Positions 1 to 44,369 of a stretch of DNA of 44,369 nt are shown one piece after another. The notes beneath the pieces are model-generated. The model saw only the letters and a program-made list of their open reading frames with translations, was not told the origin of the DNA and did not search any database. The translations under genes and the position numbers were made by a program. The first letter of the stretch is position 1, and each line of letters opens with the position of its first letter. Origin of the DNA: a virus; the IMG/VR virus record IMGVR_UViG_3300043464_001103, positions 1 to 44,369 of that record, one strand, 5' to 3'.

Positions 1-217
1 GCATTGCCATGATTGCGACACTTTCCGAATCGCCATCCCACTCATAGAGATCGGGTGAGTGATCCCCATAGTGGTCATTTTCGACCATCCATTCGTGCAT
101 GTCACACCCCATGACATCTTGACCGTCTTGGGGTGTGTAGGTGTCGAGCAGGGTTTCCATGCCATCCTCCAGCTTGAAGAGATGCCATGCCATCTTGGGT
201 GCGTCTGGTGTTTTCAT
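1..217 (-). CDS. Partial hypothetical protein (runs off left edge)
   Basis: An open frame starts at the ATG read at 217 and stays open for 72 codons to the window edge, so the C-terminus is missing. The visible part begins MKTPDAPKMAWHLFKLEDG and is strongly acidic, with many Asp and Glu residues and repeated Met/His/Trp; I recognise no family. It is the most downstream gene of the leftward cluster, 8 nt after the stop of a small membrane ORF. The leader just before the ATG (AACCTCAAAC) is G-poor and lacks a Shine-Dalgarno, like other genes of this cluster. Real-gene support comes from the clean frame, the consistent start context and its place in the co-directional run. Confidence 0.6.
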   Translation of the reverse strand, partial: MKTPDAPKMAWHLFKLEDGMETLLDTYTPQDGQDVMGCDMHEWMVENDHYGDHSPDLYEWDGDSESVAIMAM

Positions 218-225
218 GTTTGAGG

Positions 226-357
226 TTAACTGAGCCACCGTTCAAGGGTGGCGGGGTTGGGGGTGACTGAGATTAGGCCTGAATCCTTTAGCGTGCGATA
301 TACAGCGTAAAGGAGGTTGGCGAGGACGAACAAGAGGAGGAGGCAACCTGCTTTCAC
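226..357 (-). CDS. Small membrane protein, GTG start
   Basis: This 43-codon frame starts with GTG overlapping the TGA of the preceding gene (GTGA), an arrangement seen repeatedly in this genome and typical of translational coupling. The product opens with one Lys and then a strongly hydrophobic stretch (residues about 4-19, GCLLLLFVLANLLYAVY), followed by a short polar tail ending TLERWLS. It is predicted to be a single-pass inner-membrane peptide with its tail outside or inside depending on charge. No family is recognised. The frame, coupling and hydrophobic helix support a real gene; the function is unknown. Confidence 0.55.
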   Translation of the reverse strand: MKAGCLLLLFVLANLLYAVYRTLKDSGLISVTPNPATLERWLS

Positions 358-569
358 AACCGTGCCCCCTTTTCTGCGCAGGTGGCTTGTTTGATTGCTG
401 CGCGGGCACTGTCGGCAAACGCCTTTTCATGCTCGTCAAGGGTGTCGTTTGCTTCAATGCGTTCAATGAGCAGCAAGCCCAACCTCAACGCTTCCAGCAT
501 TGCGGGGGCGGCATCAGAGAATGCTTTGGCTTGGCGTTTGGCCTTCCGATTTGATTCAGTGTAATTCAT
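354..569 (-). CDS. Hypothetical helical protein (71 aa)
   Basis: The product starts MNYTESNRKAKRQAKAFSD and is predicted almost wholly alpha-helical, with a basic N-terminus and an amphipathic middle (MLEALRLGLLLIERIEAND) followed by charged heptads. The chosen ATG at 569 overlaps the stop of an 11-codon hydrophobic frame (ATGA), so a longer upstream extension of the same frame is unlikely. Its own stop overlaps the GTG of the downstream membrane ORF. Short helical proteins of this sort are common in early regions of phages; no specific family or function can be assigned. Confidence 0.65.
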   Translation of the reverse strand: MNYTESNRKAKRQAKAFSDAAPAMLEALRLGLLLIERIEANDTLDEHEKAFADSARAAIKQATCAEKGARL

Positions 570-603
570 GGCAGGATGATGAGGGCGAGGATTGCGAACA
601 TGA

Positions 604-678
604 TCAAGACCCCATAGCAATCAAGCGGGCTAGGGGTTTGGTGATCTGCATGAGGTGTCTTTTTGTGCGTGGGTGCAT
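604..678 (-). CDS. Possible 24-residue peptide gene
   Basis: A 24-codon frame starts at 678 with the CACCATG context shared by many genes of this genome and encodes a basic peptide (MHPRTKRHLMQITKPLARL and five more residues). It fills the gap between the 124-residue protein gene and the 71-residue protein gene. The frame is too short for coding statistics, and an 11-codon hydrophobic frame (MFAILALIILP, about 566-601) lies just downstream with an ATGA overlap to the next gene. It may be a real micro-gene or simply leader sequence. Confidence 0.25.
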   Translation of the reverse strand: MHPRTKRHLMQITKPLARLIAMGS

Positions 679-695
679 GGTGAGCGGGGGTTCAA

Positions 696-1070
696 TTATC
701 GCTTTTGAATGAACTCAATTGCGCTGTGGATTTGGTTGCGAAGGACACGATCCACGATGGACACCGTCCAAAGCAACTCAGCCAGTGCTTCCTGCGTCAT
801 TTGTGGCTCATAGCCTGAAACGTCTGCGTTTTTAAGCCAAGGGAGGTCGTCCGGGGCTTGCCATACTCCTCCCATTCCTGCCTTGCCCACCACCTCTTCC
901 CCACAGAGTATTACGGTTGCAGTTATATCCGCATTCCATGCGTCCCAGCCATCAGGTCGAACATCATCGTGCCCATCATGTTCCCCTCGGTCTGGGTCTG
1001 GCGACCATGTGGTTTTGATGCAGATGGAGGGTGCAATCTTTGCCAATTTTTTCTGTAGTGTAGTTTTCAT
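696..1070 (-). CDS. Hypothetical acidic protein (124 aa)
   Basis: The start is placed at the ATG at 1070, in the context GACACCATGAAAAC used by neighbouring genes, and not at the upstream in-frame Met that would run through the intergenic hairpins. The product starts MKTTLQKKLAKIAPSICIK and has a central Asp/His/Trp-rich stretch (DPDRGEHDGHDDVRPDGWD), then a mixed alpha/beta region. It ends with a helix closing in KR. I recognise no family. It sits directly downstream of a stacked-hairpin leader, suggesting post-transcriptional control of its translation. Confidence 0.7.
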   Translation of the reverse strand: MKTTLQKKLAKIAPSICIKTTWSPDPDRGEHDGHDDVRPDGWDAWNADITATVILCGEEVVGKAGMGGVWQAPDDLPWLKNADVSGYEPQMTQEALAELLWTVSIVDRVLRNQIHSAIEFIQKR

Positions 1071-1150
1071 GGTGTCTTTTTCGGTTTGGGGGGTCGTTGT
1101 GACCCCCTCATTGCCCTCACCCTCTGTCACAGAGTGGGGGTGTGAGGGGA
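1071..1150 (-). promoter_or_regulatory. Stacked-hairpin leader upstream of the 124-aa gene
   Basis: In the leftward RNA this gap holds an outer pairing CCCTCAC/GTGAGGG with an inner CTCTG-TGA-CAGAG hairpin, then a second hairpin GGGGGTC-ACAAC-GACCCCC about 25 nt before the ATG. The 5' part of the second hairpin can instead pair upstream (GATCCCCTCA with TGAGGGGGTC), so the two folds compete. There is no U-run, which argues against a plain intrinsic terminator. The ACAAC loop recurs in the leader at 1784-1861 with compensatory stem changes. Confidence 0.5.
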
Positions 1151-1783
1151 TCAAGCGAATGTGCCTTTAAAGGTGACCGTGCCGAGGTTTTTGTGGGTGA
1201 CCTCCTGCGTGAAGAATGTGGTGAGGTCTGGGTGGGGGTTGACGGTGACTTCATATGCACCCCACTTGCCCGCAATCGGCGCACCTGCCTTTTCTGCCTC
1301 TTGGGGAGTGGCAAATTGGTGTTGCAGGTGGCGGGGGTTGCAGGTGACCCCATAGCCCACTGAAAGAATCCAGTGCGCCTTTTCATCGTCGTGGGTGAGG
1401 CGGAAGGGTGAGCCGCAATTGTGCATGGAGGGGATGCTTTTGACCTCTGCATCCAAGGCGACGAACTTTTTGAGGAACTTCACTTTGCGGACGTTTTCCC
1501 GGATGACTGCGGCGGGGTATGGGTTGGTGGCAATGGTTGCCACCGTCCACTCATCTACAGCTTCCAGAGTGCGCTTGTGATGCGTTGCAGGGGGTAGCAA
1601 GGCCCGAATGCGCCTAGCCTCCACCATGTCCTCCCTGCCGTGTGTGCCTTCGCACACGTCACCGTGTCGGCGGGATTCGAACGTGATCGTTTCACCATCA
1701 AGGGAGAATTCAAACCATGTCGGGTGTGCCCGTTTTTTAACTTCATCCAGTGTCAGTGTTTTCGTTTTCGTTTTCGTTTTCAT
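1151..1783 (-). CDS. Hypothetical protein (210 aa)
   Basis: The product begins MKTKTKTKTLTLDEVKKRA; the KT run comes from a short ACGAAA hexanucleotide repeat. The body is mixed alpha/beta with several Cys/His positions, and the C-terminal half looks like a small domain containing WILSVGYGVTC and a segment with GAPIAGKWGAYEVTV. I do not recognise a family. The start at 1783 follows the G-poor leader and hairpin pair of 1784-1861 and has no Shine-Dalgarno. It is part of the leftward early or accessory run. Confidence 0.75.
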   Translation of the reverse strand: MKTKTKTKTLTLDEVKKRAHPTWFEFSLDGETITFESRRHGDVCEGTHGREDMVEARRIRALLPPATHHKRTLEAVDEWTVATIATNPYPAAVIRENVRKVKFLKKFVALDAEVKSIPSMHNCGSPFRLTHDDEKAHWILSVGYGVTCNPRHLQHQFATPQEAEKAGAPIAGKWGAYEVTVNPHPDLTTFFTQEVTHKNLGTVTFKGTFA

Positions 1784-1861
1784 ATGATGTCTTTTCGTTT
1801 TTGGGGGATCGTTGTGATCCCCTCAGTACCGCACCCCCGAAAGGGTGCGGCGTTGAAGGTT
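1784..1861 (-). promoter_or_regulatory. Stacked-hairpin leader upstream of the 210-aa gene
   Basis: Read leftward, the gap contains CCGCACCC-TTTCGG-GGGTGCGG, then GGGGATC-ACAAC-GATCCCC, then an A/C-rich spacer ending at the ATG. The second hairpin has the same ACAAC loop and position as that at 1071-1150, but one stem pair differs on both arms (G-C there, A-T here), a covariation supporting RNA structure. No U-run follows. Confidence 0.5.
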
Positions 1862-2302
1862 TCAGGGCAGAGGCTTTTCATTGTAGGGGTTGCTTTCCAG
1901 CCATATAGTTGGCACATCAAAACTGATGTCCTCGTAGTATGCTTTGAGGCTTTCCAGCAGGATGGCACATTGGTCGTTGATCACCAGCAGTTGCCCCGTC
2001 CACAGATGCACCAAATCCCCCGCCCAAACCTCCTCCTCAGAGGTGACCTTTTCAATGAAGGTGGTGAGGGACTGGTTTTGGGTGTCGTCCTTTTCAGTGT
2101 GCGGGGCTTGTTCACCAAAGGCGAGGAAGGGACGGTCGACAGTTTCGCAGTCTTCGAAGTCCACAATGTCCCTGTATAGGACGATGGTTTCGCTGTCTAT
2201 GCCGAGGATTTGACCGCTTTTCAGGTTGATGAAATCAACAGGGCAGCAACCCCCCGAATCATAGGTTTCAACGGATAGGATGTGGTGGTGGGGTGCGTTC
2301 AT
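1862..2302 (-). CDS. Hypothetical acidic protein (146 aa)
   Basis: The product begins MNAPHHHILSVETYDSGGC and is rich in Asp and Glu (residues about 45-95), with beta-prone stretches such as DLVHLWTGQLLVINDQCAILLE. A compact domain ends in NPYNEKPLP. No family is recognised. The acidic surface is reminiscent of small phage proteins that bind host DNA-binding proteins, but that is speculation. The start at 2302 has no Shine-Dalgarno, preceded by a run of A and C. Confidence 0.7.
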   Translation of the reverse strand: MNAPHHHILSVETYDSGGCCPVDFINLKSGQILGIDSETIVLYRDIVDFEDCETVDRPFLAFGEQAPHTEKDDTQNQSLTTFIEKVTSEEEVWAGDLVHLWTGQLLVINDQCAILLESLKAYYEDISFDVPTIWLESNPYNEKPLP

Positions 2303-2335
2303 GGCAGGGGTTTTTCAGTTTGGGTTGGGGTGGGT

Positions 2336-2620
2336 TTAGGAGTTAGAGAAAAGGTTGAAGACTGCTTCCCAATCACTACGTGACACCGCAATCACCCAAT
2401 GACCTGCCTTGACGGTTCCAATGGTTTGCACCGGAATGCCCTTTTCGGAAAGGAAGGTTTCGAGGGTGGTGAGGGTTCCGTTCGTGTATCCGTATGGTAG
2501 GAGAATGCGTTTGCCTTTGGTGGGCAATTCGTCACCTGCTACGGATAGACTAAAACGTGCGCCTCTGTGATTGGTGGGGGGCAGGTACTTGGCTGAGATG
2601 ATAATTGATGATGTGGTCAT
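2336..2620 (-). CDS. Hypothetical protein (94 aa)
   Basis: The start is set at the ATG at 2620 in the context ATCACACCATGAC, not at the far upstream in-frame Met that would overlap the neighbouring gene and its intergenic hairpins. The product begins MTTSSIIISAKYLPPTNHR and ends VSRSDWEAVFNLFSNS. It looks like a small alpha/beta protein with a strand-rich core. No family is recognised. It follows the stacked-hairpin leader at 2621-2706. Confidence 0.7.
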   Translation of the reverse strand: MTTSSIIISAKYLPPTNHRGARFSLSVAGDELPTKGKRILLPYGYTNGTLTTLETFLSEKGIPVQTIGTVKAGHWVIAVSRSDWEAVFNLFSNS

Positions 2621-2706
2621 GGTGTGATGTCTGGTTTGTTTGGGTTTGGGGGTTGCAACGTGCAACCCCTCAGTGCCACCCTCCCGAAAGAGGGCGGGGT
2701 GAGGGG
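2621..2706 (-). promoter_or_regulatory. Stacked, mutually exclusive hairpins upstream of the 94-aa gene
   Basis: Positions 2649-2669 form GGGGTTGCA-N3-TGCAACCCC, a perfect 9-bp stem. Positions 2665-2707 form an alternative structure with outer arms ACCCCTCA/TGAGGGGT enclosing CCCTC-N6-GAGGG. The two share 2665-2669, so only one can form at a time, which is an attenuator-like layout. No U-run is present on the leftward RNA. The leader then continues as A/C-rich sequence to the ATG. Confidence 0.5.
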
Positions 2707-3405
2707 TTATGCGTTGGTCACTGCGTCCGCTTTCTTTTTTGATGTGCCATGCGAGGGAAAGCCGATGATGACGGAACGGTTGCCCCGTGCGCACAACTGG
2801 CAGGTTGCGCAACTGACACCCAACCCCTCCGGCCCTTTCAGGTTTTGAGTAGCGGGGCAAATCACCACCTTCCTTCCTTTGGGGGTGGTGGTGTTTTGGG
2901 TGGTGGTGGATGGCACGACGACGACCACGGGGGCAATGGCGAGGTCAGCCAATTGGTCTGCATGGTCTAGCGTGTTGGCACTGAGATTGACCACAAATCC
3001 CCCTTCATTTGCTTTCTGTACCGCTTCACGATTGGAAGCCCCAACCCCATCCCCAATGACGGGTTTGTGTGTGTATGTAAAACCCCTTTTGCCGACATTC
3101 GCTTTGGTGAGGTCTCTGAGGAAGGCGGGGGCGATTAGATCACCCAACCCTGCTAAATCACCAGCTTGGTTATGCCTCCACAACTGCCCATTCGGAAGGG
3201 AGGCAATTGCGGCAATGAATGCGGGCCAATCCATTCCACGTTGCCCCAAGGTTACCGCTTTGAAGTGAATGGCAAGGGGGCCAGATTCGGCATAACAACC
3301 GTTGCCCTTGAAAGGGCAGGTGGGGCATTGATGGGCACTTGATGTTGAAACTGGAATTGGGCCAGTTTTGACGTTGCTGGATTTGAGGGTGAGATGTGTT
3401 TTCAT
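2707..3405 (-). CDS. Conserved phage Cys-rich protein (DUF7227-like)
   Basis: The 232-residue product resembles a family widespread in phages whose members begin with a short lead-in, a KTGPIPVS-like motif, then a Cys cluster. Here residues about 13-22 give KTGPIPVSTS, followed by CPTCPFKGNGCYAE, then GPLAIHF and LWRHNQAGDL. A second Cys cluster lies near the C-terminus (CPAT, then SCATCQLC). The spaced cysteines suggest a metal or Fe-S site, possibly a divergent radical-SAM-like fold, but the biochemical role is not established. The start at 3405 has the CATCACCATG context. Family recognition is from memory of the motif pattern; function is open. Confidence 0.7.
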   Translation of the reverse strand: MKTHLTLKSSNVKTGPIPVSTSSAHQCPTCPFKGNGCYAESGPLAIHFKAVTLGQRGMDWPAFIAAIASLPNGQLWRHNQAGDLAGLGDLIAPAFLRDLTKANVGKRGFTYTHKPVIGDGVGASNREAVQKANEGGFVVNLSANTLDHADQLADLAIAPVVVVVPSTTTQNTTTPKGRKVVICPATQNLKGPEGLGVSCATCQLCARGNRSVIIGFPSHGTSKKKADAVTNA

Positions 3406-3438
3406 GGTGATGAGTTGTGGGGGTTTGGGGTTGTGGGT

Positions 3439-3627
3439 TTATTCGGCGGATGTGCCAAGGTTGAGGAATGCGGCTCCAATGAATGAGAGGGGGAAAAAGG
3501 CGAGGAAGCCCAAAATCACACCGGGGGAGTTGTATGTTGATGTGTGCCACACCCCATAAGGAAGGATGGCGATAGCGGACAAAATGAAGAGAGTTCCGAG
3601 GGAATAAAGGATAGTGGCGAGTTTCAT
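3439..3627 (-). CDS. Small two-helix membrane protein (62 aa)
   Basis: The start is taken at the ATG at 3627 (context CAAACATATGAAA), about 25 nt downstream of a sigma70-like promoter. An in-frame Met 34 codons upstream would place the promoter inside the gene. The product has two hydrophobic segments: residues about 4-22 (ATILYSLGTLFILSAIAIL) and about 34-54 (VILGFLAFFPLSFIGAAFL), so it is probably an integral inner-membrane protein. It is the first gene of the leftward transcript. The family is unknown; superinfection exclusion or another membrane role is possible but not shown. Confidence 0.65.
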   Translation of the reverse strand: MKLATILYSLGTLFILSAIAILPYGVWHTSTYNSPGVILGFLAFFPLSFIGAAFLNLGTSAE

Positions 3628-3658
3628 ATGTTTGGATGTTTGGGTTAACTGACACCCC

Positions 3659-3686
3659 AGAATAGACCTATAGGGGCAAACGTCAA
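3659..3686 (-). promoter_or_regulatory. Sigma70-like leftward promoter
   Basis: On the minus strand a -35-like TTGACG (3681-3686) is followed after 16 nt by a -10-like TATTCT (3659-3664), placing the start near 3652 and giving a leader of about 25 nt to the ATG at 3627. The match to the bacterial housekeeping consensus is good but not perfect. The 12-mer CACTTGACGTTT around the -35 recurs at 38545-38556. Confidence 0.55.
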
Positions 3687-3728
3687 GTGTGGAATGTGAA
3701 ATTACCCAAAAATAATCCGAGACCCCCA

Positions 3729-4003
3729 TGCCTGGTTAAATCCTGCCTAGTTGGGGAGGTTAGCGGACATCTACTGGGCAGGCTGGAATCCTTATTCCAT
3801 AAGGGATTGCGGAGTTTCTGCCTGATTACCTAATTAATTCTGGAAAGTTAATGGGCGGGGGAAAGAAAAACGAAAAAGGGAATCTGCTAATTTTTGTGGG
3901 TGATGTGTATTGGTTTGGGGGATTTTATTGGGTAATTAGGCAGAGGCCCATTCTATAAGGGTTGCAGCCTGCCTAGTTATGGTAATTATGGGGCAACTAG
4001 GCA
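3729..4003. repeat. TGCCTRRTT box cluster (operator/promoter candidates)
   Basis: Plus-strand copies lie at 3729-3737, 3744-3752, 3819-3827 and 3970-3978; minus-strand copies at 3934-3942 and 3995-4003. The pair 3970-3978 and 3995-4003 forms an inverted repeat with a 16-nt spacer. Two copies extend to TGCCTRATTACC (3819-3830 and 3931-3942). An identical 17-mer to the 3930-3946 copy occurs at 18992-19008. Clustered, inverted and upstream of divergent genes, they look like binding sites for a regulator; the HTH protein encoded at 43622-43840 is a candidate. Confidence 0.5.
3951..3993 (+). repeat. Repeated ~43-bp element, copy 1
   Basis: This block resembles 4701-4742: the first 20 nt (TTCTATAAGGGTTSCAGCCT) match with a single difference, and GTAATT followed by ATGGGG is shared at the far end. 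A shorter relative (TTCCATAAGGG) lies at 3796-3806. Both full copies sit upstream of rightward genes (the small terminase subunit; the Zn-ribbon protein and large terminase subunit), suggesting promoters or regulator sites. Confidence 0.45.
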
Positions 4004-4056
4004 TCAACTGACTTGTTTGGGGTTGCTGGGGATTTGAGATGGGGGGATGGTTTGGG

Positions 4057-4650
4057 ATGAGTTCAACGTACAAGTTAAAAAGTTGGGAAGAGGTCTGGGC
4101 TATGGAATATGTGAGCAATGGGGGCAACGCCACCAAAGCCTATCAAGTTGCAAGACCGAATGCGGGGTTGGCAACGTGTCAAACTGAGGGTTCAAGGATG
4201 GCACGGGATGAGATTATAATGGAGGAAGTGGGCAGGTTGAGGGTTGCGGGGGTCACCTCAAAATTCCTCAGCAATGAGGAACGAAGGCAGTTTCTAGCGG
4301 ACACGGTGCGGGCCAATCCCCAAACTGTGATGAGCGACAAACCCCACCTTGCCCAATCGGTAAAGGTCACACGCCGAATCACAGAGTCCGGTGAGGTGGA
4401 AGAAAGGGTGGAAGTGAAGTTAGCGGACAAGTTAAAAGCCATTGCCCTTGATGCGGCAATGGCTGGAGAATTGGCCCCCGCTCAAGCTGGGGCAGCTTCT
4501 CCCATAGCATCCGCTCTTGATGCACTGATGGGTCTCGCAACCCCTGCCCCTGCCCCTGCCCCTGCCCCTGCCCCTGCCCCTGCCCCTGCCCCTGCCCCTG
4601 CCCCTGCCCCTGCCCTGCTTGCATTGGATGATGGGGGGGATTTGCTCTAA
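4057..4650 (+). CDS. terS: Terminase small subunit
   Basis: This is the DNA-recognition subunit of the packaging motor. The N-terminal half fits the Terminase_2 family: residues about 12-45 contain EYVSNGGNATKAYQVA followed by a second helix with GSRMARDEIIMEEV, corresponding to the family helix-turn-helix. The middle (NEERRQFLADTVRAN and onward) matches the family oligomerisation region. The C-terminus is unusual: a run of 12 Pro-Ala dipeptides, then a tail ending LDDGGDLL. The start at 4057 follows a G-rich stretch; the ATG at 4039 is an alternative six codons upstream. Its position just ahead of the large subunit fits. Confidence 0.85.
   Translation: MSSTYKLKSWEEVWAMEYVSNGGNATKAYQVARPNAGLATCQTEGSRMARDEIIMEEVGRLRVAGVTSKFLSNEERRQFLADTVRANPQTVMSDKPHLAQSVKVTRRITESGEVEERVEVKLADKLKAIALDAAMAGELAPAQAGAASPIASALDALMGLATPAPAPAPAPAPAPAPAPAPAPAPALLALDDGGDLL
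4541..4612 (+). repeat. 12-copy CCCCTG hexanucleotide tandem repeat
   Basis: Twelve perfect copies of CCCCTG lie in frame within the small terminase gene and encode (Pro-Ala)12. Because the unit is 6 nt, slippage would change linker length without shifting frame. The result is probably a stiff extended linker between the DNA-binding/oligomerisation core and the acidic tail. Confidence 0.9.
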
Positions 4651-4694
4651 TCGGGGCATAACTACATACAACAACCGTATGACCAAATGCGATT

Positions 4695-4742
4695 CCCTTA
4701 TTCTATAAGGGTTCCAGCCTATTGAGACAGTAATTGATGGGG
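4695..4742 (+). repeat. Repeated ~43-bp element, copy 2, with palindrome
   Basis: Positions 4701-4742 repeat the block at 3951-3993. This copy begins within a perfect palindrome CCCTTAT-TCT-ATAAGGG (4695-4711). It is a possible promoter or regulator site for the zinc-ribbon gene and large terminase subunit gene. Confidence 0.45.
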
Positions 4743-4778
4743 TGGGATGGGGTTGGGTGGCTTGATGAGACGCAACAA

Positions 4779-4810
4779 GGGCGACGATGGGGCGACGATG
4801 GGGCGACGAT
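4779..4810 (+). repeat. Three 11-bp direct repeats (iterons)
   Basis: GCGACGAT occurs at 4781-4788, 4792-4799 and 4803-4810, each separated by G-rich triplets to give an exact 11-bp period, about one helical turn. Same-face spacing suits cooperative protein binding, for example by an oligomeric small terminase. Confidence 0.7.
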
Positions 4811-4897
4811 TTGGCCTGGAATCCGGTGAGGGGGCCGGGGGGGAAGCCGCCCCCTTCGCCGCAAACACAAAATGACCCAATCCCCACAACCCCAAAA

Positions 4898-4997
4898 ATC
4901 CACACACCCTGATGTCCGCTAATCCACACACCACGATGTCCGTTAACCCCGATGTCCGCTACAACTTCAGACTTGACCGCAACTCCAATGTCCGTTA
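4898..4997 (+). repeat. GATGTCCGYTA repeats
   Basis: Copies start at 4911, 4935 and 4951, with a fourth at 4987 (AATGTCCGTTA). The first two are part of a 24-bp tandem duplication that also includes ATCCACACACC. A minus-strand copy with three more matching bases lies at 3758-3771. They fall just upstream of, or at the 5' end of, the zinc-ribbon gene depending on its true start. Confidence 0.6.
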
Positions 4998-5010
4998 CTC
5001 CTGCACCACC

Positions 5011-5241
5011 ATGTATGCCCACAACTTGATCAACAAACGCTTTGGGAAGCTCAAGGCTAAAAGGCGGGTGCGTAACCCCCTGCTCGACAGACGGGACGCA
5101 TGGTGGCTGTGTGAGTGTGATTGTGGATGCGAAGTGAGTGTGCCCGCCTACAACCTTAAACGGGGCAACACCAAGTCCTGCGGGTGCCTCAAGCATGGTC
5201 CCAAACCTGACGAATCACCCGAGGAGGACGACCTGCTATGA
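5011..5241 (+). CDS. Small zinc-ribbon protein (76 aa)
   Basis: The product carries a motif known from the N-terminal part of some phage HNH/AP2-type homing endonucleases: NKRFGKLKAKRRV, then WLCECDCGCEVSV, then NTKSCGCLK. The Cys residues (CxCxC and SCGC) probably bind zinc. No HNH catalytic core is present, so it may be a stand-alone DNA-binding remnant or an adaptor. The ATG at 5011 is in the CACCATG context common here; an alternative start at 4912 would translate the repeats. It ends PEEDDLL, one of the recurrent acidic tails. Its 3' end overlaps the large terminase start by 4 nt, so the two are probably coupled. Confidence 0.65.
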   Translation: MYAHNLINKRFGKLKAKRRVRNPLLDRRDAWWLCECDCGCEVSVPAYNLKRGNTKSCGCLKHGPKPDESPEEDDLL

Positions 5242-6974
5242 CAGAGGACGATGACCTCATTGGAGAGACACCCCTCGAACGTGCAACGCGCAGGGCAGAG
5301 GAGTTCATGGCACCGAGGCAACCCACCGAGCAGGAGATTGCTCAGATCGTTGCCACCAAGTTTGCAGACAAGATGTGGAGGATGAACAACCTCTATGTGA
5401 TCCTCAACGAGGATGGTCTGGTCGAGCAGTTCAAACTGCGGCATGAGCAGGTGGAGTTCCTCACCAACAGGCATCACCGCAACTTCGTCCCCAAAGCGCG
5501 GAAGTTGGGCATGAGCACCCTGATCGTGCTGGACTACCTCGACTCCTGCCTGTTTACCAAGGACTTCCGTTGTGGGGTCATCGACATCAAGGAGGCGGAT
5601 GCCCAGGACAAACTAGCCATCGCCCGCTTCGCATGGGACAAGGGACCGATAGAGCATCCTGACCTTGCCCTGCGCACCATCTGGGCAACTGCCATCTGCC
5701 CCCGCAACAAGCTCACCTCATCGTCCAATGGACACATGGCATGGCGCAATGGCTCTGAATACACAGCCGGGGTGCGATACACAGGGAAGACCCCGATCAA
5801 ACTGCACATCTCGGAGTTTGGCCCCATCGCCGCACAGGCACCCAAGGTGGCTGAGGACATCGTGCGAGGTTCGATGAACGCTGTGCCCATGAACGGCACC
5901 ATCGATGTGGAGACCACGATGGAGGGCGGGAGGATTGGGCACTGCTACCACATCTTCAAGCAGGCACTCCACGCCACCAAGGAGAACCAACTCACACCCC
6001 TGGACTGGCGCATGCACTTCTTCTCTTGGCTGGGGCATCCCTCATACCGCATCAGGGGACTCAAGCCCAAGCAGCAACAGACCATTGACTACTTCGAGAA
6101 ACTCACCGAGGCGCACAGGTTCTGGATCATGGACAAGTTCGGGTGGGAGAACGGCATCGTCCCACAGGACAGGCAGGCGTGGTGGGAGAAGAAGAGGGAG
6201 CAACTCAAAGACCTCATGTGGCAGCAGTTCCCAACCACGGTGGACGAGTGCGACATGGCGAACGTGACAGGGCAGATCTACCCCGAGATGACCACGGTGC
6301 GCAACCAGGGCAGAGTCACCTCCTACAACCCCGAGCCGCACCTGCCGTTCTTCATCTCTGCCGACCTCGGTTCCTCGGTCAACACCGCACTGTGGTTGCA
6401 CCAACCCGCAGGCAAGCAGCACAACGTCATCGACTGCGCGTTCGGAGAGGGCAAGGGGGCAGCGTGGGTGGCAGAGCAGTTCCGCAAGTGGGAGACCCAG
6501 TTCGGGCAGATCGTGCAACTCATCATCCCGCACGATGCCAACACCACGGACAAGGGATCGGGCCTCACCTATGTGGAGAACTTGGTCAAGTGTGCCATCC
6601 CCCGAGCCAAGATCGTGGTGGTCCCCCGCACCCCGGACGTGTGGACAGGCATTGATGCCACACGCAAACTGCTCTCACGCTGCTGGTTCCACACCCGCAC
6701 TGACGAACCCACACGGGACACCGATGGCAATGAGCACCCAGGAGGGGTGGTGCGTCTCGAAGGCTACCGGGTCCGCCCATCGACCTCGGGGGCGGCATCG
6801 ATCAACCCGTTCAAGGACGGCGTTTGCGACCACGCTGCCGATGCCATGCGCACCTATGCTGAAGCGGACGAGCAGTCATTGGTCCGCACCCACCTGCGGG
6901 TCGAAGAGCGGGAGAACGGCACCACCTCCATCACCGGACAACGCACGGTGAAGGTCATCATGCAGACACCATAA
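5238..6974 (+). CDS. terL: Terminase large subunit
   Basis: This is the ATPase/nuclease motor that translocates and cuts DNA into proheads. It is 578 residues, normal for the family. The N-terminal ATPase has a deviant Walker A at residues about 86-94 (KARKLGMST) and a Walker B near 190-195 (IKLHISEFG). The C-terminal RNase H-like nuclease has acidic motifs at about 375 (ISADLGSS), about 431 (HDANTTD) and about 530 (CDHAADAM). It follows the zinc-ribbon gene with an ATGA overlap. The N-terminal peptide DDDLIGETP recurs in the protein encoded at 10317-10634. Assignment is secure at family level. Confidence 0.93.
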   Translation: MTEDDDLIGETPLERATRRAEEFMAPRQPTEQEIAQIVATKFADKMWRMNNLYVILNEDGLVEQFKLRHEQVEFLTNRHHRNFVPKARKLGMSTLIVLDYLDSCLFTKDFRCGVIDIKEADAQDKLAIARFAWDKGPIEHPDLALRTIWATAICPRNKLTSSSNGHMAWRNGSEYTAGVRYTGKTPIKLHISEFGPIAAQAPKVAEDIVRGSMNAVPMNGTIDVETTMEGGRIGHCYHIFKQALHATKENQLTPLDWRMHFFSWLGHPSYRIRGLKPKQQQTIDYFEKLTEAHRFWIMDKFGWENGIVPQDRQAWWEKKREQLKDLMWQQFPTTVDECDMANVTGQIYPEMTTVRNQGRVTSYNPEPHLPFFISADLGSSVNTALWLHQPAGKQHNVIDCAFGEGKGAAWVAEQFRKWETQFGQIVQLIIPHDANTTDKGSGLTYVENLVKCAIPRAKIVVVPRTPDVWTGIDATRKLLSRCWFHTRTDEPTRDTDGNEHPGGVVRLEGYRVRPSTSGAASINPFKDGVCDHAADAMRTYAEADEQSLVRTHLRVEERENGTTSITGQRTVKVIMQTP

Positions 6975-6978
6975 CCCT

Positions 6979-7617
6979 ATGCCATTACACGAAACATCCA
7001 TCCCCCCGCTCAAGTGCCTAGTGCGCCGTGAGTTCCTGACAGGCAACCCCGAGCACGAAGGGCAGTATGAGAAAGGCGTTGCCGTCTCAGTCCGGTCCAT
7101 CCCCGGTTCATGCGCACTGTTCCAAGTGCTGCTGGAGAATGGGGCACTGCGCGACAAGTTGCCCATCCACGCACTGCATGACTACGAGCACGCACACGTC
7201 CACCCGTTCCACCACCTGCAACTCTGGAACTCCTTCTCAGCCAATTTCAGCATCGTGGAGATTAACTTCCTCTCCGGCCTGAAAGTGTCAGTGCGGATGA
7301 AGGACGGCACCTGGGCAGACGGCATCTACTTGTGGACGATGCAGTGGGGGCCGGACTACACCAACGGGGCAGACATCACCCTTGCCATTCACCCCGAGGA
7401 GCACAAGAGCGGGCACTTCATTGCCCTCGATTGCGGGGAGTATGCAGTGCAGCCCAACAACCGTTTGCGGTGGCAGGAACCGAGTCATGTCACCAAGCCC
7501 TTCCCAGACCGACCAGACTACGTGGTCAACGAGGACGAGTGGAACTGCGAGGCGTATGCCAAGTGGCAGACAGAGGATAGCAATGCGTGGCACTACCAAA
7601 CCCAGGAGAACCCGTGA
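6979..7617 (+). CDS. Conserved phage hypothetical protein (212 aa)
   Basis: The gene lies between the large terminase and portal genes, where short-tailed marine-type phages often carry a conserved protein of unknown role. The product has a compact N-terminal region (PLKCLVRREFLTG, LFQVLLENG) and a central aromatic and His-rich stretch (EHAHVHPFHHLQLWNSF). It ends in a region rich in Trp and acidic residues. No catalytic motif is evident. The ATG follows the terminase stop by 4 nt without a Shine-Dalgarno, and the stop overlaps the next gene's GTG. Confidence 0.75.
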   Translation: MPLHETSIPPLKCLVRREFLTGNPEHEGQYEKGVAVSVRSIPGSCALFQVLLENGALRDKLPIHALHDYEHAHVHPFHHLQLWNSFSANFSIVEINFLSGLKVSVRMKDGTWADGIYLWTMQWGPDYTNGADITLAIHPEEHKSGHFIALDCGEYAVQPNNRLRWQEPSHVTKPFPDRPDYVVNEDEWNCEAYAKWQTEDSNAWHYQTQENP

Positions 7618-8327
7618 CACCCAAGCAGCAGGCACTCAACCTCTACAACGGCAACGCTGTGCGCTACGTCACCGAGCGGCACCTCATCCGCACACTCCCG
7701 CAAGGCAGGACCATAGAGACCCCACAGTGCTGCGTGTGGGGGTTCCCGATCCTGCTCACCCCCCGGCTGCTCATGCACGGCACAGTCACCATCCACCATG
7801 AACCCAACCCGAATTGTTGGATGGTTTGGCTCTGCACAGGTGATCTGGAGAGTGCGGTTGGATTCATCCCCTACCCCCTCCCCTACATCGCTTTTGCGCG
7901 TGACAACCGACTCAGGGGGTATAGTTTTGAGAAGTTGACCCGCAAACTTATGAAAAACTTACCCCATATCCAGTGGCACCAGCAACCCGAGCAGCAGCAC
8001 CAGTTCGGAGGCGGGGGAGGTGGTGGTCCCTCCAAGACGCAGAAGGAGAACGATAAGCTCAACAACCAACTGCTCAAGCAGCAACTTGCGGCGATGGGCA
8101 AGGAGCAGCCTGAGATGCCAGCCTTCGTCGCACCACCCACACCCAAGTACGCACCACCTCCGAGTCAGACCTCACAGGATGCGGAGGCAGCGGCACAGGA
8201 GTTTCGGAAAGCAGCCAAGATGCGCCGGGGGTTCGCCCGCTCCAAGCTGGGAGCAGGTGACACAGGCAGATCATCCACCCCCGCACCCTCTGCTACGGCA
8301 CAGGGGGCAAAACCCACACTCGGCTAA
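7614..8327 (+). CDS. Hypothetical head-region protein with flexible C-terminus
   Basis: The start is placed at a GTG (7614) that overlaps the preceding TGA and has an AGGAGA Shine-Dalgarno upstream. An in-frame ATG at 7587 would overlap the previous gene by 31 nt. The N-terminal half (starting TPKQQALNLYNGNAV) looks globular. From about residue 135 a Gly-rich linker leads to a charged, Gln-rich and Pro-rich tail. A segment near the C-terminus (FRKAAKMRRGFARSKLG) resembles short basic motifs at the ends of small podoviral proteins coded beside the portal. Location suggests a packaging or head-assembly factor; the function is not demonstrated. Confidence 0.7.
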   Translation: MTPKQQALNLYNGNAVRYVTERHLIRTLPQGRTIETPQCCVWGFPILLTPRLLMHGTVTIHHEPNPNCWMVWLCTGDLESAVGFIPYPLPYIAFARDNRLRGYSFEKLTRKLMKNLPHIQWHQQPEQQHQFGGGGGGGPSKTQKENDKLNNQLLKQQLAAMGKEQPEMPAFVAPPTPKYAPPPSQTSQDAEAAAQEFRKAAKMRRGFARSKLGAGDTGRSSTPAPSATAQGAKPTLG

Positions 8328-8333
8328 TCCACG

Positions 8334-10010
8334 ATGAAAATCTCCCTCACTGAACTAGGAGTCCGTTGTCACAGAGCTTGGCAGGAGGCTGAGTTGAAAC
8401 GGATGCAGATGGTGAACGTGTTCAAGCAACTGGGGGACTATGCCCGCCCATCGGTGGATGCGATCAACAGCACAGAGCCAAACCACAACAGCAGCAAGTC
8501 CACCCAACGGCACACCCGCCTGTTCGACTCCACCTTGATGAACTCGGTGGAACAGCACGCATCGGGGATCAAGGCGTGGATGTCACCCGCCAACTCGTTC
8601 TGGTTTCAAGTGCTCCCCGATGATGCCTACAACGGGGATGATGAGGTGGCTGAATGGCACTCCCGTGTCTCTCAGATCATGGAGAGGCAGATCAACCTGT
8701 CCAACTTCCATGCTGAGGACTTCGAGGCAGTGATCGACGGTGCGGCATTCGGCACCCGTCACCTGCTCATCACCGAGTCACCTCCAGGGATCGACAAGCC
8801 CTTCATCGCCCAACGGTGGGACCCCAACACGTTCAGCATGACCGAGAACGCAGAGGGGTTTGTGGATGGTGTCTATGCCACCAAGAACTACACCCCCAAG
8901 CAGGCAGTGGAGAAGTTCGGGGAGGACATGGTGCCCGACTCGGTGCTCCAGAAGTTCAAGCTCAAACCCGAGGACTCCAGTGAGGAGCAGTACGTCCTGT
9001 GCATCTACAAGCGCATGGACGATGAGCGCATCACTGACTCCCCACTCGCTGAGGACATGGAGATTGCCTCGGTGTGGATTCATGCAACGAGCAAGAAGGT
9101 GGTGCGCAACTCCGGACATGAGGACATGCCAGCCATCGTCTCCCGGCACCTCAAGTGGTCTGGCACACCATTTGGCATTGCACCTGCGATCAAGGCACTA
9201 GCGGATGCACGGCAACTCAACTCCCTGCAATGCAGTCTCGACCTCCTTGCGGATGTCGCAGCCAACCCCCGGCTGCTCATCCCCGTGGAGCAGGAGGGCA
9301 ACGTGAACCTCATGCCGGGGGGACCGACCTACTATGCCGATCCCAACCGAGTTCCAAAGACATGGGGCAGCGAGGGCACCTACGTTGAAGGGCAGAACCG
9401 TGTGCAGATGCGCAGGCAGGACATCGAACGTGCGCTCAACCTCGACGTGTTCAGAACCTTCCGCAACATCACCAAGGAAATCACGGCAACCGAGGCGTTG
9501 GAGATTCGGCAGGAAGCCATCGACCTCTTCTCTCCAGTGTTCAGCCTCATGTCCACCGAGCACTACGAGCGTGTGCTCATCCGCATCTTTAACATCCTCC
9601 TGCGCCGTGGCTACTTCCCTCCGGTGCCTGAGAAGATGCTCATTCCCATCTCCGACACCGAGGCAACAATCATGCCACCCAAGGTGTCATTCACATCTCG
9701 CATGGCGATGGCAATCAGCCAACGGCACAAGGCTGCGATTGATGAATCCCTGCAACGCCGACTTGGGGTTGCCAGTATAATCGGTGAGGCAGCGTTCGAT
9801 GACATCAAGGTGCCCGAGGCGTTGAAGCTAATTGACCAAGGCAATGGTCTCCCTGCCCACCTCCACCGCACCAACGAGGAGTTGGCGCAACTGCAAGAGG
9901 CACGCAGGCAGCAGCAGGCAGCAGCCCAGCAGATGCAGATGATGGAGCAGGCAGCGAGTGCAGCAGGCAAGCTCAAAGGCACTGGAGTACTTGAAGCAGC
10001 AACCGCATGA
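8334..10010 (+). CDS. Portal / head-tail connector protein
   Basis: It forms the dodecameric ring through which DNA is pumped and to which the tail attaches. The 558-residue product matches the T7 gp8-type connector family: an N-terminal region with LFDSTLMNSVEQHASGIKA, a central clip region, and the characteristic ITATEALEIRQEA segment near residue 385, equivalent to the T7 TAEEI segment. The C-terminus is Gln-rich (RRQQQAAAQQMQMMEQA), as in many connectors. Its stop overlaps the next gene's start (ATGA). Length and position fit well. Confidence 0.9.
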   Translation: MKISLTELGVRCHRAWQEAELKRMQMVNVFKQLGDYARPSVDAINSTEPNHNSSKSTQRHTRLFDSTLMNSVEQHASGIKAWMSPANSFWFQVLPDDAYNGDDEVAEWHSRVSQIMERQINLSNFHAEDFEAVIDGAAFGTRHLLITESPPGIDKPFIAQRWDPNTFSMTENAEGFVDGVYATKNYTPKQAVEKFGEDMVPDSVLQKFKLKPEDSSEEQYVLCIYKRMDDERITDSPLAEDMEIASVWIHATSKKVVRNSGHEDMPAIVSRHLKWSGTPFGIAPAIKALADARQLNSLQCSLDLLADVAANPRLLIPVEQEGNVNLMPGGPTYYADPNRVPKTWGSEGTYVEGQNRVQMRRQDIERALNLDVFRTFRNITKEITATEALEIRQEAIDLFSPVFSLMSTEHYERVLIRIFNILLRRGYFPPVPEKMLIPISDTEATIMPPKVSFTSRMAMAISQRHKAAIDESLQRRLGVASIIGEAAFDDIKVPEALKLIDQGNGLPAHLHRTNEELAQLQEARRQQQAAAQQMQMMEQAASAAGKLKGTGVLEAATA

Positions 10011-10315
10011 TCCTCGACGCACTCATGGTGGAGGTGATCGAACGCCTCTACCCCGACGAACCCAACCCCGTTCTACGGTTGCAGCAACTCTGCCGTAACA
10101 CGTTCGGATCGGGGTCTGGGCGTGAGCTACTTGCCATCCTCAACCACGCAGTCCCACCGATGGCACCGAGCGTGCGGGAGGGTGCGGACAATGATCCGGC
10201 AGTGGTAGGCATGAGAGATGGGCGCAGAGAGGTGAGCGCATTCCTATTCCGATATTCGGGGAATCCCCCGGCAGCACCAGAACAACAGCAACAACCCAAG
10301 AAAAGGACCAAGTAA
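10007..10315 (+). CDS. Hypothetical head-region protein (102 aa)
   Basis: This small protein begins MILDALMVEVIERLYPDEP and ends in a Gln/Lys-rich tail. The first 60 residues are probably helical. It overlaps the portal stop by 4 nt (ATGA), so translation is probably coupled to that of the portal. No family is recognised; its place between portal and scaffold suggests an assembly or minor head role. Confidence 0.65.
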   Translation: MILDALMVEVIERLYPDEPNPVLRLQQLCRNTFGSGSGRELLAILNHAVPPMAPSVREGADNDPAVVGMRDGRREVSAFLFRYSGNPPAAPEQQQQPKKRTK

Positions 10316-10316
10316 T

Positions 10317-10634
10317 ATGGCTAAAAAAGCAGCAGCAAAGAAGGTCGCAGCAAAGAAGGTTGCGAGAACCCGTGTCACCGATGATGACCTCATTGGAGAT
10401 ACACCCAATAAATCAACAACCAAGCAGGCGAAGGTGGCAACACACTTGACTATGGAAACCCCGACAGAGGTTGATCCCAACGCACGCATCGTGCGCGGAG
10501 TGGTCATCCCGCCCTACCCAAAGGAACTCGCCTCCATCGAAGAGGGGGACAAGACTCCGGCAGTGAAGGAGTGGTTCAGGAAGAATCACCCCGATGCCTA
10601 CGCCGCACTATACCCAACCATCACGGTGGGCTAA
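10317..10634 (+). CDS. Hypothetical protein with Lys/Ala N-terminus and DDDLIG motif
   Basis: The first 17 residues are a Lys/Ala repeat (AKKAAAKKVAAKKVA) resembling histone-like DNA-binding tails. Next comes TDDDLIGDTP, nearly identical to the N-terminus of the large terminase; the underlying DNA (10380-10406) matches 5247-5273 at 25 of 27 positions. The C-terminal half (PPYPKELASIEEGDKTPAV and KEWFRKNHPDAY) looks like a small folded domain. A role linking DNA, terminase and head is an inference from that shared peptide. It starts 2 nt after the previous stop with no Shine-Dalgarno. Confidence 0.65.
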   Translation: MAKKAAAKKVAAKKVARTRVTDDDLIGDTPNKSTTKQAKVATHLTMETPTEVDPNARIVRGVVIPPYPKELASIEEGDKTPAVKEWFRKNHPDAYAALYPTITVG

Positions 10635-10664
10635 CCCCCAGCAATCCCAGGACCCAAGAGCAAC

Positions 10665-11579
10665 ATGAAACGATACACCCCAATCTCCACTGCCCTCCTG
10701 CCCGTCAAATGGCATGACCAGTGGGATCAGCAGAACAAAGAAGGTGAGAGCACCACGGAGCAGACCACCACAACCGAGCAGACGACAACCACCCAAACTG
10801 AGGAGGTCAAACCCCTGCTCGGTGAGGACTTGTCCTTCGCCCCAGGTTGGCAGGAAAAACTGCCCGAGGAGATGCGTCCAACAGCGGCGAACTTCAAAGA
10901 CCTCCCTTCAATGGTGAAGTCTTTGATCCACACCAAGCAGTTGGCGAGTGGCAAGATGGAAGGGTACATCAAAGTCCCTGGTGAGGGTGCAACCCCAGAA
11001 GAGGTTGCTGCTTATCGCAAGGCGCAGGGTGTTCCCGATGCCCCAGACGGTTACGAGTTGAAAAAGCCCGAGGGCGAACTCGGCAACTTCTACAACGAGG
11101 AGGAGGTCAAGGCGTTTGCTGCCAAGGCTGCTGAACTGGGTCTCACCAAGGCACAGGCAGCGGCATTGGCTGAGTGGCGTTTGGGCATCTCCAAGGAGTT
11201 CGACGACAAGGAGCGCGAAGAGGGCAGAGCGTTCCTTGCCGAACGGGACAAGACGTTCACCGAGGCTTGGGGTGCCAAGAAGGACGCAGAGTTGGTTGAT
11301 GCGCAGCGGATGCTGCTCACCCTCGACCACTCGCTCAAACCTGAGTTGGTGAATTTCCTCGAACCCAAGCTGGTGGTGGCACTGGCTGCGTTCGCCAAGA
11401 AGCTGAACCCAGACACGATGGTGTCCAAGGAGCAGTTCAGCAACAAGCTCACTGCCAGTTCGCAGTCACAGGACATCGTGGGCAACCCGAGCAATCCCGA
11501 TTATGCGGCATTCCACGATCCTCGCCACCCGAACCATGCCCAAGTGAAGCAGAAGGTGCTTGACGGGTTCAAAGGATAA
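10665..11579 (+). CDS. Capsid scaffolding protein
   Basis: The 304-residue protein has the features of podoviral scaffolds: a Thr/Glu-rich low-complexity N-terminal stretch (TTEQTTTTEQTTTTQTEEV) and a conserved segment near residues 100-130 (KVPGEGATPEEVAAYRK, then GVPDAPDGYEL). A long helical, charged middle follows, with a basic C-terminus (KQKVLDGFKG) expected to contact capsid subunits. It precedes the major capsid gene as in T7-like phages. A strong intrinsic terminator follows about 60 nt downstream. Confidence 0.85.
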   Translation: MKRYTPISTALLPVKWHDQWDQQNKEGESTTEQTTTTEQTTTTQTEEVKPLLGEDLSFAPGWQEKLPEEMRPTAANFKDLPSMVKSLIHTKQLASGKMEGYIKVPGEGATPEEVAAYRKAQGVPDAPDGYELKKPEGELGNFYNEEEVKAFAAKAAELGLTKAQAAALAEWRLGISKEFDDKEREEGRAFLAERDKTFTEAWGAKKDAELVDAQRMLLTLDHSLKPELVNFLEPKLVVALAAFAKKLNPDTMVSKEQFSNKLTASSQSQDIVGNPSNPDYAAFHDPRHPNHAQVKQKVLDGFKG

Positions 11580-11853
11580 TGGCAGGATCGCACCCGACGA
11601 GGTTCATCTTCTCCAGGGGCGAATCTGATGTCATGGTGAGTTGCCCATCCCTTAGCGGGGGTGGGCAATTTTTTTTGTTGCATTCCCCGAGAATGCCCTC
11701 ACACTGGAATCTGACAGAGATGGTTGGTGTGGCCCGCATGACGGATTCCCAATAGCACCAACCGGATCACCCAGGACTGCATGACACCCGCAATCGCGGA
11801 CTATGGCACGGCAGGACTAACCATCCTCAACCTAACCCATAATCAATCGTGCT
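11580..11853 (+). other. Scaffold-capsid intergenic region
   Basis: This 274-nt gap holds the intrinsic terminator at 11641-11676 and a second small hairpin GCATTC-CCCGA-GAATGC (11680-11696). A wide inverted repeat GTTGGTG/CACCAAC lies around 11722-11760, and an AT-richer stretch with CATAAT near 11838 could be part of a capsid promoter. I see no gene in it. Separate termination and re-initiation would let the capsid gene be expressed independently. Confidence 0.5.
11641..11676 (+). terminator. Intrinsic terminator after scaffold gene
   Basis: An 11-bp GC-rich stem (11641-11651 paired with 11658-11668, one wobble) with a 6-nt loop is followed directly by eight T residues (11669-11676). This is a textbook rho-independent terminator reading rightward. 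Confidence 0.9.
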
Positions 11854-12912
11854 ATGAAAAGCCTGAATCGTGCTCTCTTAATCCTATCGGCTCTTGTCGC
11901 TGCTGTGCAGTTGGCTGGAGGTAATCTATTCGCAGCCTATGCTATTGCCTTCATCGGTGGTGCTGCTGCCATCCCGTGGTCTGAACACACCCCCGGTCTG
12001 TTCTGCTCACTCACCATCCCCGAGAACTACATGCGGGCCTTCTCCGCAATCTGGGGTCATACCGTCCAGCAAGAGACGGCAAAGCTCGCCAACATCGTCA
12101 CCATTGACGAGTTCGAGGGTAAAGAGAAAATCTATACCGATCTGAACAAGGTTGAGTTCGTCAAAAAGCGTGGTCGCCTCCAGAAAACGGTAAGCCAAGA
12201 GGCTACCAGTGAGAAGCGCAAGATGACTCGCCAGGACTTCAGTTGCCACATCATCTTTGATCGTGGGGACAACCAGTTGCTCGGGATGCTCGGTGAACCC
12301 ACTTCTGAAATTCAGGTTGAAATGCGCTATGCGTTCCAACGCTCAATGGATGAGGGTTTGATCGAGGCAGCTTCCGCTACCGTCTACGGTGGAGTTGACC
12401 CATACGTTACGGCAATCACCCTGCCTAACGCGCAGAAGGTTGCGGTCAACTACGTCCCCTCCGGCTCGCCTGCCAACTCCGGTCTGACACCGGACAAACT
12501 GCAAGCTGCTATCAAACGCTTTGAGGATCAAAACCTCGACGTGAATGGTGAGGACTTCGTGCTCGCAATCGGACCCAAGCAGAAGGAAGACCTCTTCCAG
12601 TATGTGAAGACCGCTCCATCCTCCACTTATGCGATGATGATTGGCAAGTGGTTGAACAACCCCAACGAGAAGTTGTTCGGATTCACAGTCATCGTCTCCA
12701 CCCGCCTTGCCCTCAACGCGAGCACCGATGTTCGCACCTGCCTTGCATGGAGTCGCCGGGGCATCTACGCCGCACCGAGCAAGATGGAAGTGATGATCGA
12801 TGTGCTGCCTGAACAAGAGCACGCTCGCCTCATCTCCAGCTACGGGCAGTGGGGCTTTATGCGCCGCTACGAAGAACGAGTTCTTGAAATCTTCTGCGAC
12901 GAATCCCCATAA
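11854..12912 (+). CDS. Major capsid protein
   Basis: It is the HK97-fold shell protein. From residue about 60 the sequence fits the podoviral capsid family: MRAFSAIWGHTVQQE, then a stretch with EGKEKIYTDLNKVE, a basic loop, then LDVNGEDFVLAIGPKQKED and a C-terminal region ending RVLEIFCDES. Unusually, the ORF begins with a hydrophobic stretch of about 40 residues (ALLILSALVAAVQLAGG, then AAYAIAFIGGAAAI) before the canonical start region. The ATG at 12031 (codon 60) is the alternative family-like start. Neighbours are scaffold upstream and a probable decoration or minor head protein downstream. Confidence 0.85.
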   Translation: MKSLNRALLILSALVAAVQLAGGNLFAAYAIAFIGGAAAIPWSEHTPGLFCSLTIPENYMRAFSAIWGHTVQQETAKLANIVTIDEFEGKEKIYTDLNKVEFVKKRGRLQKTVSQEATSEKRKMTRQDFSCHIIFDRGDNQLLGMLGEPTSEIQVEMRYAFQRSMDEGLIEAASATVYGGVDPYVTAITLPNAQKVAVNYVPSGSPANSGLTPDKLQAAIKRFEDQNLDVNGEDFVLAIGPKQKEDLFQYVKTAPSSTYAMMIGKWLNNPNEKLFGFTVIVSTRLALNASTDVRTCLAWSRRGIYAAPSKMEVMIDVLPEQEHARLISSYGQWGFMRRYEERVLEIFCDESP

Positions 12913-12920
12913 CCCCTAAC

Positions 12921-12949
12921 TGCCCTGCCCAGTGACCCTGGGCGGGGCA
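12921..12949 (+). terminator. Hairpin after major capsid gene (no U-run)
   Basis: TGCCCTGCCCAG pairs with CTGGGCGGGGCA around a 5-nt loop, with one T-G pair. No T-run follows, so it may be a weak terminator, an mRNA-stabilising hairpin or a processing site between the capsid gene and the next gene. Confidence 0.5.
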
Positions 12950-12984
12950 AACCCACAAACAGCAAACTCTAACTCCTCAATATT

Positions 12985-13443
12985 ATGGCTTCACGCGAAT
13001 CTTCATTCTACACTCTCCAAAAGGAGCGCGATTACAAACTCCACTCCGAACAATCCGTTCGGGACTTGGTGGGCAGTCTCCGCACTGTCCGCATCCCTTA
13101 CACCGTCACTGGGTCCGAGACGGGCACCGACACCATCGAACTGTGCTACCCACAGATCGAAGGCTACCTCATCCCCGAACTCTCCCGTGTCTCGAACACT
13201 GGGGCAGGTGATGTGGACGTTGACCTCACCATCCGCAAAGTGAACACTGCTGGCACTGCCACTGCGCTCACTGCTGCTGCTGCCGTGGACAACGATTCGG
13301 TTGCCTTCGCCCGCCCCTCCGGTCTGGTGGTTCCCATCATCGAAAAAACGGATTACCTGCAAGCACTCACTGCTGTTACGGCAATGACTGCTGCCGACAT
13401 CCTTGTGTTTGAACTCACCTTTGTGGTGTTCAAGAACGACTAA
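12985..13443 (+). CDS. Probable minor head or decoration protein (152 aa)
   Basis: The gene directly follows the capsid gene and is isolated by hairpins on both sides. The product (MASRESSFYTLQKERDYKL) has a charged helical start, then a beta-rich body with alternating hydrophobic residues (RIPYTVTGSETGTDTIEL; LVVPIIEKTDYLQAL) and an Ala/Thr-rich middle. The architecture and position are those of a head decoration or capsid-stabilising protein, but no family match is evident. The start context AATATTATG lacks a Shine-Dalgarno. Confidence 0.65.
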   Translation: MASRESSFYTLQKERDYKLHSEQSVRDLVGSLRTVRIPYTVTGSETGTDTIELCYPQIEGYLIPELSRVSNTGAGDVDVDLTIRKVNTAGTATALTAAAAVDNDSVAFARPSGLVVPIIEKTDYLQALTAVTAMTAADILVFELTFVVFKND

Positions 13444-13469
13444 GCCCTTCGGTCCCAGGGTTGCTCTGA

Positions 13470-13503
13470 GGGGTGGAACTGCTGTTGCGGTTCCACCCCT
13501 TTC
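13470..13503 (+). terminator. Intrinsic terminator after 152-aa head gene
   Basis: GGGGTGGAAC (13470-13479) pairs perfectly with GTTCCACCCC (13490-13499) around a 10-nt loop. A short T-run (TTT, then CCCTTT) follows, so this is a moderately strong rightward terminator. Confidence 0.75.
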
Positions 13504-13520
13504 CCTTTATACTCACCACC

Positions 13521-14336
13521 ATGACTCAACTCGAACTCTGCAATCTTGCCCTCGACAAGTTGGGGGAGCCACCCATCACATCCATTGGAGCATCCACCCC
13601 GGCAGCACAGGCTTGCACCCGCCTCTACCAACCAACACTGGACGCACTGGTGAGGAAGTATCGCTGGAACTTCGCCCGCAAGTCGGTGGTGCTGGAACCA
13701 GTTTGGGTCGCAGCAACGAGTGTGTTCCGCAGTGCCACAGATGTCATTCAAGTGAGTAAGACGGCACACGGTTTGGTTGCTGGGCAACGCATCTTGTTGG
13801 ACACCAGTGACTATCCAGATGCCAATGGGCACTTCTATATCTCTGCCGACCCGGCAGTCGCCACCAATCACTTTCACATCAACCTTGAAGGTGCTGCCGA
13901 CATCACCTCCTCACTTGGGAAATACCACGTTGCCCCGCAGCACACCTGGGCATACAAGATCGCACTGCCATCTGACTGCCTCGCCCTCCGCACAGTGGAG
14001 GGGTATGAGGTGGGTCGCCCACACCAGTTCTTTGTTCTCGAAGGCAGGAGCATATTCTGCAATCTGGAGGAAGTCGAAGTCACCTACACGCAGAAGCAGA
14101 CGGGTGGCACCGATGAGGCAAACTTCGACACCATCTTCAATGATCTGTTTGCCTGCTCGTTGGCAGCAGAACTTGCCATGCCAGTGACAGGCGCCATGTC
14201 TCGCAGAAGTGATATGATGTCACTCTATGGTGAGGTGTTGCAGACTGCCCTCATGTCGAATGTGTTTGAGCATCGGGATAACCTGATTGATCGCACGCAG
14301 GGTCCGACCTCCGCAATGGCTCGCCAATACGCCTGA
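13521..14336 (+). CDS. Tail tubular protein A (gp11-type adaptor)
   Basis: It is the adaptor ring that joins the portal to the tail nozzle. The product begins MTQLELCNLALDKLGEPPI, the typical start of podoviral adaptors (an N-terminal helix followed by LGE and Pro). It contains YRWNFARKSVVL, corresponding to the family Trp/Phe segment, and a beta-rich middle. The ATG at 13521 lies after the terminator in a CACCACCATG context; an upstream in-frame Met would place the start within the terminator stem. At about 271 residues it is a little longer than T7 gp11. It is directly followed by the nozzle gene. Confidence 0.85.
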   Translation: MTQLELCNLALDKLGEPPITSIGASTPAAQACTRLYQPTLDALVRKYRWNFARKSVVLEPVWVAATSVFRSATDVIQVSKTAHGLVAGQRILLDTSDYPDANGHFYISADPAVATNHFHINLEGAADITSSLGKYHVAPQHTWAYKIALPSDCLALRTVEGYEVGRPHQFFVLEGRSIFCNLEEVEVTYTQKQTGGTDEANFDTIFNDLFACSLAAELAMPVTGAMSRRSDMMSLYGEVLQTALMSNVFEHRDNLIDRTQGPTSAMARQYA

Positions 14337-14338
14337 TT

Positions 14339-17300
14339 ATGCCCCAGACCTCACAGCAGAAAATCTCGTTCAACAGTGGGATCATGTCGCCCACACTCGC
14401 AGCACGGTTGGACTTGGAGAAGGCAGCAGCAGGTTGCCGCATCCTCGACAACTTCATCCCCCGAGACTCGGGTGCTGCGTTCAAGCGTGCGGGGTTTGAA
14501 TACCTGGGCAGGACGAAAGACTCAGGCCCAGCCTGCCTTCGTCCATTTAATTACTCCGTCAATACCCGTTTCCAGCTTGAGTTCGGTGCAGGCGAAGTGC
14601 GGTTCTGGGAGGATCGCGCACGGGTGCATCTGCCCGTTGGATCGTTCACGGCATGGAGTGGGACAACCACACAATACACGATTGGCACACCAGTATACCA
14701 ATCAAACGTAATCTACCGAGCAGCAAGCACCCACACACCGAGCGGAGGCAATCAACCACCCAACGCAGTCTGGACAACTACCAACATCAAGGTATTTGCA
14801 GCATCGACTTCCTACGTTGTCGGAGATATTGTTTACCCAGGGCATATTTGCACTACCGCACACACATCAGCTGGTTCCTTGGACCCAACTAAGTTCGCCC
14901 AGTTCTATGTCCCACCGGGAGGCAACTGGTTTTCATCAACCGCATACGCAGTCGGCGATAAAATATTCCACATAGTAGCTGGCAACTACCGAGTTTTCAG
15001 GTGTATCTCTGCTCACACTTCTGGAGCGAGCACAGAACCAGGGGTCGGTGGAAGTTGGACAACCCGCTGGGAGAATTATAGCACAACCCCGAACCACTCT
15101 ACGGCATCCAAAGTTTACGTGGCTGGGGACTCAGTGAAAGTAGGAAGCACTGTTTACCTTTGCAACGCCAACCACACAAGCAGCACCAGCAATGAGCCAA
15201 CAGATGGGGGGTCCCCCTGGTCTGTGCTCACAGGGGTTATCGCATGGTCGGGAACAAGCACAGCACGGGCAGTGGGAGACTGGGTATTCTACGGAGGGGT
15301 TGTCCACAAATTTAACTTCGCTACTACAACCGGAGCATACTTCGGTCAATACTGGAGATTCAGCGGAGACGTTCCCGAAATCATTCCGACAGCATGGACA
15401 TCCTCACCCACCTACTCGGTCAATGCCATTGTGAGCAGTGGCACCCCGGCAGCACTCTACGTTTGCATTGCCGATCACGTCACAGCATCGACAACGCAGC
15501 CAGGAACGGATGGAGGATCACCTTACTGGCAGAAACTCAGCAACGTGTTTTCATGGGTCACGGGCACCAACTACACCGCAGGTGAGTATGTAGTCAACGC
15601 AGGCATCTCTTACCTCGTTGTCACCGATCACACCAGCGGCACCTTCGCCACCGATCTGTCAGCAGGCAGACTGCTCGCTGCCGACTACCCACTCGAACTG
15701 GCACTGCCGTACTCAGAAGCAGAGGCATTCGAGGTGAACCCCGTGGCAATCAACGACCAAGTGTGGCTGCTGCACCCAAGCCATGAGACACGCATCCTCG
15801 AACGCTTTGCGGACACAGCATGGAGAGTGGGTCCGGTGAATTGGGACCAACCCCCAATGCGGGATGAGAACATTGAGAACGACCACACCATGACTGCATC
15901 TGCCACAACAGGCAGCGTCACTCTCACCAGTTCCAAGAAATACTTCGACGCACGCATGGTGGGTGGCTACTTCCAGATTGCCCACAGGCGGGATCAAAGC
16001 ACTGAGAAGTTGGCATTCAACGCATCGGGCACAGGCACGGCATTGCGAGTGAATGGTAGGCTGGACATCTTCATCTACGGCACCGCATGGAAGGGCACCG
16101 TCCACCTTGAGTTTAGCGATGATGGCACAACCAACTGGCTCACTGAACGGTCATGGGTGCAACCCGTTGCCAACATGCGCACCATCTCAACTAACGTCAC
16201 CACACCCAAGGAGGTGTTTGCTCGTCTGCGCTTTGTGCGGGATGGGGCAGGCACCACCAGTGACTATGGCATCATCGAAGCAGCCAGTTCCCGTGTGACA
16301 GGCTTGGTGAAGATCACAGGTTACTCATCCCCCACCCAGGTCTCAGCCACGGTGATGAAGGACATCTGGAGCACCGATGCAACTACTTTGTGGTCCGAGG
16401 GTGCCTACTCCGATTATCGGGGCTGGCCGAGGGCAGCAACAGTGCATGAGCAACGCCTCGTCCTCATCGGCACCGAGGATGAGTCTGAGAAGGTGAGGGC
16501 ATCCCGATTCGACGGGTTCTTTGACTTCTCCGAACTCACCTCAGACGATGGGGCACTTGCGTTCGTCGCAGCCAACAGAGAGTCCAATGCGCTCATGTGG
16601 GTTGAATCATTCGGGCGCATCCTCGCAGCAGGGTCACTGGCTGAGGAGTGGTCAATCAACAGCGGCAGTGAGGGTAAGATCCTCACACCCACCAACCCAC
16701 CACGCATTGAGCGGGAGACTCGGGTTGGAAGTTGCAACATTCCCGCTCTCCTCCTCGGTGACGCACTGGTGTTTGTGGCGAACGACAGACAGCAGGTGAT
16801 GGAGTTCAGCTACTCGTTCAGCGAGGACAAGTATGTGAAGCAGAAGATGACCCAGCTTGCGGAGCACATGTTCGACTCGGGCATCAAGCAAATGGCAGCA
16901 TCTCGGCAACCCGACACCATGCTCTACTGCGTCATGAATGATGGGCGTTTGATGTCCTTCACGTATGACCGGGGGCAGGGTGTGGTCGCATGGGCACAGC
17001 ACACCACAGATGGTCTGTTCGAGTCAGTCTCGGTCATCTACGGTGGCGAGTTGAATGCGGATGAGGTGTGGGTGGTGGTGAAGCGCACAATCAACGGGCA
17101 GGATGTCCGTTATGTGGAGGCACTGCACAAGGACACTGCCCGCTACCGATTTGAGGGCACGATCAATGAGTTGTGCTATTGCGACTCCTCGGTGCTCGTC
17201 ACCAACTCCCCAGCCTCCACCACAGTGGCAGGTCTCGACCACTTGGAGGGTGAGGCAGTTTCCGTGCTCGCAGATGGTGTGGTGGTCACAGGCAAGACTG

Positions 17301-17692
17301 TGAGCGGGGGAGCGATCACCCTCAGCACAGCAGCCTCGACCATCCGTGTGGGGTTGCCCTTCACTGCCAAACTCCAAGGCAACTGGCTGGACATGCAGTT
17401 GCAGGACGGGAGTGCGCAGGACAAGAAGCAGCGGGTGTCCAAGATCACGGTTATCACCCACCAGTCCAACGGGATGGAGTATCATGCGGACCCAGATGAA
17501 GGCACAGGGCAGTGGTATAGTGAGGGGTTGGGGAACACCTCGGCAATCGCTTCACGGGTGACTCGCCCGACCAAGTTTGAGGTGACGAACGTGATGCGAC
17601 ACTACTGGGAAACCAACCTCACTTTGCGCTCGTCTCTCCCCTTGCCAGTGAATGTCCTCGCCATTATCTATCAGAATGAATACTTTGGTTGA
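14339..17692 (+). CDS. Tail tubular protein B (gp12-type nozzle) with seven carbohydrate-binding-like repeats
   Basis: It is the tail nozzle hexamer that forms the channel and binds fibres. The N-terminal start (SPTLAARLDLEKAAAGCRI, FIPRDSGAAFKRAG) and the C-terminal two-thirds, including ERFADTAWRVGPVNWDQPP and a central WSTDATTLWSEGAYSDYRG, follow the gp12/nozzle family. Inserted at residues about 105-443 are seven tandem repeats of 40-48 residues, each of the pattern W-x-x-x-Y-x-x-GD-x-V followed by a VY or YR strand and a HTS or HT motif, like CBM5/12 chitin-binding modules. T7 gp12 is about 794 residues; the excess is largely these repeats. The inserted stretch is visibly more AT-rich. 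Its 3' end overlaps the next gene. Confidence 0.88.
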   Translation: MPQTSQQKISFNSGIMSPTLAARLDLEKAAAGCRILDNFIPRDSGAAFKRAGFEYLGRTKDSGPACLRPFNYSVNTRFQLEFGAGEVRFWEDRARVHLPVGSFTAWSGTTTQYTIGTPVYQSNVIYRAASTHTPSGGNQPPNAVWTTTNIKVFAASTSYVVGDIVYPGHICTTAHTSAGSLDPTKFAQFYVPPGGNWFSSTAYAVGDKIFHIVAGNYRVFRCISAHTSGASTEPGVGGSWTTRWENYSTTPNHSTASKVYVAGDSVKVGSTVYLCNANHTSSTSNEPTDGGSPWSVLTGVIAWSGTSTARAVGDWVFYGGVVHKFNFATTTGAYFGQYWRFSGDVPEIIPTAWTSSPTYSVNAIVSSGTPAALYVCIADHVTASTTQPGTDGGSPYWQKLSNVFSWVTGTNYTAGEYVVNAGISYLVVTDHTSGTFATDLSAGRLLAADYPLELALPYSEAEAFEVNPVAINDQVWLLHPSHETRILERFADTAWRVGPVNWDQPPMRDENIENDHTMTASATTGSVTLTSSKKYFDARMVGGYFQIAHRRDQSTEKLAFNASGTGTALRVNGRLDIFIYGTAWKGTVHLEFSDDGTTNWLTERSWVQPVANMRTISTNVTTPKEVFARLRFVRDGAGTTSDYGIIEAASSRVTGLVKITGYSSPTQVSATVMKDIWSTDATTLWSEGAYSDYRGWPRAATVHEQRLVLIGTEDESEKVRASRFDGFFDFSELTSDDGALAFVAANRESNALMWVESFGRILAAGSLAEEWSINSGSEGKILTPTNPPRIERETRVGSCNIPALLLGDALVFVANDRQQVMEFSYSFSEDKYVKQKMTQLAEHMFDSGIKQMAASRQPDTMLYCVMNDGRLMSFTYDRGQGVVAWAQHTTDGLFESVSVIYGGELNADEVWVVVKRTINGQDVRYVEALHKDTARYRFEGTINELCYCDSSVLVTNSPASTTVAGLDHLEGEAVSVLADGVVVTGKTVSGGAITLSTAASTIRVGLPFTAKLQGNWLDMQLQDGSAQDKKQRVSKITVITHQSNGMEYHADPDEGTGQWYSEGLGNTSAIASRVTRPTKFEVTNVMRHYWETNLTLRSSLPLPVNVLAIIYQNEYFG
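14651..15668 (+). repeat. Seven-repeat CBM5/12-like region within nozzle gene
   Basis: Repeats lie at residues about 105-148, 152-192, 197-246, 252-297, 302-342, 352-399 and 405-443. Conserved features are an N-terminal aromatic (Trp or Phe), a Tyr-x-x-Gly-Asp turn, a valine strand and a late HTS. They are diverged at DNA level, so these are old protein repeats and not a recent tandem DNA amplification. Confidence 0.75.
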
Positions 17693-18161
17693 AAGTGACA
17701 AGGAGTTGGTGCTGCGAGGCTTGCAAGCTATTGGCATCTCCGAGGAGCATGTGCGTGAGCATGGGGTGATCAATGCGGCAGAGTTTGCCCTCCTCCAAAT
17801 GGAGCAGATTGGAACCTACGAGGTCGAGCACTATGCCCTGCCGGGATTCATTGCAAGGCAGGCAATCCTCCGGGCACCCAGCATCATCACCACCGAGCGT
17901 CATCTGCACTGGCACCCGTTCGTGATCTCCTACGGCAGCGTGAGCGTCTACAACGAACTCGACGGCACCGTGAAGCACATCCATGCGATCAATGCGCCGG
18001 GAGGTCATTTCACCTCACTGACTGAGCCAGGAACCCGGCGTTTAATTTTCGTGCGTGAGGAGACTCTTTGGACTACCTTCCACAGGTGCGACCACAATGA
18101 CCCAAACCAAATGGTCAGTGAGAACATCATCCCCAATGACAACCCCCTCCTGCTCCAATGA
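17676..18161 (+). CDS. Cupin-like conserved phage protein (161 aa)
   Basis: The start is placed at ATG 17676 (MNTLVESDKELVLRGL), overlapping the nozzle gene by 17 nt; an ATG at 17652 is also in frame. After a helical N-terminus a small beta-barrel region follows: LHWHPFVISYGSVSVYNE, then HIHAINAPGGHFT, then LTEPGTRRLIFV and ETLWTTFHRC. These resemble a family of small cupin-fold phage proteins found near tail genes in many phages. No metal site is proven, although several His residues are in plausible places. Its role, perhaps virion or assembly related, is unknown. Its stop overlaps the next gene's ATG. Confidence 0.6.
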   Translation: MNTLVESDKELVLRGLQAIGISEEHVREHGVINAAEFALLQMEQIGTYEVEHYALPGFIARQAILRAPSIITTERHLHWHPFVISYGSVSVYNELDGTVKHIHAINAPGGHFTSLTEPGTRRLIFVREETLWTTFHRCDHNDPNQMVSENIIPNDNPLLLQ

Positions 18162-18988
18162 TTGAACATCTTCTCCATTTGCCTTTGGCAACTATGGCAT
18201 TCACTTATGTCTTTATGGCAGCAACGGTGGTGTCTGGTGTGGTGGGTGCAGTCGCCTCATACCGTCAAGGCAAAGAGGCACAGCGGGTTGCTGATCTCAA
18301 TGCTGATCTCGCCAACCAGGAGGCACGGCAGCAGCTTGCCATTGGGCGGATGCAGGAGCAGGTTGCCATGCAGCAGGCAAATGCCGAGAGGGCAGCGATG
18401 ATGGCAGAGGCAGCAGCGGCTAACGCCAACGCCTCCGCAATCGACCAGGAGACCCTCGCCAACGAGGCACGCAGCCGGGAAGAGCAGCGCAGGGCACGGG
18501 AGGAGGCACGGCAGCGTCTGGCTGAGACCGGGGGCATCTTTGCAGGCGCAGGTGTGGTCGGCACCACAGGCACCCCCCTAGCAGTGCTGGCTGAGTCTGC
18601 CATGTTGGAAGAGGCGAACGTGATCGACATGCAGTATCTCACCAATGTGGAAAGCACCAAGTCCCGATACGAGTCGGCAGTGGAGAGAGCAAACGCAGGA
18701 AGGATGGCGGGCGCAGCCAACGCACAATATGCCATCAGCAAGAATGCTGCGAAGGTGTCCGGGATTGCGTCCCAGATCGGTGCTAGAAACAAAACCACTC
18801 AAGCTGAAATCGAAAGGTCTGCTGGACGCGCAGCACGCAAACAGGCAAATCTCGCAGCCATTGGTGAGGTCATTGGTGCAGTGGGTGGTGCCGCAGGTGC
18901 TTATTCAATGGGGGCATCCCGCTCAACTTCCGGTAGCTACCGTCCAAAGGCGAAGAACCCGAGCGTGCCGAGCAACTATTTCTACTAA
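18158..18988 (+). CDS. Internal virion protein, gp14-like
   Basis: It is probably the smallest of three internal core proteins ejected to build the DNA-entry channel. The 276-residue product has a hydrophobic N-terminal segment (residues about 13-33, MAFTYVFMAATVVSGVVGAV). A long Gln/Ala/Glu-rich coiled coil follows (QEARQQLAIGRMQEQ and onward), then a Gly/Ala-rich C-terminal region (GEVIGAVGGAAGAYSMG) able to insert in membranes. Size, composition and order (followed by two large internal proteins) match T7 gp14. The ATG overlaps the previous stop (ATGA). Confidence 0.75.
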   Translation: MIEHLLHLPLATMAFTYVFMAATVVSGVVGAVASYRQGKEAQRVADLNADLANQEARQQLAIGRMQEQVAMQQANAERAAMMAEAAAANANASAIDQETLANEARSREEQRRAREEARQRLAETGGIFAGAGVVGTTGTPLAVLAESAMLEEANVIDMQYLTNVESTKSRYESAVERANAGRMAGAANAQYAISKNAAKVSGIASQIGARNKTTQAEIERSAGRAARKQANLAAIGEVIGAVGGAAGAYSMGASRSTSGSYRPKAKNPSVPSNYFY

Positions 18989-18991
18989 AAT

Positions 18992-19009
18992 CCTCTGCCT
19001 AATTACCCG
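18992..19009 (+). promoter_or_regulatory. TGCCTAATTACCC box before gp15-like gene
   Basis: The 17-mer CCTCTGCCTAATTACCC is identical to the minus-strand copy at 3930-3946 in the main control region. Here it lies just upstream of the ATG at 19013, so it is a candidate late regulator site or a transposed copy of the control box. Confidence 0.45.
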
Positions 19010-19012
19010 ATT

Positions 19013-20914
19013 ATGATTCGACTCCCACGCAGGAACCCGGAAATAAATGCAGACTATTCACCTCGCCGCAGGTTGTCGGCAGGTGGGTTGCGTTTGAATT
19101 TCTCCGACTCACAGAGGGCACTCAGCGACTTGAATCGGGCAGTTGGGCAGGGACCCCGCTACGTGGAGGAAGATGTGTCCAGTGGGGTGAAGGCAGTGGC
19201 GAAAGGTGCGCAGCAGGTCACAAGCGCATTACAAGAGTTGCAGATTCGCAACCAGGATATAACGGACAAACGCAAGCTGTTCGACAACGAGACCAAACTC
19301 GCAGTCATGGGGGAGGAGTTGCAGGGCAAACTCACTTTGGAGAATGACCCCAACAAATGGGAGTCCATCGCAGCAGAGCACATGGCATCGGTGGAGTTTG
19401 ACACTGAGGGCATGAGTCCCTCCGCAGTGGAGGCGTTGCAGCAATACACTGAGCGAACCAAGGCAATCACTGTGGCACGGGCACGCAATGGTGGGTTTGC
19501 CGAGAACGAGCGCAGGATGGTCAATTCAGCGATGGCGAACCTCGACATCCACACCCGGGCACGCAACCTGCGGGGCATTGCGGAGACTACCAAAGCAATG
19601 GTTGATGACGGGCATTGGACCCCTGAGCAGGGAATGAATGTTGCGCAGGAACATGCAAGGCGGGTGCAGTCCGATATTTTCCGTGATCTTAAAATTAAGG
19701 TAGAGACACTTCAAACTGAAGGAAGATTCGATGAAGTCCCCAGTGTCATAGAAGAAGAAGAACTGATTGCCAACGACCCCCTACTTCAAGTGGAAGTAGA
19801 GAACATGCTTTTGCAGAACAAAGCAAAGAGAGAGGAGTTCGATTTCACGAATGCCATCTCAGCCAACCCACAAGCAGAACTTGATGAGTTGCGCAAAGGC
19901 AAGGACGGGAAGTATGGCAGCAAACCAGAATGGCAGAGGCAGGACATGACCTTCAAAGCCTCACAGATGGTGGAGAACAAGTCCGCAGTGAATGCCAAAC
20001 GCGCAATCGACGGGATCATTGGTAAGACCATCACCAAACCTGAGCAGTTGGACGGACCTGAGTTCAAGGACATCACCCCGGTTCAGAAGGAGACCCTCAA
20101 GAAGACCTTGCTGGAGGGGGCACCCAATAATGACAAAGAGTGGATGGGGTTGGCTGCGGAAATTAACAACTTTGAACCCTCAGACAACTCGGATCAGGAT
20201 GCGCTTCGTCTTGCCCACATTGAGAACATGGTGGGGGTGCGGTTCAAGGGCAGTTACAAGGATCAACTTGTGCGCATGATTGCGGAGCGCAGGGAAGGGG
20301 GGACCGAGAGTGATGTTGTTGCAAAGCAAAAACTTACAAAATACCTGACAGAGGGGTTCCTCGGAAACTACAAGGTGCCATATGTGCCACCAAAGGATGG
20401 TTGGCTTTTTGGCGACACTCCAGGCACCCCGCTATCCCCGGCGGATCAAGCACTCACCGACACTGCCGTCCCGGAGGGGCAGCGCATCACGAAGGGCAAA
20501 CCTGTGGTTGATGTCCAGCGTGAGGCGTTGGCTCGAGCAAAGTGGTCAGCAGGTCTTAACGGGTTGGCTTTGATGAAGCAAAAAGGTGCAACTGCCAAGG
20601 AGATGGAGGACTGGGTGGATAGCTACGCACAGCAGTATTCAGTCAGTGCCGCTTTGCAAAACAAAGAGAAGGAGATGACCCCGATCCAGCAGCAACCTCT
20701 GTTCAACTCGCTGCCCAATGTGAACAAGTTCATGCAGAACCGTCCTTTGCCCAAGAGTTGGCAGGGCAAGCTACCCCCAGAAGAAGGGGTGAAGGACGAA
20801 TCCAAGTTGAAAATGGAGACTGCACAGCCGAGTGAGGATGGAGTCATGCCCGTTCCCCCCAGACCTGGTGAAGCCACTCCGAACCCATCACTCCTACCAG
20901 TAATCACCAACTAA
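19013..20914 (+). CDS. Internal virion protein, gp15-like
   Basis: The 633-residue product is almost entirely helical and charged, with features of the T7 gp15 core protein: a Lys/Arg-rich N-terminus (MIRLPRRNPEINADYSPRR), an early helical repeat region (KGAQQVTSALQELQIRN), and a long helical body with NANL-type turns. The C-terminus is Pro-rich (PVPPRPGEATPNPSLLP). Its place between the gp14-like gene and the giant 2289-residue gene supports the assignment. The start has a GATTATG context without a Shine-Dalgarno. It is probably part of the trans-envelope DNA-ejection conduit. Confidence 0.75.
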   Translation: MIRLPRRNPEINADYSPRRRLSAGGLRLNFSDSQRALSDLNRAVGQGPRYVEEDVSSGVKAVAKGAQQVTSALQELQIRNQDITDKRKLFDNETKLAVMGEELQGKLTLENDPNKWESIAAEHMASVEFDTEGMSPSAVEALQQYTERTKAITVARARNGGFAENERRMVNSAMANLDIHTRARNLRGIAETTKAMVDDGHWTPEQGMNVAQEHARRVQSDIFRDLKIKVETLQTEGRFDEVPSVIEEEELIANDPLLQVEVENMLLQNKAKREEFDFTNAISANPQAELDELRKGKDGKYGSKPEWQRQDMTFKASQMVENKSAVNAKRAIDGIIGKTITKPEQLDGPEFKDITPVQKETLKKTLLEGAPNNDKEWMGLAAEINNFEPSDNSDQDALRLAHIENMVGVRFKGSYKDQLVRMIAERREGGTESDVVAKQKLTKYLTEGFLGNYKVPYVPPKDGWLFGDTPGTPLSPADQALTDTAVPEGQRITKGKPVVDVQREALARAKWSAGLNGLALMKQKGATAKEMEDWVDSYAQQYSVSAALQNKEKEMTPIQQQPLFNSLPNVNKFMQNRPLPKSWQGKLPPEEGVKDESKLKMETAQPSEDGVMPVPPRPGEATPNPSLLPVITN

Positions 20915-20917
20915 TTT

Positions 20918-23900
20918 ATGCCCCTCCTAGACGAAGACACAGCCATTGGACTCGCACAGAAGCACATGTCGATGGGGGCAATGGGTCCAGAACCCATCGA
21001 CCCGCTTGAGGTCAAAGCATTGGATGAATACACCATCCACCAGCAGGAGTTGGGGTTGCCTCTGTTCCCTGCGTATGAGGCAAAGGCACGCACCGAGCTG
21101 GAGGGATACCGCAGCATCTTCACCGACCTAAAAAAGGTGGACGAGTGGGAACCCTCCATGAAGCAAGTGGCAGCAACCTCCCCTGACCCGGACAAGGCGA
21201 GGCAGATGTTTGCCAACTCCATGTTTCTTGCCAAAGAACTCGGCAAGTCGGTGGCTGAGGTGCAGGCGAACTACAACGAATGGATGGGTGGGTATTCACA
21301 GAAGGTGTGGGGCAAACGGGTTGCTGACACTGCGGGGTTCTACGGCATGGCGCAGGGGCATGTGAAGAAGGAGACTGAGGCTGAGGACACAGGCAGTGAG
21401 GCAATGCGCCTTGCGCTCACCTCCGCAGCACTCGGCACCAACGACAGTGTTGGGGACTACCAGAAGTGGCGGGAGAAGACTGCTGGCAAGGAACCCAGTA
21501 AAGATGCGCACTTGGCATTTTCGTTCACCTACAGCAAGGTCAAGTCGCAGATTGAGGACAAGAAGCACATCGTCTCTGGTGCGGTCTCTGCGCTCAAGCA
21601 AATGATGTCAGGTGAGGGGGCAACCGCAGGCACAGACACACGCATTGTGGATGCCCTCGTGGACATGGACCCCAAAGACCGTCCTCTTGTGCTTGCTGCT
21701 ATCATGGCGGGGGCACAGGCAACAGGGGAGGCATCGGACAAGGACTGGACAACTTTGTTCCCCCAGATCGGTGAATCCTTCTCCCGCATCCTGACCAGTG
21801 CGTGGGGTGGCGTTGGACGGCAGGAGTTGGAGCAGAATTTGATCACGGTCAAAGCCGAGTACCTCGGTGGCAAGGATGGCAAAATGCTGCTCCCGGAGTC
21901 CCCGGTCACTTCCCCCGAGCAAGCACGGGACTTGGTGGAAAAAACCCTGCTTGAGGTGATAGGAAAAAAGACAGGTCTCATGCAGATGGGCACGGGTTCT
22001 TCGACGGGCATGGGTGGGGGACCTGTGTCTGTGTCACCCATTGGGGAAGAAGGAACCAAACGGTATAGGACACCCACCGAGCAGGAGCGCAGGCTTATAA
22101 ACTCCGAGCTGAACCGGGTGACCCGCATCAACCAGATCACACGGGAGATCGAGAACGCAGCAGTGGCAACCGATCCGGTGAAGGCACTGTTCGCCAACTC
22201 CATTGGTTCAACTCTCGCACTGGTCCCGATGGCAATGATGGGACCGGGCGGTATGATGGTCGCAGCCAAGGCATACTCAGGCATGGAGTATGACAAAGTT
22301 CGACTCATGTATCCGACCATTCCCGAGGACAAGGTGTCCATGATCTCCGATCTCTCCGGGTTCGTCATGGCAGGGTTGGACAAGATTGAGGGTGACTTCC
22401 TCACGGGCAAACTGCCCTCGGTAAGTCACCTCATCAAGAAGGGCATTTTCTCCACGGTGGTGGGTCGGATGGGTCTTCGTGCGGTTGAGGGTGTGTTAAT
22501 TCAGAACTTTCAGGAGTTCACGCAGGACGCATCCCGTTTGGTCATCCAAGACCTCGCTGCTGCCGTTGACTCTGACGTCGAAGGCACCGACCTCAGTGAG
22601 TGGTCCGGGTTCTGGGACGAGCGTTTGGACGTGGCGATAGACATGATCCCGCTCAACCTCATCGGGTTGGGGGCAGGGACTTACAACGACTTCTCGAATG
22701 CAGTCGATGCGATGAAGCGCAGGGAGTATCTGAACCTCGCAGGGATCAATGATGAGGCAGCAGCACCGATCATCGACCTCGCCAACAAAGGGGACGAGGA
22801 GGGGTCGCAGGCTGCGCTACGCGAAGCGTTCCTCAACCGGGACCCCGAGGTTGCCCGTGCTGCCTCTGAGCGCATGGGACCCGCAGCGCAGGCAACGCAG
22901 AGGTTCGATACTCTGCTCACCCAGAACTTCACCCCCCGCTACACGCAGGAGGGAGACAACCACATCCTCACCTTCCCAGATGGGCGGGTCATCAAGGCTG
23001 AGTCATGGGGCGAGGCACGGTGGTACATGGAGCAGGCGATGGGGGACAAGCTCAGTGAGGAGATCACTGTGGTGGCAGACATGGCAAACTTCTTCACAGG
23101 GCAGCAGCGTGAAGGGATGACCGAGCGGGTGGACATGATCCCCAAGAAACGCACCCAGCAGCAGGAGGTAGAGGCAGGCACCATCACTGAGGAGCAGGCA
23201 CGGGAGCGTGCGGCAATTGCAGGTGAGGCGTTTGGCCTGACACCGGAAGAGGCGCAGGAGGAGACGTGGACAGTGCTCGGGCGAAACACTGTGGATACTC
23301 AGGAAGAAGTGGCGAAGAGTGCCATCGATCTGTTCGAGGGTGCGGGTGTGGACACCGTGATGGAAGAGGTGGTCGAGGGACGGTTGAAGGTGGCACTGGA
23401 CAAAAAACGCTACTCAATGGATCAGGTCAAAAGGTTCATCGCACAGGTGGAGTCTGTGACCAATGAGAAGTTCCTGGTCGCAGACACTGAGCAGGGGGTC
23501 ATCGAAGCGATCAGTGCCATCGTGGTGGCGGACGTGATTGGGCGCAGGAAAGACGGCACCCAGCTTCCGGCAGGTCTGGTAACTCGGGGGATGCTGCAAG
23601 CCGTTCAACGCCAGTCCACCCCACAGGCGAACCGCAAACTCATGGGCATGGTGCAGGCGTTCCGCTCGTTCTTCCGGCAGGTGTTTGCCCGTGCGAGGGC
23701 ATTGAACAAAGCCAAGGCTGAGGGCACACTCGGGAAAGAGTATCAAGGGTTCGTCGATGAACTGCTTGGTGTTGATCCCCAGGTGCGGGAGTTGAACGTG
23801 GCTGCGACTGAGGCACGGGCAACTGCCACAGCAGTGGCAACCGGGGAGACGCAGCAGACCCCGATGGAGAAGCAGGCAGCATCCTCTCTCAAGCTCGGTG

Positions 23901-26900
23901 CCATCGTGCGCTACAATGGGTATGTTGGCAGACTGGAGCAGGACGGGCAGCGGTTTGTGGTGCGGGCACCTGATCAAGAGGTTGAGCTATCAGGTGAGGA
24001 CTTGGTGGAGGTGGTGCTTGAACGCGATCCTGCCACCACCCGTGAACTGTTCGTGAAGGAGTTGGGTGCAACCGAGGTGAACCTCGTTGAAGGTAAGTTC
24101 ACACCTGCCCCATCCGGTCTTGCCATCATTTCCCCAACCGGGGTGCGACTGGTGCCACAAAACCGCACACTCAGCAAGAACGTGGTGCAGACACCAGACG
24201 GCATGGCATTCAGGGTGCTTGACCCAGCCAAAGGCAGGATCACTTTGCTCACTGGGCAACAGGCGCAACAGGCGATGGATGCGATGCTGGAGGCAGCAGG
24301 ACGGCAGGAGGCAGCGGGGCGCAAGGTAAGCTACTCGCTGGGACGGGCGACACAGTCTGCACCTCAACAGGTAACAGGTGAGTTCTTCAGTAACCCAGAT
24401 AGTTTCTATCGGGTAATCGTTGGGGAAGAAGCACTTCAGGATATTCTGGACACAGGCACGGTGAGGACTAACGCCACAGAAAAGACCAAGGAAGGCATGA
24501 CTTTGGCTGAGAAAATGGCAGCTAGACCAACTGCATTCCCCTCGTTCAGCAAAGGCAATGCCAGCATGAGTTACGCGGGACAGAATGAAAACCACTCCAT
24601 TGTTGTGACGGAGGATGCCTCCATGCAACCTTCCACATCGGGCAGGCATTCAGCAGGAAAGACGATGTTCCCAACGGTTAATGGGGTCCACCAAAAATCC
24701 TTGAACAGCAACTTTGCTGTTTATAAGCACATGGGGGATGGCAAGTATGAAAAGGTGTTCGACAGCACAGAGGCAGCGGGGCAGAAGGTAAGCTACGCAC
24801 TCGCACCCGCCAAGTTCTCGGAGCAGGTGATGACCGAGCTTGAGAAAGAACTCGGCAAGGACCCGGCGCAACGGTGGGCAATGGCAATGGAGATCGTCAG
24901 GCGCATCTCCAAACTGTCCACAGAGGTGGATGCAATGGCAGCGGCAGACCTCACTGCTTCACAGCGCATTGAGGCGCAGAAGCAGTTCACGCAGAACCGC
25001 TATGAGGAACTGCTGAATGAGATGCCCCCCGGCCAAACCGATGAGGCGAAGTTCGAGGTGATGACCCAAGCACGCAAGGAGGGTGATGAATGGGCGAAGC
25101 AGAACAAAGCGGATGCCCCAGGACAACGGGAGCGCATCATCGGTTATCAGCGGATTGTGAACGCTGCTCTCATGGGGTTGCCCAAGAACCTGCGCACCGA
25201 CATTGGCGGGTTCCTCCAGGTTGCCGATGCTCGGTCTGCCACCACCGCACTCAAGGCAATCAAGAATCACATCGGCAAGATTGGGGACACAGTGGAGCGG
25301 TATCTGAAGGAGGAGTTCCAGACCGAGATCAAGGCACTCATCAAGCGTGGCAAGCCCAACCTCAAAGCCGGGGAGGCACCCTCCAGTAACATCGGTGCCG
25401 AGGCATCGAATCTGTTCGGGGTTGCTGCTGAGGCAATCAAGATGAACGAGGTGCAAACTCTCAAGGCAATATCAGATCGGGAGACTGAAATCCTCGACCC
25501 CAACAACAAGCCCACCCCCGAGCGGGAGCAGCAGTTGCGTGACGAGATCAACATCATCAACCTTGCGGGTGACCTCAAGAATGCCACTGCGGCTGAGTCG
25601 AAGGCACTGCTCGACACGTTGCAGGAAATCTATGACGGGGGATACCTCATCCGACTGGCGCGGGAGAACCAAAAGCGTGCGGTGGTCGAACGGTTGAAGG
25701 ACATGTTCAAAGTTGGCACTGGTCTGAAGACACCCCAAGAGGTCGAGGCAGCAATGGCGAAGATGAGGGCACGGGGCAAGGTCAAACTTTGGTGGGACAC
25801 CATCCTCCTGGAACTGGGTAGCTTCAATGACCTCATCTACATGCTGGCAGGGGAGAACTCCGAGTTTGCCCGTGAACTGCTGAACATGGAACGCAAATCT
25901 GACAACATGGTGCATGACCTCAACGATGCGATGGAGAAGGACGTGGGTGACTTCTTCACGCGCATAGCCGGATCTGAGATCAAGGGGCAGCACCTGCGTG
26001 CGGCAATGAGTCTGAACACCAAGAAGGGCAAACTGTGGTTGGGTGTGAACAAGGCAGGGCAACCCCCGGTGAAGCATGTGATCAAGATCGCAGGGCAACC
26101 TGATGCAGTGGAATACACCTCCCAGATGGAGGCAATCCACGATCTCATGATGTGGAGGCAACCGGACGGCAAGCGCAACATGGGGGGCAAGTATGACCTC
26201 AATGGTGAGCGCACATCCACCTGGGGCTATGATGACGCATGGGCGCAGGAGACCATGAACCAACTCACTCCCGAGGCATGGCAGTTGATGGACTGGTTGA
26301 CCCAGCAATACAAAGACGAGTATGCGGTCATCGACCCATTGGTGCGTGACCGTCTGGGTGTGATGCTGCCACAGAACCCACTCTACTCCCCGCTCACCAA
26401 CTCCCCTGCGCAGGTGCAGGCAGGGCAGATGACCAACCCGGTCACAGGGGCAGCGGTCAACGGCAGCATGGGGATCACCTCTCCCGCACTGAAGACCCGC
26501 AACACCTCAATCAATAAGCCTCGCAAAGGTGACGCACTGAAAGTGTTCATGGCGCACTCTCGGCAGATGAATCACTGGATTGCCAATTACGACTTTGCAC
26601 GCACCATGCAGCAGTTGTTCCTCAGCCGTGAAATGCTCGACTATGTGGAGGCAAAGGGCGGGGAGGCAGCAGTGAGGATGCTCCTAGCCCGAGTGGACAT
26701 GGCAGTGCTTGGGGGGATGCGGGACAGTGGAGTCCAGCTTGCCATCGACGGGGCACTGAAGGATGCAGCAGGACGTGCGGCTGCGTCTGCAATCCTTGGC
26801 CGGGTGTCTACTCTTGCAGTGCAATCGACCCAACTCTTCGCAGGCAGCATGAAGATGCCGCAGTCCACCTTCCTGCGTCTGTTCGGGAAACTAAGTGCCG

Positions 26901-27787
26901 GGCAACTCGACTGGTCGGGCACCAAGAATAGCCAGTTCATCCAACGCCGAATCGCGCAGAAGTCGCCACTGGTGCAGGAGGCAATGCGTGGGTTGCTCAA
27001 CGCCACCAGTCCGAGTCTGATCAAGAACCAGCAGCGCAGGTTGGCTGAGTTGCTGGCAGGCACCGATGCTTACTTCACTGCTGCCACCCACACCATGATC
27101 TACCACCACCAACTTGAGGTGGCAAAGGGGTTGGGCATGAAAGGGGCAGAGGCAGAGCAGTTTGCGATGGACGAGGCAGACAGGTTGACCGAGGAGGTGG
27201 CGCAACCCGTTCGCCAGTCCCAACGGTCTCTGCTCGAACTGCGCAATTCGCAGACATGGGGAGGACGGGTGGGGTGGGCATTCGCCTCCGAGGCACGGCA
27301 GAAACTTGCCATCCTGATGGTGGCTGCGGACAAGGTGAAGACCGACCCAAGCTGGAACAACATCGGGGAACTGGCACGGGTGGCAAACTACGTCTTCATG
27401 ATCAACGGTTTGCTGGTGCAGATGTGGAAGAGGTCATGGTTGCTTGCCCGAACCCCCGGCGGGGACGATGAGGACTTCGACTGGAAGGGCATTGTCTTGT
27501 CCTCCCTGGCATCACCGCTCACAGGTGCCCCAGGTTGGCAGGTGCTCACCGACACAGGCAACATGCTCTCAGCGGGTATGCGATCTGAGGGTGCGGTCAA
27601 ACGTATGGTCGCCACCATTACCGGAGAGGATCAACCCTATGACGGAGACCCCGTGAAATTCATGAAGGATGCCGAGCTTATCCTCGGTGCCTTGTCCCTG
27701 TTTTCGGACACTGCGGCAACCCTTTCGGGGTATTCCCACGTAGTAACCGACCTCGCAAAACTGATTGACGCACAGACTGAGGACTGA
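20918..27787 (+). CDS. Giant internal virion protein, gp16-like (2289 aa)
   Basis: It is by position and size the largest core protein of the ejection apparatus; T7 gp16 is about 1318 residues. The N-terminal part is helical. A hydrophobic stretch lies around residues 424-490 (STLALVPMAMMGPGGMMVA; ISDLSGFVMAGLDKI), a small SH3-like segment at about 988-1035 (AIVRYNGYVGRLEQDG), and the C-terminal half is a long helical region. I do not see the T7 lysozyme-type transglycosylase motif. A module at residues about 1139-1293 (FYRVIVGEEALQDILDTGT, FPSFSKGNASMSYA) is flanked by DNA direct repeats and could be an ADP-ribosyltransferase-like fold; that is tentative. Such large phage proteins often carry extra effector domains. 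Confidence 0.75.
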   Translation: MPLLDEDTAIGLAQKHMSMGAMGPEPIDPLEVKALDEYTIHQQELGLPLFPAYEAKARTELEGYRSIFTDLKKVDEWEPSMKQVAATSPDPDKARQMFANSMFLAKELGKSVAEVQANYNEWMGGYSQKVWGKRVADTAGFYGMAQGHVKKETEAEDTGSEAMRLALTSAALGTNDSVGDYQKWREKTAGKEPSKDAHLAFSFTYSKVKSQIEDKKHIVSGAVSALKQMMSGEGATAGTDTRIVDALVDMDPKDRPLVLAAIMAGAQATGEASDKDWTTLFPQIGESFSRILTSAWGGVGRQELEQNLITVKAEYLGGKDGKMLLPESPVTSPEQARDLVEKTLLEVIGKKTGLMQMGTGSSTGMGGGPVSVSPIGEEGTKRYRTPTEQERRLINSELNRVTRINQITREIENAAVATDPVKALFANSIGSTLALVPMAMMGPGGMMVAAKAYSGMEYDKVRLMYPTIPEDKVSMISDLSGFVMAGLDKIEGDFLTGKLPSVSHLIKKGIFSTVVGRMGLRAVEGVLIQNFQEFTQDASRLVIQDLAAAVDSDVEGTDLSEWSGFWDERLDVAIDMIPLNLIGLGAGTYNDFSNAVDAMKRREYLNLAGINDEAAAPIIDLANKGDEEGSQAALREAFLNRDPEVARAASERMGPAAQATQRFDTLLTQNFTPRYTQEGDNHILTFPDGRVIKAESWGEARWYMEQAMGDKLSEEITVVADMANFFTGQQREGMTERVDMIPKKRTQQQEVEAGTITEEQARERAAIAGEAFGLTPEEAQEETWTVLGRNTVDTQEEVAKSAIDLFEGAGVDTVMEEVVEGRLKVALDKKRYSMDQVKRFIAQVESVTNEKFLVADTEQGVIEAISAIVVADVIGRRKDGTQLPAGLVTRGMLQAVQRQSTPQANRKLMGMVQAFRSFFRQVFARARALNKAKAEGTLGKEYQGFVDELLGVDPQVRELNVAATEARATATAVATGETQQTPMEKQAASSLKLGAIVRYNGYVGRLEQDGQRFVVRAPDQEVELSGEDLVEVVLERDPATTRELFVKELGATEVNLVEGKFTPAPSGLAIISPTGVRLVPQNRTLSKNVVQTPDGMAFRVLDPAKGRITLLTGQQAQQAMDAMLEAAGRQEAAGRKVSYSLGRATQSAPQQVTGEFFSNPDSFYRVIVGEEALQDILDTGTVRTNATEKTKEGMTLAEKMAARPTAFPSFSKGNASMSYAGQNENHSIVVTEDASMQPSTSGRHSAGKTMFPTVNGVHQKSLNSNFAVYKHMGDGKYEKVFDSTEAAGQKVSYALAPAKFSEQVMTELEKELGKDPAQRWAMAMEIVRRISKLSTEVDAMAAADLTASQRIEAQKQFTQNRYEELLNEMPPGQTDEAKFEVMTQARKEGDEWAKQNKADAPGQRERIIGYQRIVNAALMGLPKNLRTDIGGFLQVADARSATTALKAIKNHIGKIGDTVERYLKEEFQTEIKALIKRGKPNLKAGEAPSSNIGAEASNLFGVAAEAIKMNEVQTLKAISDRETEILDPNNKPTPEREQQLRDEINIINLAGDLKNATAAESKALLDTLQEIYDGGYLIRLARENQKRAVVERLKDMFKVGTGLKTPQEVEAAMAKMRARGKVKLWWDTILLELGSFNDLIYMLAGENSEFARELLNMERKSDNMVHDLNDAMEKDVGDFFTRIAGSEIKGQHLRAAMSLNTKKGKLWLGVNKAGQPPVKHVIKIAGQPDAVEYTSQMEAIHDLMMWRQPDGKRNMGGKYDLNGERTSTWGYDDAWAQETMNQLTPEAWQLMDWLTQQYKDEYAVIDPLVRDRLGVMLPQNPLYSPLTNSPAQVQAGQMTNPVTGAAVNGSMGITSPALKTRNTSINKPRKGDALKVFMAHSRQMNHWIANYDFARTMQQLFLSREMLDYVEAKGGEAAVRMLLARVDMAVLGGMRDSGVQLAIDGALKDAAGRAAASAILGRVSTLAVQSTQLFAGSMKMPQSTFLRLFGKLSAGQLDWSGTKNSQFIQRRIAQKSPLVQEAMRGLLNATSPSLIKNQQRRLAELLAGTDAYFTAATHTMIYHHQLEVAKGLGMKGAEAEQFAMDEADRLTEEVAQPVRQSQRSLLELRNSQTWGGRVGWAFASEARQKLAILMVAADKVKTDPSWNNIGELARVANYVFMINGLLVQMWKRSWLLARTPGGDDEDFDWKGIVLSSLASPLTGAPGWQVLTDTGNMLSAGMRSEGAVKRMVATITGEDQPYDGDPVKFMKDAELILGALSLFSDTAATLSGYSHVVTDLAKLIDAQTED
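24308..24796 (+). repeat. 27-bp direct repeats bracketing an inserted protein module
   Basis: The 27-bp sequences at 24308-24334 and 24770-24796 differ at only two positions and are 462 nt apart (154 codons), so the module is in frame. They encode the peptide AAGxKVSY on both sides. The DNA between is visibly more AT-rich than its flanks. A module inserted through recombination at a short duplicated target is the simplest reading. Confidence 0.75.
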
Positions 27788-27801
27788 TACCCTTCCCCGT
27801 T

Positions 27802-28053
27802 ATGAACCTCCGCACCGTCTCCTCTACCTCCTCATGGGCAGCGTTGCCCGACCTCTACGCACAGGAGGTGGACATCCTGAACTCCACAGGTGAGTCCCTT
27901 GAACTGCGATATGCCGGAGAGACATCTGCTGGGCAGCAGATCACTATTCCCGATGGAGGTAGCGTCACCTTGTCGGTTATCTCCAACGCCAAGGAAGTGG
28001 AGATTAAAGCCACCACTGGGGCAGCAGGTGTGCAAATCATCGTTTCACCATGA
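27802..28053 (+). CDS. Small beta-rich virion protein (83 aa)
   Basis: The product (MNLRTVSSTSSWAALPDLY) is mostly short beta-strands with Thr/Ser/Ile alternation (GQQITIPDGGSVTLSVIS), suggesting a beta-sandwich or baseplate-like fold. It is probably a tail or fibre accessory. It starts 15 nt after the giant protein, context CCGTTATG, and its stop overlaps the next gene (ATGA). No family is recognised. Confidence 0.6.
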   Translation: MNLRTVSSTSSWAALPDLYAQEVDILNSTGESLELRYAGETSAGQQITIPDGGSVTLSVISNAKEVEIKATTGAAGVQIIVSP

Positions 28054-28757
28054 GCAGGTTCCCTTCACGCAGATTCGGCCCTCCCCTTAATGCAGGTGGG
28101 GGTGGCAGCACTGGACTTCCAGCAAGTGTTACATTTGCCTTTGATGCTCGTTTGCTGACACTGGCAGACACCACAGAAATTGATAGCACAACAAACATCT
28201 GGAACTCAGATGTTGGCAGTTACACGGCAGGGCAATCAGACGCAGATCGTCGTCCGCAAGTATCTACAAACTCATCAGAGAGTGGAACTGAACGCACAGT
28301 TGTATTTGACGCAACAACAGATGAGGAGGATTTGCTGCTGCTGACTCCGGCACCTTCACTATCTGGTCCATTTTCCCTGTTCTTCAAAGTCAAGACTACC
28401 GTTAATGGAGGTATGCTTGCGGTTGATGAACCACCAACTAAGTTCATCTGCGCCATCTCCGTTGAGGGTGCAGGGATGAAGCTGCTGTTTGGCAGCGGGG
28501 GAACTGTTATCGAAAGCACCGAGGCACCAACGCTCAATGATAGTTCGTTCCACACTATTGAAGTTCATCGCAATGGGGCTGACTTAGTTGAGTGGTTTGT
28601 CGATGGCACTGCATATAGCTCAGGAACCAACACCGAAACCATCTCTTTTGACGCGATCTGCAACTCCTTTGGTGGCAACCTGGAGTGCGTGGTGTTCTGT
28701 GACACCCGTGTGTCTGTTGGCGATCAAACTCAGATTCGTTCGTACCTTGCTGCATGA
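28050..28757 (+). CDS. LamG/concanavalin-like lectin-domain tail protein
   Basis: The 235-residue product begins with a short Arg/Gly-rich lead, then folds like a LamG-type lectin: a strand starting VTFAFDARLLTLADTTEID, an RTVVFD strand, then SGPFSLFFKVKTTVNGGML, the signature FHTIEVHRNGADLVEWFVDG, and closing strands. Such domains bind glycans, so a receptor-binding or fibre-tip role is likely. The gene is noticeably more AT-rich than its neighbours, which suggests horizontal acquisition. It is coupled by ATGA overlaps to genes on both sides. Confidence 0.7.
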   Translation: MSRFPSRRFGPPLNAGGGGSTGLPASVTFAFDARLLTLADTTEIDSTTNIWNSDVGSYTAGQSDADRRPQVSTNSSESGTERTVVFDATTDEEDLLLLTPAPSLSGPFSLFFKVKTTVNGGMLAVDEPPTKFICAISVEGAGMKLLFGSGGTVIESTEAPTLNDSSFHTIEVHRNGADLVEWFVDGTAYSSGTNTETISFDAICNSFGGNLECVVFCDTRVSVGDQTQIRSYLAA

Positions 28758-29734
28758 AGAGGCGTGGTGGCAGATTCGGCATGATGGGGTCTCCTGTCAC
28801 CCCTGAAAGTGTGCAGATGTTCTCCCGTGGTTTTGCTATACAGCCCAACCCCATTGTGGATTTGAGCACTGGCACCCGTGCTGGGCAGTTGCAGGAGTTC
28901 ATCGTGCTGGATAACCCCAATGATCCTGCTGCCCTGATTGCCTACTACTCCGCATGGTCGAATGGTGCAGGCGACTCAACTGCGATCTGGCGATGCACAG
29001 GCACCAAGGCTGCTCCTAGCGTGTGGAGCAACCACACCGAGGTGTTGACCGCCGATGACGCTGGGATGGACTACGTGCGCCTCGGCAGTGTGACATGGGA
29101 TGGGTCAACCTATCGGTTCTTCCTGAGTGGTGGTGCAGATGGAGTTTATCGGGTCAACTCAGCAGACGGCATCGACCTATCTGCAACCCCAGTGTCGATG
29201 ATGACTCAAGCTGGGCAAGGAGCGGAGGAGGCTGGAGCAGTTTCCCTCTTCGCCGCCATCATCATCGACGGCACCCATTGGGGTGTTTACACAGTTGACT
29301 CGGCAACCCCAAGTGCCCGTTTCCGGCTTGCCACATCGCCTACGGGTGACACCTGGACAAAGACAGACGACACCATCCTTGCCCCCGGTGGCAGTGGTCC
29401 TGACAGTGGCGGGTTTGAGTGGCACTTCCTCAATGTGGTGGGGACGAACTTGGTCATGTCTTATGAGGCGTGGAATGGGGTGGACGCATGGACAGGGAAC
29501 ATCGCATACGCTCCCCTGTCTGGGTTCACTGGCACTTGGGCCAAACTGCCCGCCCCTGTGCTCGTAGCGGACCCTGAGAGCACCTTTGCACAGGTCAATG
29601 TGGCTACCCCCAGTTTCCGCAAGATCGCAGGAACATGGTACACCTTTTTCCAAGGCGTGAATGAAGTTCCTAGCGTACCTACTGGAAATGGTGGACCTTG
29701 GAAAATTGGCATCGCAGCCCTCAACCCCGCTTAA
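28754..29734 (+). CDS. Five-bladed beta-propeller (GH43-like) tail protein
   Basis: The 326-residue product shows the repeated blade pattern of GH43/GH32-like five-bladed propellers: IAYYSAWSNGAGDSTAIW, a VTWDGSTYRFFLSGG strand pair, LFAAIIIDGTHWGVYT, then LVMSYEAWNGVDAWTG and a final FRKIAGTWYTFF. Catalytic acidic residues typical of active glycosidases are not obvious, so it may bind or hydrolyse surface polysaccharide. Following the lectin-like gene, it suggests a tail-spike or fibre module recognising host glycans. It overlaps the preceding gene by 4 nt. Confidence 0.65.
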   Translation: MKRRGGRFGMMGSPVTPESVQMFSRGFAIQPNPIVDLSTGTRAGQLQEFIVLDNPNDPAALIAYYSAWSNGAGDSTAIWRCTGTKAAPSVWSNHTEVLTADDAGMDYVRLGSVTWDGSTYRFFLSGGADGVYRVNSADGIDLSATPVSMMTQAGQGAEEAGAVSLFAAIIIDGTHWGVYTVDSATPSARFRLATSPTGDTWTKTDDTILAPGGSGPDSGGFEWHFLNVVGTNLVMSYEAWNGVDAWTGNIAYAPLSGFTGTWAKLPAPVLVADPESTFAQVNVATPSFRKIAGTWYTFFQGVNEVPSVPTGNGGPWKIGIAALNPA

Positions 29735-29738
29735 CATT

Positions 29739-30050
29739 ATGAGCAAAGCCTCCGCTATCCACCGCATTGCCCAGCAGGACACACCACAGATGGTGGATGT
29801 CCCTGACACATGGAGCGGATTGATCGTGTGGGCATTGGGCAGATTCGGTGGGATCGTGGTTGCCACAGCGTTCCTTGCCTACGCATGGCATGATGGCAAT
29901 GAGTCCCACAAGAAGCAGACGGAGAGGCTTATCACTCTTTTGGAGAACAAGGCAAGGACAGACACCGAATTAGCGACTGCGCTCAAGGGTCTATCTGTTG
30001 CCATCGACGAAGTAGCAAAGGACGCAAAGCAAGCCCACTTCCGCCCATGA
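29739..30050 (+). CDS. Single-pass membrane protein of the lysis region (103 aa)
   Basis: Residues about 27-50 (LIVWALGRFGGIVVATAFLAYAW in parts) form one transmembrane helix, followed by a charged coiled-coil domain (HKKQTERLITLLENKARTD). This is the layout of several phage lysis-region proteins such as spanin-like or antiholin-like proteins. It directly precedes the holin candidate, overlapping its ATG (ATGA). The start context is ACATTATG. The function is inferred only from topology and place. Confidence 0.55.
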   Translation: MSKASAIHRIAQQDTPQMVDVPDTWSGLIVWALGRFGGIVVATAFLAYAWHDGNESHKKQTERLITLLENKARTDTELATALKGLSVAIDEVAKDAKQAHFRP

Positions 30051-30355
30051 GTTTCCCCGATCCCATTTTCCGAAAGCGGAAACGACAAGAGAAACCAAAC
30101 CTCAAAGCCAAAGACATCCCCATGAAACTCATCTTCAAGTTCCTCAGTCCCTACCTCACCAGTTGGAAAACCACCCTTGCTGGTATTGGCATGGTGCTAA
30201 GTGGTGCCTCAACCATCGTGCATGAAGTAGCCACCCTCGCATCGGGTGGCACTCCTGACATCGAAATCATTTCAATGGCAGCAGGCACCGTGGTCGGTGG
30301 TGTTGGTCTCATCACCGCACGGGACGCAAACAAGTCCACCGAGCAGTCCAAGTGA
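30047..30355 (+). CDS. Holin candidate
   Basis: The 102-residue product has two hydrophobic helices: residues about 40-60 (LTSWKTTLAGIGMVLSGAS and onward) and about 73-92 (IEIISMAAGTVVGGVGLIT). It ends ARDANKSTEQSK, a charged tail with an ARD-N motif seen in many small phage holins. The ATGA overlap with the upstream gene favours the start at 30047; MKLIFKFLS (30122) is an alternative. Holins form the membrane lesion that frees the endolysin coded downstream. Confidence 0.65.
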   Translation: MSFPDPIFRKRKRQEKPNLKAKDIPMKLIFKFLSPYLTSWKTTLAGIGMVLSGASTIVHEVATLASGGTPDIEIISMAAGTVVGGVGLITARDANKSTEQSK

Positions 30356-30381
30356 CCCGCAACGCCCATCGCCGTCACTGA

Positions 30382-30492
30382 TTGAACAGGGTCAAGGCTG
30401 CTTCGAAGTTGGCATTCATCCTGTTGGTCTCAGTGACGGTGTGTGGGTTTGTGATCTACACCTTCCTCACCATCATCACATGTCCCCCATGA
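30382..30492 (+). CDS. 36-residue membrane peptide, TTG start
   Basis: The frame opens at a TTG immediately after an in-frame stop and encodes an N-terminal positive patch (NRVKAASK), then a perfect transmembrane segment (LAFILLVSVTVCGFVIYTF) and ends CPP. Its stop overlaps the ATG of the next gene (ATGA). This coupling and the hydrophobic helix are good evidence for translation despite its length. It may be a lysis regulator or a second membrane pore component. The unusual start codon lowers confidence. Confidence 0.55.
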   Translation: MNRVKAASKLAFILLVSVTVCGFVIYTFLTIITCPP

Positions 30493-30779
30493 ACCACCCT
30501 GCATTCTCCCCACTCGCTGAGGCACCACCTCCCTCACCCTTCCCTACCATCCACCAACTCGCTATGTCTGATCCCCACCCATCCGGCATTGCCGATCATG
30601 TCTTTGAGGCGCATGAATCCGCGAAGGCAAGGCTGAGCAGGAGCGGGAGCGGGAGCGCGGTGGCTCAGGTCTCGGTGAACACGATCAATGGCGCAATCGA
30701 ACTCATCCCCCAAGACCGTTCCATCCTCGACAAGTTGAAGGCACTCGGGGCTGAGGTCACAGTCACAATAAACTGGTAA
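30489..30779 (+). CDS. Hypothetical lysis-region protein (96 aa)
   Basis: The start is chosen by the ATGA overlap with the 36-residue membrane ORF. The N-terminal third is Pro-rich (MNHPAFSPLAEAPPPSPFP), the middle contains a Ser/Gly/Arg low-complexity patch, and the C-terminus is a small alpha/beta unit (NTINGAIELIPQDRSILDK) ending VTVTINW. No lipobox or signal peptide is evident, so it is not an obvious outer-membrane spanin. An internal ATG at 30564 is an alternative start. The function is unknown. Confidence 0.5.
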   Translation: MNHPAFSPLAEAPPPSPFPTIHQLAMSDPHPSGIADHVFEAHESAKARLSRSGSGSAVAQVSVNTINGAIELIPQDRSILDKLKALGAEVTVTINW

Positions 30780-30783
30780 CTCT

Positions 30784-31245
30784 ATGAACATCTCGAACAA
30801 AGGCGTTGGTCTGGTGAAGCACTTCGAGGGGTTGTTCATCATGTCCTACCTCTGCCCTGCACAGGTCTGGACGATTGGCTATGGGCACACAGGTATCACA
30901 CACAACGATGGCACGGTGAAGCGTGGGATGAAGATCACGCAGGAGAAGGCAGAGGGGTTGCTGGCGATGGACCTCAATACCAAGTATGCGCCGGACGTAA
31001 TCAGGATGGTCAAGGTGCCCCTCACTCAGAACCAGTTCGATGCGTTGGTGTCCTTCCACTTCAACACGGGGGCGTTGGGCAAGTCCACCCTCCTGCGCAA
31101 GCTCAATGCGGGTGACTACAAGGGTGCTGCTGCTGAGTTCGGCAAGTGGACCCGAGGTGGAGGCAGAGTCCTGCCGGGGTTGGTGCGCAGACGCAAAGCA
31201 GAGAGGCACCTGTTCGAAACAGGGGAGTTGAACTTCTTCAACTAG
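30784..31245 (+). CDS. Endolysin, GH24 (T4-lysozyme-like) muramidase
   Basis: It cleaves peptidoglycan at N-acetylmuramic acid linkages for host lysis. The 153-residue product has the phage GH24 catalytic layout: Glu15 in KHFEGL, Cys24 in YLCPAQVWT at the position of the T4 Asp20, and Thr30 before IGYGHTG. The spacing of 9 and 6 residues matches the E-C-T variant known from P1-type lysozymes. No signal peptide or SAR segment is seen, so it probably needs a holin. Its stop abuts the convergent HNH gene (shared CTAG). Confidence 0.9.
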   Translation: MNISNKGVGLVKHFEGLFIMSYLCPAQVWTIGYGHTGITHNDGTVKRGMKITQEKAEGLLAMDLNTKYAPDVIRMVKVPLTQNQFDALVSFHFNTGALGKSTLLRKLNAGDYKGAAAEFGKWTRGGGRVLPGLVRRRKAERHLFETGELNFFN

Positions 31246-31694
31246 AACGGGCAGTTGTCATCCTCGACCTCGGGGATATGCACATACCCCTTCCTCCGCT
31301 CCTGATTACCCTTCGCCACGTTCTCCGCGCAGGTTATGATCTGAAGGTTGCCCATCTCATAGCCTCGGGTGTGGTCGATGCGATCCAGATGCAGGCAGGG
31401 GCGGGTGCATCCCTTGTTGTCCATATACTCCTGCTGCATCACCACCTCCCTGTACTCCTCTAAGGTGAGTTTCCACTCAATGCCCCGAGTCTTGGCGTTG
31501 GACTTCTTCTCGGCAAACGTGGTGCGCACCGGGTCCAGTATGCGGGTCAGGGTTGACCTGTGCATGGAGCAGAGTCGGTGCTTGGCAGGTTTGCGGTTAC
31601 CATCCCCTGTCCGACTCTCCCTGCGGCAGAACCTCACTGGGCATTTCCCCGGTCTGCACTCCTTGCGAAACTCGAAGTGACCCTCACCCTCCAT
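31242..31694 (-). CDS. HNH-family nuclease with zinc-binding N-terminus
   Basis: The 150-residue protein has an N-terminal Cys cluster (ECRPGKCPVRFC, later RLCSMH) likely to bind zinc, and a C-terminal HNH core: LHLDRIDHTRGYEMGNLQ followed by AENVAKGN, as in phage-type HNH endonucleases. It may nick DNA during recombination or packaging, or be a homing-type nuclease. The start at 31694 overlaps the SNF2 gene by 11 nt and has GGAGG upstream, one of the few clear Shine-Dalgarnos here. The end, EVEDDNCPF, resembles the acidic-Pro-Phe tip of bacterial SSB. Confidence 0.8.
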   Translation of the reverse strand: MEGEGHFEFRKECRPGKCPVRFCRRESRTGDGNRKPAKHRLCSMHRSTLTRILDPVRTTFAEKKSNAKTRGIEWKLTLEEYREVVMQQEYMDNKGCTRPCLHLDRIDHTRGYEMGNLQIITCAENVAKGNQERRKGYVHIPEVEDDNCPF

Positions 31695-33066
31695 TGCGCA
31701 GTGCCTCCAACATGGTGAGTGCGTTGAGTAGCTTTGCCTCGTTGTCCGCTTTGCTCTCCACCACCGAGGCTACCACCTCGTCGACGGTGTCAGGGATGAT
31801 GAGACGGTAGACCATCACCTGCTTGGTCTGCCCCCTGCGTGCGAGTCGGCAGATCATTTGCTCGTAGTCCTCCCGGCTGTAAGTGAGGGTTGTCCAGACG
31901 AGCGTGCTGCCCCCGTGTTGCAAGTTTAGACCGTGCCCAACGCTCTTGGGGTGAGCGACCAGCACTGGCACCTTCCCGGCATTCCATCGGTCCTTGAGCG
32001 CAGCCTGCTGCGTGGGCGTGGTGGCGTCACGGAAAAACTCTGCTTGGGGGAATGCCTTGCGCAGCCTGTCCTGCTCATGCTGGAAGTTGACGGCAACGAG
32101 GACAGGACCATCTGCCTTCGCCACGATCCGGCGCAGAGCATCGACCTTGAGGGTGTGGATGACATGCACTGCCTTCTCCTCATCGTAGCTCGCACCACTA
32201 GTGAACTGGAGCAGCTTGCTCACAAGGGCAGCGGCAGTGGCAGCAGTGATCTCACCTCCCTCTTTGAGTTGCAGGATGAGAGTTTTCTCGAAGTCGCGGT
32301 ATTGCTCGGTGAGGTCATCACCCATCGGTATCTCCACGTCCTCGACAATGGGGTCTGGGATGTCCACCCAATCCTTTGATCGCAGGGTGAGGGTGATGTC
32401 GGAGATGCGCTCTTCGATGGTGTTGCGTGCCCCCTCTCGCACCTCCCACTTGTAGCCCATGTAATCCGCCTTGGAGAAGTAGGTATCCCGATAGAGCATG
32501 AACGCCTTGCCCAGCCTTACTCCATCGTCCACCAGTCGCACCTGGGCGAACAGGTCAAGCTCACTGTTGGGCATTGGGGTTCCGGTGAGACCCCACACCC
32601 GAGGGGGACGTGGGACTTTGGTGCGGAATCGATTAATGCGTTTGGAGGAGGGGTTCTTAGCCTTTGTCAGTTCATCAAAAATGCACACGTCATACGGCAG
32701 GGTTCCCCCACGGGCAGCGACGAGGTTACTCACCACATGCAGTGATTCGTAGTTGATGGTGTAGATGTCCGCTTTGCCGTCCAGGAATGCTTCTTTGCCT
32801 GCCGGGGTGCGGAGGTTGGCAACCTTCATCCACCGGAACTCCTCCCAATCCCTGACCTCCTCCGGCCATGTGAGGTTAGCCACACGGTTGGGTGCGACGA
32901 CGAGACAACCCTCAGCCTCCAACTCAGTGAACAGGGTCCGCAGGGCAGAGAGGCAGGATGCCGTCTTGCCGATGCCCATGCCGACGAACAGCAGCGCATG
33001 GGGGCAGCGCATCAGGTGCGCGTGGGCGAGGACTTGGGGTGTGTCAGGTGTGAAGGATCGGATCAT
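31684..33066 (-). CDS. SNF2-like superfamily 2 helicase/ATPase
   Basis: This 460-residue DNA-dependent ATPase probably remodels or unwinds phage DNA during replication or recombination. Walker A is at residues about 29-35 (GMGIGKT), motif II around 130 (FDELTK), motif III is LTGTPMPNS, and motifs V and VI lie near the C-terminus (VGHGLNLQHGG and ICRLARRGQTKQ). It belongs to the short phage SNF2 family commonly coded beside VRR-NUC nucleases. The start at 33066 overlaps the VRR-NUC stop and has a GGAGGTG Shine-Dalgarno. Confidence 0.88.
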   Translation of the reverse strand: MIRSFTPDTPQVLAHAHLMRCPHALLFVGMGIGKTASCLSALRTLFTELEAEGCLVVAPNRVANLTWPEEVRDWEEFRWMKVANLRTPAGKEAFLDGKADIYTINYESLHVVSNLVAARGGTLPYDVCIFDELTKAKNPSSKRINRFRTKVPRPPRVWGLTGTPMPNSELDLFAQVRLVDDGVRLGKAFMLYRDTYFSKADYMGYKWEVREGARNTIEERISDITLTLRSKDWVDIPDPIVEDVEIPMGDDLTEQYRDFEKTLILQLKEGGEITAATAAALVSKLLQFTSGASYDEEKAVHVIHTLKVDALRRIVAKADGPVLVAVNFQHEQDRLRKAFPQAEFFRDATTPTQQAALKDRWNAGKVPVLVAHPKSVGHGLNLQHGGSTLVWTTLTYSREDYEQMICRLARRGQTKQVMVYRLIIPDTVDEVVASVVESKADNEAKLLNALTMLEALRNGG

Positions 33067-33353
33067 GGCACCTCCTTCATGGTGTCAACCAACGTCTTAC
33101 CCAACTCAACCGAGCGGACGACATACACCAACTTGTGATGCTTGCGTAGTCGGTTGATCCACATCTGCTGCAATGGGGAGATGACACCCTTCTCGGTCTT
33201 GAACTCAACGAACATCACCTTGCCAAGCTCATTGATGAAGATGCGATCTGGCACACCCCGGCAACCGGGGGAGACGAATTTGAATACGAGGTATCCCTGC
33301 TTCTTGGCGTAGGCGCAGACTGCCCGTTCGATGGATGACTCAAGGGCACTCAT
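33063..33353 (-). CDS. VRR-NUC domain nuclease
   Basis: At 96 residues it is a minimal VRR-NUC protein of the PD-(D/E)XK superfamily. Residues 34-36 carry the Val-Pro-Asp (CRGVPDRIFI), residues 50-52 are Glu-Phe-Lys (FVEFKTEKGVISP), and Gln62 follows, which together form the expected active site. Such stand-alone proteins act as structure-specific (Holliday junction or flap) nucleases in phage replication modules. It is flanked by SNF2 helicase and a small protein gene, with ATGA-type overlaps on both sides. Confidence 0.88.
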   Translation of the reverse strand: MSALESSIERAVCAYAKKQGYLVFKFVSPGCRGVPDRIFINELGKVMFVEFKTEKGVISPLQQMWINRLRKHHKLVYVVRSVELGKTLVDTMKEVP

Positions 33354-33538
33354 AGCCTGTATTCCTTCCTCAGTTGTTGACGGTATTTGGTCACAGCAGC
33401 AGAGGCTAACCTCCGCTTCACATAGCCACGGTTGAATGTGTGGGACTCGCACCACAGTGCATCCTGCAACTCCTGCAAGGTGGCACGCTTCACCCACGGA
33501 CGCAGGGTTGCCCAGCTTTTGAAATTTGGTGTGCTCAT
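33350..33538 (-). CDS. Hypothetical basic protein (62 aa)
   Basis: The start at 33538 overlaps the polymerase stop (ATGA); an extra in-frame Met 4 codons upstream lies inside the polymerase gene. The product is basic (MSTPNFKSWATLRPWVKRA and ending RQQLRKEYRL), predicted helical, and might bind nucleic acid. It is sandwiched between DNA polymerase and VRR-NUC genes with overlaps to both, so it belongs to the replication operon. No family is recognised. Confidence 0.6.
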   Translation of the reverse strand: MSTPNFKSWATLRPWVKRATLQELQDALWCESHTFNRGYVKRRLASAAVTKYRQQLRKEYRL

Positions 33539-35541
33539 TTTCTGTACCAAGGTATTGTTTCTCCTTCTGCGACAAGCGGCAACCCCTCAGCCCATGCAGG
33601 CATGTCGGTGAGGCACTTGATAAAGTGTTCAAGGGTGTGAGCACTGCCACGGGTGGTGCGCACTGCCTCATCGTGGACGAGCATGATGATGTCATGCCCA
33701 GCCTTGGTTGCGTTGATCGCACCAACCCCCATGCAGTCGGCAGCGACACCCTGCGTGACGTTCTCCACCAACTTGCCACCATACGTCTCAATGCGTCCCC
33801 AGATCGCCTTGCCGGGGACCTGCCCGTAGAAGGTGATGCGGTCTCCAGTGAGGTGCGGTTCTGGGAATGAGAGGTGCCTGCCACTGGGGAGGCGGATCAT
33901 CAGGAACCGAGTCCCGGCAGTGGTCATGCAGAACACAGTCAGGTGCTTGCCCACTTTGATCTTCTGCCCCGGTGAGTTGATCGCTCGTTTGCACGCACCC
34001 TCCAACTTATACCACAGACCCACCACCTCCTTGTGCGTCTCTCTGAATGTGCCCACTGCCAACTCAGCCACCTCTGCACTCACCTCCTGCCCGTAACTCT
34101 CACAGGTGCCAATAAACTTGTTTGCCCCCATACCATAGCCACACCCGAGCACTGTCTGCTTGCCCACGAACCGTTGGTCCTTGGTGATGTGCGCCACCGT
34201 GGTGCGGAAGATTTTCGCAGCCATGATCTTGTAGCGGTCAATGCCCTGCCGGAACTCCTCCAACGCATCCTCCTGCCCCGCCAACCAGCACACGATCCGT
34301 GCCTCAATCGCAGCGTAGTCTACCGAGTCCAGTGGCTCCTCGCCATCGTTGATGAAATGGCGGATGCAGGTTGCGAGAGTTTGCAGGATCGGACCATGCA
34401 CCAGTTCGAGTGCATCCCTGCTTGCCCCACTGCGCAGCATGGCGAACGCATCCTCACTGTCCTTGGTGCTGCGCTTGAGGTTCTGCTGCTGCACCAACTT
34501 GCTACTCCATCTGCCCGTGGTGGCACCGTGGTAGAACAGGGTGCCACGGATGCGGGAGTCCTCGGGGTCTGCAAGCAGCAGCATGGACTTCACTTTCTTC
34601 ACTGCCGCAAAGGAGACTGCTTGCCTAATCTGGAGTGCCTTATAAGCAATCTCGTCCAACCCGTTCATGTTGTCTGGTTCCCAATCTTCAATCTCGTCTG
34701 CCAGTGTGGTGGACACCACATTGGTGCCCTTGTAGCCATGCTCCCGCAACCAGGGCAGAAGCACCTTGGTCTGTGTGGGTGCAAACCCTGTGAGCTTGAT
34801 GAACTCCTCATGCGCCTCTGCCGTCACCTCGTCGATCATCGCCTCTGCCCTGCGTAGGGTGGGCACATCGACGGGGAACCCTCGGTCATTGATAATGAGG
34901 TCATGGACAAACACCTCATGGGGCAACCCCGCGGCATCGAACAGGTGCAGTGCCTTCTCCACCTGCATCTCCACCTTCACGTCCTGCACGCAGTATTCGC
35001 ACAGTGCCTTGAACCGCACAGGGTCCATCGCTGGTGTGCGTCTCCACGTCTCGGTGTGGTCCTTGTCAGGCTTTTGCGGGATGCACAACTTCTGGATCAA
35101 CCCCTTGCCCTTGGTGTCCTTCTGCTGGGTCAACCCGAGGTAGGCTGCGCACTTCTCAAGCGAGTGAGGGATGCACGCACGTCTTGCCATCGCTGCTGTG
35201 CATCGCATCTGCTCGGGCTTGAGGCTTTGTAGCCCAACGCTCTTTGGCATTGTGTAGTTCCAGATTGCATACTCAAATGGGGCGTTGTGTGCATACACCA
35301 CTGCGTCCTCATCCTCGCTCATATCCCACAGCATGTCCCACGCCTCGGACTGCTCAATAGGGTCAACCCAACTCACCCGATCTGCCCATACCCCCGGCAC
35401 CCACAGCAGGGGTTCCCGATCCTCCCGTGAGATGGCGAGGCAGAGAATCTGCGTGGAGGGATGGCGGGCGTAACCGAACGTGCCCACCTTGCGGATGTCC
35501 GCTTCGCTAAAAGTTTCGAAGTCGATGTGGTACTTGCTCAC
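33535..35541 (-). CDS. DNA polymerase, family A with 3'-5' exonuclease
   Basis: It is the phage replicative polymerase. The N-terminus has an Exo I motif (Asp7 and Glu9 in HIDFETF). The polymerase domain has motif A near residue 407 (DYAAIEARI in place of DYSQIELR, a variant frequent in phages), motif B around 445-463 (with KQTVLGCGYGMG), and motif C near 620 (LVHDEA). Length 668 is normal for a phage Pol I-type enzyme without a 5'-3' exonuclease. A GTG start overlaps the upstream stop (GTGA). It clusters with primase-helicase, ssDNA-binding protein and nucleases as in other phage replication modules. Confidence 0.93.
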   Translation of the reverse strand: MSKYHIDFETFSEADIRKVGTFGYARHPSTQILCLAISREDREPLLWVPGVWADRVSWVDPIEQSEAWDMLWDMSEDEDAVVYAHNAPFEYAIWNYTMPKSVGLQSLKPEQMRCTAAMARRACIPHSLEKCAAYLGLTQQKDTKGKGLIQKLCIPQKPDKDHTETWRRTPAMDPVRFKALCEYCVQDVKVEMQVEKALHLFDAAGLPHEVFVHDLIINDRGFPVDVPTLRRAEAMIDEVTAEAHEEFIKLTGFAPTQTKVLLPWLREHGYKGTNVVSTTLADEIEDWEPDNMNGLDEIAYKALQIRQAVSFAAVKKVKSMLLLADPEDSRIRGTLFYHGATTGRWSSKLVQQQNLKRSTKDSEDAFAMLRSGASRDALELVHGPILQTLATCIRHFINDGEEPLDSVDYAAIEARIVCWLAGQEDALEEFRQGIDRYKIMAAKIFRTTVAHITKDQRFVGKQTVLGCGYGMGANKFIGTCESYGQEVSAEVAELAVGTFRETHKEVVGLWYKLEGACKRAINSPGQKIKVGKHLTVFCMTTAGTRFLMIRLPSGRHLSFPEPHLTGDRITFYGQVPGKAIWGRIETYGGKLVENVTQGVAADCMGVGAINATKAGHDIIMLVHDEAVRTTRGSAHTLEHFIKCLTDMPAWAEGLPLVAEGETIPWYRK

Positions 35542-35735
35542 CCCTCCACCCCCTTAAAGCGTTTGATGGCTCTGCGTGCAACGAGCACGGGGATGCACCC
35601 CGGTGTGTAGGCGATGGTGCCCAATGCGTCTGCGAGGTGCTGTGCTACTGCCTCAGCCCTGCGTTCGCGCAGCACAAATTCCTTGAGCACGGGTGCCCAA
35701 GCCCAGCGGGTGATGTATCGGATAAGTCGTCTCAT
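35538..35735 (-). CDS. Hypothetical basic protein (65 aa)
   Basis: The gene lies between the tRNA-like gene and the polymerase, overlapping the latter by 4 nt (GTGA). The product is basic and helical (MRRLIRYITRWAWAPVLKE and onward), with an Ala-rich middle and a positively charged end (ARRAIKRFKGVEG). The start has the CATCACCATG context typical of this region. It could be an accessory protein of the polymerase or bind RNA; there is no direct evidence. Confidence 0.6.
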   Translation of the reverse strand: MRRLIRYITRWAWAPVLKEFVLRERRAEAVAQHLADALGTIAYTPGCIPVLVARRAIKRFKGVEG

Positions 35736-35744
35736 GGTGATGTA

Positions 35745-35845
35745 GGTGGTAATCTTTTGAGCGTGGCAGGAATCGAACCTGCGACTATTGCGGTGTTTAT
35801 TCGCGCTACCTTACCATTCGGTCACACGCTCAAAAGATTGCCACC
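35745..35845. repeat. Extended inverted repeat enclosing the tRNA-like gene
   Basis: Beyond the 7-bp acceptor stem the flanks pair for 8 more bp (AATCTTTT with AAAAGATT), then one mismatched position (35750/35840), then 5 more bp (GGTGG with CCACC). That gives 20 paired positions of 21 around the tRNA. Neither side continues into a T-run that would mark a simple terminator. Confidence 0.85.
35759..35831 (-). tRNA. tRNA-like gene, anticodon uncertain (AAA by position)
   Basis: It is a 73-nt cloverleaf: a 7-bp acceptor stem (GAGCGTG/CACGCTC), U8, a 3-bp D stem (ACC/GGT) with a GG-containing D loop, and a perfect T arm (GCAGG-TTCGATT-CCTGC). No CCA is encoded. The anticodon stem is poor: only the middle three pairs form, with C-A and A-C mismatches at positions 27-43 and 31-39. 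The loop ATAAACA puts T at position 33 and AAA at 34-36, which would read Phe UUU with an unusual unpaired-type A34. It may be a decayed tRNA or a tRNA-like structure with another use. Confidence 0.7.
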
Positions 35846-35872
35846 CCTCCTGTGAGGGGCAGCGGGGGAGGA

Positions 35873-36433
35873 CTAGCCAAGGTCGTCCTCGTCGTCGTCT
35901 TCGAGAGTGGTGAACTCCTCTTCCGCACGAACGGATGGTTTGCCTCCGAACGCTTCACCATCCTTGACGAACTGGACTGCGAGCAGTTCTGCAATCACCT
36001 GCTTGCCACCCTTGGGGTGCTCAGATGCCCACAGGCGCAGTGTGCAGTTCACGAAGCACCCAGCGTAAGGCTTGCCGTCCTCAGCAGCGAGGGGGCGCAG
36101 GTCCTTGTCCACCACCACGGGGCGACGACTGGAGTTGGATGCCACGTACATGTGGTCCTCATCGTAACCGTCATACTCCTTGAGGGAGGCATCCTTTAGG
36201 CACTTCTTCAGACCCTTGGGGATGCCCAAAGGCCACTTCGCCTTCGCCACTTTCTCAATCACCGATTCGATGAGAGCGATCTGCTTTGCATCGGTGTCGT
36301 TGTGCAGCATGAAGTTGGCTGAGAACCTTGGTTCCTTGCCCTCTTCAATTGCCTTAGGTGTGAACAGAACTGGGAAGCTCAGTCGCACATTCTTCAACCG
36401 CACTTTGGCGGGGTCCTCAATCGGTTTGCTCAT
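35873..36433 (-). CDS. DUF2815-family ssDNA-binding protein
   Basis: It is probably the phage single-stranded-DNA binding protein of the replication module. The 186-residue product has the DUF2815 pattern: VRLKNVRLSFPVLFTPKA, then FSANFMLHNDTDAKQ, then DEDHMYVASNSSRRPVV and VNCTLRLWA. It ends in a strongly acidic tail (LEDDDEDDLG), as in T7 gp2.5 and bacterial SSB, where such tails dock replication partners. The start at 36433 has an A/C-rich leader. It sits beside the DUF2800-like nuclease gene, as in known phages. Confidence 0.85.
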   Translation of the reverse strand: MSKPIEDPAKVRLKNVRLSFPVLFTPKAIEEGKEPRFSANFMLHNDTDAKQIALIESVIEKVAKAKWPLGIPKGLKKCLKDASLKEYDGYDEDHMYVASNSSRRPVVVDKDLRPLAAEDGKPYAGCFVNCTLRLWASEHPKGGKQVIAELLAVQFVKDGEAFGGKPSVRAEEEFTTLEDDDEDDLG

Positions 36434-36486
36434 GTTATTTGGTCTCTATGGGTTTGGGTTGTGTGCCTGCTATCAGGCAAAATAGG

Positions 36487-36756
36487 TTACAGTTGATTGC
36501 GGGTGTGCATCAAACGCACTTTTTGGATCATGCCACATACCCGTGTGGAGGCTTGGGCAAGCTCGCTTTCAAGCTTGCAGTTGACCAGGGTTTTTGGTGT
36601 GTCATCCTCCAACTCGGGGATGCCTGATAGGATGGGTGAAAGCCCATCTTCGAGTATGGTCAAAACCTCAGCCAACTCAGAAAGGTTGGTGTGAAGTTGA
36701 ACCATTCGATCCTGAATAGGATGTGCGATTTCAGATGTCATTGCGTTTCCAGTCAT
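36487..36756 (-). CDS. Hypothetical helical protein (89 aa)
   Basis: The start at ATG 36756 is chosen for the ACACCATG context; a GTG at 36792 overlapping the preceding stop would add 12 residues. The product (MTGNAMTSEIAHPIQDRMV) is helical, with a central acidic patch and Cys residues, and ends KVRLMHTRNQL. It lies between nuclease and ssDNA-binding protein genes, which suggests a recombination accessory, but no family is recognised. Confidence 0.6.
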   Translation of the reverse strand: MTGNAMTSEIAHPIQDRMVQLHTNLSELAEVLTILEDGLSPILSGIPELEDDTPKTLVNCKLESELAQASTRVCGMIQKVRLMHTRNQL

Positions 36757-36788
36757 GGTGTATTTGTGTTTGGTGTTGCGCTGTGACT

Positions 36789-38030
36789 TCACAGCAAATC
36801 TTCTGCGTCGAGGTCACTGAACTCGCTCAGTGCGTCGACTGGTTGCCACTCAGGACGAGGGTCATCGCTCATGGCGAGGATAGGCTTGCCGGGGGTGCGG
36901 ACTGCGAGGGCAAGCACCTTGTCCCTGTCCTTCTTCTTCACCCCTGCTGCCTTCATCTTCTCCTCTAAGGCGAATGGGGATAGGAGGGTAGGTTCCATCG
37001 TCTCATAGACATCAAGCCCAAGGGGGGCAACACGCTCCAACTGCAATGCTGGCACACTCCAAATCCTCGTCCCCCGTCCCTCAACCAACTTGGTCCCCGG
37101 CACAGGGTTGCCCGCCTTCGCCCGCTTCTCTGCATACTCCTCCACTTGATCCATCCACTTGCGCACAGAGGGGATGTGGGCAAGCACCTGCGCCATGTTC
37201 TCATCGGTGATCTGCTCGGGCGGGGTGGGTGTGATCGGTTCAGCCTTGGTCATCCTGCGCACCACGGGCATCCCGGTGACGATCTGCTCTGCCCGTGCAT
37301 CACACCATGCAGCAGCAGGGCACCAACGGCAGGTGGCATCGGAGGGGACAAACTTGAGCAGATGGGTGGCACGCTCTTGGATGAGGTGCGCGGGGACTGC
37401 GATGTCCCGCTCGGTGAAGAGGCGCAGGTGGTCCCAGGTAGTCTCCCATACCGAGGCAGGACCCTCACCCTCCTCCTTGCGGCATCGGGGTTGGTAGATG
37501 TGCATGATGACCTTGGTGGTGCCAGTCACCCAGCCTGTGAGGTCATACTCTTCGAGGGCGGATCGGGCGTAGATGCTCATCTGCTTGTTCTCCTCAGCAT
37601 AGACCTTCACACCCTTGCCATACTTGTAGTCCACCACATGAATGGTGTTGTGCTCGGGCAGCATGAGCAGGTAGTCCACATGCCCATTGTCCTCGGGCAA
37701 GTAGAATAGAGGCACGCTGAGTTCCACCCCCCTCACGTCGATCAACCCCTGTGGATGGAGTGATGCGCAGTAACGCTTATATGCGTTGCCGTAGTCCAGC
37801 ATCTCCCGAGTCGCATCATTGAGCGCAGCAGGCAACTTCTGCCCACGCATGAAGCAATCAGCAACCTCATGCCCCTTGGTCCCCTCAATGGAGAACACAG
37901 AGTCCTCCCGCACCACACGATCCTCGTTCTCCTCAAGGTAGATCGGGGATGCAGTGCAGACGGTCCAGACCGAGGCACCCGATGGGGCGAGTCTGGAGTG
38001 TTTGCGTTGAGCGTGTTGTGGTTGTGTCAT
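36789..38030 (-). CDS. RecB-like PD-(D/E)XK nuclease (DUF2800-like)
   Basis: It is a 413-residue nuclease probably processing DNA ends in recombination. The core runs from KGHEVAD (about residue 52), through GHVDYLLML (Asp119) and HVVDYKYGKGVKV (Asp134 and Lys136), to the downstream Gln150 in ENKQMSIYA, as in RecB/Cas4-type enzymes. A Cys cluster (ATCRWCPAAAWCDAR) near residue 230 might coordinate metal. The start at 38030 is chosen because longer in-frame extensions run through the hairpins and the neighbouring gene. It ends SDLDAEDLL, another acidic tail. Confidence 0.8.
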   Translation of the reverse strand: MTQPQHAQRKHSRLAPSGASVWTVCTASPIYLEENEDRVVREDSVFSIEGTKGHEVADCFMRGQKLPAALNDATREMLDYGNAYKRYCASLHPQGLIDVRGVELSVPLFYLPEDNGHVDYLLMLPEHNTIHVVDYKYGKGVKVYAEENKQMSIYARSALEEYDLTGWVTGTTKVIMHIYQPRCRKEEGEGPASVWETTWDHLRLFTERDIAVPAHLIQERATHLLKFVPSDATCRWCPAAAWCDARAEQIVTGMPVVRRMTKAEPITPTPPEQITDENMAQVLAHIPSVRKWMDQVEEYAEKRAKAGNPVPGTKLVEGRGTRIWSVPALQLERVAPLGLDVYETMEPTLLSPFALEEKMKAAGVKKKDRDKVLALAVRTPGKPILAMSDDPRPEWQPVDALSEFSDLDAEDLL

Positions 38031-38100
38031 AAGGCAGTTGCAATACCCCCGCAGGGGGACTGGAATTGCCCCACGGGGTTGCCCCCGTGAGACTGTTGGG
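38031..38100 (-). promoter_or_regulatory. Tandem hairpins between the 124-aa gene and nuclease gene
   Basis: Read leftward, CACGGGG-loop-CCCCGTG (38072-38089) is followed by CCCCC-TGC-GGGGG (38046-38058) and then the ATG at 38030. There is no U-run. The arrangement mirrors the hairpin leaders at 1071, 1784 and 2621, although the loop sequences differ. Confidence 0.5.
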
Positions 38101-38475
38101 CTAGCTGAGGTCTTCCTCCTCCAGCTTGGCAATGTCGGCTTTGAACTCTGGCAGTTTCTCGTCTGCGAGTTCCGCCAATTTAGCGACACCGTGAGCGGCG
38201 AGCACCTTCTTGGCTGCGTCCTTGCGTCCGCTCTCAACGAGTGCGGTGATGCTGGCTTTGCACTCGCTGCGCAGTGCCTCGAAGTCCACCTTCGGAGCTT
38301 CCTCCTTGGCGGGTGCGGGTTTGGTGCGGGTTGCCTTAGCAGCGGGTTTGGCGTTGTCAGTTTCAGCGACTTCCACCGTGGTGACGGCAACAGGAGCAGC
38401 ACCGTTGCCATGTTTGGCAGCAATGAGTTCGAGTGCGACGACGAGGCGGGTTAGCAGATCAATGATCGGTTGCAT
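38101..38475 (-). CDS. Ala/Lys-rich phage protein (124 aa)
   Basis: The start is placed at MQPIIDLLTRLVVALELIA (38475), which has an A-rich leader; an ATG at 38517 is also possible. After a helical start it has an Ala/Lys/Pro-rich linker (KPAAKATRTKPAPAKEEAP), then a helical C-terminal unit (ITALVESGRKDAAKKVLAA, then HGVAKLAELADEKLPEF). Proteins with that C-terminal unit accompany recombination genes in many phages; their role is unclear. The end is AKLEEEDLS, an acidic tail variant. Confidence 0.65.
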   Translation of the reverse strand: MQPIIDLLTRLVVALELIAAKHGNGAAPVAVTTVEVAETDNAKPAAKATRTKPAPAKEEAPKVDFEALRSECKASITALVESGRKDAAKKVLAAHGVAKLAELADEKLPEFKADIAKLEEEDLS

Positions 38476-38542
38476 TGTATTTTTGGTTTTGGGTTGTTGA
38501 AGCAGGACTCCCTGCGTGTTCATCACCATTTCACTTTCTGAA

Positions 38543-39571
38543 TTAAACGTCAAGTGATTTGGTGAAAATTTTTGTTTCTTCTGTGAACGCAGTGATGAAC
38601 TCGGCTGCGACTTGGGGGACAATGGCGTTGCCGTAACCGCGCAAGCGCACCATTCTGGAGGGAACCCGAGTAGCCAACGGGAAAAATGCGGGTTCAGAAG
38701 GGATGCGTCTTTGCTTACCATCCAGGCAGGGGATGACCGAACATCCTGCCCAATCAGGAACATTGCCTGCCGAGAGACCTGGTCCAGCCTTTTTCTCGGT
38801 GTCCCATCCGGGTTCTTTGAGTTTTGCTTCTGACCGGGTGTGTCCTTGTGGTCCCTGCAATTGGGGGTTACCCACCCAGCGTGCATACAGGGTCCCGTCC
38901 CGCTCTTGGAACTCATATCCATCTTCGGTTGGACCTGGGCATGTGCATTCAACCCCAACCCCCCAACCTCCGTATTCACCTGCGCAGATTGGGCAGGTGG
39001 GTTGCTCCCGATCCTCATCCCATTCGGCATAGATGCATTCATCGGCATGGACAACCCGTTTCCACTCAGTAGCTTTTGTTGCACCCCAGTAGATTCGCTG
39101 CCGGATGTGCGGTGCCCCAACGCTGTGTGCTCCCAGAACAACAGACCCGCAGGTGTAACCCGCTTCTTCCAAGTCCGTTGATACTCCATCGAGCCACCCT
39201 GCCCCAACTGCGTTCGCAACCTGTTCGCCAAAGACGTGTTGAGGTCTGCACTCCTTGATGAGGTTAAAGAAGATGGGCCAAAGGTGCCGCTCGTCCTCGG
39301 TGCCGAGGTTGTTTCCGGCTGAGGAGAAGGGTTGGCAGGGGCAACTGCCCGTCCAGACGGGTGTGTCTGCGGGCCACCCAGCAAGTTGTAGAGCAAGAGA
39401 CCATCCGCCGATTCCGGCGAAGAAGTGGCATTGGGTGTATTTGGTGAGTTCATGTGGTTTGATTTCGGTGATTGATCGGGTGTCCACATCCCCATTCGGG
39501 ATGAGTCCACGGTTGATTAGTTCCTGCAACCAGGCTGCGACTTCGGGGTCAAATTCATTGTAGTAGTTCAT
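38543..39571 (-). CDS. C5 cytosine DNA methyltransferase
   Basis: It is a DNA cytosine-5 methyltransferase that probably protects phage DNA from host restriction. Motif I is at residues 51-56 (FAGIGG), the catalytic Pro-Cys-Gln at 78-80 (GSCPCQPFSSAG, Cys79), and further conserved blocks include HVFGEQVANAVG, HIRQRIYWG and the late RGYGNAIVPQVAAEF. A Cys-rich stretch (PICAG, then ECTCPGP) near residues 195-215 lies in the target-recognition area and may bind zinc. No cognate restriction enzyme gene is seen. The start overlaps the primase stop (ATGA). At 342 residues its length is normal. Confidence 0.93.
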   Translation of the reverse strand: MNYYNEFDPEVAAWLQELINRGLIPNGDVDTRSITEIKPHELTKYTQCHFFAGIGGWSLALQLAGWPADTPVWTGSCPCQPFSSAGNNLGTEDERHLWPIFFNLIKECRPQHVFGEQVANAVGAGWLDGVSTDLEEAGYTCGSVVLGAHSVGAPHIRQRIYWGATKATEWKRVVHADECIYAEWDEDREQPTCPICAGEYGGWGVGVECTCPGPTEDGYEFQERDGTLYARWVGNPQLQGPQGHTRSEAKLKEPGWDTEKKAGPGLSAGNVPDWAGCSVIPCLDGKQRRIPSEPAFFPLATRVPSRMVRLRGYGNAIVPQVAAEFITAFTEETKIFTKSLDV

Positions 39572-42168
39572 AGTACCATCTCCATTTCGAGGTTAATCAG
39601 GTCGTTTGCTCTGCGGTGTCTGGCGACCTCGACGTAGTCCCGCTCGGGTGCCGAGTTGTGAACCCACAAGTAGTGCCGCTCGTCGTCGATGATGAACCGT
39701 CCGAGTTGGTTGTAGTTGAGGTCACGCAAGACCCCGGCAAGTCCCTGTGCAGTGGTGCGGTTGAGTTTCTCCATCTCTAGAAATTCCATGAGCACCTTGC
39801 TGCTGACCACGTCCGCCTGGATGAGGGGGTGGTCCCCCTCGGAGATCAACCTGCGCACTGCTGACATCACTGGAGAGGCTGAGTCATCCACCAAGTCCTT
39901 GTAATACTTGCTCAACGGTGCGCTGCCCTTGGGGTTGAAGGTGTCGCGGATCGGGTAGTTTTCCAGCCAGTGCCGCAGCCCACCTGCCATGTTGGTCACC
40001 ATGTCCATGAACCTCTCGAAGTGACCTGACTTCTGCAACGCACGCACCTGCTGTGCCGTCTGGATGGCAGCGTGGACGGGGAAATACCTTCTCCCATCCG
40101 GTGTGACAGGCAGGGAGTCTTTGTGGTTCGTGAGCAGCAAGTAAGCGGTCTTGTTGGGCAACCCCAGACGAGCGTCCTTGAACTTTTGCGTGACGCTCAC
40201 TTGGTCGTTGGAGATCAGTGGCTTGAGCACGTTCATCAACTCGGTAGCACGCACCCCATCGACCTTCACCTCCTCAATGATGACCAGTTGTGCCCCGCTT
40301 GCCCACTCACTGAACCCTGACTGAATTTGTGGCACCCCAATGGACTTCACATGCGGTTCCCCTAGCACGGCAGACATTGCGACACCGAGGATGGTCTTAC
40401 CACAACCTTCAACGCCTTGGATGAGTGGTGCCCATTGGATCTTGTCCCCCGGCACCTGCACCATGTATGCCATCCACTCGATGATGACAGTGCGATACTC
40501 CTCCTCAGCGATGAGCAGTTCCATGTGCCCCGTCAGGATGGCACCCGCCTCTTCCGACTGTGCCTCGTTGGGGTGCGGGTGGCAGCGACGATATGTGTTG
40601 ACGAATGCCTTGCCCTGATTGATCACCCACAGGTCGTTCGGGGAAGATGGGTCGTAGGTGTAGTCCCACACCGAGGGGATCTTCACGGTGTTGAGGGCAA
40701 ACTGGTTGGCGGGGAGCATCGGTCTGGAGAGGTTGGCGAGGCTTGCCTCCTGCCCTGACTCCATGAGTTGCTTCTCGGTGGGCAACAACCTCTTCCCATA
40801 GACTGCGTCCCATGACCGCTGGGTGTATTTCTCCCCCGTGCTGTGCCGGAAAAACTCCTCGGAGGCAGCAACATAGAACACACCCCTTGTCCACGGTGGC
40901 TGCGTGGTCTTCTTGTCGGCTGCGGGTTTCTCTTTGAGCTTATCACGCAGGAGGCGCATGTCCTTGCGCAGTGCGGTGATGCTCACCTTGGAACCCAGCC
41001 TGGATGCCTCCTTGCACAGTTGGTTCAGCAGTGCCTCCTCTTCTGCCTGTGAGAGCAGGGGGGTGGTGACAATGCGGGTGAGACCTTCAGAGAGTAGCTT
41101 ACTCAGTGTGGGTGCTTCACCCAACCACGTTGAGGTTTGCTTGAATTGCTCGTCCTTTGCAGTGGACATGTCCCAACCAGCGAGACTGGCTCTGTGCATG
41201 AGGCTGCGGATCGTAACAGGTTGACGATTGAGCGGGGTGGGCTTGAAGGAGTCCCACTTGGCACGGGTCTCGTCCTCCCCGGCATACTTGGTTCCCTTGG
41301 CACTCCATTGGTCGAACAGGAGGTACGCTGCTTCCTCCTCAGCAGTGCCAGCAAACTGGTGCTTGAGTGAGGCAGCCACCTCGAGCCATTCCCTGTAGTC
41401 GAGGTCTGGATCAACGTGATCAAGCATTTCTGCGACTCGGGAGAGTGGCATGTTGTCAAGAGGAGCGCGAAGGAAGTCAAGAGGATCGAGTGTGCCATCT
41501 GCTGACATGGCACCACCCTGCTTGCGTCTGGATTCGGTCTGCACCTCGTTGGCTGCTGAGGAGATGTCGGATGTGGTGAATGGTCGTCCATCGGTGTTGG
41601 AGAGAATGAGGGGTTGATACTCTTCGGGGTCTTCGTCTGCAAACAGGGAGGGCAGGAACATGGCTTGCACGGGCACCATCGACTCACTGTTGATCTTGGT
41701 GAGACCGAGGGTGCGGGCGATGGTGCGGGCAGCATCATCATATGTGTCCAGCGGGATGGCATTCGCATCCACCATGACACGCAGCCTGGGCAGTTCTGGG
41801 GTCGAGGAGGCTGTGTGGTAGACGCAGAATGACCACGGTTCCATCTGCTGCTCCACCAAGTCCAGATTGGCGAGGAGCGGGGCAGCGGGTGAGGTGCCGT
41901 CCTTGGCAGTGTCGATGTCGAGGAAGATGAGGTTGCAGTGGGTGGCATTCTCGGTCCTGCGTGGGCACTTGGTCTCCTTGAACGCAGCAGGGGTGAGGTA
42001 GGGCACCTGCTTCGCTTTATCCCGCTCCTTGGGTGTCATCTCCACATACTGGGTGCGTGTGATGTTGAGTGGGATGGGGGTGAGGTGCCTGTCCACCAAC
42101 TCCTTGAACGAGTTAGCAGACGAGGCTTTTACCCACCCCTCAATGGTCTGTCCGGTGTAGTAGCGCAT
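39568..42168 (-). CDS. Primase-polymerase / SF3 helicase (VirE-type)
   Basis: It is a two-part replication initiator. The N-terminal prim-pol (AEP) region has a DxD pair at residues 84-86 (NLIFLDIDTAKDG) and a later PRLRVMVDAN. A PriCT-like linker follows (MPLSRVAEMLDHVDPDLDY, then EEEAAYLLFDQWSA). The C-terminal SF3/VirE helicase has Walker A near 585-592 (GVEGCGKT), Walker B (LVIIEEV) and the conserved YLLLTNHKD. At 866 residues it is typical for a fused enzyme. It lies upstream of the methyltransferase, overlapping it by 4 nt, and probably provides primers and unwinding for the family A polymerase. Confidence 0.9.
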   Translation of the reverse strand: MRYYTGQTIEGWVKASSANSFKELVDRHLTPIPLNITRTQYVEMTPKERDKAKQVPYLTPAAFKETKCPRRTENATHCNLIFLDIDTAKDGTSPAAPLLANLDLVEQQMEPWSFCVYHTASSTPELPRLRVMVDANAIPLDTYDDAARTIARTLGLTKINSESMVPVQAMFLPSLFADEDPEEYQPLILSNTDGRPFTTSDISSAANEVQTESRRKQGGAMSADGTLDPLDFLRAPLDNMPLSRVAEMLDHVDPDLDYREWLEVAASLKHQFAGTAEEEAAYLLFDQWSAKGTKYAGEDETRAKWDSFKPTPLNRQPVTIRSLMHRASLAGWDMSTAKDEQFKQTSTWLGEAPTLSKLLSEGLTRIVTTPLLSQAEEEALLNQLCKEASRLGSKVSITALRKDMRLLRDKLKEKPAADKKTTQPPWTRGVFYVAASEEFFRHSTGEKYTQRSWDAVYGKRLLPTEKQLMESGQEASLANLSRPMLPANQFALNTVKIPSVWDYTYDPSSPNDLWVINQGKAFVNTYRRCHPHPNEAQSEEAGAILTGHMELLIAEEEYRTVIIEWMAYMVQVPGDKIQWAPLIQGVEGCGKTILGVAMSAVLGEPHVKSIGVPQIQSGFSEWASGAQLVIIEEVKVDGVRATELMNVLKPLISNDQVSVTQKFKDARLGLPNKTAYLLLTNHKDSLPVTPDGRRYFPVHAAIQTAQQVRALQKSGHFERFMDMVTNMAGGLRHWLENYPIRDTFNPKGSAPLSKYYKDLVDDSASPVMSAVRRLISEGDHPLIQADVVSSKVLMEFLEMEKLNRTTAQGLAGVLRDLNYNQLGRFIIDDERHYLWVHNSAPERDYVEVARHRRANDLINLEMEMVL

Positions 42169-42181
42169 GGGGGTGGCGAGA

Positions 42182-42274
42182 CTAGCCGATGAGGTCTACG
42201 AGGTCACGCGCAATCTGCTGCGCACGGGTTGGGGGGATGAGGAAGTATCGGTCTCCTGGGTAGTATGGTGTCAT
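42182..42274 (-). CDS. 30-residue ORF upstream of primase
   Basis: A 30-codon frame opens at ATG 42274 in the CTCACCATG context and encodes MTPYYPGDRYFLIPPTRAQ followed by 11 more residues ending DLVDLIG. It lies 13 nt upstream of the primase gene. The good start context and co-directional position support a small gene; the product is aromatic and Pro-rich with a helical end. It could also be a translated leader. No family is known. Confidence 0.5.
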   Translation of the reverse strand: MTPYYPGDRYFLIPPTRAQQIARDLVDLIG

Positions 42275-42298
42275 GGTGAGGTGATGGTGGGTTAAAGG

Positions 42299-42697
42299 TT
42301 ACAGGAGGTCATCGTCGTCTGGGGTTGCCGCACTGCCCAGTTTAGGCACCACTGCGATGCACTCGAACAGGGTCTCGCGCTCTGCACCGAGTTGCCCGCT
42401 CGGTTCGACAAGGGCAACGCTGCCGTGGGTGCTGAGTTTGGCGATGAACGCACGCACATGCTTCTCAGGCACGCTGAGTTGGTAGAATGCCTTTTCGAGT
42501 TCATCGTCCTGCCAGTTGACGCACTGGTGCATGTCGGAGGAGTGACCCATGAGGGCACGCACCTGTGATGCCGTGGTGCCGTAGCAATCCCAAGCTGGGC
42601 GTTTGCCCTGACTGGGGGTGAGGTAGTAGTCCGCACCGTAGGACTTCGCACGGCAGAGGTTGTGCCTCTTGGAGAGGATGGGGATCATGGTGCTCAT
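42299..42697 (-). CDS. Hypothetical protein (132 aa) with acidic DDDDLL tail
   Basis: The start at 42697 overlaps the stop of the 207-residue gene (ATGA). The product (MSTMIPILSKRHNLCRAKS) has a basic, aromatic N-terminal part (YGADYYLTPSQGKRPAW), a helical middle (VRALMGHSSDMHQCV) and ends with SAATPDDDDLL. No fold is recognised, but the acidic tail links it with other replication and packaging proteins of this phage. It is a candidate DNA-metabolism partner in the operon. Confidence 0.65.
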   Translation of the reverse strand: MSTMIPILSKRHNLCRAKSYGADYYLTPSQGKRPAWDCYGTTASQVRALMGHSSDMHQCVNWQDDELEKAFYQLSVPEKHVRAFIAKLSTHGSVALVEPSGQLGAERETLFECIAVVPKLGSAATPDDDDLL

Positions 42698-43317
42698 GGC
42701 AGGATTGCGCGGATGGATTTGAGCGTTGCCTGCGCATCGGCAAGTTGGTTCTTGAGCTTTTGGTTCTCCTCCATCAACTCACGGTAGAAGGACTCGATTC
42801 GCCCCATTAGCTGCGACGATGCTGCTTTGATAGCATCGGTTGGAATGTGCAAACCTGTCCCTGCGTCACGGTCCGCAACAATCCGCCACCCGATAATCTC
42901 TGCCTCCCTGTCCTCCGTTTGACCGAAGTAATGCTGCTTCATGGGAGCAGTGCATTGGTTGCCGTTGCGGTACATCACCTCCATCACTGTGTCGGCTTGG
43001 ATGTGAGAGTTGATGTACATCACATCAGCAGGGGTGTGTGCCGTCCATCCGTTCATCCGCCACATGGCACCGTCGATGAGCGTGTAGCCTTCGGGCAGCG
43101 GGGTGTCGCTGGGGACTGCGTAGGTGACTGCCAGTTGATCCACTCCGGCTAATGGGTTCACAGGTTTCCAGTAGTGCCTCCTAATGCTGAAAACCAAAAC
43201 ATTGTTGTCCCTTTGTGGGGTGTTCTGAAACCGTCCATCCACCTCCTCGGGGATGAGCAGTCGGTAGCCTTCTGGGGGTGTCTGTTGTGCGGGGTTGTGC
43301 CAGGGTATCTTTTTCAT
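42694..43317 (-). CDS. Hypothetical protein (207 aa) with C-terminal coiled coil
   Basis: The first two-thirds look globular, starting MKKIPWHNPAQQTPPEGYR and containing HYWKPVNPLAGVDQL. The last 50 residues form a coiled coil (LMEENQKLKNQLADAQATL). It begins in a CACCACCATG context with no Shine-Dalgarno and overlaps the next gene. No family is recognised; it may mediate oligomerisation or be a regulator. It belongs to the right-hand operon upstream of the primase. Confidence 0.65.
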   Translation of the reverse strand: MKKIPWHNPAQQTPPEGYRLLIPEEVDGRFQNTPQRDNNVLVFSIRRHYWKPVNPLAGVDQLAVTYAVPSDTPLPEGYTLIDGAMWRMNGWTAHTPADVMYINSHIQADTVMEVMYRNGNQCTAPMKQHYFGQTEDREAEIIGWRIVADRDAGTGLHIPTDAIKAASSQLMGRIESFYRELMEENQKLKNQLADAQATLKSIRAILP

Positions 43318-43336
43318 GGTGGTGTGGTGTTATGGG

Positions 43337-43609
43337 TTACTGTGAGGATTGCTCCAAGTTGCTCACACACTCTTGGAGTGCGTCGATTGCACTTTGTGCC
43401 TCGTCGTTGGCTTGCTCCAATGCGTCGATTGCCTCCTGCATCACCTGCCCTTTTTCCCCCTGTTGCAGACTCTCAGGTAAGTTGTCCATTGCCTCCTGCT
43501 CCTCATCCCGAATCTCCTGAATCCGCTCTTGGATTAATTCGACTTCGCTTTGGAGCGATGATGCCTGCGATACCAGTTCTTCAATTTGCTTTCTGCGTTT
43601 TTTGTTCAT
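43337..43609 (-). CDS. Small coiled-coil protein (90 aa)
   Basis: Nearly the entire product is a charged heptad repeat: RKQIEELVSQASSLQSEVE, then ELIQERIQEIRDEEQEAMD and DALEQANDEAQSAID. It is a predicted parallel coiled coil, probably dimeric. The start at 43609 is in the CATCACCATG context. Such proteins are common beside phage regulators. There is no evidence for a specific partner, although the HTH gene follows closely upstream in the same operon. Confidence 0.65.
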   Translation of the reverse strand: MNKKRRKQIEELVSQASSLQSEVELIQERIQEIRDEEQEAMDNLPESLQQGEKGQVMQEAIDALEQANDEAQSAIDALQECVSNLEQSSQ

Positions 43610-43621
43610 GGTGATGTGGTG

Positions 43622-43840
43622 TTATGGGTTGACTAAGGTTTTGAGGTCCACGTCCAGCTTGGCTGCGAGGCGCACCAACTTGTCCACTCGGGGCATCCGG
43701 CGATCCGCCTCATAGTGTGAGAGGAGGGACTTGTCCCACTTGAGCTTCCTGCACAGTTGCTCTTGGGTGAGTCCTGCCTGCATACGGTAGTGGCGGATGC
43801 GATTACCGAGGGTGCGGAGTTGGGGGCGTGGCTTTTTCAC
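43622..43840 (-). CDS. Xre-family HTH transcriptional regulator (72 aa)
   Basis: The 72-residue product is a single HTH_3 (Cro/C1-type) DNA-binding domain: LGNRIRHYRMQAGLTQEQL, then KLKWDKSLLSHYEADRRMP, then KLVRLAAKLDVDLKTLV. These helices show the recognition helix pattern (KSLLSHYEADRRMP). It is expected to bind an operator as a dimer; the clustered TGCCTRRTT boxes at 3729-4003 are candidate targets, but this is inference. It lies near the start of the right-hand minus-strand operon. Confidence 0.85.
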   Translation of the reverse strand: MKKPRPQLRTLGNRIRHYRMQAGLTQEQLCRKLKWDKSLLSHYEADRRMPRVDKLVRLAAKLDVDLKTLVNP

Positions 43841-43878
43841 CCAGCCAGTTTTAGCTGACTTTACGTTTCCGTCAACAC

Positions 43879-44250
43879 CTATTTTTTGAGCAACCTTTTC
43901 GCCTGCCTAATCGCACGTTCCACATCGTCCATGTCCAACTCGTCCTCGCAGTGGATCAGGGCAAGGAGGGTGCGGATGGTGTCCCTGTATTCCCTGCGTT
44001 TCGGGCGGGGAGGGCAATCCGAGTCCTGCCTTTTCGTCTGCCCTTCCGCAGGGTGTACGGACACTGCCCGGAGCGTGCCGCTGAGGGTCTGGGCCTCGAC
44101 GACCAGGGCAGGGGTTGCCCCCGCGATTCGGTGGGCTGTGACCAGGCCAAACGCATCTGTGACGGTGGGGGGTTTGGGGTTGCTGGTGTGCAGGATCAAA
44201 GTGAACGGGTGCGAGTATACCGGAGGGGTGGGGGGGTCAGGAGGTTGCAT
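43879..44250 (-). CDS. Hypothetical protein (123 aa)
   Basis: The start at ATG 44250 has the CACCATG context; a TTG at 44274 is an alternative. The product starts MQPPDPPTPPVYSHPFTLI, has a mixed alpha/beta middle (VTAHRIAGATPALVVEAQ), a basic Arg/Lys patch (PPRPKRREYRDT) and an acidic helical end (DELDMDDVERAIRQAKRLL). No family is recognised. It lies at the right end of the minus-strand operon, just downstream of a terminator that separates it from sequence beyond the edge. Confidence 0.6.
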   Translation of the reverse strand: MQPPDPPTPPVYSHPFTLILHTSNPKPPTVTDAFGLVTAHRIAGATPALVVEAQTLSGTLRAVSVHPAEGQTKRQDSDCPPRPKRREYRDTIRTLLALIHCEDELDMDDVERAIRQAKRLLKK

Positions 44251-44294
44251 GGTGGGGGTGAGGTTAGCGGGCAAGCTGGGGGAGTTGCAAGCAC

Positions 44295-44327
44295 AAAAAA
44301 CCCCGCACCTTTTCAGGGGTGCGGGGT
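44295..44327 (-). terminator. Leftward intrinsic terminator near right edge
   Basis: Read on the minus strand, ACCCCGCACC (44327-44318) pairs perfectly with GGTGCGGGGT (44309-44300) around an 8-nt loop. It is followed by TTTTTT (complement of 44300-44295, the first T being shared with the stem). It ends transcription entering from beyond the right edge and insulates the replication operon. Confidence 0.9.
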
Positions 44328-44369
44328 GGTGGACCCGAGTGTTGCGGGGTGTTACCCTACCACCTCCTT

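Follow-up and report, generated by a model that had tools for sequence, protein, structure and literature searches.

A double-stranded stalk with a tRNA-like tip at the ssb-polymerase junction of a phage, a possible mRNA processing or insulating element

The gap between the single-stranded DNA-binding protein gene (ssb) and the DNA polymerase gene of a phage represented by IMG/VR virus record IMGVR_UViG_3300043464_001103 holds a long double-stranded stalk tipped by a tRNA-like cloverleaf. The entire record, 44,369 bases in length, was analysed and is referred to as the window. We tentatively interpret the element, as a reading that is possible rather than probable, as a stalk for processing or insulating the mRNA between ssb and polymerase, the tRNA being a replaceable tip that would not decode in the normal way. 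The architecture and location of the element, the persistence of the stalk in a close relative that lacks the tRNA and the reappearance of this layout at the equivalent junction of other lineages form the basis of this interpretation.

The right part of the window is a leftward replication block encoding a primase, a DNA methyltransferase, a DUF2800 exonuclease, the DUF2815-type ssb, a 65-residue open reading frame (orf65), a family A DNA polymerase, a VRR-NUC nuclease and an SNF2-type helicase. The element lies within the interval from the ssb stop (35873) to the orf65 start (35735) and has the same orientation as both genes. Upstream of it, the ssb gene (35873-36433, minus strand) encodes a DUF2815/Gp2.5-like ssDNA-binding protein (PHROG 112, E 2e-40; Pfam Enc34_ssDNA-bd, E 2e-32). 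Downstream, orf65 (35538-35735, minus strand) encodes a small conserved protein for which PHROG and Pfam profile searches returned no match, and its stop is overlapped by the start of the polymerase gene (33535-35541, minus strand; PHROG 17, E 2.5e-89; Pfam DNA_pol_A). The stalk is separated from the orf65 start by an A/C-rich leader, TACATCACC (35736-35744, minus strand), of the same type without a Shine-Dalgarno sequence as is found in other early genes. Such leaders (ACCCATAACACCACATCACC-ATG) precede the early genes at 42694-43317, 43337-43609 and 35538-35735, and Shine-Dalgarno sequences are absent from most genes of this phage, which is a hint at its host.

The minus strand of the element forms a near-perfect helix of 21 positions preceded by a hairpin. 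The interval given in the original prediction, 35745-35845, is correct, and the strand, which had been left unstated, is minus according to ARAGORN and Rfam. The two arms (35745-35765 and 35825-35845) are 21 nt long and 95% complementary, in agreement with the predicted helix of 20 pairs in 21 positions. As was also predicted, the flanks extend the acceptor stem: the outer 14 positions, identified by folding and an inverted-repeat scan, comprise 13 pairs and one C-A mismatch (35840/35750) and are continuous with the 7-bp acceptor stem. The 5' arm of this outer stalk is located at 35832-35845 and the 3' arm at 35745-35758, the latter including the tRNA discriminator A at 35758. Stacked on the 5-bp T stem, the stalk with its 20 of 21 pairs provides the double-stranded RNA of about 22 nt or more that characterizes an RNase III stalk. 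The hairpin (GCCCCUC-ACAG-GAGGGGU; 35843-35860, minus strand), found by folding and a terminator scan, adjoins the stalk with an overlap of 2-3 nt and has a weak terminator-like tail, AAUCUUUU. A transcription attenuator was considered and is not supported, as the U tract of the hairpin is weak and the competing stalk would form only after passage of the polymerase. The only other comparable inverted repeat in the window is found at 3773-3977 (23 nt, 87% complementary). It is imperfect, has 159 nt separating its arms and occupies the gap between divergent gene blocks; its counterpart in a related contig (L050, 57-277) is longer still with arms of about 70 nt, and the repeat may be an origin or a divergent control region.

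The minus strand of the element folds better than 200 of 200 dinucleotide shuffles (z -4.9), and the cloverleaf together with the outer helix represents the minimum-energy structure (-42.9 kcal/mol). The long basal helix is indeed unusual for a tRNA gene, with an extension score of 13 compared to 2-6 in a set of eight T4 tRNAs, two T4 stable RNAs and three other tRNAs from the collected loci. The T4 stable RNAs, rnaC and rnaD (species 1 and 2), resemble the element in being small phage-encoded RNAs annotated next to tRNAs and differ from it in having no enclosing long helix (extension scores 2-3). With -59.8 versus -49.7 kcal/mol for 35730-35860, the antisense strand is more stably folded than the sense strand because all three C-A mismatches of the element turn into G-U pairs there. 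The window copy taken alone could thus support an argument for an antisense RNA, and with C-A rather than G-U mismatches this copy shows no selection on the sense RNA.

At its tip the stalk carries a tRNA-like cloverleaf with a broken anticodon arm. Rfam detects a tRNA (RF00005) at 35831-35758 with 46.8 bits, exceeding the curated cut-off of 29 bits, and an E-value of 5e-7 for the whole window; ARAGORN calls tRNA-Phe (aaa), and the fold of 35758-35831 (minus strand) agrees. Three of the arms, all on the minus strand, are well formed: the 5' strand of the acceptor stem, GAGCGTG (35825-35831), pairs with 35759-35765 at 7 of 7 positions, the D arm, ACC-GAATGGTAA-GGT (35808-35822), carries G18G19, and the T arm, GCAGG-TTCGATT-CCTGC (35766-35782), recognized by Rfam as well as by folding, is intact with 5 of 5 pairs. 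The anticodon arm (35789-35805, minus strand) is defective in the way that had been described, with only three pairs (GCG/CGC) flanked by C27-A43 and A31-C39 mismatches. AAA does occupy the anticodon position (35796-35798), U33 is present, position 37 is C, and the loop AUAAACA is unusual. Instead of a five-pair stem and an anticodon in bacterial use, the arm presents three pairs and AAA. The tRNA has neither an encoded CCA nor a free 3' end: AAAG comes after the discriminator A, and these positions all pair with the leader that precedes the cloverleaf. Many bacteria add CCA post-transcriptionally, making the missing CCA on its own a weak argument. A working tRNA-Phe was rejected on account of the apparently non-functional anticodon arm and the absence of the tRNA in the close relative described below. 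Descent from a known phage or plasmid tRNA was likewise rejected, as the matches in other records are all partial with E-values of at least 0.07 and no near copy was found among them; the best-ranked phage match to the 3' half, in Arthrobacter phage Kumotta (E 2), lies inside an annotated coding gene and was taken as chance. In the collections searched, the window phage is so far the only one with a tRNA tip; the tRNA may be passive, having been captured, or it may function as a tRNA-like RNA.

The closest relative retains the stalk and replaces the tRNA. Searches by DNA for near relatives of the window returned none among phages and one in IMG/VR, and this contig, IMGVR_UViG_3300037189_007198 (L005), is the sole close relative in the collections searched. 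Its polymerase is 88% and its orf65 98% identical (64 of 65 residues). In the equivalent gap between ssb and orf65, L005 keeps the 5' hairpin with one loop change as well as the leader, TACAYCACC, ahead of the orf65 start. Its stalk again measures 21 positions; the C-A mismatch of the window is a C-G pair, the outer pairs are kept with a compensated change, and inner pairs are altered on both sides in a compensated manner. The tip is a different structured insert in which ARAGORN finds no tRNA and Rfam only matches at chance level. The stalk thus persists while the tip changes. As L005 does without the tRNA, an essential role for the tRNA appears doubtful. The original prediction had looked to relatives for a loss of flanking complementarity as the sign against it, and L005 shows the opposite, keeping the complementarity and losing the tRNA. 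The likely answers fall within the proposed range of a decayed tRNA or a tRNA mimic serving as processing signal, decoy or structural RNA, and a structural or processing RNA fits best. The prediction centred on the tRNA itself, yet L005 and other lineages keep the flanking helix and the 5' hairpin where the tRNA is absent.

The same layout is found at the ssb-polymerase junction of several other phage lineages. We gathered 160 loci via an ssb alignment from viral contigs and bacterial and archaeal genomes, together with phage records, and scanned the ssb-polymerase interval of each. Long near-perfect helices are present in Bordetella phage BPP-1 (L053) and in the contigs L194, L170, L169, L133, L129, L196, L220, L145 and L140, none of which is similar in sequence to the window. 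These loci are a minority that includes BPP-1 and its allies as well as freshwater and marine contigs; outside this minority, junctions carry plain terminator-like hairpins or nothing. In most helix loci a strong short hairpin adjoins the helix without a spacer. The likeness across lineages is one of architecture and place only, and common descent is not claimed. Within lineages, helix and tip are exchanged between fixed flanks. In the BPP-1 group, comprising six contigs identified by a pattern search, the flanks GGCCTTCGGGCCGGGCGCTTTG and CAAAGCGAACACGGAAAAGAACATGACG, the second of which includes the polymerase start, are nearly fixed, and the inner helix and tip are dissimilar cassettes, every one of them an inverted repeat. 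One member (L233) has an 18-bp helix and no elaborate tip, its loop of just 9 nt indicating that the tip is dispensable there. Near-identical flanks around a replaced helix are also seen in L131, L139, L140 and L141. L169 and L194 have a common tip core on different helices, and elaborate tips such as this core and the tRNA may signify that the tip is important in some phages. With regard to the order to which L170 belongs, a search for more prophages found the ssb in only 7 of 399 genomes.

Picked by a score equal for G-U and A-C, the helices (n = 17) measure 14, 16, 17, 18, 19, 19, 20, 20, 21 (eight times) and 25 positions; several of the eight 21-bp helices are related (BPP-1 group; window and L005), while those of L196 and L145 are close to neither. 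Under this neutral score G-U outnumbers A-C by 11:3 on the ssb-sense strand (p 0.06), an excess that is suggestive only. A stronger strand-bias argument built on a 19:2 count was discarded as unreliable, the helices having been chosen there by a score favouring G-U. A helix score of at least 18 is reached in 8 of 64 ssb-polymerase gaps compared to 4 of 220 other gaps and a score of at least 20 in 5 of 64 compared to 3 of 220 (p 0.016). This gap-only control replaced a mostly coding one, and the excess remains in the smaller sample. The long stalk is therefore over-represented at the ssb-polymerase junction, yet occurs in a minority of phages. A hairpin just after ssb, scored wherever a stretch of 36 nt no more than 80 nt from the ssb end folds at -16 kcal/mol or lower, is found at 44% of the 160 loci and in 7.6% of control stretches (p 3e-25), part of the excess representing the usual terminator signal at gene ends as the controls are mostly coding.

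The proposed processing or insulating function is consistent with this anatomy. Acting as RNA on the ssb-sense strand of a single operon, the ssb-orf65-polymerase transcript would carry the short 5' hairpin followed by the two-turn (21-position) double-stranded stalk, the stalk being the functional part and the tip exchangeable. The stalk would most likely provide a sequence-tolerant RNase III-type cut site and/or a barrier against exonucleases and ribosomes, so that ssb and orf65-polymerase would form separate messages with different expression levels. The ssb protein is required in quantity and the polymerase sparingly. Exonuclease blocking or translational insulation would be compatible with the same anatomy as RNase III cutting. 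We favour this kind of element because its sequence is free, its length is about two turns, its tip ranges from 9 nt to a tRNA and its site lies between ssb and polymerase. The minimum RNase III target has been reported to be 22 nt, with new sites showing no striking consensus pattern (PMC5371410), and the eight 21-bp helices, close to this minimum, are counted in favour of the stalk reading. RNase III processing stalks in rRNA precursors and T7 early mRNA are similar in that they are intergenic, sequence-tolerant double-stranded RNAs of about two turns or more able to enclose a structured RNA. The element differs from them in its place at the ssb-polymerase junction, its preceding hairpin and its hypervariable tips, one of them a tRNA. 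Literature searches found no description of such an element, and Rfam holds no family matching the hairpin and stalk layout.

Two alternatives centre on the tRNA itself. An excised tRNA-derived small RNA could act in trans, for instance as a decoy or as a replacement insensitive to host anticodon nucleases, in which case the odd anticodon loop would be its essential feature and the stalk would merely aid its release through RNase III and then RNase P. We regard this as doubtful, though with some weight, since the acceptor, D and T arms are intact and the anticodon arm alone is altered. Phage tRNA genes such as the T4 tRNA cluster and the mycobacteriophage C1 tRNAs share the cloverleaf, the intact acceptor, D and T arms and an altered anticodon loop; the window copy differs in being single, lying between two genes and being sealed in a 21-position helix without an encoded CCA and with a broken anticodon stem. 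The AAA anticodon, C37 and 3-bp stem make a functional decoder unlikely, and the stalk of the closest relative comes without a tRNA. A fully paired leader and trailer should furthermore impede RNase P. Evasion of anticodon nucleases has been proposed for phage tRNAs whose anticodon loops are altered (PMC10264068), and retron evasion by phage tRNAs has been reported (PMC11555353), both of which would fit a trans-acting RNA. The second alternative, a captured host or phage tRNA decaying within an older stalk, would leave the tRNA sequence, and perhaps the stalk, without a role. The three C-A mismatches do resemble transitions, the anticodon arm is degenerate and L005 has no tRNA. We nevertheless consider decay unlikely given that the acceptor stem and T arm contain no mismatch (12 of 12 pairs), that the acceptor stem is in exact register with the outer helix for a total of 21 equal to that of L005, and that the L005 stalk persists with compensated changes.

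Other explanations concern the junction as a whole. The element could be one of the smaller representatives of a broader class of ornate non-coding RNAs in phages, with hypervariable arms that confer specificity or bear cargo. Favourable to this are the L131-type contigs, in which a nearly invariant core stands next to a replaced helix in a structured gap of about 700 nt, and the long gaps of L196, L220, L168, L207 and L129, which have other common motifs and no Rfam match. The window and BPP-1 elements have no such core and no sequence homology to the large gaps, and membership is quite unlikely. GOLLD and ROOL are large structured phage RNAs frequently close to tRNAs; they are much larger than the window element, and no Rfam match to them is found at these loci. 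A split ribosome-binding site, in which the stalk would bring the AGGAGG of the hairpin near the orf65 start at 9 nt, has a precedent in T4 genes 25 and 38 (PMC3014915), which likewise place an RNA structure between AGGAGG and the start codon of a phage mRNA. In both the window and L005 the order is AGGAGG, stalk, 9 nt and AUG, so that a Shine-Dalgarno sequence lies 5' of the structure with the start at a functional distance. Compared with the T4 genes, the window stalk is far longer, its AGGAGG is itself base-paired in the hairpin and the phage hardly uses Shine-Dalgarno sites, the orf65 leader resembling those of early genes that lack them. Most genes of the phage having no Shine-Dalgarno sequence and the BPP-1 group no AGGAGG ahead of its stalk, this explanation was set aside as very improbable. 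There is similarly little probability of a DNA-level palindrome or cruciform with a role in replication or recombination. Near-perfect inverted repeats within a replication gene block would suit such an element and the window mismatches do not favour a sense RNA, but the tRNA loops are legible on the ssb-sense strand only and the weak G-U excess falls on the same strand. A point against the processing or insulating stalk is that template-switch correction can keep inverted repeats near-perfect without selection.

Large structured gaps occupy the same junction in some contigs. In L131 (3510-4250), and likewise in L139, L140 and L141, the ssb-polymerase gap is about 700 nt long, contains no open reading frame above 40 residues and is strongly structured, with a nearly invariant core, one hypervariable helix and no Rfam match, making it a candidate large phage non-coding RNA. 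The long gaps of L220 (3540-3690), L196 (3690-3830), L168 (4770-4920), L207 and L129 contain the common motifs GTTTGAACGG..GATCGCTA, TGCGCAAACC and AGGCGGAAA and are apparently non-coding. A search of the window against Rfam matched the tRNA alone and no other structured RNA, including riboswitches, introns, GOLLD, ROOL and OLE; 16 loci gave no match at the gathering cut-off, L131 and L220 reaching chance level only. No sequence link between the gaps of about 700 nt and the short stalks was found. It is decidedly unlikely, though conceivable, that the ssb-polymerase junction of many phages holds an undescribed, fast-changing RNA class of hairpin, two-turn stalk and swappable tip, the tip being a tRNA body in the window phage and a multibranched core in others, in some cases enlarged to a non-coding RNA of about 700 nt, whose variable tip would be directed against host RNA-targeting factors.

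If the processing or insulating stalk is confirmed, the replication-operon junction of several phage lineages would hold an mRNA element whose shape and length are conserved where its sequence is not, and a captured tRNA could serve as the tip of such an element. The exchanged tips and helices would represent a natural experiment on the requirements of an intergenic RNA stalk and a possible source of phage tRNA-like RNAs, and BPP-1, which is cultured and has the same layout, would offer a tractable model. A tRNA call in a phage genome may accordingly denote a structural RNA tip and not a decoding tRNA.

Further structured or tRNA-related features were observed around the ssb genes of other loci. 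Right after ssb, L107 (3555-3680) carries a T-arm-like hairpin, GTGAG-TTCGAAT-CTCAC, inside a longer fold; the only match is a weak one to tmRNA (9 bits), and this may be a second tip derived from a tRNA. In APSE and Arsenophonus prophages (L061 at 3830-3905, L162, L181 and L201), the ssb-polymerase gap contains an ordinary tRNA-Lys(CUU) gene that lies on the opposite strand and has no extended helix. In L192 a 15-bp helix element is present in two near-identical copies (3580-3650 and around 4290), each right before a different gene. Finally, in L094 (around 1780-1850), L095, L096 and L097 the gene upstream of ssb is preceded by a gap that contains a perfect helix of about 22 bp (ATTTTCAACTTTCGGTTGACA / TGTCAACCGAAAGTTGAAAAT), and this helix may be an operator.
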